A stretch of 37,896 nt of DNA, taken from assembly GCA_913042895.1 (NCBI GenBank), contig CAJWMQ010000010.1, positions 1 through 37,896 on the forward strand. Reading direction: 5' to 3'. Below the pieces are notes generated by a model. It saw nothing but the letters and a program-made list of their open reading frames with translations, had not been told where the DNA came from and ran no database searches. Below, one piece after another: positions 1 to 37,896 of this stretch; the first letter of the stretch is position 1; every line of letters starts with the position of its first letter. The position numbers and the translations under genes are program-made. The stretch comes from an uncultured Verrucomicrobiales bacterium (GTDB taxonomy: Bacteria; Verrucomicrobiota; Verrucomicrobiia; Limisphaerales; UBA1100).

Positions 1-2017
1 CGGCCGAGCCGCCTTTCAGGCCGGCTTCGAGTCCATTGACCAGCTGATCTTTGTCGGTGGCAGTTGGGGCCAAGGAAAAGAGGGCGCCGGCCATGGCGAG
101 ATTGGGGTCAATGGGTTCGGCTCCGTACCGTTGGGCCAGGCGGGGCAGTAGGTGCTGTTGCATCATGGGGGTCTTCCACAGCTCCTGATCGCGCAACAGT
201 TTGACCACTTCTGTTAAATCGGAGGTCGATTTATCTTCGAGCGCCCACCAAAGCAACAGGGGGATGTGCTTGTCGTTGACATCCTCTTCGCGGCGGATGA
301 GTTGGGCCAATATGGGAAAGCTATCCTTGGCGGGCCAGCGTTTGCAAGAGGCGGCGAGACAACTTCGAACCTCGACGTTTTCTTCCGAGCCGGCTAAGGC
401 TGTTAATTGGGTGCGCAGGTCGGCGTTCATGAGGTGACTGTCCCCCAGGAGTCGGATGGTCCAGAACCGAACGTACGGATGCGGATGCTTCAGAGTCTCT
501 TGCGCATACTCGCGGGTAAATCCGCCGCTATGGTTGATGGCCCAAAATGCTTCGAGTGCGAGTTGGTTATCGTTTGCTTTCACCAGCCCTTTCAGGGTGG
601 GGATGATTTTAGGATCCTGGCGATCGGCCAGCAGGCGTTGGGCAGTTTGGCGAAACCACTTATTGGGATTGGCCAGTTCCATGAGGAGCTCGGTGTTCGA
701 ATATTTTTTAAGGTCAAACGGTTTGATGGGCTTGGCGGTCTTGGCGTGCATCCGATAGATGCGCCCACTGCTCTTGTGCCATGTGTCGCGCGGATCGAGA
801 TGGCTCAGGCGGCTGTCATACCAATCGGCGAAATACACAGCTCCATCCGGGCCGGCCTTGGTATCCACAATTCGAAACCAACGATCCTCGGTGGTAACCA
901 TTGGCGGCGTATCCACTGTGCGGAAGGTGGAGGTGTCCGGATACAAGCGGCTGGCTTGCACCCGGTTCACCAGTGCCATGCCGGAGATGATGTTGCCCTC
1001 GTAGCCGGGTAGGGCGCCGCCTTCGTAGATGATCGTCGATTGCGCGAACCGCGGTTTATATCCTTCGTGCGCCATATGCTGGTAGTAGCCGAAGGCGTAG
1101 GGGTTGGTGAGTGGGCCGTGTTTGCCCCAGTTTTTGGTGAAGCAGCTGCCTTGCGGATAATGCACGCCGCGTGTGTTGCCGTGATTGGTGCCGGAGAACA
1201 ACCGGCCTTGGCTGTCAAAATCGATGCAAAACGTGTTCCCGCCGCCTTCGCCAAACACCTCGAATTTCTTAGTGCTCGGATGATATCGCCACACGGCCTG
1301 GCCGAGAAACTTGATGCCCTGAATCTCCGCGGTACAGGTGCTGCCATGCGCTCCGTAGATCCAGCCGTCCGGGCCCCAACGCAAGCTGTTGGCACCAGAA
1401 TGAGTGTCTTCCAGACCGAACCCCGTGAGGTGCACCTTGGGATCGCCATCCGGAATGTCGTCGCCGTTTTTATCGGGATAAAACAGCAGGTACGGCGGCA
1501 TCAATACCCATGCGCCGCCGCGACCGGTGATCACGCTGCGGGCCATGTTCAGGCCGTCGATAAAGGTTTTGTGTTTGTCAAATACCCCGTCGCCGTCGGT
1601 GTCCTCGTGAATGGTAATCTTGTCTTTCCCGCGAAAATGACTGGGTGGCGGCGGCGGCACTTTGTCGTATACGGCCCGCAGATACTTGTCGTACTCCACA
1701 ATCTTCAAGCCGGCGGGGAACGGGTATTGGAGATACTGCGTCACCCACAGCCGGCCGCGTTCATCGAAATACATGTTGAGCGGTTGGGCTACAGCCGGTT
1801 CATGGGCGGCCACCTGCATGGCGAGCCCGTCTGCGAGTTTGAGTTTCTTGAGTGCCTCCTCGGGCGAGGCGGGTTTGGACCCGTCATTCAGTGCGCCACG
1901 GCCTTTGAAGTTTTCGACAAACGGCTTGAGCGGATCATCAAATTTGTCGGCCGGTTTATCCGCGGCCAAAAGGGATGCGGCCAAACTCAACGCAGAACAA
2001 ACAGCAACACGCAGCAT
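1..2017 (-). CDS. PVC-type membrane-bound dehydrogenase-like protein (C-terminus cut off by window edge)
   Basis: The minus-strand frame is open from the ATG at 2015-2017 to base 1, about 672 codons with no stop, so the C-terminus lies outside. A short signal peptide (MLRVAVCSALSLAASLLAA) is followed by a seven-bladed-propeller type region (about residues 60-430) with the stretch DEDTDGDGVFDK-like (EDTDGDGVFDKHKTF) and GANSLRWGPDGWIYG, typical of the Pirellula/Verrucomicrobium 'membrane-bound dehydrogenase' family (TIGR02604-like). After about residue 430 the protein turns into helical HEAT-type repeats, as in that family. Many relatives end in a cytochrome c CxxCH domain; that part would be beyond the window and cannot be checked. 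The enzyme activity is not established for the family; an exported sugar or alcohol oxidation role is inferred. The start is supported by a promoter-like pair ending six bases upstream. Confidence 0.88.
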   Translation of the reverse strand, partial: MLRVAVCSALSLAASLLAADKPADKFDDPLKPFVENFKGRGALNDGSKPASPEEALKKLKLADGLAMQVAAHEPAVAQPLNMYFDERGRLWVTQYLQYPFPAGLKIVEYDKYLRAVYDKVPPPPPSHFRGKDKITIHEDTDGDGVFDKHKTFIDGLNMARSVITGRGGAWVLMPPYLLFYPDKNGDDIPDGDPKVHLTGFGLEDTHSGANSLRWGPDGWIYGAHGSTCTAEIQGIKFLGQAVWRYHPSTKKFEVFGEGGGNTFCIDFDSQGRLFSGTNHGNTRGVHYPQGSCFTKNWGKHGPLTNPYAFGYYQHMAHEGYKPRFAQSTIIYEGGALPGYEGNIISGMALVNRVQASRLYPDTSTFRTVDTPPMVTTEDRWFRIVDTKAGPDGAVYFADWYDSRLSHLDPRDTWHKSSGRIYRMHAKTAKPIKPFDLKKYSNTELLMELANPNKWFRQTAQRLLADRQDPKIIPTLKGLVKANDNQLALEAFWAINHSGGFTREYAQETLKHPHPYVRFWTIRLLGDSHLMNADLRTQLTALAGSEENVEVRSCLAASCKRWPAKDSFPILAQLIRREEDVNDKHIPLLLWWALEDKSTSDLTEVVKLLRDQELWKTPMMQQHLLPRLAQRYGAEPIDPNLAMAGALFSLAPTATDKDQLVNGLEAGLKGGSA

Positions 2018-2023
2018 GGCGCG

Positions 2024-2051
2024 ATTGTGACGCCGCACTGCGGGTGGTCAA
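2024..2051 (-). promoter_or_regulatory. Predicted promoter of the PVC dehydrogenase gene, leaderless type
   Basis: On the minus strand TTGACC (2051-2046) is followed after 16 bases by CACAAT (2029-2024), then six bases, then the ATG at 2017. Initiation about seven bases after the -10 box would fall on the start codon. No Shine-Dalgarno sequence is present. Confidence 0.5.
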
Positions 2052-3292
2052 AGAAATAAGCCCGCGATGCAGGCATTCGTGTAGCCTACTAGAATACCCC
2101 CGGCCATTGCGCGCAGGCCCAAGCTCGCGAGATCCGCTCGGCGCTCGGGCGCCAGTGAACCAATGCCGCCGATTTGAATGGCGATGCTCGCAAAGTTCGC
2201 AAACCCGCAAATGGCAAAGGTGGCCAGGGTGAAACTGCGCGGATCCAGCGTCTCCTTGAGGGAGGTGATTTCCATATAGCCGATGAACTCGGTAAATACG
2301 ATGCGTTTGCCCAAGGCCTGGCCGATGGCATCGCAATCGGCCCAAGGTACGCCCATGAGCCACGCGAAGGGGGCATTGAGCCAGCCAAGGATCTGGTCGA
2401 ACGTGATCGGTGCATTCACACCGATCCAGTTTTGCGGTAGGATAATGAGGTAATTGAGCAGGGCGATGGCGGCGGTGAATCCGATCAACATGGCCAGCAC
2501 ATTGAGCGTGAGCTTCATGCCGTCGCTGGCGCCTTGGCACATGGCATCGAGTGCGTTGGTGGTTTCGGCCTGCACTTTCTGATCGGCACCATCGGCCGTT
2601 TCGCTTTGTTGCGTTTCGGGGAGAAGGATCTTGGCCATGTACAAGGCGGTGGGCGCGGCCATGAACGAGGCCGTGAGCAGATGCCCCGCCTCCACCCCCA
2701 TGCCGGCGTAGACGGCAAACACGCCGCCGGCAATCGTCGCCATGCCGCCGACCATCATAGTCATCAGCTCGCTCTTAGTCATGCCTTTGAGATAAGGTTG
2801 AATGACCAGTGGCGCCTCGGTTTGGCCCATGAACACATTGGCGGAAGTGCAGAGGCTTTCGCTGCCGCTGGTGCGCATCACGCGTTGCATCACCCAGGCT
2901 ATAGCGCGGACAATTCGCTGCAGTACCCCAAGGTGGTAGAACAAGCTTGAGATCACTGCGACTAGGATGATGGTGCCGCAAATGGTGATGCCCAGCACCA
3001 TGGCACCGTTGTCCCCAAAAACCGGTAGCAAAGCTTCCCGTTTGGCTAGTGGCCCGAAAATCAGTTGGGTGCCTTGTTTGGCGAAATAGATGAGGTTGGC
3101 GGCGGCGGTGTTGGCTTGTTCATACACCCAGGCACTGAAGGCACTGGGGCGGATCATGATCAGGGCGATCAACGCCTGCAAGCTCAGGCCGGCCAGAACT
3201 GTGCGCCAGGGGAATTGCTGGCGTCGTACCGAGAGTCCCCATGCGAGGGTAATGAAGGCGGCGAGGCCGATCAGGCTCATGAGTTGTGTCAT
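2048..3292 (-). CDS. nupC: Concentrative nucleoside transporter (CNT/NupC family)
   Basis: This 414-residue protein is a polytopic inner-membrane protein. The order is three N-terminal membrane segments, then a region with GDNGAMVLGITICGTII, then the family signature GQTEAPLVI followed by helices including GGMATIAGGVFAVYAGMG. The C-terminal part carries NALDAMCQGASDGMKLTLNVLAMLIGF and a GFANFASIAIQIGGIG segment, both typical of CNT transporters. These import nucleosides coupled to sodium or protons. Length and organisation match full-length CNT proteins (about 400). The ATG lies one base after the stop of the alcohol dehydrogenase gene, so the two are translated from one mRNA. It is the last gene of the eight-gene operon. 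Which nucleosides are carried cannot be told from sequence. Confidence 0.93.
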   Translation of the reverse strand: MTQLMSLIGLAAFITLAWGLSVRRQQFPWRTVLAGLSLQALIALIMIRPSAFSAWVYEQANTAAANLIYFAKQGTQLIFGPLAKREALLPVFGDNGAMVLGITICGTIILVAVISSLFYHLGVLQRIVRAIAWVMQRVMRTSGSESLCTSANVFMGQTEAPLVIQPYLKGMTKSELMTMMVGGMATIAGGVFAVYAGMGVEAGHLLTASFMAAPTALYMAKILLPETQQSETADGADQKVQAETTNALDAMCQGASDGMKLTLNVLAMLIGFTAAIALLNYLIILPQNWIGVNAPITFDQILGWLNAPFAWLMGVPWADCDAIGQALGKRIVFTEFIGYMEITSLKETLDPRSFTLATFAICGFANFASIAIQIGGIGSLAPERRADLASLGLRAMAGGILVGYTNACIAGLFL

Positions 3293-3293
3293 A

Positions 3294-4322
3294 TTAAGGG
3301 GTGTCAGGTTGGGTGTGAATAAGGGTTTTTACGGCTCGATTGCCTTGGGTCATTTCCTGAAAGATCGTCGGTAATTCGTTTAGCGTACATTCGACGGTCA
3401 CAAAATCCTCGGCTCGAATGCGTCCGGCCTCAATATGTTCAAGCGCCTTTCGGATGGTGGCGGGCGAATGGTGGAAACTGCCAAGGAGCGTGAGGTTGCT
3501 GTAGTGGATGGTTTCGGTGTTCAATGTGATGGAAGTTCCTTTTGGGCAGCCCCCGAAGAAATTGACGGTGCCGCCCTTGCGGACGAGCTCCACGGCGGCT
3601 TCCCAGCAGGCCGGTTTGCCGACGGCTTCGATTACCACGTCAAAGAGGTCGTTGGCGTTGACGGCCGCCACCACATCTTCTCCTTTGACTTCATGTGTTA
3701 TGGCACCAAGTTGAGCGGCGGTTTGCAAGCGGGCTTCACCGCGCCCGGCCAAATGCACCTCGCAGCCGATGTCCTGAGCGAGCGCGGCAAACATCAGTCC
3801 AATCGGGCCAGAGCCTATGATTAGAATTCGTTGGCCGGCTTGGAGTTCGCAATCGTCGGCTCCCTGCACCACGCAAGCCAAAGGCTCGGTGAGCGCCGCG
3901 TCAGCAAAGGCAGTATCGGTGGACAAAGGCAGTAGATTCTTTTCAACGATGCGGGCCGGCACCACGATTGATTCGGCGTAAGCGCCATTTAGAAAGAGAA
4001 GGTCGTCGCATAGGTTGGGTTGATGATTTTTACAATAGCGGCACTCTTCGCAGGGGGCGGAATTGGCGGCCACGACACGGTCGCCGATTTTCCAACCAGC
4101 AACATCCTCGGCCATCTCAGTAATCGTGCCGGCAAATTCATGGCCAAACACGGCCGGTGGTGTGATCATGCGGGCGTGATACCCGCGGCGGTACACCTTG
4201 AGGTCCGTGCCGCAGGTTAGCGCAGTTCCAATCCGAATGCGCACTTCGCCGGTCTGCAGGACAGGTGCATCGGTTTCCTCGATTCGGACATCCTCTTGAC
4301 CATGAAGGACGGCGGCCTTCAT
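3294..4322 (-). CDS. Zinc-dependent medium-chain alcohol dehydrogenase
   Basis: A 342-residue MDR-family NAD(P)-dependent dehydrogenase. Visible residues are the catalytic zinc ligand Cys37 (TCGTD), His61-Glu62 (GHEFAG), the structural zinc cluster Cys91, Cys94, Cys97 and Cys105, and the nucleotide-binding turn GSGPIGL around residue 178. The frame is open upstream to 4451, but MKAAVLHGQEDVRIEE at 4322 is the classical family start and its ATG overlaps the upstream stop as ATGA (4319-4322), so I chose it. The nearest relatives are threonine or sorbitol/xylitol dehydrogenase-like enzymes; the substrate is unknown. It sits between a polyprenyl-phosphate transporter and a nucleoside transporter, which gives no clear hint of the substrate. 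Confidence 0.9.
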   Translation of the reverse strand: MKAAVLHGQEDVRIEETDAPVLQTGEVRIRIGTALTCGTDLKVYRRGYHARMITPPAVFGHEFAGTITEMAEDVAGWKIGDRVVAANSAPCEECRYCKNHQPNLCDDLLFLNGAYAESIVVPARIVEKNLLPLSTDTAFADAALTEPLACVVQGADDCELQAGQRILIIGSGPIGLMFAALAQDIGCEVHLAGRGEARLQTAAQLGAITHEVKGEDVVAAVNANDLFDVVIEAVGKPACWEAAVELVRKGGTVNFFGGCPKGTSITLNTETIHYSNLTLLGSFHHSPATIRKALEHIEAGRIRAEDFVTVECTLNELPTIFQEMTQGNRAVKTLIHTQPDTP

Positions 4323-5257
4323 TTGGGTTTTCCTCCCGTGGAACCGGGTTTGGGGTCGGCAATGCGGTCGAGGATGAGCACTAGTCCCGCTCCCGCCAGC
4401 ATCAGCAGCAGGGCGTGAAATAGGGCCTGATCGGGCACCGGATAATTCCATTCATAACCAGTGATCTTGATCTTGTCTTCGAACTGTTTGGTGATCTCAG
4501 TTTTCCATGGCCAAATGACGGCAAGAGAGCCAATCACAAATCCGGTGAGGCCGGCCAGAGTGGGAGCCTTGAATTTATTAAGAAAATGGGACAAGGTATG
4601 AGAAAAGCCCAGTAGACCGACAGCGCATCCGAGGCCAAAGGGGACCAGAACGGGCAGAGCGGTTTTGAAATCGCGAAGGTTTCCAATGGCGCCAATGACC
4701 AGTCCGTAGTTTCCCATGAGGATCAGGATAAACGAGCCTGAAATGCCAGGGAGGATCATGCTGCACATGGCGATGACGCCGCAAAGGAAGAGATAGCCGG
4801 GATTGTCGTTTTGCTGAAGCGGTTCCAGAAGTAGCACGGCGGCTGCGATGGCGATGCCGATGAGTAAGGCTAGGCCGGTGATGGGGTTCCATTTTGGAAT
4901 CTGTTTGGCGACGATGAACACTGAGGCCAAAATGAGGCCAAAAAAGAAGGCCATGGTCAGGATCTCGTGGTTGGCCAACAGAGTCTCCAGTAATTTTGCC
5001 AGCGTAATGATGCTGGTAACCAGACCAATTCCGAGCGCGCACACAAACGGGCCGTTGAGTGATTCGAAGCATTTTTTGAACTGTCCCTGCGTTAGCTGTT
5101 TGAGCGGGCCCCAGCCGAATGATTTGATGGTGTCGATCAGTTCCTGATAGATACCACTGATCAGAGCGATGGTGCCGCCGGATACGCCGGGAATGACGTT
5201 GGCTGCTCCCATGGCCGCACCTTTTAGCGCAGTTCCCACGAAGCGCGTGACACTCAT
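4319..5257 (-). CDS. popT: DUF368 family polyprenyl-phosphate transporter (PopT-like)
   Basis: A polytopic membrane protein of 312 residues with the DUF368 signature GAANVIPGVSGGTIALISGIYQ near the N-terminus and the second, inverted copy MILPGISGSFILILMGNY near residue 145. The duplicated PGxSG motifs are characteristic of the family. Members have been shown (DUF368/PopT) to bring undecaprenyl phosphate back across the cytoplasmic membrane for reuse in cell-wall and polysaccharide synthesis. The reading frame also opens at an ATG at 5290, but the ATG at 5257 has GGGAGG seven bases upstream, one of the few good ribosome sites in this window, so I prefer it. It follows alr closely and overlaps the next gene by four bases. 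The role is known for the family and inferred here. Confidence 0.88.
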   Translation of the reverse strand: MSVTRFVGTALKGAAMGAANVIPGVSGGTIALISGIYQELIDTIKSFGWGPLKQLTQGQFKKCFESLNGPFVCALGIGLVTSIITLAKLLETLLANHEILTMAFFFGLILASVFIVAKQIPKWNPITGLALLIGIAIAAAVLLLEPLQQNDNPGYLFLCGVIAMCSMILPGISGSFILILMGNYGLVIGAIGNLRDFKTALPVLVPFGLGCAVGLLGFSHTLSHFLNKFKAPTLAGLTGFVIGSLAVIWPWKTEITKQFEDKIKITGYEWNYPVPDQALFHALLLMLAGAGLVLILDRIADPKPGSTGGKPK

Positions 5258-5303
5258 CGGCTCGCCTCCCACAGGCGCAGTAAACGACATGGAGACGGCG
5301 GGG

Positions 5304-6437
5304 TCAAGCGGCCTGCCCTCCGCGGTACAGGCGGGGCACCCGATGGGTGATGGCGGTAAGCGTTTCCCATGGGATCGTGCCGGCCCATTCAGCGAGTTGG
5401 TTGGCCGTGATGGTTTGGCGTCCCTGCGAGCCGATCAACACGGCTTCATCCCCACATTGCACGCCGGGGACGCGTGAAACATCCACCAACATCTGGTCCA
5501 TGGTAATGCGGCCCAAGACCGCGCAGCGTTTGCCGCCGATTAATACCCGCGCTTGTCCGCTGCCACTGGAGAAATAGCCGTCGCCATAACCGGCGGTAAG
5601 CGTGGCCACGCGCATTTTGCGGGAGGCGGTAAAGCGTTGGCCGTAACTCAGAGGCGTGCCTTTGGAAATGGTTTTCAAAAAGCTCACGCGGCATTTCCAG
5701 CTGAGGGCGGTTTGGAGATTTTTTTTCAAAACAGCCGGTGCGCGGCGGCGGCCCGGCGGGAGCACGCCGTATACTAACAGGCCCGGGCGGGCGAGATTGT
5801 AGATGCTGTCCGGTTCGTGAAGGAGGGCCGCACTGTTGTTGGCGTGAAGGTAGTCAAGGTCCTGATCAAGGGATTGAACCAATTGACTAAACGCCTGCCG
5901 TTGACGGCGGGAGAATGAGGCATTATCTTCGGCTGAAGCGTAGTGGGTGTAGAGGCCGTTGATCTCGAGACGAGGCAGCTTGGTTGCCGCCTGAATCAAT
6001 TGCAGAGCATCCGGGGTTGGCACACCCAATCGGCCCATGCCAGTATCGACCTTGATATGGGCGCGGACTGTTTTTTTAAGTTTCCCAGCGGCCTTGGAAA
6101 ATCGGCGGGCCTCCTCCAGCGAAGAGAGAGTGGGCATGACGTTGTCATTGATTGCCCGCTCAGTTTCTTCTGGGAGACAAGCACCCAGCATTAGGATGGG
6201 CCAGCCGCGGCCTACTGCGCGAATGTCACGGGCTTCATCGAGGTTGGCTACGCCAAAGACATCCGTGCCCGACTGCATCAGCAGGGCGGCGATTTGGCGG
6301 AGACCATGGCCGTAGGCGTCAGCCTTGACCACGGTGAGAATTTGGTTGCCGGGACCTATGCGATGACGCAGCCACGCGAGATTGTTGCGCAACGCGTCTA
6401 GATCGATTTCAGCCCAGCACCGGTGAGGAAAGCTCAC
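5304..6437 (-). CDS. alr: Alanine racemase
   Basis: A 377-residue fold-type III PLP enzyme that makes D-alanine for peptidoglycan. The PLP-binding lysine is Lys38 in VVKADAYGHG. The C-terminal beta domain has the catalytic tyrosine motif AGYGDGY and the GRITMDQMLVDV stretch typical of Alr. The length is that of a complete enzyme. The start is a GTG at 6435-6437, giving MSFPHRCWAEIDLDAL, which aligns with the usual Alr N-terminus. It lies 46 bases after tsaB. In that gap TTGCCC, 18 bases, CATTTT and five bases precede the GTG, so an additional internal promoter is possible. Its pairing with the DUF368 gene suggests shared use in envelope synthesis. Confidence 0.95.
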   Translation of the reverse strand: MSFPHRCWAEIDLDALRNNLAWLRHRIGPGNQILTVVKADAYGHGLRQIAALLMQSGTDVFGVANLDEARDIRAVGRGWPILMLGACLPEETERAINDNVMPTLSSLEEARRFSKAAGKLKKTVRAHIKVDTGMGRLGVPTPDALQLIQAATKLPRLEINGLYTHYASAEDNASFSRRQRQAFSQLVQSLDQDLDYLHANNSAALLHEPDSIYNLARPGLLVYGVLPPGRRRAPAVLKKNLQTALSWKCRVSFLKTISKGTPLSYGQRFTASRKMRVATLTAGYGDGYFSSGSGQARVLIGGKRCAVLGRITMDQMLVDVSRVPGVQCGDEAVLIGSQGRQTITANQLAEWAGTIPWETLTAITHRVPRLYRGGQAA

Positions 6438-6483
6438 GCGCGAAAATGACCCAAGGCCGCGCGGGCGGGCAAGGGGAGGTCAT

Positions 6484-7107
6484 TCACAACTGCCGCGGCG
6501 GTGGCGCCTTGGTGAATTCCGTGGGGCGCAGATAGATCGGCTCGATTTCGCAGCCGCGAATGCGATCCGGCCGTGCCGTAGCCAGTTGGGCGAGCACAGC
6601 CGCCGAGGGGTAAAGTGGTTCGCAGCTGGGAAAACCGGCGGCGTCCGGACCGTACGCCTTCAGCTCGGCGGCTGAGGTTACGCCTATGATGCTGAGGGGA
6701 GTGGTTTCCAGTTGTGCCTGGTCATCGAGCTGCCAGGCGCAGTGATAATATTCATGGCGCTGGGCATCGATGATGAAATCGGTTTCGCCACGTAGGCCAT
6801 TGCGGCGGGCGGTGGCCGCGAGGATTTCAGCGCTACTTACCGCGCAGAGCGGTGTGTCCCGGGCTAGTTGCCAACCCTGTGCCACGGCGATGGCCGAGCG
6901 AATGCCGGTGTAACTGCCAGGGCCGATGCTGAGGGCGAGACATTCGATTTCATCGCGGTCGATTTGAGCTTGATCGAGGGTTTGCTCGATCAGGATCAGC
7001 GGGCCGGTCTTGAGTTGGTCGGTGGTAATCTCGCTCAACACATCAGCGTCATCCGTGACGGCCACCGACCGTTGTCGTGAGCTGAATTCAAGCGCCAATA
7101 TCTTCAT
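6484..7107 (-). CDS. tsaB: tRNA threonylcarbamoyladenosine biosynthesis protein TsaB
   Basis: A 207-residue protein of the ASKHA fold. The N-terminus MKILALEFSSRQRSVAVTD and the motif LSIGPGSYTGIRSAIAVAQG are diagnostic for TsaB (YeaZ). TsaB partners TsaD, with TsaE, to make the t6A37 modification of ANN-decoding tRNAs. The start codon at 7107 lies inside the end of tsaE (20-base overlap), which indicates coupled translation. TsaD is not in the window. The tail past residue 190 is a little shorter than in E. coli YeaZ, which is normal in this family. Confidence 0.93.
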   Translation of the reverse strand: MKILALEFSSRQRSVAVTDDADVLSEITTDQLKTGPLILIEQTLDQAQIDRDEIECLALSIGPGSYTGIRSAIAVAQGWQLARDTPLCAVSSAEILAATARRNGLRGETDFIIDAQRHEYYHCAWQLDDQAQLETTPLSIIGVTSAAELKAYGPDAAGFPSCEPLYPSAAVLAQLATARPDRIRGCEIEPIYLRPTEFTKAPPPRQL

Positions 7108-7510
7108 AACGAATGAGGCGTTCGTGTTCGCCGGTTTGTTCGAGGGTCACGTGCCGGAAATCCGCCGGGCGCGGGCCCGTCCAACGGTTGAACCATTCGA
7201 TCACTGCGATGCCCTCGGGTTGGAAATAGGGTTCGAGTCCACTGGTGAGAATTTGGTCATCATTTTCCAGTCGATAAAAGTCCAAATGCTCTAGCTTTAG
7301 CCGGCCTTCGTATTCGCACACCAACGTGAATGTGGGTGAGGTGATCGGTTCGGTGATCCCAAGGCCGCGCGCGATGCCCTTAACCAAATGCGTCTTGCCA
7401 GCGCCTAAATCTCCTTCGAGACCAATCACCCAACCGGGCCGCGCTGTGGCGGCCCATTGTTCGCCAAGGGCGAGCGTGGCTTCAGGACTGTTCGAGGTGA
7501 TCGTATCCAT
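7088..7510 (-). CDS. tsaE: tRNA threonylcarbamoyladenosine biosynthesis ATPase TsaE
   Basis: A 140-residue P-loop protein. The Walker A motif is GDLGAGKTHLVKG near residue 35, the switch region ITSPTFTLVCEY follows, and the LEHLDFYRL motif is the usual TsaE H-x-D-x-Y-R element. TsaE is the ATPase subunit of the t6A complex with TsaB and TsaD. It overlaps thiL upstream by 29 bases and tsaB downstream by 20, so all three are translationally linked. The length is typical. Confidence 0.94.
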   Translation of the reverse strand: MDTITSNSPEATLALGEQWAATARPGWVIGLEGDLGAGKTHLVKGIARGLGITEPITSPTFTLVCEYEGRLKLEHLDFYRLENDDQILTSGLEPYFQPEGIAVIEWFNRWTGPRPADFRHVTLEQTGEHERLIRYEDIGA

Positions 7511-8408
7511 GGAGAGTGAGCGGTTTTACGCCCTTATCATCGCGCAGGGCAATGCCGGGTTGGTCGGTGATCTTGCCAATGCAATGCAACGGCGTCTCGG
7601 GGAATGCCGATTTCCAGCCATCCAGCAGAGGAACAGCATCCTTGGACGAAACCGTGAACAGGAGTTCGTAATCTTCGCCATCGGTTAAGGCGGCGAGCAG
7701 GGCGGTTTTGCCACTGGGATTATCCCGGGCCCGTTCCTTGGCCGCACGTCGAATGGGTAGGGCGCGGGTGAGCAATTCGGCCCCAGTTTGGTCGCTCAAC
7801 AAATGCCGCAGATCCGTGGCCAATCCATCGCTGAGATCGATCATCGCATGCACGATGTCTTGATCTGAAAGCCAGCGGGCTTCCTTGAGGCGAGGGGTGA
7901 AATTCAAATGGTGTCCAGCCAGTGATCCGCCCAATTCGCCACTCACAAAAATGGCATCGCCCACAGCACTGCCGGTGCGGAGGATGGGTTTGCTGGCTCT
8001 GCCGATCAAGGAAATGGAAAGAGTGAGTTGCGACAAACTGGTGGTTTCACCGCCGACTATGTTTACGTGATGTTCACGGGCGCAGTCGCGGAGGCCTTGA
8101 TAAACGGCTTCGATCAAACTCGGTTCCATTTCTGCATGAACCCCGAGCGTGATCAGGGCGTGGGTCGGCGTTCCGGACATGGCGGCAATATCCGATAACG
8201 CGCGCGCTAAGGCTTTGCGTCCGATGGTTTTTGGGGGGGTGTCCCGTTCGAAATGGATGCCTTCGACGATGGCGTCGGTTTTGAAAAGCAACTTGGAACC
8301 GCCCCAGTCGAGCACGGCGCAGTCGTCGCCGGGGCCAGTTAAGACGGATGAATCGGCGGGGAGATCCTGAGTGAGGCGTTGGATGAGTTCAGTTTCGCTC
8401 AGGCTCAT
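7482..8408 (-). CDS. thiL: Thiamine-monophosphate kinase
   Basis: A 308-residue protein of the PurM/ThiL fold that phosphorylates thiamine monophosphate to the active cofactor thiamine diphosphate. Signatures are GPGDDCAVLD near residue 25, the DAIVEGIHFERD motif near 45, ALSDIAAMSGTP near 70, NIVGGETT near 115, and ALTDGEDYELLF in the C-terminal half. The ATG at 8408 overlaps the stop of the CPBP protease gene as ATGA. No other thiamine gene is seen here, so the placement beside tsaE looks like a general housekeeping operon and not a thiamine pathway cluster. Confidence 0.95.
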   Translation of the reverse strand: MSLSETELIQRLTQDLPADSSVLTGPGDDCAVLDWGGSKLLFKTDAIVEGIHFERDTPPKTIGRKALARALSDIAAMSGTPTHALITLGVHAEMEPSLIEAVYQGLRDCAREHHVNIVGGETTSLSQLTLSISLIGRASKPILRTGSAVGDAIFVSGELGGSLAGHHLNFTPRLKEARWLSDQDIVHAMIDLSDGLATDLRHLLSDQTGAELLTRALPIRRAAKERARDNPSGKTALLAALTDGEDYELLFTVSSKDAVPLLDGWKSAFPETPLHCIGKITDQPGIALRDDKGVKPLTLHGYDHLEQS

Positions 8409-9304
8409 TGGGCGATTTGGGGAAGGAGTTTGATCATGGCGAAGTTGACGGCATTAAACGCGGCGTGCATCAGGATGGGCGCGACAATGGAGCCGGTCTT
8501 TTCGTAAAGCCAAACCAAGATGACCGCAAGCACCGTGAGCGGCAGCATGAGCGCCAGCGAGCCATGTATGGCGGCGAAGAGGAGTGAGCTGGCGGCAATC
8601 GCCAGGCGGCGGTGGCCCAAGTCGCGTAGTGAGGGATAGATGACCCCGCGGAAGAGCAGTTCTTCGCAAATCGGCGCCATCACCACCACGCTGAGTGCCT
8701 GTAGGGCAAGCTCAGGCGGAGCGCTGGCTCGGGCGACCATTTCCACGGCCTCTTGTGAAGTCGGCTCACCGCCCAAGGCGATGATCAGTTGCTGGGACAC
8801 CAAATGCAGACCAAGGGCGGGGACAACGAAGCCGATGCCGAATAAAATTGGCAGGCCCAAGGTGCGGGGACGATCGTTGATTCTACCGAAGGCCGCGCTC
8901 CAGGAAATCTTGTGGTATCGCAGAAGAAAGGCGATTAGACCTAGCGCGCTGAATTGAACAAACACAATGTTGGTGGCCAGTAGTCCAATGCGATCGCGCA
9001 GGGTGCCGGGAAAAGTCACCGAGATTTTCGGGCCCTCTTCGGGAGTCAGGGTGAGCGCGTGGCGGTTGAGCGCTGGGGCTTCGCCTTGAAACTGGTAAGT
9101 GCCGTTGTGCTCAACATGCGTGTAGCGCGCGGAATCGAGAAACTCCACGTTAAGGGTTTGGTTGCCGTCTTTCACGGTGTGTTGGCCTTCAATTTTGGGA
9201 GGAAGCAACAGGTTGAAGGCGAGTTGGCCGAGCATGAGTGCGAAAATCCAAGCCAGCAGGAGTTGCATGACTTCAAATGGATTCCATGGGACGCGCGGCG
9301 TCAT
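8405..9304 (-). CDS. CPBP family intramembrane glutamic/metallo-protease
   Basis: A membrane protein of 299 residues with an N-terminal transmembrane segment, a periplasmic beta-rich stretch (about residues 40-110), and then a multi-helix CPBP (Abi/CAAX-protease-like) domain. The family motifs are present: EELLFRG (about residue 215), FAAIHGS (about 242) and HAAFNAVNF near the end, which provide the catalytic Glu and His residues. The frame stays open upstream to 9481, but that extension overlaps rph and its promoter; the ATG at 9302-9304 (MTPRVPWNPFEV) is preferred. Substrates of such proteases in this phylum are unknown. It is the first gene of the operon. Confidence 0.85.
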   Translation of the reverse strand: MTPRVPWNPFEVMQLLLAWIFALMLGQLAFNLLLPPKIEGQHTVKDGNQTLNVEFLDSARYTHVEHNGTYQFQGEAPALNRHALTLTPEEGPKISVTFPGTLRDRIGLLATNIVFVQFSALGLIAFLLRYHKISWSAAFGRINDRPRTLGLPILFGIGFVVPALGLHLVSQQLIIALGGEPTSQEAVEMVARASAPPELALQALSVVVMAPICEELLFRGVIYPSLRDLGHRRLAIAASSLLFAAIHGSLALMLPLTVLAVILVWLYEKTGSIVAPILMHAAFNAVNFAMIKLLPQIAQ

Positions 9305-9310
9305 GCGCGG

Positions 9311-9339
9311 ACGGTAGGAAATGCGGCCGTTGGTGACGA
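9311..9339 (-). promoter_or_regulatory. Predicted promoter of the eight-gene operon (CPBP to nupC)
   Basis: On the minus strand TCGTCA (9339-9334), 17 bases, TACCGT (9316-9311) and six bases lead to the ATG at 9304. Four of six bases match the -35 consensus and the -10 box has the TAnnnT frame. It also supports the shorter start of the protease gene. Confidence 0.4.
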
Positions 9340-9359
9340 TGAAAAACGGGCGTTCGGCA

Positions 9360-9388
9360 TTGCCGTGCGTTGGCCGGCTGCCTACACT
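9360..9388 (+). promoter_or_regulatory. Predicted promoter of rph-prmA
   Basis: TTGCCG (9360-9365), 17 bases and TACACT (9383-9388) lie nine bases before the rph ATG at 9398. The predicted transcript would start about three bases before the start codon. The -35 box is 20 bases from that of the divergent operon. Confidence 0.45.
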
Positions 9389-9397
9389 GCGCGGCTC

Positions 9398-10138
9398 ATG
9401 AGCGAATCCTATCAGCGCCACGACCAACGGACTGTCGATCAACTGCGTCCAATTACTTTTCAAAACAACATAGCCCCGCATGCTACCGGCTCCACCTTGA
9501 TCGAGTGGGGTGAAACTCGAGTCATTTGCGGGGTGAGCATCGAGGAAAGTGTCCCGCGCTGGATGCAGGCTCAGGGTGTGGAAGGCGGCTGGATCACAGC
9601 CGAGTATTCCATGTTGCCTTACTCCACGCTCGACCGGAAGCGCCGTGATGTGAGCAAGGGCAAGCTCGACGGGCGCTCAACGGAGATTCAGCGACTGATT
9701 GGCCGGTCATTGCGGGCGGCGTTGGATTTGAAAAAGCTTGGTAGTCGGACGGTTTGGATCGATTGCGATGTTCTGCAGGCCGATGGCGGCACGCGCACCG
9801 CCTCGATCACCGGAGCCTATGTGGCCTTGAGCCTGGCGGTGAACAAGCTGATCAAAGAAGGTAAGCTTTTGGAGAGTCCGTTTCTAGATCCGGTAGCCGC
9901 GGTGAGTGTTGGGGTGGTGGAAGGCACGCCGTTGCTGGACTTGTGCTACGTGGAGGATGTGGCGGCCGAGGTGGATATGAACCTCGTCATGACCACGACT
10001 GGACGGTACATCGAGGTGCAAGGCACCGGCGAAGAGGCGACGTTTAGCGCAGATCAATTGAACGAAATGCTAGCTCTGGGGAGCACGGGCGTGGAGGCAC
10101 TGGCCAAACTGCAGCAGGAAGCGATTGCCGCCGGGTAA
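9398..10138 (+). CDS. rph: Ribonuclease PH
   Basis: A 246-residue phosphorolytic 3'-5' exoribonuclease that trims tRNA 3' ends. Typical stretches are RHDQRTVDQLRPITFQNN at the N-terminus, EYSMLPYSTLDRKRRD, GRSTEIQRLIGRSLRAALD (phosphate-binding Arg region) and DCDVLQADGGTRTASITGAY, all highly characteristic. The frame is open further upstream, but that extension would overlap the divergent operon; the ATG at 9398 gives the usual length and N-terminus. Its TAA overlaps the ATG of prmA by one base (TAATG at 10136-10140), so the genes form an operon. Confidence 0.96.
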   Translation: MSESYQRHDQRTVDQLRPITFQNNIAPHATGSTLIEWGETRVICGVSIEESVPRWMQAQGVEGGWITAEYSMLPYSTLDRKRRDVSKGKLDGRSTEIQRLIGRSLRAALDLKKLGSRTVWIDCDVLQADGGTRTASITGAYVALSLAVNKLIKEGKLLESPFLDPVAAVSVGVVEGTPLLDLCYVEDVAAEVDMNLVMTTTGRYIEVQGTGEEATFSADQLNEMLALGSTGVEALAKLQQEAIAAG

Positions 10139-11037
10139 TGAAGACGGCTTTTCGGCAGGTATCACTAACCACTACGGACGAGGCCGAAGAGGCTGTGGGA
10201 TGGGTGCTAGAGAAGGTGTTTGAACAAACGCCCTCGGTGTTCACTCATCCGGAAAAGCTTGGGCCCATTCTGTCGGTTTATCTCAGTGAGAAACAAACGG
10301 TCACCGAAGCGCACCGGCACGCCGTACAGGCGGGATTGAAGGCCGTGGCCGAGTGCGGTTTGACAGTCGGAGCCGGGCAGTTGGAGGTCAAACGTTTGCG
10401 GCGGGAGGACTGGGTAGATTCCTGGAAAAGGCATTTTAAACCGATCGACATCCAGGGGAAACTGCTGCTGAAACCTAGTTGGCGCAAAGAGAAGGCCAAG
10501 CCGGGACAGAAAGTGGTGATCCTCGATCCGGGACTGAGCTTCGGGACGGGCCAACACGCCACCACCAAGTTTTGCCTGCGCCAATTGGTGGCCCTGCGGA
10601 AGGTCGGGCAGGAGCAGGGTTTGTTGGATGTAGGGACGGGGTCAGGAATCCTCTCGATAGCGGCGGCAAAATTGGGGTATCGGCCGGTCCAAGCGTTTGA
10701 TTATGATTCCGAAGCCGTGCGCGTGGCTCGCCGGAATGCAGTGAAAAATCGCGTGTCGGATCGGTTGCAACTCAAGATCGGGGACGTGACTCGGCTTTCG
10801 TTGAATGCGCGGGTGAAACACGATGTGGTGTGTGCAAACCTCTTTTATGATCTGCTGATTGCCAATGCGGAACCGTTGATTGGCCGCGTGAAACCAGGCG
10901 GGGCACTGGTGTTGGCGGGCATTTTGGATACACAATTTGCTGAAGTGCGGGCGGCATTTGAGGTGCGAGGGATGCGTTTGCACCGTACTCAATGCCAAGG
11001 TGAATGGCGTAGTGGCCGGTTTGTTCACGCTCACTAA
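10138..11037 (+). CDS. prmA: Ribosomal protein L11 methyltransferase
   Basis: A 299-residue SAM-dependent class I methyltransferase that trimethylates ribosomal protein L11. The N-terminal L11-recognition domain (about residues 1-95) ends with the linker WVDSWKRHFKP. The catalytic domain shows DPGLSFGTGQHATT, motif I LLDVGTGSGILSIAAAKLG and VCANLFYDLLI. These are diagnostic for PrmA. The start overlaps the stop of rph. No promoter or ribosome site of its own is seen, so it is likely translated by re-initiation. A 375-base gene-poor stretch follows. Confidence 0.94.
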   Translation: MKTAFRQVSLTTTDEAEEAVGWVLEKVFEQTPSVFTHPEKLGPILSVYLSEKQTVTEAHRHAVQAGLKAVAECGLTVGAGQLEVKRLRREDWVDSWKRHFKPIDIQGKLLLKPSWRKEKAKPGQKVVILDPGLSFGTGQHATTKFCLRQLVALRKVGQEQGLLDVGTGSGILSIAAAKLGYRPVQAFDYDSEAVRVARRNAVKNRVSDRLQLKIGDVTRLSLNARVKHDVVCANLFYDLLIANAEPLIGRVKPGGALVLAGILDTQFAEVRAAFEVRGMRLHRTQCQGEWRSGRFVHAH

Positions 11038-11070
11038 CAATCCGATGACGGTCGGGTTAAGTGTTGCCTT

Positions 11071-11277
11071 TTACTCATTGAGCATATGGATAGAGAGGCA
11101 AACTCCCAGTACAGCTAATCTGGTGCTCAAGGTGACTGAATACATGCCAATTTGGTGAGGGACACGGTGATAATGATCATCACCGAATGCTTGAGGTATG
11201 AAGCGTAAATTGATCAGCGCGATGATGTAAGCGCTGGTAAAAGCGGTCGCAAACCCTAGCCGTCCCAGTTCATCGAC
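11071..11277 (-). other. Open minus-strand stretch, possible gene remnant
   Basis: Sixty-eight sense codons run from just after a TAG at 11280-11278 to a TAA at 11073-11071. The reading is membrane-protein-like (a hydrophobic segment FATAFTSAYIIALI, then polar HYHRVPHQ, then another hydrophobic run). The first ATG is two thirds along, so it is not a normal gene. It may be chance or the decayed end of a former gene; I did not recognise a family. Confidence 0.2.
11165..11185. repeat. Perfect inverted repeat, 7-bp stem
   Basis: CGGTGAT and ATCACCG flank a 7-base loop between two convergent genes. It could slow transcription from both sides, but there is no T-tract, so it is not a standard intrinsic terminator. 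Confidence 0.4.
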
Positions 11278-11412
11278 CTAAAATTACGAGACCGTTAGTA
11301 CTTCAGCGGCAATGCTCTGATGAGCGTGACCAAAATCAATTTTGAAGACTATTTGCAAAAACAGTCGAAAAAGAGGGGCCAGACGGGAGGGTTTCAGTGG
11401 GCCTTTCGAAAA

Positions 11413-11643
11413 TTATTTCATTAACAGCATTTGACGCGCGCGTTTGATGGCGCGGGTGAGCTGGCGCTGATGTTTGGCGGGGAATCCGGTGTATTTACGC
11501 GGCAGAATGCGGCCTTGGTCAGTTACATAGCGGCGCAGGAGATCCACGTTTTTGGGTTCAAGATCGGCAATGTTCACGTCCACTTCCGGCTTGGGGCGGG
11601 GTGTGCGACGGGTGGTGGAGTTATTATTTTTGCGAGGGGGCAT
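11413..11643 (-). CDS. rpsR: Small ribosomal subunit protein bS18, cysteine-free form
   Basis: A 76-residue protein with the bS18 core: [27 protein letters not shown], then [19 protein letters not shown]. It binds the platform of the small subunit beside bS6. It contains no Cys, so it is the zinc-free form. It starts two bases after the stop of rpmG, in the order DksA-like - rpmG - rpsR. It is not beside rpsF, ssb or rplI, its usual neighbours. Whether it is the only copy in the genome cannot be told here. Confidence 0.95.
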
Positions 11644-11645
11644 GG

Positions 11646-11813
11646 TTACTTGATTTCGCGGTGGAGAGTGTGGCGGCGCAGGTTGGGGTTGTATTTCTTT
11701 TTCTCAACTCGCTCGGTTTGGAGCTTCTTGTTGCGGGTGCTCATGTAGCGGGAGACTGGTTTGCCTTCCGCCTTGGCTTCGGTGCATTCGAGAATGACAA
11801 TTTCGCGTGGCAT
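11646..11813 (-). CDS. rpmG: Large ribosomal subunit protein bL33, zinc-free form
   Basis: This 55-residue gene is short and easily missed. The start ATG is 11811-11813 and the stop TAA is 11646-11648. The protein begins [14 protein letters not shown] and contains [10 protein letters not shown] and [17 protein letters not shown], which is an unmistakable bL33. It carries a single Cys (residue 10) in place of the paired CxxC motifs of the zinc-binding form. It lies 11 bases after the DksA-like gene and two bases before rpsR, so the three are one operon. Confidence 0.95.
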
Positions 11814-11824
11814 GATGATTTAAA

Positions 11825-12556
11825 TTACTTGATGGATTTGGCTCCGGAATCAGCGGATTCGGAAACGGTGGTTTTGCTTGCACCGGCGCCATCAATGGTG
11901 CCGAGGCTGCCGAGTTTATTACGTTGCCGTACGGCGCCGTCTTTTTCTAAACGGGCCTGAGCTTCCACGGTGTAGCGGGCCCAAGGAACAGCGGTGAGGC
12001 GAGTTTTGGAAATTTTTTTTCCGGTAAGCTCACAAACCCCATAGGTGTTTTTCTCGATGCGCTTCAGGGCTTCATCAATTTCATAAACGGCATCCTGATC
12101 GGAAGAGAGCAGGCTGAGTGCGTTGTCGCGGTCAAAATTGTCTGTGCCGGAATCCGCCATGTGCATTGAGTAGCTACTCATTTCCTCGGCGGATTCCTTC
12201 TTGAGGTCATCCATCTGGTGGGTGAGGCGATTGCGCAACTCAAGTAGGACTTCGTAGAATTTTTTCCACTCGGCCTTGACGCGAATCTTCGACACGGGCG
12301 CCTTGGCCTTGGGCAGTTTCTTGACGGGGGTCTTCTTGGAGCTGGCAATGCCAAGGATGGAGGCAGCGGAAGCGGCGGCAATATTTTTGCCCTTCTTCTT
12401 GGAGGCCTTTTTCTTGGCAGGAGCCTTAGCGGGTGCAGCCTTCTTGGCGCCGGGTTTTTTAGCCGGCGCTTTCTTGGCTTTCGGAGCGACTTTCTTTGCA
12501 GCCTTGGGTGCGGCTTTTTTGGCCGCCTTTTTCGCTGTTTTCTTCTTTGCTGCCAC
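11825..12556 (-). CDS. DksA/TraR-family protein with histone-H1-like lysine/alanine tail and degenerate zinc finger
   Basis: A 243-residue protein. Residues 1 to about 95 are an AKK/APAKK-rich basic tail like histone H1 or the lysine-rich tails of bacterial nucleoid proteins. Residues about 100-165 form the helical coiled-coil region (KFYEVLLELRNRLTHQMDDL, then DSGTDNFDRDNALSLL). Residues about 175-210 correspond to the DksA zinc finger, but only the first of four Cys remains (YGVCELTGKK...PWARYTVEAQ, where the other positions are Thr, Thr and Ala). DksA proteins bind RNA polymerase and adjust its response to ppGpp; zinc-free paralogs (DksA2) also work. The start is a GTG at 12556. The tail suggests DNA or RNA binding, which is inference. 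Confidence 0.85.
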   Translation of the reverse strand: MAAKKKTAKKAAKKAAPKAAKKVAPKAKKAPAKKPGAKKAAPAKAPAKKKASKKKGKNIAAASAASILGIASSKKTPVKKLPKAKAPVSKIRVKAEWKKFYEVLLELRNRLTHQMDDLKKESAEEMSSYSMHMADSGTDNFDRDNALSLLSSDQDAVYEIDEALKRIEKNTYGVCELTGKKISKTRLTAVPWARYTVEAQARLEKDGAVRQRNKLGSLGTIDGAGASKTTVSESADSGAKSIK

Positions 12557-12564
12557 GATTTAAA

Positions 12565-12592
12565 AGTGTCTGGTTTGTCGGTTTTTACGCAA
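12565..12592 (-). promoter_or_regulatory. Predicted promoter of the DksA-like - rpmG - rpsR operon
   Basis: On the minus strand TTGCGT (12592-12587), 16 bases, GACACT (12570-12565) and eight bases lead to the GTG at 12556. The -10 box is weak (three of six), but the arrangement matches the other promoters in the window. Confidence 0.35.
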
Positions 12593-12619
12593 AAGGGTTG
12601 GGGAATCTATCAAAAGATT

Positions 12620-12656
12620 ACTGGATTGCCACAAAAAAGTGATCTTTTTTGCCAGT
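12620..12656 (-). terminator. Two-tier hairpin between folE2 and the DksA-like gene (terminator or operator)
   Basis: An 8-bp perfect inverted repeat (CAAAAAAG / CTTTTTTG, 12632-12651, 4-base loop) sits inside an outer 5-bp repeat (ACTGG / CCAGT). On the minus strand a short ATCTTTTG follows. It lies 16 bases past the folE2 stop, so it may terminate folE2; the symmetric AT-rich core could equally be a protein-binding site upstream of the next operon. Confidence 0.35.
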
Positions 12657-12671
12657 GAGTTTTCGGCTTTT

Positions 12672-13463
12672 TTAGCCTTTTTCTATGCAAGCGTAGGCGT
12701 TGTGGTTGTGGATGCTCTCGAAGTTTTCAACCTCCACTTTGTACCAGGTCACGTGTGGATGGGCGTTTAGGCGAGTGGCAACGTTGCGGACCAAGTCCTC
12801 CACAAACACGGGATTCTCGTAGGCGTGCTCTGTGACGTGTTTTTCATCCGGCCGTTTCAGTAGGGAATAGAGTTCACTGCTGGCGCTGGCTTCGGCTAGG
12901 TCGATGACATCTTCTATCCAAATTGTTTCGCTGCTGCGCAGTTGGACGGTGACTTCGCCACGTTGATTGTGGGCGCCGTGCACGCTGATTGCCTTGGAGC
13001 AGGGACACAAGGTGGTTACTTGGGTGCGGACTTCGAGCACAAAATCAATCTCCGAACCATTGGCGGTGGCATCAAACTTAGCGTTGTAATCTAGTAGGCC
13101 GGTTTTTCCGGTGACGGGAGCGGCTTTTTCCAGAAAAAATGGGAAATCTATTTCCAGATGCGCGGTTTCGGAATCGAGACGTTCCTGCATGGCGGTCAGA
13201 ATTTCCGGGATATTTTCCACGTGCACAACATTGCCGTGGGTATTGAGCACCTCTATGAATCGGCTCATGTGCGTACCCTTAAAGTGATGAGGCAGATCCA
13301 CAAACATGCCGATAGTGGCAATTGTGTCTTGATGGGCATTGGCCTTGTCGCGAATGCGAATTGGGAAACGCAGGTTGCGCACACCTACCTTGTCGATGCG
13401 TAGTTCGCGATGGTCGCGTTCCTTCTGGGTATCAGTTAGTTCTGTTGGCTTATCGCTTTCCAT
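12672..13463 (-). CDS. folE2: GTP cyclohydrolase FolE2 (type IB)
   Basis: A 263-residue enzyme that makes 7,8-dihydroneopterin triphosphate from GTP, the first step of folate (and queuosine) synthesis. The type IB signatures are present: TTLCPCSKAIS with the catalytic Cys, GAHNQRGEV, and the C-terminal ESIHNHNAYA. FolE2 is the metal-promiscuous form that works without zinc, unlike FolE. The frame can be extended to a TTG at 13502, but that overlaps its own promoter; the ATG at 13461-13463 (MESDKPTELTD) is preferred. It is divergent from the EEP gene. Its neighbours downstream encode three zinc-free protein versions. Confidence 0.95.
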   Translation of the reverse strand: MESDKPTELTDTQKERDHRELRIDKVGVRNLRFPIRIRDKANAHQDTIATIGMFVDLPHHFKGTHMSRFIEVLNTHGNVVHVENIPEILTAMQERLDSETAHLEIDFPFFLEKAAPVTGKTGLLDYNAKFDATANGSEIDFVLEVRTQVTTLCPCSKAISVHGAHNQRGEVTVQLRSSETIWIEDVIDLAEASASSELYSLLKRPDEKHVTEHAYENPVFVEDLVRNVATRLNAHPHVTWYKVEVENFESIHNHNAYACIEKG

Positions 13464-13474
13464 GAGCGGGGCGA

Positions 13475-13502
13475 AATGTACCACGAAAACCGGTGTCGGC
13501 AA
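13475..13502 (-). promoter_or_regulatory. Predicted promoter of folE2
   Basis: On the minus strand TTGCCG (13502-13497), 16 bases, TACATT (13480-13475) and 11 bases lead to the ATG at 13463. The expected leader is only about four bases. Confidence 0.45.
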
Positions 13503-13542
13503 ATGTCTTTCCGTTTAGCTGCTTTTTGGGGTAAACTTGGTC

Positions 13543-14457
13543 ATGTTTTGGAGATGGTTGTTTACTCTGTGCGTAACGGTGTGGGTTCTGCAAGGCACGG
13601 AGACCTTCACGGTGGTGACGTATAACGTGGAGAATTATTTCCTGGAAGATTTTGGCACTCGCAAAGCCAAGTCGGAGGCGTCGCGAATGAAGGTGGTGGA
13701 GTATCTTGAAGCCATCGATGCCGATGTGATTGCGTTACAGGAAATGGGGAGGCGGGCGGCGTTGACGGAATTGCGGGGTCGTCTGAAGGCCAAGGGATTG
13801 GATTATCCGCATGAAGCTTGGGTTGTGGGGCCGGATCCGACCATTCATTTGGCTATGCTCAGTCGGTTTCCAATTGCCAAGAATCGATCGCAAAATCAAG
13901 TATCTTATCTGCTGGATCGTAAACGTTTTCAAGTAAGTCGAGGGGTAGGTGAGGTGGAGGTTCAGGTGAACTCACAGTATCGGTTTGTTTTGTTCAATGC
14001 CCATTTGAAATCCAAGCGGCCGGTTGGGTTTGCAGATCAGGCCGCCATGCGGTTGGAGGAGGCACGGGCGCTGCGGAGGTTGGTGGTAAAGCGTTTGAAT
14101 GCCAACCCGGATGAAAACCTACTTGTTGTTGGTGATTTTAATGACACGCCTAATACGGATCCGATCAAAGACTTGATCGGGCGCAGAGCGCCTCGGTTGG
14201 TTGATTTGCGGCCAGTGGAGCACAATGGGGATCAAGCACCGCATCCCACCAATCAAAGCTATGGGCCGCGCCGTGTGGCGTGGACTCACTTTTACTGGGC
14301 GAAAGATGAGTACTCGCGGTTGGATTATCAATTAGCAAGTAAGGGTATGGCGCGTGAGCTGGACCGTTCGGGTACGCGGGTTCAGGCTATGGCGGATTGG
14401 GGTGCGGCCTCAGATCATCGCCCGGTGGTGGCGCGGTTTTTCGCCAACGATCGTTAG
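13543..14457 (+). CDS. Endonuclease/exonuclease/phosphatase (EEP) family hydrolase, exported
   Basis: A 304-residue protein. An N-terminal hydrophobic segment (FWRWLFTLCVTVWVLQG) looks like a signal peptide or anchor. The EEP domain follows: TYNVENYF (metal-binding Asn), VIALQEM (catalytic Glu), LFNAHLKS (His/Lys), VVGDFNDTP (Asp/Asn) and SDHRPVVARF (final Asp-His). All key positions of the DNase I-like fold are present. It may cleave nucleic acid, a phospholipid or an inositol phosphate outside the cytoplasm; the substrate is not defined. A TTG at 13537 is in frame but the ATG at 13543 is likelier. The stop overlaps the stop of the convergent lptD. Confidence 0.88.
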   Translation: MFWRWLFTLCVTVWVLQGTETFTVVTYNVENYFLEDFGTRKAKSEASRMKVVEYLEAIDADVIALQEMGRRAALTELRGRLKAKGLDYPHEAWVVGPDPTIHLAMLSRFPIAKNRSQNQVSYLLDRKRFQVSRGVGEVEVQVNSQYRFVLFNAHLKSKRPVGFADQAAMRLEEARALRRLVVKRLNANPDENLLVVGDFNDTPNTDPIKDLIGRRAPRLVDLRPVEHNGDQAPHPTNQSYGPRRVAWTHFYWAKDEYSRLDYQLASKGMARELDRSGTRVQAMADWGAASDHRPVVARFFANDR

Positions 14458-16631
14458 TCGAATCCGGGTTTGCGCGGGAACGCCTTGAGCGAATAATTGA
14501 AGGAAAGGGCCATCTCGTTGTCGCGTCGGCCGGTGTCTTTCCGGAAAGAGAGGTCTAGGAAAAAAGTCCAGCTGCGCATGTCCCGGTGAAGGGTGTAATC
14601 GTGTTGCGTCAATTCACCGGCTTTGGCATCAAAATATTGGCGGGTGCTGAAAGACCAGTTTTCGTTCAAGCGTAGTCCGGCTCCGCTGTAGTAGACATCA
14701 GTGCGGTCGGCCGTGCTGGTGCTTGGATGGGCGAGGTAATAATACTGTCCGGCGGTCAGGCTCCAGCGATGGTTTTGGGGGTGGAGGTTGATGCCTTGGT
14801 TGAAGGCGCGCCATAGGGAGTTGTCGACGTCATATCGCAGGTTGGAGTACAGGCTAATCCAATCGCGCGGCTGGATTTGGGCGTCGGAGAAGAGATCAGC
14901 GAAAGTGGCTTGGTTGATGTTTGGATCAATACGCCAATCGGTGTAGACATCCCAGTCCACCACATCGACCACGGCCTCATCGCGCTTGGTTTGAAGACGG
15001 TTGCGGAGGCTGAGGCGGACGACGTTTTGGCTGTCGATATTATCGATGGCGTTATACTCGGGCAGTTCCAGTGGTAATAGGCGTGGACTGGTGATTTCGT
15101 AATCAAACTTATCCAGTTCATCAGGCACGCGATTTGGGCGGGGGATGAAGGCAAAGTTGATGGAGGGCTGAATGATGTGTCGTGCGCCGGTATCAATGCC
15201 CAGCAGGCGGCTGTTCAACTCCGGCATCATTTTTGAGAGCTTGGTGGAAACCTCCACGCCCGTGTGTACCACGTAGCGTTCACTGCTCGGCTTGGTGCTG
15301 CCCAAGCCGTTGCTTTCTCCGTAATGTGTGAAACGTGCGCCCACGCGCGGGGTGACATTCAACCAGCCGCCGATGGTCTTGGGTATGTAAATCTGATGCA
15401 GAGTGTCGGCCCGAAGCAAACCGTAGTCCTCACTGGAGCTGGCGTAGTCGTAGCGGCGCTGGAAGTAGCCCACGGTTGATTCGGTGTCATAATAAAGCGG
15501 GGTGTTTCCGAGCTGGTGTCGGGTGCCGGTGAATTGAATGTCCGGGCTGCGCTGAATCCCCTCATAGAAGGCGTTGACACGGGGCTGCATCACCACGCTG
15601 AGATTATAGTTGTCCCAGTGATTGGCTACTTCCAGAAAGCTGTTTGGCTGGACGTTTTGTCGGTAGCGATCCTCAAAGAAATCGCGGCGCATGTATTCGT
15701 CGGATTCGTATTCTAGTACGCCGATGGCACTGAATTCATCCTTCGAGTAACGGTGGTTCCATTGGGCTAGGTTGCGTTCGCGGGAAATGGCTAAGCCACG
15801 GGAATCTGTTAGCGGTTCATCATCTGAAGCATGATACAGGTTTAGATTACCTTCGCCCCATTCGGGGGTTTTATATTCCAGCGTGGGGCCAAGGCCAAAG
15901 CCACGATCGGCGCGATAGTCCAGGTTGAACTCACCTCCCAAGTATTCATTGGAAGGCCACCTGACGGCACTCAGCAGGAACGCACCCCATTCACTCTTGA
16001 AGCCGGGTTCCAAGTGGATGTTCCACGGGTGGCGTTTGAAGCTGCGGCGGTAGTAAGGTAAGTAGAACACTGGCACCTTACCCACGTGCACCACCGCGCC
16101 ACGGAAGATGGCGTGTTCGCCGGGGACTACCTCTACCTCTTTGGCTTTGATGAAGAAGTCCGGGTTTTTGGTGTCGTCCGTGGTAAGAATGGTGTTTTGC
16201 GCGCGATAGACGCCATTCGTTTGGTCGCCTGTCATCGCTTCGCCTTTCAAAAACACCGCTAATGAACCAGACCGGAAACGGGCGGACTCAATGGTCTTGG
16301 TGCGGAAGTTGTAGGTGAGCTGTTCAGATTTCCAGATCGTGCCATCGCGTCGTAATGTTACCTTGCCGTTGGCTGCGGCCGTGCCAGCCTTTTGATTGAT
16401 GATCGCCGCGTTTGCGGTAAGCTCCGCCTCGTTGGGCGTACCGGCTTTATATGTCACACGTACGCCGTTGGTGGCGGTCATACTGCCGGAGTTCACATCA
16501 TACTGGATTTGGCCTTCCTTGCTCAGGGCTTCCACTTTCCACGGCGATACCACGGGCGCGTCCTGAGCTTGTAAACCTCCTCCGAAGATAACCTCCCCGG
16601 CCAATGCCAAAATAAGCAGTGGCTTCCTCAT
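14454..16631 (-). CDS. lptD: LPS-assembly outer membrane protein LptD
   Basis: A 725-residue outer-membrane protein. A signal peptide (MRKPLLILALAGEVIFGGGLQAQ) precedes an OstA/LptA-like beta-jellyroll region (about residues 30-180, with AELTANAAIINQKAGTAAANG and VYRAQNTILTTDD) that receives LPS from the periplasmic bridge. The rest is a large beta-barrel rich in aromatic strand patterns, starting near VFYLPYYRRSFK, the conserved LptD motif before the barrel. The mature protein has no Cys, so the disulfide maturation known from E. coli LptD cannot occur. A TTG at 16670 is in frame but the ATG at 16631 gives the signal peptide directly. It implies an LPS-bearing outer membrane. Confidence 0.93.
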   Translation of the reverse strand: MRKPLLILALAGEVIFGGGLQAQDAPVVSPWKVEALSKEGQIQYDVNSGSMTATNGVRVTYKAGTPNEAELTANAAIINQKAGTAAANGKVTLRRDGTIWKSEQLTYNFRTKTIESARFRSGSLAVFLKGEAMTGDQTNGVYRAQNTILTTDDTKNPDFFIKAKEVEVVPGEHAIFRGAVVHVGKVPVFYLPYYRRSFKRHPWNIHLEPGFKSEWGAFLLSAVRWPSNEYLGGEFNLDYRADRGFGLGPTLEYKTPEWGEGNLNLYHASDDEPLTDSRGLAISRERNLAQWNHRYSKDEFSAIGVLEYESDEYMRRDFFEDRYRQNVQPNSFLEVANHWDNYNLSVVMQPRVNAFYEGIQRSPDIQFTGTRHQLGNTPLYYDTESTVGYFQRRYDYASSSEDYGLLRADTLHQIYIPKTIGGWLNVTPRVGARFTHYGESNGLGSTKPSSERYVVHTGVEVSTKLSKMMPELNSRLLGIDTGARHIIQPSINFAFIPRPNRVPDELDKFDYEITSPRLLPLELPEYNAIDNIDSQNVVRLSLRNRLQTKRDEAVVDVVDWDVYTDWRIDPNINQATFADLFSDAQIQPRDWISLYSNLRYDVDNSLWRAFNQGINLHPQNHRWSLTAGQYYYLAHPSTSTADRTDVYYSGAGLRLNENWSFSTRQYFDAKAGELTQHDYTLHRDMRSWTFFLDLSFRKDTGRRDNEMALSFNYSLKAFPRKPGFD

Positions 16632-16840
16632 CAGCGGGGAAACTAGACCAGACTGTGTCGAATCTTCCAAACTGGACTTATCCCCATTTCCGATGGGATT
16701 GACGGGGTTTGAGACTTGGTGGACCCTCAGCGCATGAAGTTTTCGGCCGCAAAGGCGCTAGTTCAAAACGGCAACTAGTTTGATGGCTCAGGTTGCGTAC
16801 GGATTCACCATCCCAGCTATGGGTAAATCAATTTTTTAAC

Positions 16841-18949
16841 ATGAAAATCACAGCAATTATGATCGTCTTTAATCTGCTCATGCTTGATCCTGTTCGAGCG
16901 GCAGAAGCCAAACCCGCGATTGATAATTCCGTGCGCGGGACTGGGCCGGCCAACGATCCAACGCGGCAGACCGATGCGGATTGGATGGATGATCGCTATG
17001 CCAAAACCAAGTTTGGCCCGTTTGTTTCCGGGCATATCGCAACACCGAAAGGGAGCACGCACAAAGGCATCGCCGTGCGGGTGGGGTCGAAGGGCGAGGG
17101 CACAATGGTCTTCGATACCGATCTCTGCGTGTGGCGTGCCGGTTGGACGGGCGGTTTCCTGAAGCCCCATCCGCGTCGGTATGGTTTGATCAATCCGCTG
17201 ACGCCGGAAGGAACGATGGTTTTTTCCAGTCCGGCCAGTCCGGGTGTGGCGAATGAGGCCGGCTCCTTTGCTGATCCTCGTAATCCCAAGAACGGCCCGT
17301 TGCCTCGGGGGCATGTGCGTTACAAGGGCATCTATCTGGCCGTCGACCGTGCGGTGTTGCGTTATGACGTGGGTAAGACGGAGATTTACGATACCCCATG
17401 GATTCGTGCCGGGGCGGATGGGTCCTTGCAGTTTGAGCGTGTGGTGATGGTGAAGTCGGCGAATGGGAAAAGGTTCACCATGAAACTCACGGATGTGACG
17501 GCGAAGATCAACCTGAAGGAATTGCAGGTGGCCGGCGGAGGTGAGATACAGGGCATTACTCTGGAGCCGGGAGTGCTTCGCTGGGGCGCGCCGATTGTTA
17601 CTCAAGGTGTGGTGGATCGGCGCAAAACGCCGTTTGCCATCGATACCATCACGGTACCCTACAAAAATCCGCATCAAGCGTTGATGTTTACAGCCGGACA
17701 TGATTTCACGGCCAACGGCGATTGCTATGTGGCGATGGTACACGGGGATGTTTGGAAGGTGACGGGCATTGATGCGGAATTGAAGGCGGTGAAGTGGCAA
17801 CGGTTTGCCACGGGATTGTATCAGCCGTTGGGGCTGCGGGTGGTGAAGAATCAGGTGTACGTATTGGGCCGCGACCAAATTACGCGACTGCATGATCGTA
17901 ATCAGGACGGCGAAGCGGATTTTTATGAAACGTTTAACAACGACATCATGATCGGTGGCGGGGGGCATTCGTACGCCACCTGTTTGGAATCCGATCCGGT
18001 AGGGAATTTGTATTTCATTCGCTGCGCCGAAGGCACGCCGCATGGCGGAGTGCTGTTAAAGGTGTCGGCTGATGGCAGTCGGCTCTCGGTGGTGGCTACT
18101 GGTTTTCGTAATCCGAATGGGCTTGGCGTGAGCCCCAGCGGAGTCATCACCGCCGCGGATCAACAGGGCACGTGGGTGCCGGAGACGCGATTGGATGTGA
18201 TTAAGCCCGGCGGATTTTACGGCTACATGCCGATGCATAAACGGGCCACGGAACCGACGACTTATGATCCACCCCTCATGTGGATTCCACGAGTGCTGGA
18301 CAATTCGGCCGGCGGTCAGGTGTGGGTGCCTAAGAATCAATGGGGTGCTTTCGGCGGCGGGCTGATCCACTTCTCGTACGGTCGCTGCACGATGATGAAT
18401 GTGATCAGCGATGGCGGAGATAACGGCGGCGCCGTGGCCTTGCCGGGCCGTTTTCTATCAGGCGCCTGTCGCGGGCGGTTTAATTCCCAGGACGGCCATT
18501 TATATGTGTCAGGTCTGCGCGGATGGCAGACGGCCGCCGTGCGTGATGGTTGTCTCCAGCGCGTGCGTTATACCGGTGAACCGTTTCCCCGCCCGGTGGG
18601 GTTTAAGGTGCAATCCACCGGCATTCAGCTGGCTTTCAGTGAACGCCTCGACAAGAAGATTGCCGAGGATGTCGACAGCTACGCGGTCGAACAGTGGAAT
18701 TATAAGTGGTCCGGCACCTACGGGTCCAAAGACTGGTCGGTGAAAGATTCCTCAAAACTCGGGAGAGATGCGGTAGAAATTCTGGAAGCGCGTTTGATGC
18801 CGGACGGGCGTTCGGTGTTCCTGCGGATGAAAGAAGTGAAACCGGTGCACTCGATGGCAATTCGCTACAATCTGGACACGGGCGCTGGAGAGATTTTCAA
18901 GGATACGTTCTATCTGACGATCAATAAAGTGCCGCCGGCCTCGCAATAA
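16841..18949 (+). CDS. Secreted propeller protein of PVC type (sorbosone-dehydrogenase-like)
   Basis: A 702-residue exported protein. The signal peptide is MKITAIMIVFNLLMLDPVRAAEA. The N-terminal third (WMDDRYAKTKFGPFVSGHI and KGIAVRVGSKGEGTMVFDTD) is a domain seen in secreted proteins of Planctomycetes and Verrucomicrobia. A beta-propeller follows (about residues 300-600) with GLYQPLGLRVVKNQVYVLGRDQ, DRNQDGEADFYE, GFRNPNGLGVSPSGVITAADQQG and GGFYGYMP. The end (about 610-700) is a beta-sandwich-like region (FSERLDKKIAEDVDSYAVEQW). No CxxCH heme site is present. Oxidation of sugars or binding of polysaccharide is possible; no function is proven. An in-frame TTG upstream (16793) was rejected in favour of the ATG. 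Confidence 0.82.
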   Translation: MKITAIMIVFNLLMLDPVRAAEAKPAIDNSVRGTGPANDPTRQTDADWMDDRYAKTKFGPFVSGHIATPKGSTHKGIAVRVGSKGEGTMVFDTDLCVWRAGWTGGFLKPHPRRYGLINPLTPEGTMVFSSPASPGVANEAGSFADPRNPKNGPLPRGHVRYKGIYLAVDRAVLRYDVGKTEIYDTPWIRAGADGSLQFERVVMVKSANGKRFTMKLTDVTAKINLKELQVAGGGEIQGITLEPGVLRWGAPIVTQGVVDRRKTPFAIDTITVPYKNPHQALMFTAGHDFTANGDCYVAMVHGDVWKVTGIDAELKAVKWQRFATGLYQPLGLRVVKNQVYVLGRDQITRLHDRNQDGEADFYETFNNDIMIGGGGHSYATCLESDPVGNLYFIRCAEGTPHGGVLLKVSADGSRLSVVATGFRNPNGLGVSPSGVITAADQQGTWVPETRLDVIKPGGFYGYMPMHKRATEPTTYDPPLMWIPRVLDNSAGGQVWVPKNQWGAFGGGLIHFSYGRCTMMNVISDGGDNGGAVALPGRFLSGACRGRFNSQDGHLYVSGLRGWQTAAVRDGCLQRVRYTGEPFPRPVGFKVQSTGIQLAFSERLDKKIAEDVDSYAVEQWNYKWSGTYGSKDWSVKDSSKLGRDAVEILEARLMPDGRSVFLRMKEVKPVHSMAIRYNLDTGAGEIFKDTFYLTINKVPPASQ

Positions 18950-19183
18950 GTCGGCTTTGCCAAATACGCGGAAGGGGTTACAGTGCGGTGTGCGCTTAAT
19001 TTTTCAAACGTTGGTTCTGGCGGAATGTTCGCGGAATGCGCCGGGAGCGGGCCGGTCCCGGTTGGTCTGTGAATCCTGGTCGCGAGCGAAAACAATCCAG
19101 CTTTTGGACTTTGAACAGCTTATTGATTTGCTGATGTGCCGTGCTGATCCCCCGGGCAAGGGTAAAGACAAGGGGGTAAGGCA

Positions 19184-20704
19184 GTGAAAGCGATTTTAGC
19201 ATTGGGTCTGCTGGTTGCCGGCTTGGAGGCGGCGCCGCGTACGGGCGTGTTTACCATGAACGATGGTGGCCGGTTTGAGGCGAAGTTTCTCGGGGTTGAA
19301 AAAGGGAAAGGGATGGCATGGCAGCATCCTGCCTTTGAAGGGGTTCGTTACATTTCTCTGAAGGGATTGCGGCAGTTGCGATTGAGTGCCGCTGATGCGC
19401 CGGGACGCCGGGCGCATTCGGCTCGTGTACGTTTTCGGAATGGCGATGAGTTGGTCATCAATTTGAACGGCCTCAATGCCAATACGATGCAGATGGAAAC
19501 GTGGTTTGCCGGGAAGTTATCGGTCCCTCGCCAGCATTTGACTTGGCTGGTTCCGGGCGGGGAAGGGGAATTGGTGTACCACGGGCCGAGAAGCCTCCGC
19601 GGCTGGGGAGCTGCTTTGATGGGGGTGATTTTGGGTGATGATGGCGAGGATGTGGGAGGCGTGGTGATCACGGAAGTAATGGCGGATAGTCCGGCCTTGC
19701 GAGGCGGTCTCAAGGTTGGCGACTTAATCACGCACATGAACGGCAAAGCGTTTTTGGACCGAACGCAACTGATTCAGGCGGTTAAAAAACATTCTGTGGG
19801 CGATACGCTCGAGGTTCGTGTGCGGCGCGGGGAAAAGCCTGTGGATTTAAAGATCGGATTGGAGGCTCTGCACTGGCGGTTTGAGGAAGGGGCACTGGTA
19901 ACGGATCAAGTTGGTAGCATGATTGGGCGCGTGTTTGAATGGCCACCACTATCAGAGTTACTGTTTGATTTGGACTGGAAAAGCATGCCGGGCATGGATG
20001 TGGTGATTTGTGGGGATCGCGTTCGTGAATACAACGCCGTGAATGGATATAAGCTCCGCTTGTACCAGAATTACGCCCACCTGTATCGTAACACGTCAGC
20101 AGATGGGTTGACCTATAATTCCACGAGTATCGGTACCGTGTCCGTTAAATGGCCCGCAAACAAAAAGGCTGAGATCAAAGTATTAGTCGACCAGAAGAAT
20201 GCGACGATTTCCTTATTGGTAAGCGGCAAACTGTTGAAGACGTGGAAGGATCCTAACGGATTTGCCGGTCGTGGTGGAGCGCTTGGGTTCAACCCACAGT
20301 TGGCTGATCGCATGCGGATTTCCGAGATTCGTTTACGCCAATGGAATGGGCAATTGCCAAATGGGCGGGATCCACAGGCGGCCGGCGGCGCGGAGGATCA
20401 TGTGCACTTTTCCAACGGGAATAATCTCAAAGGTAAGGTTGGAAGCATGACGGAAGGCAAGTTGATGGTGAAAACTTCCTTTGCGGAAGTGCCCGTGCCG
20501 CTGGAGAAAGTGGCTACAGTTGTGTTTGCGGCACCGAAGGCGCAGCCGGATGAAGAAAAGTTGGCGTGGATTACGCTTGGCGGAGAGGGCCGAATCACCG
20601 GCGAGATTTTGGAGTGGAACGCGAAAGGCGTGCTCGTTCGCACTTCCTTATTCGGTGAAGTCACGTTGAACCCCTCGGTGGTTAGTTCGGTTCAGTTTCG
20701 CTGA
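19184..20704 (+). CDS. Secreted PDZ-domain protein with repeated small beta modules
   Basis: A 506-residue protein with a GTG start and a signal peptide (MKAILALGLLVAGLEAA). Residues about 20-120 and 420-505 hold four similar modules of about 45 residues, each a strand-rich pattern with a G-x-x-x-G core ending in a hydrophobic 'V/I-x-F' strand (VFTMNDGGRFEAKFLG, VRFRNGDELVINLNG, VHFSNGNNLKGKVGSM, ITLGGEGRITGEILEW). A PDZ domain lies at about 150-225 (GVVITEVMADSPALRGGLKVGDLI). Residues about 250-395 resemble a concanavalin-type beta-sandwich. There is no protease domain. A periplasmic scaffold role is an inference. It overlaps the convergent glycerate kinase by 23 bases. Confidence 0.75.
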   Translation: MKAILALGLLVAGLEAAPRTGVFTMNDGGRFEAKFLGVEKGKGMAWQHPAFEGVRYISLKGLRQLRLSAADAPGRRAHSARVRFRNGDELVINLNGLNANTMQMETWFAGKLSVPRQHLTWLVPGGEGELVYHGPRSLRGWGAALMGVILGDDGEDVGGVVITEVMADSPALRGGLKVGDLITHMNGKAFLDRTQLIQAVKKHSVGDTLEVRVRRGEKPVDLKIGLEALHWRFEEGALVTDQVGSMIGRVFEWPPLSELLFDLDWKSMPGMDVVICGDRVREYNAVNGYKLRLYQNYAHLYRNTSADGLTYNSTSIGTVSVKWPANKKAEIKVLVDQKNATISLLVSGKLLKTWKDPNGFAGRGGALGFNPQLADRMRISEIRLRQWNGQLPNGRDPQAAGGAEDHVHFSNGNNLKGKVGSMTEGKLMVKTSFAEVPVPLEKVATVVFAAPKAQPDEEKLAWITLGGEGRITGEILEWNAKGVLVRTSLFGEVTLNPSVVSSVQFR

Positions 20705-21803
20705 AGTTTTTGGCCGTGCGTTGTGCCAGCACCTGCAGCCAACGGGCGGGCTGGGTCAGGGATTCAGCACTGGAGGTAACCTCAGCCAAGCTTCGGCACT
20801 GTTCAAAATCACTTTCGAGAGCGGCTACATCATCAACAGTTCCAGCGAAAGCCAGACAACGGCAATCATATTGGCGAGCCAGTTGAGCCAGTTCGCCCAC
20901 GCCTTTGCCCATGACTGTTTGGCGATCCATGCCGCCTTCACCGGTGATTACGATATCGGCTTCGGTCAATTTCTCTGCTAATCGGACCGTACGAGCGAAT
21001 AGCGCGAAGCCGGATTGTAGATCGGCCTGGAGGAAACAATAAAGGCCGAAACCTAAGCCTCCGGCGGCGCCGGCTCCGGGGAGTTGGTCTGCGGCTTCAC
21101 CCATCTGATTTTCCCAGGTTTGAGCGAGGGTTTTCAAGGCGTCCTCGGCCGGCGATATATCGGTTTCGTTGAAACCCTTTTGCGGCCCATAGACTCGAGT
21201 GCAGCCCTCTCCCCCCAGCAATGGGTTTTGGACATCCACTGCAACAGTGACCGGGGGTAGCAAAAAATTCAGGGGTTCTTTAATGGAACGAAGTTGGCAC
21301 AGCGCGGCCCATTGGGTGATGGGCTTGTTCGCCGAATCCAGGAATTCCCAACCTAAGGCGCGAGTCATGCCGAAGCCGCCATCATTGGTGGCGCTACCGC
21401 CAATGCCAATGACGAGACGTTTCGCGCCGTTGGCTGTTGCATGAAGAATAATTTGTCCCAAGCCGGTGGAGTCGTTTTCAAACGGCGCTCGCTGGGAGGG
21501 TTCCAGCATGGCGAGTCCAATAACACTGGCGCTCTCGATTATCGCCGTATGATCTGGCGTCAGCCAGTAAGCAGCGGTGACCGGTTGACCAGCGGCGTTT
21601 GTGGCATCGCATGAGATGATTTCTCCGTGTAATGTCTCGGCCATTAGGGTGCCGAATCCGTCGCCGCCGTCGCTGATGGGTTGGAGAATAAGGTCATCAT
21701 GGGGCCGAGCTTGGCGCCAGCCGGTGGCGATCGCCTGGGCGGCTTCCGAGGCGGATAGGGAGCCTTTAAACTTATCCGGGGCAATGAGAACACGGCGTGC
21801 CAT
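20682..21803 (-). CDS. glxK: Glycerate kinase
   Basis: A 373-residue kinase of the GarK/GlxK family, which phosphorylates D-glycerate, usually to 2-phosphoglycerate. Signatures are APDKFKGSLSASEAAQAI at the N-terminus, PISDGGDGFGTL, IGIGGSATNDGGFGMTRALG, and VTVAVDVQNPLLGGEGCTRVYGPQKG, and ITGEGGMDRQTVMGKG near the end. The length matches the family. Its promoter region shares 80 bases with the divergent glutaredoxin-like gene. No other photorespiratory or glycolate gene is beside it. Confidence 0.94.
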   Translation of the reverse strand: MARRVLIAPDKFKGSLSASEAAQAIATGWRQARPHDDLILQPISDGGDGFGTLMAETLHGEIISCDATNAAGQPVTAAYWLTPDHTAIIESASVIGLAMLEPSQRAPFENDSTGLGQIILHATANGAKRLVIGIGGSATNDGGFGMTRALGWEFLDSANKPITQWAALCQLRSIKEPLNFLLPPVTVAVDVQNPLLGGEGCTRVYGPQKGFNETDISPAEDALKTLAQTWENQMGEAADQLPGAGAAGGLGFGLYCFLQADLQSGFALFARTVRLAEKLTEADIVITGEGGMDRQTVMGKGVGELAQLARQYDCRCLAFAGTVDDVAALESDFEQCRSLAEVTSSAESLTQPARWLQVLAQRTAKNFSETEPN

Positions 21804-21809
21804 GCGCGC

Positions 21810-21838
21810 AGTGTGCGCGTATTGTGACCATCAATCCA
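21810..21838 (-). promoter_or_regulatory. glxK: Possible promoter of glycerate kinase
   Basis: On the minus strand TGGATT (21838-21833), 17 bases, CACACT (21815-21810) and six bases precede the ATG at 21803. The -35 box is weak; the six-base spacing matches the pattern of the window. Confidence 0.3.
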
Positions 21839-21847
21839 GCGCGAGGT

Positions 21848-21875
21848 TTGCATTTTTGGAATCTTACGCTATAAT
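21848..21875 (+). promoter_or_regulatory. Predicted promoter of the glutaredoxin-like gene
   Basis: TTGCAT (21848-21853), 16 bases and a perfect TATAAT (21870-21875) end eight bases before the ATG at 21884. This is the strongest -10 box of the series. Confidence 0.5.
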
Positions 21876-21883
21876 TGGCCCCT

Positions 21884-22222
21884 ATGGAACAACCGAAGAT
21901 CACTTGCTATTTGAAGCCCACCTGTGGTTGGAGCGAAGGCGTGCGCGCTGTCTTGCGTAAGCATGGACTCGAGTGGGAGGAGAAGGACACGATCAACAAT
22001 CCGGAACACCGCGCCGAGATGATCGAGCGCACAGGGCAGATGTTGCAACCGTGCGTGGAGATTAATGGCAACATGCTGGCGGACGTGAGTGGCGACGAGG
22101 TTGAGGCGTGGATGCTGGCGAACAATGTGGTGTCGGCGAATGATGCGGAGGCCGATGCGCCGACTGATCAGCCTTGCGCCCACGAGATGCCGCAGGAGCA
22201 GTCCATGAAGTTTAAGAACTAA
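21884..22222 (+). CDS. Glutaredoxin-like protein (CGWS active site)
   Basis: A 112-residue thioredoxin-fold protein. The active-site region is KPTCGWSEG with Cys14 (the second Cys of the usual CPYC pair is Ser17, so it is of the monothiol type). A conserved region LQPCVEINGNMLADVSGDEVEAWM occupies the place of the cis-Pro loop and the glutathione-contact GG/SD element. The last 30 residues (from about 80) are a polar tail containing PCAHEM, not part of the fold. An in-frame TTG at 21875 was rejected because it falls inside the predicted -10 box. A role in redox or Fe-S handling is inferred. A strong terminator follows. Confidence 0.8.
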   Translation: MEQPKITCYLKPTCGWSEGVRAVLRKHGLEWEEKDTINNPEHRAEMIERTGQMLQPCVEINGNMLADVSGDEVEAWMLANNVVSANDAEADAPTDQPCAHEMPQEQSMKFKN

Positions 22223-22242
22223 GCTGCCGGCAAGCGATTCGA

Positions 22243-22270
22243 GGGGCCGGTTTGCCGGCCCCTTTTATTT
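22243..22270 (+). terminator. Strong intrinsic terminator after the glutaredoxin-like gene
   Basis: GGGGCCGG (22243-22250), a 4-base loop TTTG and CCGGCCCC (22255-22262) form a perfect 8-bp GC stem followed by TTTTATTT. It ends only three bases before the panC ATG at 22274, so panC has almost no leader of its own outside it. Confidence 0.85.
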
Positions 22271-22273
22271 GTA

Positions 22274-23107
22274 ATGAAAAACCTCACTAGCCCTCAAACC
22301 ATGCAACGGCACTCACGTCGTTGGCAACGGGATGGGCGGCGTGTGGTGTTAGTCCCCACGATGGGAGCGCTGCATGAGGGGCATTTAAGTCTCATCCGTC
22401 GTGCCCGTAAACTGGCCGGCGAAGACGGTGTGACTGTGGTGAGTGTGTATGTGAACCCCACGCAGTTCAACGACCCGAAAGACTTTAAAAAGTATCCACG
22501 CACGTTGGCGGCCGATAAAGAATTATGTCGTGCCGAGGGCGTAGACGCAGTATTTGCGCCGCTGACGTTATACCCGGTTGGGGCGAGTGTGGGGATTGAG
22601 GAGAACGATTTAGCCCTTCAGTTTGAAGGCGAACATCGTCCCGGACATTTTGCGGGAGTGATGACGGTTGTGGCGAAGTTATTTCATCTCGTGCAGCCAA
22701 CCGAAGCGGTCTTTGGCGAAAAGGATTTTCAACAGGTGGCCGTGATCCGTCGCATGATACGGGATTTGGATTTCCCGGTGCGCCTAATCCTAGTGCCGAC
22801 GGCGCGCGAAGTGGATGGGTTGGCTATGAGTTCCCGCAATGTGCGCTTGAAGGGGCGCTTGCGTGAACAGGCGTCCGTTCTGCCGGCGGCCATTCGGTTG
22901 GCGAAAGAATCGGTGAGTGATTCTGTTGAGGGATTGAAGCGTCGATTGAAGCGATTGATGGAGGCGCAGCCGGATGTGTCGGTTGACTATGTTGAGGTGG
23001 TTGACGCAGACTCTTTGCGGCCCGTTCGAAAAGCCGTGCGCGGCACGCGTTTGTTGCTGGCAGCGCGGGTGGGCCCGGTGCGGTTGATTGATAACTCCGC
23101 CCTGTGA
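22274..23107 (+). CDS. panC: Pantothenate synthetase
   Basis: A 277-residue ATP-dependent ligase joining pantoate and beta-alanine to pantothenate. Motifs are VPTMGALHEGHLSLIRRAR (HIGH-like), VSVYVNPTQFNDPKDFKKYPRT, HRPGHFAGVMTVVAKLFHL, FGEKDFQQVAVIRRM and the KMSKS-like AMSSRN. The enzyme is full length. The start ATG lies immediately behind the terminator hairpin, so transcription needs readthrough or a promoter buried in the hairpin. The stop overlaps the possible GTG start of nadB. Precursor enzymes PanB and PanD are not in the window. Confidence 0.96.
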   Translation: MKNLTSPQTMQRHSRRWQRDGRRVVLVPTMGALHEGHLSLIRRARKLAGEDGVTVVSVYVNPTQFNDPKDFKKYPRTLAADKELCRAEGVDAVFAPLTLYPVGASVGIEENDLALQFEGEHRPGHFAGVMTVVAKLFHLVQPTEAVFGEKDFQQVAVIRRMIRDLDFPVRLILVPTAREVDGLAMSSRNVRLKGRLREQASVLPAAIRLAKESVSDSVEGLKRRLKRLMEAQPDVSVDYVEVVDADSLRPVRKAVRGTRLLLAARVGPVRLIDNSAL

Positions 23108-23109
23108 GC

Positions 23110-24738
23110 ATGAAGGAATTTGATTACATCGTCATTGGCAGCGGCATCGCGGGGCTGACTTTTGCCCTGAAGGCGGCGCCGCACGGACGTGTGGCGATTA
23201 TCACCAAGAAGCATTTAGCTGAGGCGAACACCCAGTACGCGCAGGGCGGCATCGCGGCAGTAACCAAGCCGACGGACTCGGCGGATTTGCATGTGGCCGA
23301 CACGTTGCGGGCGGGTGCTGGGTTATGCCGCGAGCAGGTGGTGCAAACCATTGTTGAGGAAGGGCCGGCACGAGTGCAGGAGTTGATCGATCTTGGGATG
23401 GATTTTACCCGTGGCGAGAGCATTTCGGCGGATGGGGAACGATTTTATTCGCTCGGCAAAGAGGGTGGGCATTCCAAACGGCGCGTGTTGCATGCCAAGG
23501 ACGCTACCGGTCGTGAAATTATGCGCGCCTTGTTGGCAGCACTGGAGCGCGCGCCCAATGTAAGTGTATTTGAAGATCATTTCGCTATCGACCTGATCAC
23601 TTCGGCTAAACTGGGGTTGTCCGGCGAAAATCGGTGCGTGGGGACGTATGTACTGGATCGTAACTCAGGTGAGGTGGAAACCTTTTGTGCGCCGCACGTG
23701 GTGCTGGCCACGGGCGGGTGCGGCAAGGTGTACCTTTACACGACCAATCCAGATATCGCCACCGGCGACGGCGTGGCGATGGCCTATCGTGCGGGTGTGC
23801 CGGTAGCCAATATGGAGTTTACGCAATTTCATCCCACCTGTCTGTATCACCCCAAGGCTAAATCCTACCTCGTCAGCGAGGCATTGCGCGGGGAAGGTGC
23901 GGTGTTAAAGGATTTGTCCGGGCGTGAGTTTATGGATGCCGCGCATCCGATGGCCAGTCTGGCGCCGCGGGATATTGTGGCGCGCACAATTGACAGTGAA
24001 ATGAAACGCACCGGCGCGGATCATATGCTGCTGGATATCACCCACAAACCGGCGCCATTCATAATCGACCGTTTTCCAAACATTTATCGCAAGTGCCTTG
24101 AGTTCGGCATCGATATCACCAAGCAGCCCATCCCGGTTGTGCCCGCGGCGCATTACCAGTGCGGGGGAGTGCAAACCGATGTGGACGGCCGGACGGAATT
24201 GCCGGGCCTTTATGCCGTGGGTGAAGTGGCCAACACGGGCCTACATGGAGCGAACCGGTTGGCCAGTAATTCGTTATTGGAGGGGCTAGTCTGCGCCCAT
24301 CGTGCGGCGCAGTCGGTCTTGGCCGAGCCACAACCACCGGCGGATGTGACGTTGCCTAGCTGGCATTCCGGTGCGGCGGAAGACCCTGATGAACTCGTGG
24401 TGGTGAGCCATAACTGGGATGAAATCCGTAGGTGCATGTGGGATTATGTGAGCATAGTTCGTACGCGTAAACGCCTGTTGCGCGCCCAGTCGCGCATTGA
24501 AAATCTGCTCGAGGAAATTCGTCAATACTACTGGGATTTTAAGGTGACCGCCGATCTTCTTGAGCTTCGCAACATTGCGCAGGTGGCCGAGTTGATAATC
24601 CAATGTGCCTTGCAACGCCCTGAAAGCCGTGGTCTCCATTATAACCTCGATTCCCCTGGTCACGATGAAGCTTGGGGGCAGCGGGATACGGTGGCGCAAC
24701 GTGAAGGCCGCCGCAAATCCGCCGTAAGAAACGCTTGA
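23110..24738 (+). CDS. nadB: L-aspartate oxidase
   Basis: A 542-residue FAD enzyme that oxidises aspartate to iminoaspartate for NAD synthesis. The N-terminal FAD site is YIVIGSGIAGLTFALKAAP. Other signatures are TKKHLAEANTQYAQGGIAA, EGGHSKRRVLHAKDATGREI (substrate-binding region), QFHPTCLYHP, AAHYQCGGVQTDVDGRTELPGLYAVGEV and ANRLASNSLLEGLVCAHRAA. The C-terminal helical domain ends near RPESRGLHYNLDSP. This is the full family length. The gene could start at a GTG at 23104, which overlaps panC; I chose the ATG at 23110. NadA and NadC are not here. Confidence 0.95.
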   Translation: MKEFDYIVIGSGIAGLTFALKAAPHGRVAIITKKHLAEANTQYAQGGIAAVTKPTDSADLHVADTLRAGAGLCREQVVQTIVEEGPARVQELIDLGMDFTRGESISADGERFYSLGKEGGHSKRRVLHAKDATGREIMRALLAALERAPNVSVFEDHFAIDLITSAKLGLSGENRCVGTYVLDRNSGEVETFCAPHVVLATGGCGKVYLYTTNPDIATGDGVAMAYRAGVPVANMEFTQFHPTCLYHPKAKSYLVSEALRGEGAVLKDLSGREFMDAAHPMASLAPRDIVARTIDSEMKRTGADHMLLDITHKPAPFIIDRFPNIYRKCLEFGIDITKQPIPVVPAAHYQCGGVQTDVDGRTELPGLYAVGEVANTGLHGANRLASNSLLEGLVCAHRAAQSVLAEPQPPADVTLPSWHSGAAEDPDELVVVSHNWDEIRRCMWDYVSIVRTRKRLLRAQSRIENLLEEIRQYYWDFKVTADLLELRNIAQVAELIIQCALQRPESRGLHYNLDSPGHDEAWGQRDTVAQREGRRKSAVRNA

Positions 24739-24757
24739 AACTTTTTCGGGAAGCGTT
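24730..24757 (+). terminator. Weak hairpin at the end of nadB
   Basis: AACGCTT (24730-24736) and AAGCGTT (24751-24757) form a perfect 7-bp stem overlapping the nadB stop, with a 14-base loop and a short AGTTT after it. The large loop and missing T-tract make it a weak terminator or an mRNA 3'-end stabiliser. Confidence 0.3.
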
Positions 24758-24774
24758 AGTTTCCGCTCTCCAAA

Positions 24775-24849
24775 GCGCGCTTAGCTCAGTGGTAGAGCAC
24801 ATCGTTCACACCGATGGGGTCGTTGGTTCGAATCCAGCAGTGCGCACCA
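24775..24849 (+). tRNA. tRNA-Val (anticodon CAC)
   Basis: A complete cloverleaf of 75 bases with encoded CCA. The acceptor stem GCGCGCT pairs with AGTGCGC with one G-T pair; the D-arm is GCTC/GAGC with AGTGGTA in the loop; the anticodon arm is CATCG-TTCACAC-CGATG with CAC at 34-36; the T arm is GTTGG-TTCGAAT-CCAGC. It sits 36 bases after nadB and convergent with the phosphatase gene. Confidence 0.95.
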
Positions 24850-24862
24850 TTTCTTTTCCTGC

Positions 24863-26716
24863 TCAGGGTTTCTTAAGCTTCACGTAGTCAAACAAGCGGT
24901 TGTCCAATGTATACGCCTTAAGCTCCAGCGTGCCTCCATTGATATGAACCATCACATAGTGATGACCATGGCGGACGTTGTTTTGAAAGAACGGCCGAGT
25001 GGGAGCGGAATCCTCAAGGCCACCACCACCACCACCGGTAATCATGTAGAACGGCGCGTTTTCCTCTACGGCTTTGCCGTCGCGAATTGGCCAGGTGCGT
25101 TCATAGGAATGAATGTGGCCGTTCCAGACGATGTCCACCTTGTGTTTTTCGTACAGGGCCACGAGCTGGCGCGCGCGCCGGTCGCCGTGGGTGCCGTTAT
25201 TGGTTTTCCAAAGATCCCCGTAGTCATTGGAATCGGAAGAATAGGGTGGATGATGGTGGCAAACGAATTTCCATCTTGCCTTTGAGGCGGCCAAAGTCTT
25301 GCTGAGCCACTGATATTGGCGGGAGTCGGGATCGACATTTTGGTTGGTGTCCAACATGAAAAACTGCGCGTTACCGAAGGTAAAGGTATAGAAGTATTCC
25401 GGCTCTGGCAGCGCGGTGTAGTTGTAGTAATGGCGGGCGTTTTGTTCGTGATTGCCGAGCACGGGATAAAAGGGCACATGATTGATCAACGGTCGCATGC
25501 CGGGGAAGAAATGATCCGTCCAATGATTATGGTTGCTGCCGGTGGACACCAGATCTCCAGCGTGGAGGGCAAAACTCGGGCGCTGCATCCAGGCGGCGGT
25601 GGCGATGGTGCTGGAGACTTTTGGGTTACCTTGGGTGTCACTGATCACTGCGAAAGTAAATGGTGTGTCGGGGCGAACAGCGGTTTTGAATGTGGCCAGT
25701 TTACTCTCGTAGCGTTCGCCTTTGGCGGACACTGATTCCACACGGTAGAAGTATTGCGTTTCCGGCTTCAGTCCGGTGAGTGTCACCTCATGGATACGGG
25801 CCTTGTCGGCGTTCACGCGTAGTTTGCATTCGGCAGTGGGGCCGTAATGGACAGTTGAACTGGCCGTGGCGGCAGTGTGCCACATGACCGTCATGGATGT
25901 CTGGGTGGCAAATTGCAGGTAGGGCGCCACCAATAATTTAAAATCCGGTTCCTGCAAGTTGGCCGGGGCTTCCGCGAGGGCTTTGTCTTTGACAAATTCC
26001 TTGGCGACCCAATCAGCCTTGGCGGCTTCATTGTATAGTTTGATTTCACGGATGCGCCCGTGGTGTGGATGAAATTCATCCGAATCCCGATAGGCACCAA
26101 TGACATACGGTGCCGCTTTGGGATACAGAATGGCGCCGCTTTGAACGGCGCTGGTGGTTTCTCGCTTGCCGTTGATGTAAAGCTCCATGGTTTTGCCGTC
26201 GTAAACGGCAGTGACGTGATAGAGTTTGCCGGGAGTATAACGTGTTTTGCCTTTAAGATAGGTCATTTGGCCATTGCCGTCATCGGCCCCTTTAGTCGCC
26301 AGCGCAAAATAGAAGGTGTGATCGTCATAGCCAAGCACCCAGCCTTGTTCCGAGTAGCCGTTATCCTGAATGGTGCCAATGATGCCGCCCCATTGGCGCG
26401 GGGTATCTACACTCACCCAGGCGGAAACGGTCATGGCCTCGGTGGGTAAACTTTCCCGGGTCGTGGCATAATTTTCGGCCAGCATGCATTGAGCCTGTTT
26501 CCCTTCGAACACCAGTGCCGTGCCTGCGGGATCTTTAACGAAACGTGGGGGGATGTTGAGTTTGCCATTTGGTCCAATCCGCGCGCGCCATTGGCCGTCT
26601 TGAACATTCTCCGGTTGGCCAATCCAATGGCCCAGCGGGTCAGGGCCTTTATGGGCTCGGATCGATTGGCACATGGCGAGGGTGATTAAGGCTATGTAGT
26701 AGAGGCGGAACGTCAT
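24863..26716 (-). CDS. Secreted LamG - purple-acid-phosphatase-like metallophosphoesterase
   Basis: A 617-residue exported protein. The signal peptide is MTFRLYYIALITLAMCQSIRA. Residues about 60-240 form a LamG/concanavalin-like domain (MTVSAWVSVDTPRQWGG, ELYINGKRETTS, GRIREIKLYNEAA). Residues about 265-350 are a fibronectin-type purple acid phosphatase N-domain (TSMTVMWHTAATASSTVHYG, GLKPETQYFYRVE). The metallophosphoesterase domain follows with VISDTQGN, HAGDLVSTGSN, LGNHEQN, VCHHHPPYSS and NGHIHSYERTWP, which give the two-metal site. It probably removes phosphate from an organic phosphate outside the cell. The frame extends to 26767, but the ATG at 26716 starts the signal peptide. Confidence 0.88.
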   Translation of the reverse strand: MTFRLYYIALITLAMCQSIRAHKGPDPLGHWIGQPENVQDGQWRARIGPNGKLNIPPRFVKDPAGTALVFEGKQAQCMLAENYATTRESLPTEAMTVSAWVSVDTPRQWGGIIGTIQDNGYSEQGWVLGYDDHTFYFALATKGADDGNGQMTYLKGKTRYTPGKLYHVTAVYDGKTMELYINGKRETTSAVQSGAILYPKAAPYVIGAYRDSDEFHPHHGRIREIKLYNEAAKADWVAKEFVKDKALAEAPANLQEPDFKLLVAPYLQFATQTSMTVMWHTAATASSTVHYGPTAECKLRVNADKARIHEVTLTGLKPETQYFYRVESVSAKGERYESKLATFKTAVRPDTPFTFAVISDTQGNPKVSSTIATAAWMQRPSFALHAGDLVSTGSNHNHWTDHFFPGMRPLINHVPFYPVLGNHEQNARHYYNYTALPEPEYFYTFTFGNAQFFMLDTNQNVDPDSRQYQWLSKTLAASKARWKFVCHHHPPYSSDSNDYGDLWKTNNGTHGDRRARQLVALYEKHKVDIVWNGHIHSYERTWPIRDGKAVEENAPFYMITGGGGGGLEDSAPTRPFFQNNVRHGHHYVMVHINGGTLELKAYTLDNRLFDYVKLKKP

Positions 26717-26723
26717 TGAGGCG

Positions 26724-26751
26724 ATGCTAGATAGCTGAGGGAATGTTGCCA
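26724..26751 (-). promoter_or_regulatory. Predicted promoter of the LamG-phosphatase gene
   Basis: On the minus strand TGGCAA (26751-26746), 16 bases, TAGCAT (26729-26724) and seven bases precede the ATG at 26716. Confidence 0.35.
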
Positions 26752-26789
26752 GTGAAATCGTTGTCATTCTTGTGATCGGGTTTGTGGGC

Positions 26790-26819
26790 TTGACCGCTTA
26801 GAAGCTCGTTAGGCATGCT
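26790..26819 (+). promoter_or_regulatory. Predicted promoter of the glutathione peroxidase gene
   Basis: TTGACC (26790-26795), 18 bases and CATGCT (26814-26819) end six bases before the ATG at 26826. The -35 box is strong, the -10 box weak. Confidence 0.35.
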
Positions 26820-26825
26820 GGGCCT

Positions 26826-27356
26826 ATGCGTTCAGCTTTATTTATCGCCCTTTTTGGATTTGCTCTGACCACCGTCGCGGAAAAGTCCGTTTATGAGATT
26901 CCGCTCAAGGATATCGGCAACAAGGCCACCAGCCTTAAGCCTCATCAAGGCAAGGTTGTGCTCGTGGTCAACGTGGCCTCACAGTGCGGGTTGACCTCGC
27001 AATACCGCGCGCTACAGGCCGTGCATACGAAGTACAATGCCAAGGGTTTTGCTGTGCTGGGATTCCCCTGTAATCAGTTTGGCAAACAGGAACCGGGCAC
27101 ACTGACGGAGATTAAAGAATTTTGCTCCAAGAATTATCAGGTGACCTTTCCGATGTTTGCTAAGATTGAGGTAAACGGTGACGGCGCGCATCCTCTGTAT
27201 CAAAACCTGAAAAAGCAGGCCGGACTGAAGAAGATCGGCTGGAATTTTGAAAAGTTCTTGGTGGGGAAGGACGGCAAGGTGCTGAAACGGTTTTCTCCCG
27301 GAACCAAACCCGATGCACCGGAAGTCATCTCGGCAATCGAGGCGGCCTTGAAATAG
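26826..27356 (+). CDS. Exported glutathione peroxidase family protein
   Basis: A 176-residue thiol peroxidase. It has a short signal peptide (MRSALFIALFGFALTTVA), so it acts in the periplasm or outside. The peroxidatic Cys54 lies in NVASQCGLTSQY; the rest of the catalytic tetrad is seen as GFPCNQFGKQEPG (Gln) and WNFEKFLV (Trp/Asn). The Cys in GFPCNQ is the usual resolving Cys of thioredoxin-dependent members, so the donor is more likely a thioredoxin-like protein than glutathione (inference). No selenocysteine is used. The length is typical once the signal is removed. A short AT-rich stretch follows the stop. Confidence 0.92.
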   Translation: MRSALFIALFGFALTTVAEKSVYEIPLKDIGNKATSLKPHQGKVVLVVNVASQCGLTSQYRALQAVHTKYNAKGFAVLGFPCNQFGKQEPGTLTEIKEFCSKNYQVTFPMFAKIEVNGDGAHPLYQNLKKQAGLKKIGWNFEKFLVGKDGKVLKRFSPGTKPDAPEVISAIEAALK

Positions 27357-27442
27357 GGAATTTTAATTATTTTAGGAAATTAGGACAGTCACTAAAATCA
27401 TGAGCTTGACGTTTTAGCGTGAGAGCGCACCATAACAACACA

Positions 27443-28078
27443 GTGGTGAGACAGACATTTATTCTCATTGTAGCGGGAGCGTTTACTACGAATGCCCAAA
27501 CGTTGGTGGGCTCTTTAGGCGCGATGGGTATCGCCGGAACGCTCCAGTCGATTAATAGCACGGCTGTGATCAACGGTTTAAACGCGGCCAATGGGTTAAC
27601 TGGGATTAATGCCCAGCAGAATACAGCGGTGAATCAAGCTCTCAATGGCACCCCTCCTCAAAGGCCGGCAGCCACATCTCCTGTGATGCCTGCGACCGGC
27701 GGCGGTGCAGGCGGTGCAGCGGTGCCTCCGCAAGTTCAGCCGGTTAATCCAACTCCGTTACCGGTGAGTCTTCCTGCGCCGGGAAATCATCATCCCATGT
27801 TGGCGGGAAACATTCGTGTGTTAACCGTACCGGTTCAGGGGGATTTTTCCAATGGCCGGCGGCGGGGAGGGATCTTGCGGATGGTGGGAGGTTTTGGTGG
27901 GTTCCGGCTTTCACCGCGTTTTGGCCGTTCGGTGCCGGCGCCACGTGCGGTTGTAAACTCGCCAATAAGTACAGCCAGTGTGCGTACTCAAAGTTCGAGT
28001 GTTTCAATCAGCTCGTTGAGGGTGAATCCTAGCCGAACCTATCGGCGGAATGTTCGGATGGGATTGCGGTTGCAGTGA
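27443..28078 (+). CDS. Uncharacterised exported Asn/Pro/Ser-rich protein
   Basis: I do not recognise a family. A hydrophobic segment (RQTFILIVAGAFTTNAQT) is a plausible signal peptide. The middle (about residues 45-110) is low complexity, rich in Asn, Ala, Gly, Thr and Pro, and the end (from about 115) is basic with GRRRGG and several Ser runs; it has no Cys. The frame opens with GTG at 27419 and again at 27443 and 27446. I chose 27443 because TTGACG (27406-27411), 19 bases, CATAAC and six bases precede it. The arrangement is uncertain. The gene could be a surface or matrix protein, but nothing proves it. Confidence 0.55.
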   Translation: MVRQTFILIVAGAFTTNAQTLVGSLGAMGIAGTLQSINSTAVINGLNAANGLTGINAQQNTAVNQALNGTPPQRPAATSPVMPATGGGAGGAAVPPQVQPVNPTPLPVSLPAPGNHHPMLAGNIRVLTVPVQGDFSNGRRRGGILRMVGGFGGFRLSPRFGRSVPAPRAVVNSPISTASVRTQSSSVSISSLRVNPSRTYRRNVRMGLRLQ

Positions 28079-28108
28079 CGTGTCGCTTCTTTTCAAGTTC
28101 TCCCAATT

Positions 28109-29557
28109 TTACCAAGGCAGGAAAAACCGATTGGCCTTCAGGGTTTGCCAGAAGGAATCGTGTTCGAGTTTTGAATAGATCAACTCGAGAATAATCAGAC
28201 TGCTACAAAGAATTCCAAATAAGGCGTAGCCGCGTTTGCGGGTGTCGGCCACGCGCCACCAGCCTGTGACGGGTTGAGGAAGGTTTTCCTCCAGGAATTG
28301 TCGCGTATGTTGGAGTGGTTCGCTGAGGATGGATTCCATTTCCTCAATTTCCTCCGGGGCAGGCATTGGAGGTGGCGGTGGGGGAGCTTCGCCGGGGTGC
28401 AGGAGATCAGCTAAATCCTTGGCGGATGCCGGGCGTTCTTCAGGGGTTTTGGCGAGGCATAGCATTATGGCATGTTCCGCGTGCGGCGGTAGGTGGTTTT
28501 CCAGATTGTAATCAGCCATGCGCTGGGAAATGGTGGGAGGCGGCACGTCCTGAACGAGCTGGAAAATATCGCCGGTGTAGAAGGGCGGCCGCGTTGTGAT
28601 GAGATCGTATAGGGTGGCTCCGAGTGCGTAAATATCATCAGCCGGTTCCGGGCGCAGACCGCGCATTTGCTGGGGGCTCATGTACACGGTGGTGCCGCTG
28701 GCGTCGCCTTCCATTTCGGCTTTGGGATTGCTGTCTGAGACACTGGCGGCAATGCCGAAATCCGCGAGCTTCAGGTTACCTTCGCGGGTTATCATCATGT
28801 TAGCGGGTTTTAAGTCGCGATGGATGATTTTTTGTTCGTGCGCGTACTGAAGGGCTTCGCACATTTGAATAGCGAGACCTTCTAGCCGGCTCCACGTGAA
28901 ACAACCGTTGGACTGCTGGTTTCTCAATGAACCAAGATCAGTACCATTAACATGCTCCATGGTAATGAAGGGAAGCTCGTCTGGAAGTTTAACAAAATCG
29001 TGAATGCGGATGATGTTTGGATGGCTGAGCAGTCTGGCCTTCTGTACTTCACCAATAAGATCACCGAGGGCGACGGTGTCATTGGCAAGCTCGGGAGGAA
29101 GGCGCTTGATAGCAACGGCCTGTTGCAGGTGCTCGTCTTGGGCTAGCCAGACCACGCCGCCACCGCCCCGGCCTAATTCCTGTTTGAGCGTGTAGCGGCC
29201 ATTGCCAATCACATCGCCAGGGACATAGAGACGGGCGGCATGGTCGATGGTTGTTGGGTTGGTGATAGTGAGATACAGATCGCCAATCTGCACAGCTTGA
29301 TTAAAAGGTAGGCTAGTGGGCTCTGTGAGGCTGGTCCCATTGAGAAAAGTGCCATGGGTGCTTTGGTTATCTTGGATCCAACACTGATCCTGCCCCAAGG
29401 TTAGGGTGGCATGTTGGCGTGAGAGATATTCGCTGTCACAGGACAGCGCATTTCCGGGATCTCGGCCAATGCCGTAAGTGCCGTGGTCAAGATTATGATC
29501 AGCGAGGACTTCGCCGTTTTGCCGCTGAATAATGACTCTTGTCGTGCCGGTACTCAT
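28109..29557 (-). CDS. Membrane-anchored Ser/Thr protein kinase with N-terminal FHA domain
   Basis: A 482-residue protein. Residues about 5-100 are an FHA domain (GIGRDPGN, SRQHATL, NQSTHGTFLNG), which binds phosphothreonine. The kinase domain (about 120-390) has the glycine loop GRGGGGVVWLAQ, VAIK lysine, IHRDLKPANM, LADFG and DIYALGATLYDL. A Pro-rich linker (PPPPPPMPAPEE) leads to one transmembrane helix (YALFGILCSSLIILELIY) about 25 residues from the C-terminus, so the kinase faces the cytoplasm. An in-frame TTG at 29584 was rejected. It is divergent from a gene for two FHA domains and a GAF domain, which suggests that the pair works together. Confidence 0.9.
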   Translation of the reverse strand: MSTGTTRVIIQRQNGEVLADHNLDHGTYGIGRDPGNALSCDSEYLSRQHATLTLGQDQCWIQDNQSTHGTFLNGTSLTEPTSLPFNQAVQIGDLYLTITNPTTIDHAARLYVPGDVIGNGRYTLKQELGRGGGGVVWLAQDEHLQQAVAIKRLPPELANDTVALGDLIGEVQKARLLSHPNIIRIHDFVKLPDELPFITMEHVNGTDLGSLRNQQSNGCFTWSRLEGLAIQMCEALQYAHEQKIIHRDLKPANMMITREGNLKLADFGIAASVSDSNPKAEMEGDASGTTVYMSPQQMRGLRPEPADDIYALGATLYDLITTRPPFYTGDIFQLVQDVPPPTISQRMADYNLENHLPPHAEHAIMLCLAKTPEERPASAKDLADLLHPGEAPPPPPPMPAPEEIEEMESILSEPLQHTRQFLEENLPQPVTGWWRVADTRKRGYALFGILCSSLIILELIYSKLEHDSFWQTLKANRFFLPW

Positions 29558-29620
29558 TGCCGAGGTAGGGAAGATGCCGGACAAGGGCGGGCGGGCTCAA
29601 GCTTCGTTTGTCGATGAAGA

Positions 29621-29650
29621 TTGACGGAAGGCCCTACCTCTCGCCAAGCT
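29621..29650 (+). promoter_or_regulatory. Possible promoter of the twin-FHA/GAF gene
   Basis: TTGACG (29621-29626), 18 bases and CAAGCT (29645-29650) lie eight bases before the ATG at 29659. The -35 box is good, the -10 box poor. Confidence 0.3.
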
Positions 29651-29658
29651 GAAGACTA

Positions 29659-31128
29659 ATGATCGAGGTGGAGATCAAACAAGGTGGCGAGGCGCGCACT
29701 GTGATGCTGGAGCATGACGAGATCATAATTGGTCGCCGCAACGAAATCCGCGAGGTGCAGTTGGATCTGACGCCGGATGAATCGGTGTCGCGAGTGCATG
29801 CGCGGGCCTGGCTGGCTGGAGACAAGGTGTTTCTGGAAGACTTGGGCAGTAGCGGAGGATCGCATGTAAATGGCGAACGGTTAGTGGCGGCCATGGAAAT
29901 TTTGCCCGATGCGGAAGTGATGTTGGGGGGTACGAAACTCACGTTGCGCAAGCCGCTTTCGGCGCATCGAAGAAGTGGGGCGCCACAGAGTAAACCGAAT
30001 CTGAGCCGACTTCAACCAAGGGGGCGTCCAGATCGGACTACAGGTTCTGATCCCTCTGAACCCAAAGCAGATGCCGTAAATGATGGCCGGCCGGTAAAGG
30101 GGATTCATATTGATTTGACGACCGATGCAGGACAGGAGGAACTGGTGTATGATCTCGATGAAATCTTTATCGGGCGAAAACATCCCGAACAGGAAATTCA
30201 TGTGGACCTGAGTTCGGATCTCAAGGTTTCACGAACCCATGCCCGAATCTGGCGGACCCGTGGTATTTGTTGGGTGGAAGATTTAAGCAGCACTCATGGC
30301 ACTTTGGTGAATGGCGAGGCGCTGTCCGGTGCGCGTGTAGTGAAGCCCGAGGATGAAGTGTGCATAGGCGGAGCAATGATGCGGTTCCGTTATGACAATG
30401 GGCACATGGCGATGCCGAAACGGAAATCGGAAACACCAACCGTGCCGGCAACCCAAGAGGAGGATGATTGTGCGTTCGAGGCGCTGGATTCCTATCCGGT
30501 ATACAAAGAGGAAAGTTATCGGTATTTTGAACCGGGCCAGCGGAAAAAATCAGATCTGGATGCTGTTCTGAAAAGCCGCAAGAGTCCCATGGGCCGCATT
30601 CGGCCTAACGGTCAATTGGCTTTGTCTGAGGCGGGTCAGGCCGGTTCCGGTTCCAAGGAGTTTCTGAAACTCTTGCCTGAATTGGTGGGGCAAATACACC
30701 GGGCCAAGAATAATAAAGCGCTGGCCGAATGGTTTGTGAACGGGGTCTCCAATTGGTTGACTACGGCGAAGCGGGCCGCTTTTTTTGTGGTAGATCATGA
30801 GTCGTGCCGCATTCGATTGCAGGCGCATCGCCCAGCGTTGAAACCTATTTTAAGTGACACACTCGCGCATCGAGCCCTTGCGATTCGCACGGGCTATTCC
30901 TGGCAACAGGTGGGTAAGGAAGAATGTGTGCGGCGCCTTTCTATGAACGCGGGGCTTTATGTGCCGATGATTTGGGGAGGGGAAGAGCTGGGCCTTTTAT
31001 GCGTTGAAGATACTGACGAGGGGGCGGAATTTTCAGAAAAAGATTTGGCGGCCCTAATGGTGGTGGGCCAGTTGTTGAGTTTGGCTGTGCGCCATCATTT
31101 GGCGGCCGAAGCTGTTGCCGCCGACTAA
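29659..31128 (+). CDS. Twin FHA domain protein with C-terminal GAF domain
   Basis: A 489-residue soluble protein. FHA domain 1 is about residues 1-100 (IIIGRRNEIREVQLDL, VSRVHARAW, DLGSSGGSHVNG) and FHA domain 2 about 145-255 (IFIGRKHPEQEIHVDL, VSRTHARIWRT, DLSSTHGTLVNG). Both keep the Arg/Ser/Asn phosphopeptide residues, although the first has GSSGGSHVNG in place of the usual STHG/STNG. A linker (about 260-335) is rich in Lys, Arg and Pro. A GAF domain (about 340-480) has AAFFVVDHESCRIRLQAH and LYVPMIWGGEELGLLCVED. No output domain is seen. It may collect phosphorylated partners of the adjacent kinase and sense a small ligand; this is inference. Confidence 0.85.
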   Translation: MIEVEIKQGGEARTVMLEHDEIIIGRRNEIREVQLDLTPDESVSRVHARAWLAGDKVFLEDLGSSGGSHVNGERLVAAMEILPDAEVMLGGTKLTLRKPLSAHRRSGAPQSKPNLSRLQPRGRPDRTTGSDPSEPKADAVNDGRPVKGIHIDLTTDAGQEELVYDLDEIFIGRKHPEQEIHVDLSSDLKVSRTHARIWRTRGICWVEDLSSTHGTLVNGEALSGARVVKPEDEVCIGGAMMRFRYDNGHMAMPKRKSETPTVPATQEEDDCAFEALDSYPVYKEESYRYFEPGQRKKSDLDAVLKSRKSPMGRIRPNGQLALSEAGQAGSGSKEFLKLLPELVGQIHRAKNNKALAEWFVNGVSNWLTTAKRAAFFVVDHESCRIRLQAHRPALKPILSDTLAHRALAIRTGYSWQQVGKEECVRRLSMNAGLYVPMIWGGEELGLLCVEDTDEGAEFSEKDLAALMVVGQLLSLAVRHHLAAEAVAAD

Positions 31129-32249
31129 CTGCCGGGCGTGGTTGGCACTGGTGTTGGCGTCAGGGATGAGGAGCTGTCATCCGGATCCACTGTCGGAGGG
31201 GCCAAGATCGCCGGGGGCGGGATACGCTGATAGGTGAAATTTTCAATCATGGGTGGGAAGAAATTCGTCCGATTGTAGAGATCATAAATTGGCGTGCCGT
31301 TCTTCAGAAGGATTTCTAGGTAGTCGGAATAATTATCCGGGTCCATGTGGTTTTTTCCGGTGAGAATTAGGCTGGCTTTGTACTTATCGAAAAGCTGACG
31401 GCGCTTGTAATAACGGCGACGTTCCAGGTTGGTCATGAAACCACGGGCCATGCGTTGGCCTGTTTCGATTTGTTCCCGGTTGAGGAAGCGGGCGAGGTAA
31501 TCACGATATTCTGATGCTAATGGCCGGGGTAGTTCGTTCGGGGCTGTTTGGATCATAAGACCTTGCGCTGAGGCCAGAATGAAATATTTGAAGGCGTTTA
31601 CCAAATCTTTGCGTGTACCCATTCCATTTTGGTAGGCAATGGCCACGTTGAATTGTGATTCGGGCAGACCTTCGTCTGCTGCTTTCTTGTACCATTCAAA
31701 TGCCTTTTGGTGGTCAAGGGGAACTCCCAGTCCCAACCCGTATAGCACGGCAAGGTTGTGTTGTTGGCGCATCATGCCGCTTTCGGCTTCTTCACGGATA
31801 ACGCGTGCGCCTTGAAGGTAAACCCGCATAGCTTCCTGAATGGCTTCGGGAGTAACGATTTCTTGGATTTGCACTGGAGGCGCGTTGGTGGAAACGGGTG
31901 TTGTGCCCGGAGTGCCGGGAACCCCGCCGCCAGGAATTGGGATTCCTGTTCCGGGGTTGATAGCGGGGGCCCCTGGAATACCTCCACCGGGGATCATTCC
32001 TGGAACTCCACCGGGGATGGCGTTGGTAGGAGCTATACCGGGTACTCCGCCTGGAACCATTCCCGGTACGGCAGGAATTGTACCTACCCCGCCAGGGATC
32101 GCTCCGGGGACCATAGTGGGAGGCGTGTTGGTTGCCATGCCGGGCACCGCATTGGTGGCTCCGGGTATTCCCGGAATAGCCGGAATGCCCGCCCATGCCC
32201 CCTGCAGCAAAGAAAGGAATGCGGTGCTCCAAAATAGAGTGTTTTTCAT
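31125..32249 (-). CDS. Exported Pro-Gly-rich protein with Sel1-like repeats
   Basis: A 374-residue protein with a signal peptide (MKNTLFWSTAFLSLLQGAWA). Residues about 22-125 are a low-complexity run of PG-x motifs such as IPGIPGATNAVPGM and GVPGIAPTNAIPGG, an elastin- or collagen-like pattern. Residues about 130-235 hold helical Sel1-type repeats (QQHNLAVLYGLGLGVPLDHQKAFEWYKKAADEG, then QFNVAIAYQNGMGTRKD...). The C-terminus is basic and then Pro/Thr/Ser-rich. Upstream, TACAAT lies 20 bases and AAGGA about 10 bases before the ATG, so this gene has a normal leader. Its stop overlaps that of the convergent twin-FHA gene. The function is unknown; a partner of the signalling pair is possible. Confidence 0.7.
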   Translation of the reverse strand: MKNTLFWSTAFLSLLQGAWAGIPAIPGIPGATNAVPGMATNTPPTMVPGAIPGGVGTIPAVPGMVPGGVPGIAPTNAIPGGVPGMIPGGGIPGAPAINPGTGIPIPGGGVPGTPGTTPVSTNAPPVQIQEIVTPEAIQEAMRVYLQGARVIREEAESGMMRQQHNLAVLYGLGLGVPLDHQKAFEWYKKAADEGLPESQFNVAIAYQNGMGTRKDLVNAFKYFILASAQGLMIQTAPNELPRPLASEYRDYLARFLNREQIETGQRMARGFMTNLERRRYYKRRQLFDKYKASLILTGKNHMDPDNYSDYLEILLKNGTPIYDLYNRTNFFPPMIENFTYQRIPPPAILAPPTVDPDDSSSSLTPTPVPTTPGS

Positions 32250-32371
32250 GAGCGGTTTATCCTTGGCGTATTGTAGCCACCGTCCTTTTCAAACTAATCA
32301 TAAAATGGCTGTTTTTCAAGTCAAAACGGCATTATTCCCCCGAAGCTCAGCAGTTTATCTGCCAGTTCCGG

Positions 32372-33601
32372 CTATTTGCCGATAGCGTATAAATGCTGGT
32401 CGCCTTTGAGGTAGATTTTGCCTTGGCTAATGGCCGGGCTGGCGAATACGTGTTCGCCAAGGGCGTTTTCTGCGACGATATCGAGTTCTTTGCCGGGGCG
32501 GATAATGTAGGTGGTGCCGTCGTCGACGGTGAAATACACGAGCCCTTTGGCGCTGACTAAACTGGCATGGGCGCCGCGGCTGAGTTTATGGCCAGCCCAC
32601 GTGGGTTGGCCGGATTTGGCGTCGAAACAACTGGCGAATCCGCGGTCATTGATGATCAGGAAATAGCGCCCGGCGGCGATCGGCGAGGGCACGTAGCTTA
32701 CCCAATTGGGCGTGCGATGGTGCCAGGCGATTTTGTCTTGTTCATCAATCACACCTTGGCCGTCATGGCGGATGCCCATGATGTGGTGCTGCGGGAAGCC
32801 GCCGGTCATGAAAAGCAGATCGGCTTGGTTGTTGTAAACGATGGAGGCGACAAACTGGTCGGTTGGGCCGTTGAGGTACCAAATGTTTTTACCGGTATCC
32901 GGATCATAGCTGGCCACGCTTTTGTCACCGCTGAGAACCATCTGAGTTTTGCCGTTTAGGGTAAACAGGGTGGGCACGCAGTAGCTGCGGGTGCGATTGG
33001 CACGCGTAGTTTTCCAGAGCGTCTTGCCGGATTGTCGATCGAGGCCGACGATGTAGGAGGGGCCATCGTGGTCGCCGTTCACAATCAGTTTATCTTTCCA
33101 GATCACCGGCGAGCTGCAGTAGCCGTGCACGCTGGCAAACACGCCGGGGCGCACTTGCCAGACCGGTTTGCCGGTAAAGTCGTACGCGGCCACCACCATT
33201 TCTTTTTGGTCTAGGAACGAAACGTACACGTGCGTGCCGTCGGTGGCCGGTGTGCTGGAGGCGCGGCTATTCAGGCGATGGACGCGTTCCAGCGGGGACT
33301 TCACCACGGTGCGCTTCCACAGAACCTTGCCGTTGGTACGTTCCACACACTGGAGCAGGCGTTCCTGTTTTTCTTCCTCGCAAGTAACCAAAAAAATCCT
33401 GTTGCCCCAGACGATTGGGGAGGCGTGGCCTTTGCCGGGGATGGGAGTTTTCCAGAGGATATTTTTGGTGGCACTCCATTCGGTCGGGATGTTTTTTTCC
33501 AGACTCGTGCCATCCCCGCGCGGGCCGCGCCATCCGGGCCAGTTTTCGGCGGAAAGATTGTGACTAAGAATAAGCAGAGAAAGCAGGGCCGATAAACGCA
33601 T
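32372..33601 (-). CDS. Exported PQQ-like beta-propeller protein
   Basis: A 409-residue protein with a signal peptide (MRLSALLSLLILSHNLSAE) followed by NWPGWRGPRGDGTSLEKNIPTEWS, the standard opening of the PVC 'PQQ-like' propeller family. Blades carry repeated W-x-G-x-G-type motifs such as NGKVLWKRTVVK, GKTLWKTTR and GKNIWYLNGP. These proteins are mostly of unknown role; they lack the full PQQ-binding site of alcohol dehydrogenases, and no heme motif is seen. An in-frame start at 33640 was rejected because it would overlap the predicted promoter. It follows eboF by 39 bases. Confidence 0.87.
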   Translation of the reverse strand: MRLSALLSLLILSHNLSAENWPGWRGPRGDGTSLEKNIPTEWSATKNILWKTPIPGKGHASPIVWGNRIFLVTCEEEKQERLLQCVERTNGKVLWKRTVVKSPLERVHRLNSRASSTPATDGTHVYVSFLDQKEMVVAAYDFTGKPVWQVRPGVFASVHGYCSSPVIWKDKLIVNGDHDGPSYIVGLDRQSGKTLWKTTRANRTRSYCVPTLFTLNGKTQMVLSGDKSVASYDPDTGKNIWYLNGPTDQFVASIVYNNQADLLFMTGGFPQHHIMGIRHDGQGVIDEQDKIAWHHRTPNWVSYVPSPIAAGRYFLIINDRGFASCFDAKSGQPTWAGHKLSRGAHASLVSAKGLVYFTVDDGTTYIIRPGKELDIVAENALGEHVFASPAISQGKIYLKGDQHLYAIGK

Positions 33602-33607
33602 GGACGC

Positions 33608-33635
33608 AGTGTAGTGGTCGCCGGGCGGCGTACAA
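33608..33635 (-). promoter_or_regulatory. Predicted promoter of the PQQ-like propeller gene
   Basis: On the minus strand TTGTAC (33635-33630), 16 bases, TACACT (33613-33608) and six bases precede the ATG at 33601. The -10 box is identical to that of rph. Confidence 0.4.
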
Positions 33636-33640
33636 CTCAT

Positions 33641-35035
33641 TTAACCGACGGCGCGCAGGATGACGTCATGCACATCGGTGCTCTTCAGGGCGTCGCCTGA
33701 GGGGAGTGCATCGGTAGCCGATAGCAGCACGGGCCAATCGGCGCGATCGGCGGGGCGGCAACCATGGGAGCCTTTGACCAAAGTGGCGTCCAGCGGGATC
33801 ACGTCCATGAGCATGCGGAAGCCGAGTTTCTTTTGTAGTAACCGGCGGACAATGTGCAGCTTTGGGAAAGTGATTTCCGGATTGATAAACAACTCTACCG
33901 GATCGTAGCCAGGTTTGCGATGGATATCGACCGTGCGCGCGAAGTCCGGGGCCTTGGCATCGTCCTGCCAGTAGTAGTAGGTGAACCAACTATCCTCGGC
34001 GGAAACAGCAATCAGATCTCCGGCGCGTTCATGGGCAATGCCACATTCGGTTTTGGCCTCGTCGTCCAAGACTGAATCCACTCCATCAATCGAGCCAACG
34101 AGTGCTTTAACCTCGTTGAGGATTGCCGGATCGTTGACGTACAGGTGGGCCACTTGATGGTCCGCCACAGCGAACACTTTGCTCGCGCCTGCATCCAGTA
34201 GTTCCAAGCCGAGTTCCTCTTTAATCGTTAGCCATCCCTGTTCGCGGAAATGGCGGTTCAGATGAATCGCCCGGTTCGTTTCCGTGATACCGTATTCCGA
34301 AAGGATGATCGGTTGAACCTCGCGTGCTTCGTAAAACTCCACCAAATCACGCACGATCTCATCGATCATGTTGAGATCGGTGCCGATAGCCGGATCATTC
34401 GGGCCAAGCCGTTGGAGATTGTAATCCAAGTGCGGCAGATAAATGGTGGTGAGCGTCGGAGATTGGCGTTGCTCCACCCATTTGGCGGACTCAGCGATCC
34501 AGCAACTCACGCAATCGGCCGAGCCCTGCGGCGTGGTGACGCCGGCGGCTGGTCCCCAGAATCCGGGGAAGGGAAACTTGCCCAAGTCCCGTTTGATCTC
34601 CGTACGGATAGATGCGGGGTGCGTGTAGATATCAAACACCTTGCGGCCATCGGCTGGGTACATCGGGCGTGGCGTGAGGCTCCAGTCAGCGCTTGAGTAC
34701 ATGTTGTACCACCAAAAGACTTTGGAAAACGTGAAGTCCGTGTGGCGCTCGCGCAGGGTGTCCCAAACCTTCGGGCCCTGCACCAGTTGATTGGGTTGTT
34801 TCCAAAATTGGACTTCGGCTAAATCCCGGTTGTACCAGCCATTGCCCACGATGCCGTGCTCGCTGGCGGTTTTGCCGGTGACATAATTCGACTGCGCAGT
34901 ACAGGTCACCGCCGGGAAGGCGGGGTCGATGTGGCGATGTTGGGTGCGCTCGCGGAAGGCGGAAAGGAACGGCATGTCCGGCCCGATGTGTCGGTCGCAC
35001 AACCCCACGACATTGATCACGACCACGCGGTTCAT
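33641..35035 (-). CDS. eboF: EboF-like alkaline phosphatase-superfamily protein
   Basis: A 464-residue protein of the nucleotide pyrophosphatase/phosphodiesterase type. It starts MNRVVVINVVGLCDRHIGPDMPFL, followed by FPAVTCTAQSNYVTGKTASEHGIVGNGWY, where the Thr is the expected nucleophile, and later PHLDYNLQRLGPNDP, LSEYGITE and ADHQVAHLYV with metal ligands. This sequence organisation is that of the EboF family of the ebo cluster, which in cyanobacteria and others is needed to move a metabolite out of the cytoplasm. The substrate here is unknown. There is no signal peptide. The gene begins six bases after the eboD stop, so the two form an operon. Confidence 0.85.
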   Translation of the reverse strand: MNRVVVINVVGLCDRHIGPDMPFLSAFRERTQHRHIDPAFPAVTCTAQSNYVTGKTASEHGIVGNGWYNRDLAEVQFWKQPNQLVQGPKVWDTLRERHTDFTFSKVFWWYNMYSSADWSLTPRPMYPADGRKVFDIYTHPASIRTEIKRDLGKFPFPGFWGPAAGVTTPQGSADCVSCWIAESAKWVEQRQSPTLTTIYLPHLDYNLQRLGPNDPAIGTDLNMIDEIVRDLVEFYEAREVQPIILSEYGITETNRAIHLNRHFREQGWLTIKEELGLELLDAGASKVFAVADHQVAHLYVNDPAILNEVKALVGSIDGVDSVLDDEAKTECGIAHERAGDLIAVSAEDSWFTYYYWQDDAKAPDFARTVDIHRKPGYDPVELFINPEITFPKLHIVRRLLQKKLGFRMLMDVIPLDATLVKGSHGCRPADRADWPVLLSATDALPSGDALKSTDVHDVILRAVG

Positions 35036-35041
35036 GCGCGG

Positions 35042-36241
35042 CTATCCCCGAGCGGGAATGATCTTGGAATCCTCGCGTCCCTCAGCGCGTTCCTGAAGTT
35101 CATGGATGGCATCCAGCATCTTGGGCAGATTCATTTCATTAACCTCAAACCCGTCGCCAATGCTGTGCAGAAGCGTGATGGTGAGGCGGCCACCAAGATG
35201 TTCACGGAACTCCTCAAGCCCTTCGATGACCACCAGTTTGCCATCGGCATCGGCATGCAACAAATCCGTGCTCCAGAGGGTGAAACCGAGGCGCTCCAGC
35301 AGGCGGAGGATGCGATCGCATTGTTCGGCAGACAGGAATTCCATGTCGCGCGCGTAAATGCAATCCAGCGCAATCCCGATGGCAACGGCTTCCCCGTGGC
35401 GCAAGCGGTACTCGGAAATTTGTTCCAGTTTATGCGCCGCCCAATGGCCGAAATCCAGCGGTCGCGCACTGCCCATTTCAAACGGGTCGCCGTTGGAAGC
35501 AATGTGGTTCATGTGCAGCTCTGCACTGCGATAAATCAGCCGCTGCATGGCCGCCGGTTCGAATTGCGCCAAGGCATCGGCGTCGGCCTCGATGAGATCG
35601 AAAAATTCGGCGTCGCGAATGCAAGCCACCTTCACGGCCTCCACGTAGCCATTGCGCTTGTCGCGGGCGGACAGGGTGGAAAGCAACTGGAAATCATTGA
35701 TCACCGCAAACGGCGGCGCAAAGGTGCCGATGAAATTCTTTTTGCCAAAGGCATTGATCCCGTTTTTCACGCCCACGCCCGAGTCATCTTGGCTGAGTGT
35801 TGTGGTTGGGATGCGAATGTGGCGAATACCGCGATGGGCCGTGGCGGCGGCCAAGCCTACCATGTCCAGCAACGCGCCGCCACCCACGCAAATGAGGTAG
35901 GAGTGGCGGTCGATGTGGTAGCGATCCACCTGCGATTGCACTTCGCTGACGTGGAAGTAGGAATTCTTGGTTCGCTCTCCGCCCTCCATGACCACCGGTT
36001 CACAAACTAGATTCAGGCAGTCCGAATGCGTTTTGAAATACGCCTGAATTTGCGAGAGCAGAGTGGGTTGCGCCTTGGCCAGCGCTTCGTCCACCACGAT
36101 CAGCGTCTTGCGCGGTTCGCGCTTCTCGCCGTCCACCAGCGCATCGCGCAACGTGGCATTCTCAGTATCAAACACATTCTGCGTGAACAACACCTGATGG
36201 CGCCAATTCACCGTAATGGCACGCTCAATCCGGGACGACAT
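35042..36241 (-). CDS. eboD: EboD-like 3-dehydroquinate synthase-family protein
   Basis: A 399-residue protein of the dehydroquinate synthase fold. The NAD-binding part shows CVGGGALLDMVGLAAATAHRG and RIPTTTLSQDDSGVGVKNGINAFGKKNFIGTF; metal-ligand motifs are NGYVEAVKVACIRD (Glu), WAAHKLEQI (His) and RLRHGEAVAIGIALDCIYA (His). It differs from AroB in spacing and matches the ebo-cluster protein EboD. Its partner eboF follows directly. A frame open to 36580 was rejected: that extension crosses a divergent gene and its promoter; the ATG at 36239-36241 has a clean promoter. The reaction of EboD is not known. Confidence 0.85.
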   Translation of the reverse strand: MSSRIERAITVNWRHQVLFTQNVFDTENATLRDALVDGEKREPRKTLIVVDEALAKAQPTLLSQIQAYFKTHSDCLNLVCEPVVMEGGERTKNSYFHVSEVQSQVDRYHIDRHSYLICVGGGALLDMVGLAAATAHRGIRHIRIPTTTLSQDDSGVGVKNGINAFGKKNFIGTFAPPFAVINDFQLLSTLSARDKRNGYVEAVKVACIRDAEFFDLIEADADALAQFEPAAMQRLIYRSAELHMNHIASNGDPFEMGSARPLDFGHWAAHKLEQISEYRLRHGEAVAIGIALDCIYARDMEFLSAEQCDRILRLLERLGFTLWSTDLLHADADGKLVVIEGLEEFREHLGGRLTITLLHSIGDGFEVNEMNLPKMLDAIHELQERAEGREDSKIIPARG

Positions 36242-36248
36242 GCGCGGC

Positions 36249-36277
36249 AGCGTAACGCAGGGTTGAGATAATGACAA
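36249..36277 (-). promoter_or_regulatory. Predicted promoter of eboD-eboF
   Basis: On the minus strand TTGTCA (36277-36272), 17 bases, TACGCT (36254-36249) and seven bases precede the ATG at 36241. This is a good sigma70-like pair with an optimal spacer and essentially no leader. Confidence 0.5.
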
Positions 36278-36298
36278 GGCGGGCCATACCGTGCAGGC

Positions 36299-36327
36299 TT
36301 GTTTTCGGGATCGTTTTTCGTTAGTGT
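36299..36327 (+). promoter_or_regulatory. Predicted promoter of the lipoprotein gene
   Basis: TTGTTT (36299-36304), 17 bases and TAGTGT (36322-36327) end six bases before the ATG at 36334. It is divergent from the eboD promoter. Confidence 0.4.
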
Positions 36328-36333
36328 CCACAC

Positions 36334-37104
36334 ATGGATCGTGGCTGGAAGGCGGCGGTGTGGATATTGGTGGGCATGGTGGGCTGGGTGGCTTGTCAAG
36401 GCCCCGGTGGGCTGGGCGGCGGGGTAGATCCCGATCGGCCTGTGACCGAGGTGGAAAAGGCGCTGAATGCGTGGCGCGATGTGAACGCCACCAAGACGGC
36501 CAATGAAAAAGAGCTGATCGATATCCGTAACCAGCTCCTCTCCATGCCGGCTGATTCGCCGCCCACCCGCGAGCTGACAAGGCGTTTGGCGATCCTGAAC
36601 AAGAAGGCGCAGGAGTTGGCGTTCGAGGAATTTCGCGCTTCTCGGGTTTATGAAACGGCCGTGGAGGAGGAGGCAGAAGCCCAGCGACAGGCGGCGTTGG
36701 ACGCCAACGCCACGGCCAATGCCAAGACTGATTCCAGCGCTAGGCCGATTCATGAGGTGGCCGGGATTCAGTTGTTTCCGTTTTCCATTGCCACAGACAC
36801 AAACAATGGAATTCGCGCGCTGAGCGGTACGGTGACCAACGCCCGAACTGATGCGATTGACGAACTCACACTGGTATTTGATGTGTTCGATTCGGGCGAT
36901 CAAATGCTGGGCACCACAAGTGACTTCATTGCCACACTTCCCGGCGGCTCCAACTGGAACTTCAAGGCCATACTGCTGGACACGAATATCGTGCGTGCGG
37001 TCTTCAAGGAATTTAGAGGCGCAAATGGAACCATCCAAACAAACGGGCCCTCGGCATTGCCGCCGCTTCCAGGAGGAACGCCGACACCTTCGCCCGCTCC
37101 CTAG
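36334..37104 (+). CDS. Probable lipoprotein with coiled-coil and FxLYD-like domain
   Basis: A 256-residue protein. The first 20 residues are hydrophobic and end in GWVAC at Cys21, a near-standard lipobox (Trp at -3 is unusual). Residues about 35-130 are predicted helical, rich in charged residues and Ala (TANEKELIDIRNQLL, AEAQRQAALDANATANAK). Residues about 150-235 resemble an FxLYD-type beta-sandwich (GIQLFPFSIATDTNNGIRALSGTVTNARTDAIDELTLVFDVFD). The tail is Pro/Gly-rich. It may be anchored to a membrane on the periplasmic side; its function is unknown. No other gene runs in its direction until the window end. Confidence 0.65.
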   Translation: MDRGWKAAVWILVGMVGWVACQGPGGLGGGVDPDRPVTEVEKALNAWRDVNATKTANEKELIDIRNQLLSMPADSPPTRELTRRLAILNKKAQELAFEEFRASRVYETAVEEEAEAQRQAALDANATANAKTDSSARPIHEVAGIQLFPFSIATDTNNGIRALSGTVTNARTDAIDELTLVFDVFDSGDQMLGTTSDFIATLPGGSNWNFKAILLDTNIVRAVFKEFRGANGTIQTNGPSALPPLPGGTPTPSPAP

Positions 37105-37150
37105 TTGGAGGTGGTGCTATTTAAGGTAGGCTTTCATTTCGGTTGTGTAG

Positions 37151-37172
37151 CTGGATTTTTAAACAGATCCAG
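37151..37172 (+). terminator. Weak hairpin after the lipoprotein gene
   Basis: CTGGAT (37151-37156) and ATCCAG (37167-37172) form a 6-bp stem with a T/A-rich 10-base loop, followed by TTCATCTT. It lies 47 bases after the stop of the lipoprotein gene and is a possible, weak terminator. Confidence 0.3.
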
Positions 37173-37410
37173 TTCATCTTATAAATTTATATAATTTAAT
37201 TAGCTGCAACTATCGGTCAGTGAACAAGTAACTCTGCAATTGAAGCAATCGAATTGGGCTAGCTCACCGTTCAAACTATTGTTCACTTAATCTTGTAGGA
37301 TTTCGGATTCCAATATCCAATTTTCCCTGAATCGAAGCGAAAGCGATTTGAGGTAAGACTTAATCCTCCGTAATCATCCATTTAGAACAATAAAACGGAT
37401 AATTTTTGTC

Positions 37411-37419
37411 TGGTATAAT
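37411..37419 (+). promoter_or_regulatory. Extended -10 promoter element of the repeat gene
   Basis: TGGTATAAT is a TG-N-TATAAT extended -10 box; no good -35 box precedes it. Initiation near 37426 would give a leader of about 137 bases, unlike the leaderless pattern elsewhere in the window. Confidence 0.45.
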
Positions 37420-37490
37420 CTCTGGCAATCTGGCCAAATGGCATGCTCGATGCTGTGTTTGTATGAATTTATCGCGAATCATGGCAAAAA

Positions 37491-37526
37491 AAGCCTAATC
37501 TCAGTAAAAAAGCAACTGAAAGGCTT
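37491..37526 (+). other. Hairpin in the predicted leader of the repeat gene
   Basis: AAGCCT (37491-37496) pairs with AGGCTT (37521-37526), and inside it CAGT (37502-37505) pairs with ACTG (37515-37518). It lies 37 bases before the ATG at 37563, where it could influence translation or mRNA stability. Confidence 0.35.
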
Positions 37527-37562
37527 GTTTGCCGTCTAATTTAACCGTAAATTTTGGGAGTT

Positions 37563-37896
37563 ATGAAGCTGAATAGAGCTATTCCGATCCTCGCCAGTAC
37601 GGCCGTATGTTTCCTATTGGTCAGTACAATTGCCGAGGCACAAATGTTTGGTAACCGCGGTAATCAACAGTTCGGCAATCGCGGTAATCAACAGTTCGGT
37701 AATCGTGGTAATCAACAGTTCGGCAATCAGGGTAATCAGCAATTTGGACAAGGTGGAATGATGGGTAATCAGTTTGGCCAAAATGGTCAGATGATGGGCG
37801 GTCAAAACGGTCAAGGTCAAAACGGCCAAGGTCAAAACGGCCAAGGTCAAAACGGCCAAGGTCAAAACGGCCAAGGTCAAAACGGCCAAGGTCAAA
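37563..37896 (+). CDS. Exported Gly/Gln/Asn repeat protein (3' end outside window)
   Basis: The frame opens with ATG at 37563 and is uninterrupted to the window edge (111 codons seen). A signal peptide (MKLNRAIPILASTAVCFLL, then VSTIAEAQ) is followed by four 8-residue GNRGNQQF units, a Met/Gly/Gln-rich linker, and then GQNGQ units repeated at least six times. The composition has almost no charged residues in the repeat part, which suggests an extended or amyloid/matrix-like surface protein; that is inference. GGGAG lies two bases before the ATG, too close for a standard ribosome site. A long reading on the opposite strand is only the repeat read backwards. Confidence 0.75.
   Translation, partial: MKLNRAIPILASTAVCFLLVSTIAEAQMFGNRGNQQFGNRGNQQFGNRGNQQFGNQGNQQFGQGGMMGNQFGQNGQMMGGQNGQGQNGQGQNGQGQNGQGQNGQGQNGQGQ
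37650..37745 (+). repeat. Four tandem 24-base coding repeats
   Basis: Units start at 37650, 37674, 37698 and 37722 and encode GNRGNQQF; the last reads GNQGNQQF. They differ by few, mostly synonymous bases. Confidence 0.9.
37800..37896 (+). repeat. 15-base tandem coding repeat running off the window
   Basis: The unit GGTCAAAACGGCCAA (GQNGQ) is repeated from 37800. The first unit has GGTCAA where the others have GGCCAA; units two to six are identical and a seventh is cut off by the window end. The near-identity indicates recent expansion. Confidence 0.95.

Follow-up and report, generated by a model that had tools for sequence, protein, structure and literature searches.

In the DNA window that we analysed (the whole stretch of 37,896 nucleotides from an uncultured Verrucomicrobiales bacterium), a membrane-anchored FHA-kinase and a twin-FHA-GAF protein are encoded by two divergent genes that are kept side by side in related bacteria. 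We consider it somewhat probable that the two proteins form a split receptor kinase, in which the twin-FHA-GAF protein would serve as the soluble, phospho-dependent sensor/adaptor of the membrane-bound kinase. The partnership of a kinase with an FHA protein is known already; the form that it takes in this pair is new. Many bacterial Ser/Thr kinases have no known partner, and the genomic rule reported below, that the FHA gene adjacent to a related kinase gene is nearly always head-to-head with it, points to possible readers for many kinases in a group that is known mainly through metagenome assemblies.

The ORF listing of the window contains both genes at the positions reported by a first-pass annotation, which had placed them about 100 bases apart. 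This distance proved accurate: the shared upstream region between ATG 29557 of the kinase gene and ATG 29659 of its partner spans 101 bp (29558..29658, assigned to neither strand). Counted from TTG 29584, to which the kinase ORF extends, the gap would be 74 bp; knowing that the kinase orthologues start at the place of ATG 29557, the protein is probably 482 amino acids long and the gap 101 bp. Measured in 10 pairs, the window pair among them, the start-to-start gap ranges over 85-138 bp. No sigma-70-like promoter was found in the shared 101 bp. A TTGAC-like block can be aligned among the shared upstream regions of the orthologues; we attach no meaning to it.

The twin-FHA-GAF gene occurs in 13 of the 20 family genomes searched, counting the genome of the window (G000), and in 12 of these 13 it is divergent from the same kinase gene. 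In the thirteenth (G003) the contig holds a single base upstream of the twin-FHA-GAF gene, and a 62-residue, 95%-identical kinase C-terminus lies on a different contig. Conservation of the gene pair, which had been suggested as a check, is thus observed, with one locus cut by a contig end. The gene is missing from the other seven genomes, one of which (G017) is 92% complete. As G000 has only three non-kinase FHA genes in 2.96 Mb, we estimate the likelihood of adjacency by chance at well under 1%, and the maintenance of the pair in related bacteria suggests that both proteins work jointly as one signalling unit.

The head-to-head arrangement recurs in paralogous pairs and beyond. Among 77 related kinases (matches of at least 200 bits), a non-kinase FHA gene lies no more than 800 bp away in 34, with distances counted from the start of the domain to the stop codon; it is divergent in 32 cases and convergent in two. 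The partners of these 34 kinases are FHA only (16), FHA-FHA-GAF (12), FHA-GAF-cyclase (4) or FHA-GAF (2) proteins. Eight other kinases have a non-kinase FHA gene farther off, and 35 have none in the stretch read, among them an orthologous group of FHA-kinases with a length of about 530 amino acids. In the kinase tree, a single clade (48 of the 55 rows; support 99/99) gathers every kinase whose label places it next to an FHA-only or FHA-GAF gene, together with nine of the ten labelled as neighbours of an FHA-GAF-cyclase gene. As for the literature, no paper on the combination of FHA, GAF and adenylate cyclase was found, and the titles and abstract openings contain nothing on a kinase/FHA-GAF pairing.

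The kinase (28109..29557, minus strand) was expected to be membrane-anchored and to carry its own FHA domain, and it does so. The FHA domain (29282..29473, minus strand) scores 52.7 bits against a Pfam FHA cut-off of 20.7 (56.3 bits in a separate search), and the Hanks-type kinase domain (28424..29194, minus strand) scores 159.6 bits against a Pfam Pkinase cut-off of 31.7, with the HRD and DFG motifs kept and invariant in 11/11 orthologues. In the model of the 482-residue form, a single transmembrane helix (residues 439-466; 28160..28243, minus strand) is followed by only 16 residues; a hydropathy peak at 425-443 is found in 11/11 orthologues. The nearest solved structures are PknA and PknB (Z of 31.9 and 30.2), in line with a Hanks-type Ser/Thr kinase of the PknA/PknB kind. 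The protein is not a PASTA kinase (223.1 bits, through the kinase part only, against a cut-off of 450 for the Stk1/PknB equivalog NF033483), and it has no periplasmic sensor domain.

When aligned with PknB, without gaps in this region, the window kinase has Glu at both activation-loop Thr positions (T171/T173 of PknB), and hence is not of the type that is autophosphorylated on a PknB-type loop. Ser and Thr are absent from both positions in 9/11 orthologues and in 15/35 other related kinases read, nine of the 55 kinases being left out for want of a readable loop, one of them an orthologue truncated at a contig end. The first-pass annotation had proposed the autophosphorylated kinase as the FHA target; as the canonical site is gone, the phosphosite would have to be elsewhere. 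With both loop Thr replaced by Glu, the FHA ligand is likelier to lie in the juxtamembrane stretch or in a linker than in the loop. The juxtamembrane residue T418 is Thr in 8/11 orthologues.

The partner (29659..31128, plus strand) is a 489-residue protein, probably soluble, since no membrane helix was seen. The presence of two FHA domains and a GAF domain was predicted correctly. Pfam matches FHA over two stretches (87.3 bits together), corresponding to FHA1 (29722..29916, plus strand) and FHA2 (30166..30369, plus strand), and a GAF domain (30757..31092, plus strand) scoring 27.8 with GAF_3 (cut-off 27), 25.1 with GAF (cut-off 22.4) and 25.0 with GAF_2 (under its cut-off of 28.6). The GAF fold is also backed by structure (PtsP GAF domain 3trc; Z 15.5, rmsd 2.7, 148 residues), so that profile and fold agree on the assignment. 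The sole further Pfam match is to the FHA-like family Yop-YscD_cpl, whose best stretch (13-98) overlaps FHA1. An FHA domain that binds phosphothreonine does so with the Arg and Ser of its GR and SRxH motifs and with an S-x-N/H-G-T loop. In the alignment of partner orthologues, which omits the G005 gene (its N-terminus is lost in an N run) that the locus counts include, the GR, S-R-x-H and S-x-H-G-T motifs of FHA2 are kept, and R173, S191, H194, S211, H213 and T215 are invariant, in 12/12; to judge from these residues, FHA2 would qualify as a phosphothreonine-binding domain. FHA1 keeps R26 and S44 and lacks the usual loop Asn, the position being G, A, Q, L or T in 12/12 aligned orthologues, and so it may not bind phosphothreonine. 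Between FHA2 and the GAF domain lies a conserved segment (YPVYKE...KSRKSPMGRIR; 30481..30600, plus strand), a candidate docking element that is poorly kept in genus g2 and is not recognisable in the aligned cyclase-bearing homologues. Overall, the partner is probably able to recognise phosphate marks and to sense a small molecule.

Elsewhere in the order, the partner has distant homologues that are FHA-GAF-class III nucleotide cyclases; several of these adjoin kinases of the same clade. Guanylate_cyc (PF00211) is present in three of them (L080, L082 and L083) and has no Pfam match in the window protein, which stops just past the last helix of its GAF domain, at the point where the cyclase homologues run on into the cyclase. 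The earlier statement that the protein has no output domain is thus literally right; since a class III cyclase follows the GAF domain in distant homologues, the architecture lacks its usual output here. The FHA and GAF domains are homologous in both, and the GAF-typed cyclases have one FHA domain instead of two. The window protein is a cyclase-less relative of the FHA-GAF-class III cyclases. The cyclase may have been lost, rather than never gained, in the window lineage; the GAF tree, rooted by midpoint only and built without two FHA-FHA-cyclase proteins, fits either history in this family. Two twin-FHA proteins with a cyclase (L102 and L182) were rejected as clean intermediates, as no GAF domain was detected in them by profile.

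Two genomes of family f8 have a divergent unit composed of an FHA-GAF-cyclase, a cNMP-binding protein and an FHA-kinase, with the cNMP-binding gene in the middle. The order may possess a convertible relay from phosphothreonine to cyclic nucleotide, made of an FHA-kinase and a GAF-cyclase reader with, in f8, a cNMP-binding protein; the window family would have re-wired it by losing cyclase and receptor and acquiring a second FHA domain and an acidic loop, so that the GAF ligand steers the kinase. We advance this scenario tentatively. If true, phosphothreonine and cyclic-nucleotide signalling would be linked in one conserved gene unit, and in the cyclase-bearing relatives the cyclic nucleotide offers a measurable output for the question of whether the kinase controls its neighbour. 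A kinase is not an obligatory companion outside the family: 27 of the 39 tabulated FHA-GAF or GAF-cyclase proteins have no kinase within 700 bp, three of these 27 having less than 50 bases of contig upstream. These loci were chosen as matches covering GAF with FHA or cyclase, and are not a random sample of the source list, in which 147 of 293 genomes matched, mostly by the cyclase part only.

From these observations we propose the following operation of the split receptor kinase. The kinase would be held at the membrane by its one C-terminal helix and, having almost nothing outside the membrane, it must receive its input from the cytoplasm, which would be the role of the twin-FHA-GAF protein. 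The FHA domains, FHA2 above all, would bind a phosphothreonine that the kinase places on itself or on the partner, and the GAF domain would supply the sensor that the kinase lacks, its ligand altering the adaptor's hold on, and control of, the kinase. The adaptor would be of the same stock as the FHA-GAF-class III cyclases; with no cyclase in this lineage, the output would be the kinase and not a cyclic nucleotide. This proposal draws on the conserved pairing, its recurrence, the kinase clade, the cyclase homology, the missing periplasmic domain, the FHA2 residues and the precedent of DgcB. Against it stand the non-obligatory link, the 35 kinases of 77 without FHA neighbour, the FHA1 loop, the Glu residues of the activation loop, the interdomain segment in g2 and the seven family genomes without the gene.

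DgcB of Bdellovibrio, according to PMC6733907, couples an FHA domain to second-messenger signalling, its nucleotide cyclase being gated by phosphothreonine, and, like GarA and OdhI, its FHA domain binds the protein's own tail in a manner linked to phosphorylation. The top fold matches include the DgcB FHA domain (6hc0; Z 14.8, 95 residues). DgcB combines one FHA domain and a GGDEF domain in one chain, with a kinase not identified in that paper, whereas the window has two FHA domains and a GAF, no cyclase and an adjacent kinase gene.

The PknB-GarA and PknG-OdhI systems likewise unite a Hanks-type kinase and an FHA partner. GarA and OdhI are single-FHA proteins, whereas the window partner has twin FHA domains and a GAF, falls short of the OdhI equivalog (42.9 bits; cut-off 200), and is encoded head-to-head with a kinase that carries an FHA domain itself but neither PASTA repeats nor any further external domain. 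The alignment of FHA2 with OdhI, GarA and DgcB, which bind their own tails, is consistent with another reading, that the partner is mainly a kinase substrate whose phosphorylated linker Thr is bound by its own FHA, the released form acting on a third protein. The low-confidence linkers 101-146 and 247-269 do contain Thr residues, and the interdomain S306 and S309 are Ser/Thr in 11/12 and 10/12 orthologues, respectively. However, neither linker has a Thr that is conserved in 80% of the orthologues, and a third partner is not evident; we find this reading rather improbable.

Somewhat less probable still is a trans-acting regulator, in which the kinase would phosphorylate the partner or a cyclase and the FHA-GAF protein would dock on a stand-alone class III cyclase. 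It would suit the f8 unit and the two class III cyclases and two cNMP-binding proteins encoded by G000. Yet neither cyclase lies on the window contig, neither cyclase contig is among the FHA matches, and a profile made from the cNMP-binding gene of f8 locus L080 found no such receptor in the 13 orthologous pair loci.

The two genes might also merely be co-regulated, sharing a promoter region and a regulon with their EboD, EboF and Sel1 neighbours, with no mutual action. The Pro-Gly-rich Sel1 gene noticed at first pass (31125..32249, minus strand; Pfam Sel1 68.1 bits) indeed encodes a Sel1-repeat protein with a hydrophobic N-terminus and a Pro/Gly-rich N-terminal part. It lies tail-to-tail with the twin-FHA-GAF gene, their ends overlapping by 4 bp, and accompanies the pair in 13/13 loci, as do EboF-like and EboD-like genes in 11/11 and 10/10 of the loci having enough contig. 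It is a constant neighbour, lies on the opposite strand in the run coming from the EboD/EboF-like genes, and is of uncertain membership in the suggested set. We judge co-regulation alone unlikely, as paralogous and distant pairs show the divergent kinase-FHA layout too, and the Sel1-EboF-EboD run is beside none of the paired loci typed for it (L080-L107).

An anti-phage defence kinase of the PD-T4-6 kind with an accessory protein is very unlikely: the kinase scores 222.5 bits against one PADLOC PD-T4-6 model (no curated cut-off given) by its kinase domain only, yet 34 PADLOC families match it, the 25 listed doing so through the kinase domain, the FHA-GAF and Sel1 proteins have no PADLOC match, and throughout the family the locus stays in the same place beside the same neighbours, which would not be expected of a defence island. 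A type VI secretion regulator resembling PpkA-Fha/TagH, suggested by the association of a Ser/Thr kinase and an FHA protein and by a weak VI_FHA match, was rejected as scarcely credible, since its 24.8 bits are far under the TIGR03354 (TagH) cut-off of 120.25 and the sheath gene VipB was matched in none of the 20 genomes (G000 and 19 relatives, several incomplete). A PP2C partner was also rejected: PP2C_2 is found in none of the nine genomes of the genus and in nine of the 20 genomes searched, three of which belong to the same family.

The first-pass annotation had reported an FHA-kinase gene and a twin-FHA/GAF gene separated by about 100 bases, and both are real: Pfam identifies them in the open reading frames 28109-29584 (minus strand) and 29659-31128 (plus strand) of the window, which is contig C10 in full length (assembly of 2.96 Mb in 224 contigs, 82% complete). 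Because comparison with orthologues places the kinase start at ATG 29557, the upstream region common to the pair is 101 bp, in agreement with that spacing; it spans 85-138 bp in the 10 pairs measured, including this one. We propose that the pair is most likely a split receptor kinase, since no external sensor domain is present in the kinase itself; the GAF domain of the partner would act as the sensor and its FHA domains as the phosphothreonine readers. Beyond the observed architecture, pairing and homology, we infer the phosphosite, the binding, the ligand and the direction of control.

Conservation in relatives, one of the checks suggested by the first-pass annotation, was borne out. The twin-FHA-GAF gene occurs in 13 of the 20 family genomes, the window's included (the seven without it are 56-92% complete), and the orthologous kinase is divergent from it in 12 of these 13. 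In the thirteenth (G003), one base of contig is left upstream of the gene, and a 62-aa kinase C-terminus (95% identity) lies on a different contig. Among the 11 named records matching the twin-FHA-GAF alignment, ten bear the name of Verrucomicrobiota or a group within it (Pedosphaera included) and one that of Planctomycetaceae. Only 5 of 288 genomes sampled phylum-wide, the window's being one, match at E 1e-60 or better, which makes these proteins uncommon beyond the order at this threshold.

The partner comprises two FHA domains, a conserved interdomain segment and a GAF domain (fold backed by structure 3trc; Z 15.5, 148 residues), the last helix of which coincides with the C-terminus; no membrane helix was seen. 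Read against the phosphothreonine-binding motif (Arg, Ser and a loop Asn or His), FHA2 keeps the expected residues in 12/12 aligned orthologues, and FHA1 keeps Arg and Ser with G, A, Q, L or T at the loop Asn position. The kinase comprises an FHA domain, a Hanks-type kinase domain with HRD and DFG invariant in 11 orthologues, and one membrane helix (439-466 of 482 residues) followed by 16 residues. At both PknB activation-loop threonine positions (T171 and T173) the window kinase has glutamate, in an alignment ungapped there, which makes classic loop autophosphorylation unlikely. Neither position is Ser/Thr in 9 of the 11 orthologues read, and the second is Glu in 9/11. Among 35 further kinases of this kin that were read, 20 carry Ser/Thr at least at one of the two positions. 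T418, the best-kept threonine near the membrane (Thr in 8/11 orthologues), is only a candidate phosphosite.

Kinase-FHA partnerships are already known (PknB-GarA, PknG-OdhI and PpkA-Fha), and the structures nearest to our kinase are Mycobacterium PknA (Z 31.9) and PknB (Z 30.2). A GarA-like substrate switch is a rival reading of the window pair, and an unlikely one. DgcB (PMC6733907) is counted among such partnerships too. Curated cut-offs ruled out PASTA kinase, OdhI and TagH identities for the pair, and a search for the type VI secretion sheath gene came up empty in 20/20 genomes.

Elsewhere in the order, homologues carry a class III cyclase domain after the GAF domain. The FHA-GAF family profile, run on 293 genomes of the order, matches 147 at 1e-30, mostly via the cyclase part alone; among the loci typed, 21 genomes encode an FHA-GAF-class III cyclase, and all of these lie outside the window's family (PF00211 confirmed in three proteins). 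Their GAF and nearer FHA domains align as homologues of the window protein's. The table of FHA-GAF or cyclase proteins has 55 entries, and a kinase lies within 700 bp of 26 (22 divergent, 2 convergent, 2 on the same strand); outside the window's family this holds for 12/39, in seven families, and no kinase was found at that distance for 27/39. In the GAF tree, a branch with support of 96/90 leaves the cyclase-less proteins of the window's family all in the same part of the tree. At least four changes are needed to account for where the cyclase is present or absent, three of which supported branches make unavoidable, and three other families likewise contain cyclase-less FHA-GAF proteins. Two genomes of family f8 of the same order (G026, G083) have a small cNMP-binding gene (PF00027; L080:6503-6904, plus strand; L154:7383-7862, minus strand) standing between the FHA-GAF-cyclase and FHA-kinase genes. 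Control of a separate cyclase by the window pair is a rival reading that we consider quite improbable. In the literature library searched, no paper on FHA with GAF and adenylate cyclase turned up. Similar cNMP-binding genes lie several kb off at two loci (L225, 9709-10128; L175, 8050-8508), and two others encode a protein that joins twin FHA domains to a class III cyclase, with no GAF detected (L102:7753-9693; L182:8384-10348).

A wider survey took kinases chosen regardless of their neighbours: 77 hits scoring 200 bits or more in a search of 58 genomes, not independent because many are orthologues. A non-kinase FHA gene lies within 800 bp of 34 (32 divergent, 2 convergent; 16 FHA only, 12 twin-FHA-GAF, 4 FHA-GAF-cyclase, one of these four with a small gene intervening, and 2 FHA-GAF) and beyond 800 bp for 8; none was seen in the stretch read for 35, some near contig ends. 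Non-kinase FHA genes number three in the 2.96 Mb of the window's genome, so chance adjacency would be well below 1%. Mere co-regulation of the two window genes, which share an upstream region, is a further rival reading and very doubtful. The kinase tree has 55 rows, from loci partly picked for having an FHA neighbour, and places 48 of them in one clade (99/99). This clade contains all those labelled as neighbours of FHA-only and FHA-GAF genes, and nine of the ten labelled as neighbours of FHA-GAF-cyclases; the remaining one is a different kinase, located beyond the same cyclase gene on its far side.

A Sel1 gene follows the twin-FHA-GAF gene tail-to-tail in 13/13 loci; further on come a type I phosphodiesterase gene (11/11 loci with enough contig) and a DHQ-synthase-like gene (10/10), with a PQQ-repeat gene between the Sel1 and phosphodiesterase genes in 5/11. 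In the window, the adjoining phosphodiesterase (PF01663) and DHQ-synthase-like (PF01761; 567.8 bits to NF004852/PRK06203) genes occupy 33641-36580, on the same strand as the PQQ and Sel1 genes. EboF and EboD of the ebo cluster, as presented in PMC5133447, belong to these two families; the window proteins that went through the Pfam scan gave no EboC-like match (UbiA, PF01040). No gene common to all loci was seen on the kinase's other side, where the window has a 219-aa open reading frame (27419-28078, plus strand) tail-to-tail with the kinase gene, lacking a Pfam or NCBIfam match and any match in 20 compared loci.

Nine loci (L091-L094, L099-L101, L106 and L107) hold a second family of divergent pairs, in which the FHA-only protein measures 98-137 aa and the kinase about 350 aa. 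The nine kinases make up a separate clade (100/98) and have no Ser/Thr at the PknB loop positions. At L095-L097, an FHA protein (about 250 aa) and a kinase (about 935 aa) are encoded divergently, some 2.7-2.8 kb apart; of two intervening reading frames tested at L095, one has a GYF_2 domain and the other no Pfam match. A PP2C_2 phosphatase was found in none of the nine genomes of the window's genus (G000-G008), each with several kinases, and is present in three of the four other family genomes searched.
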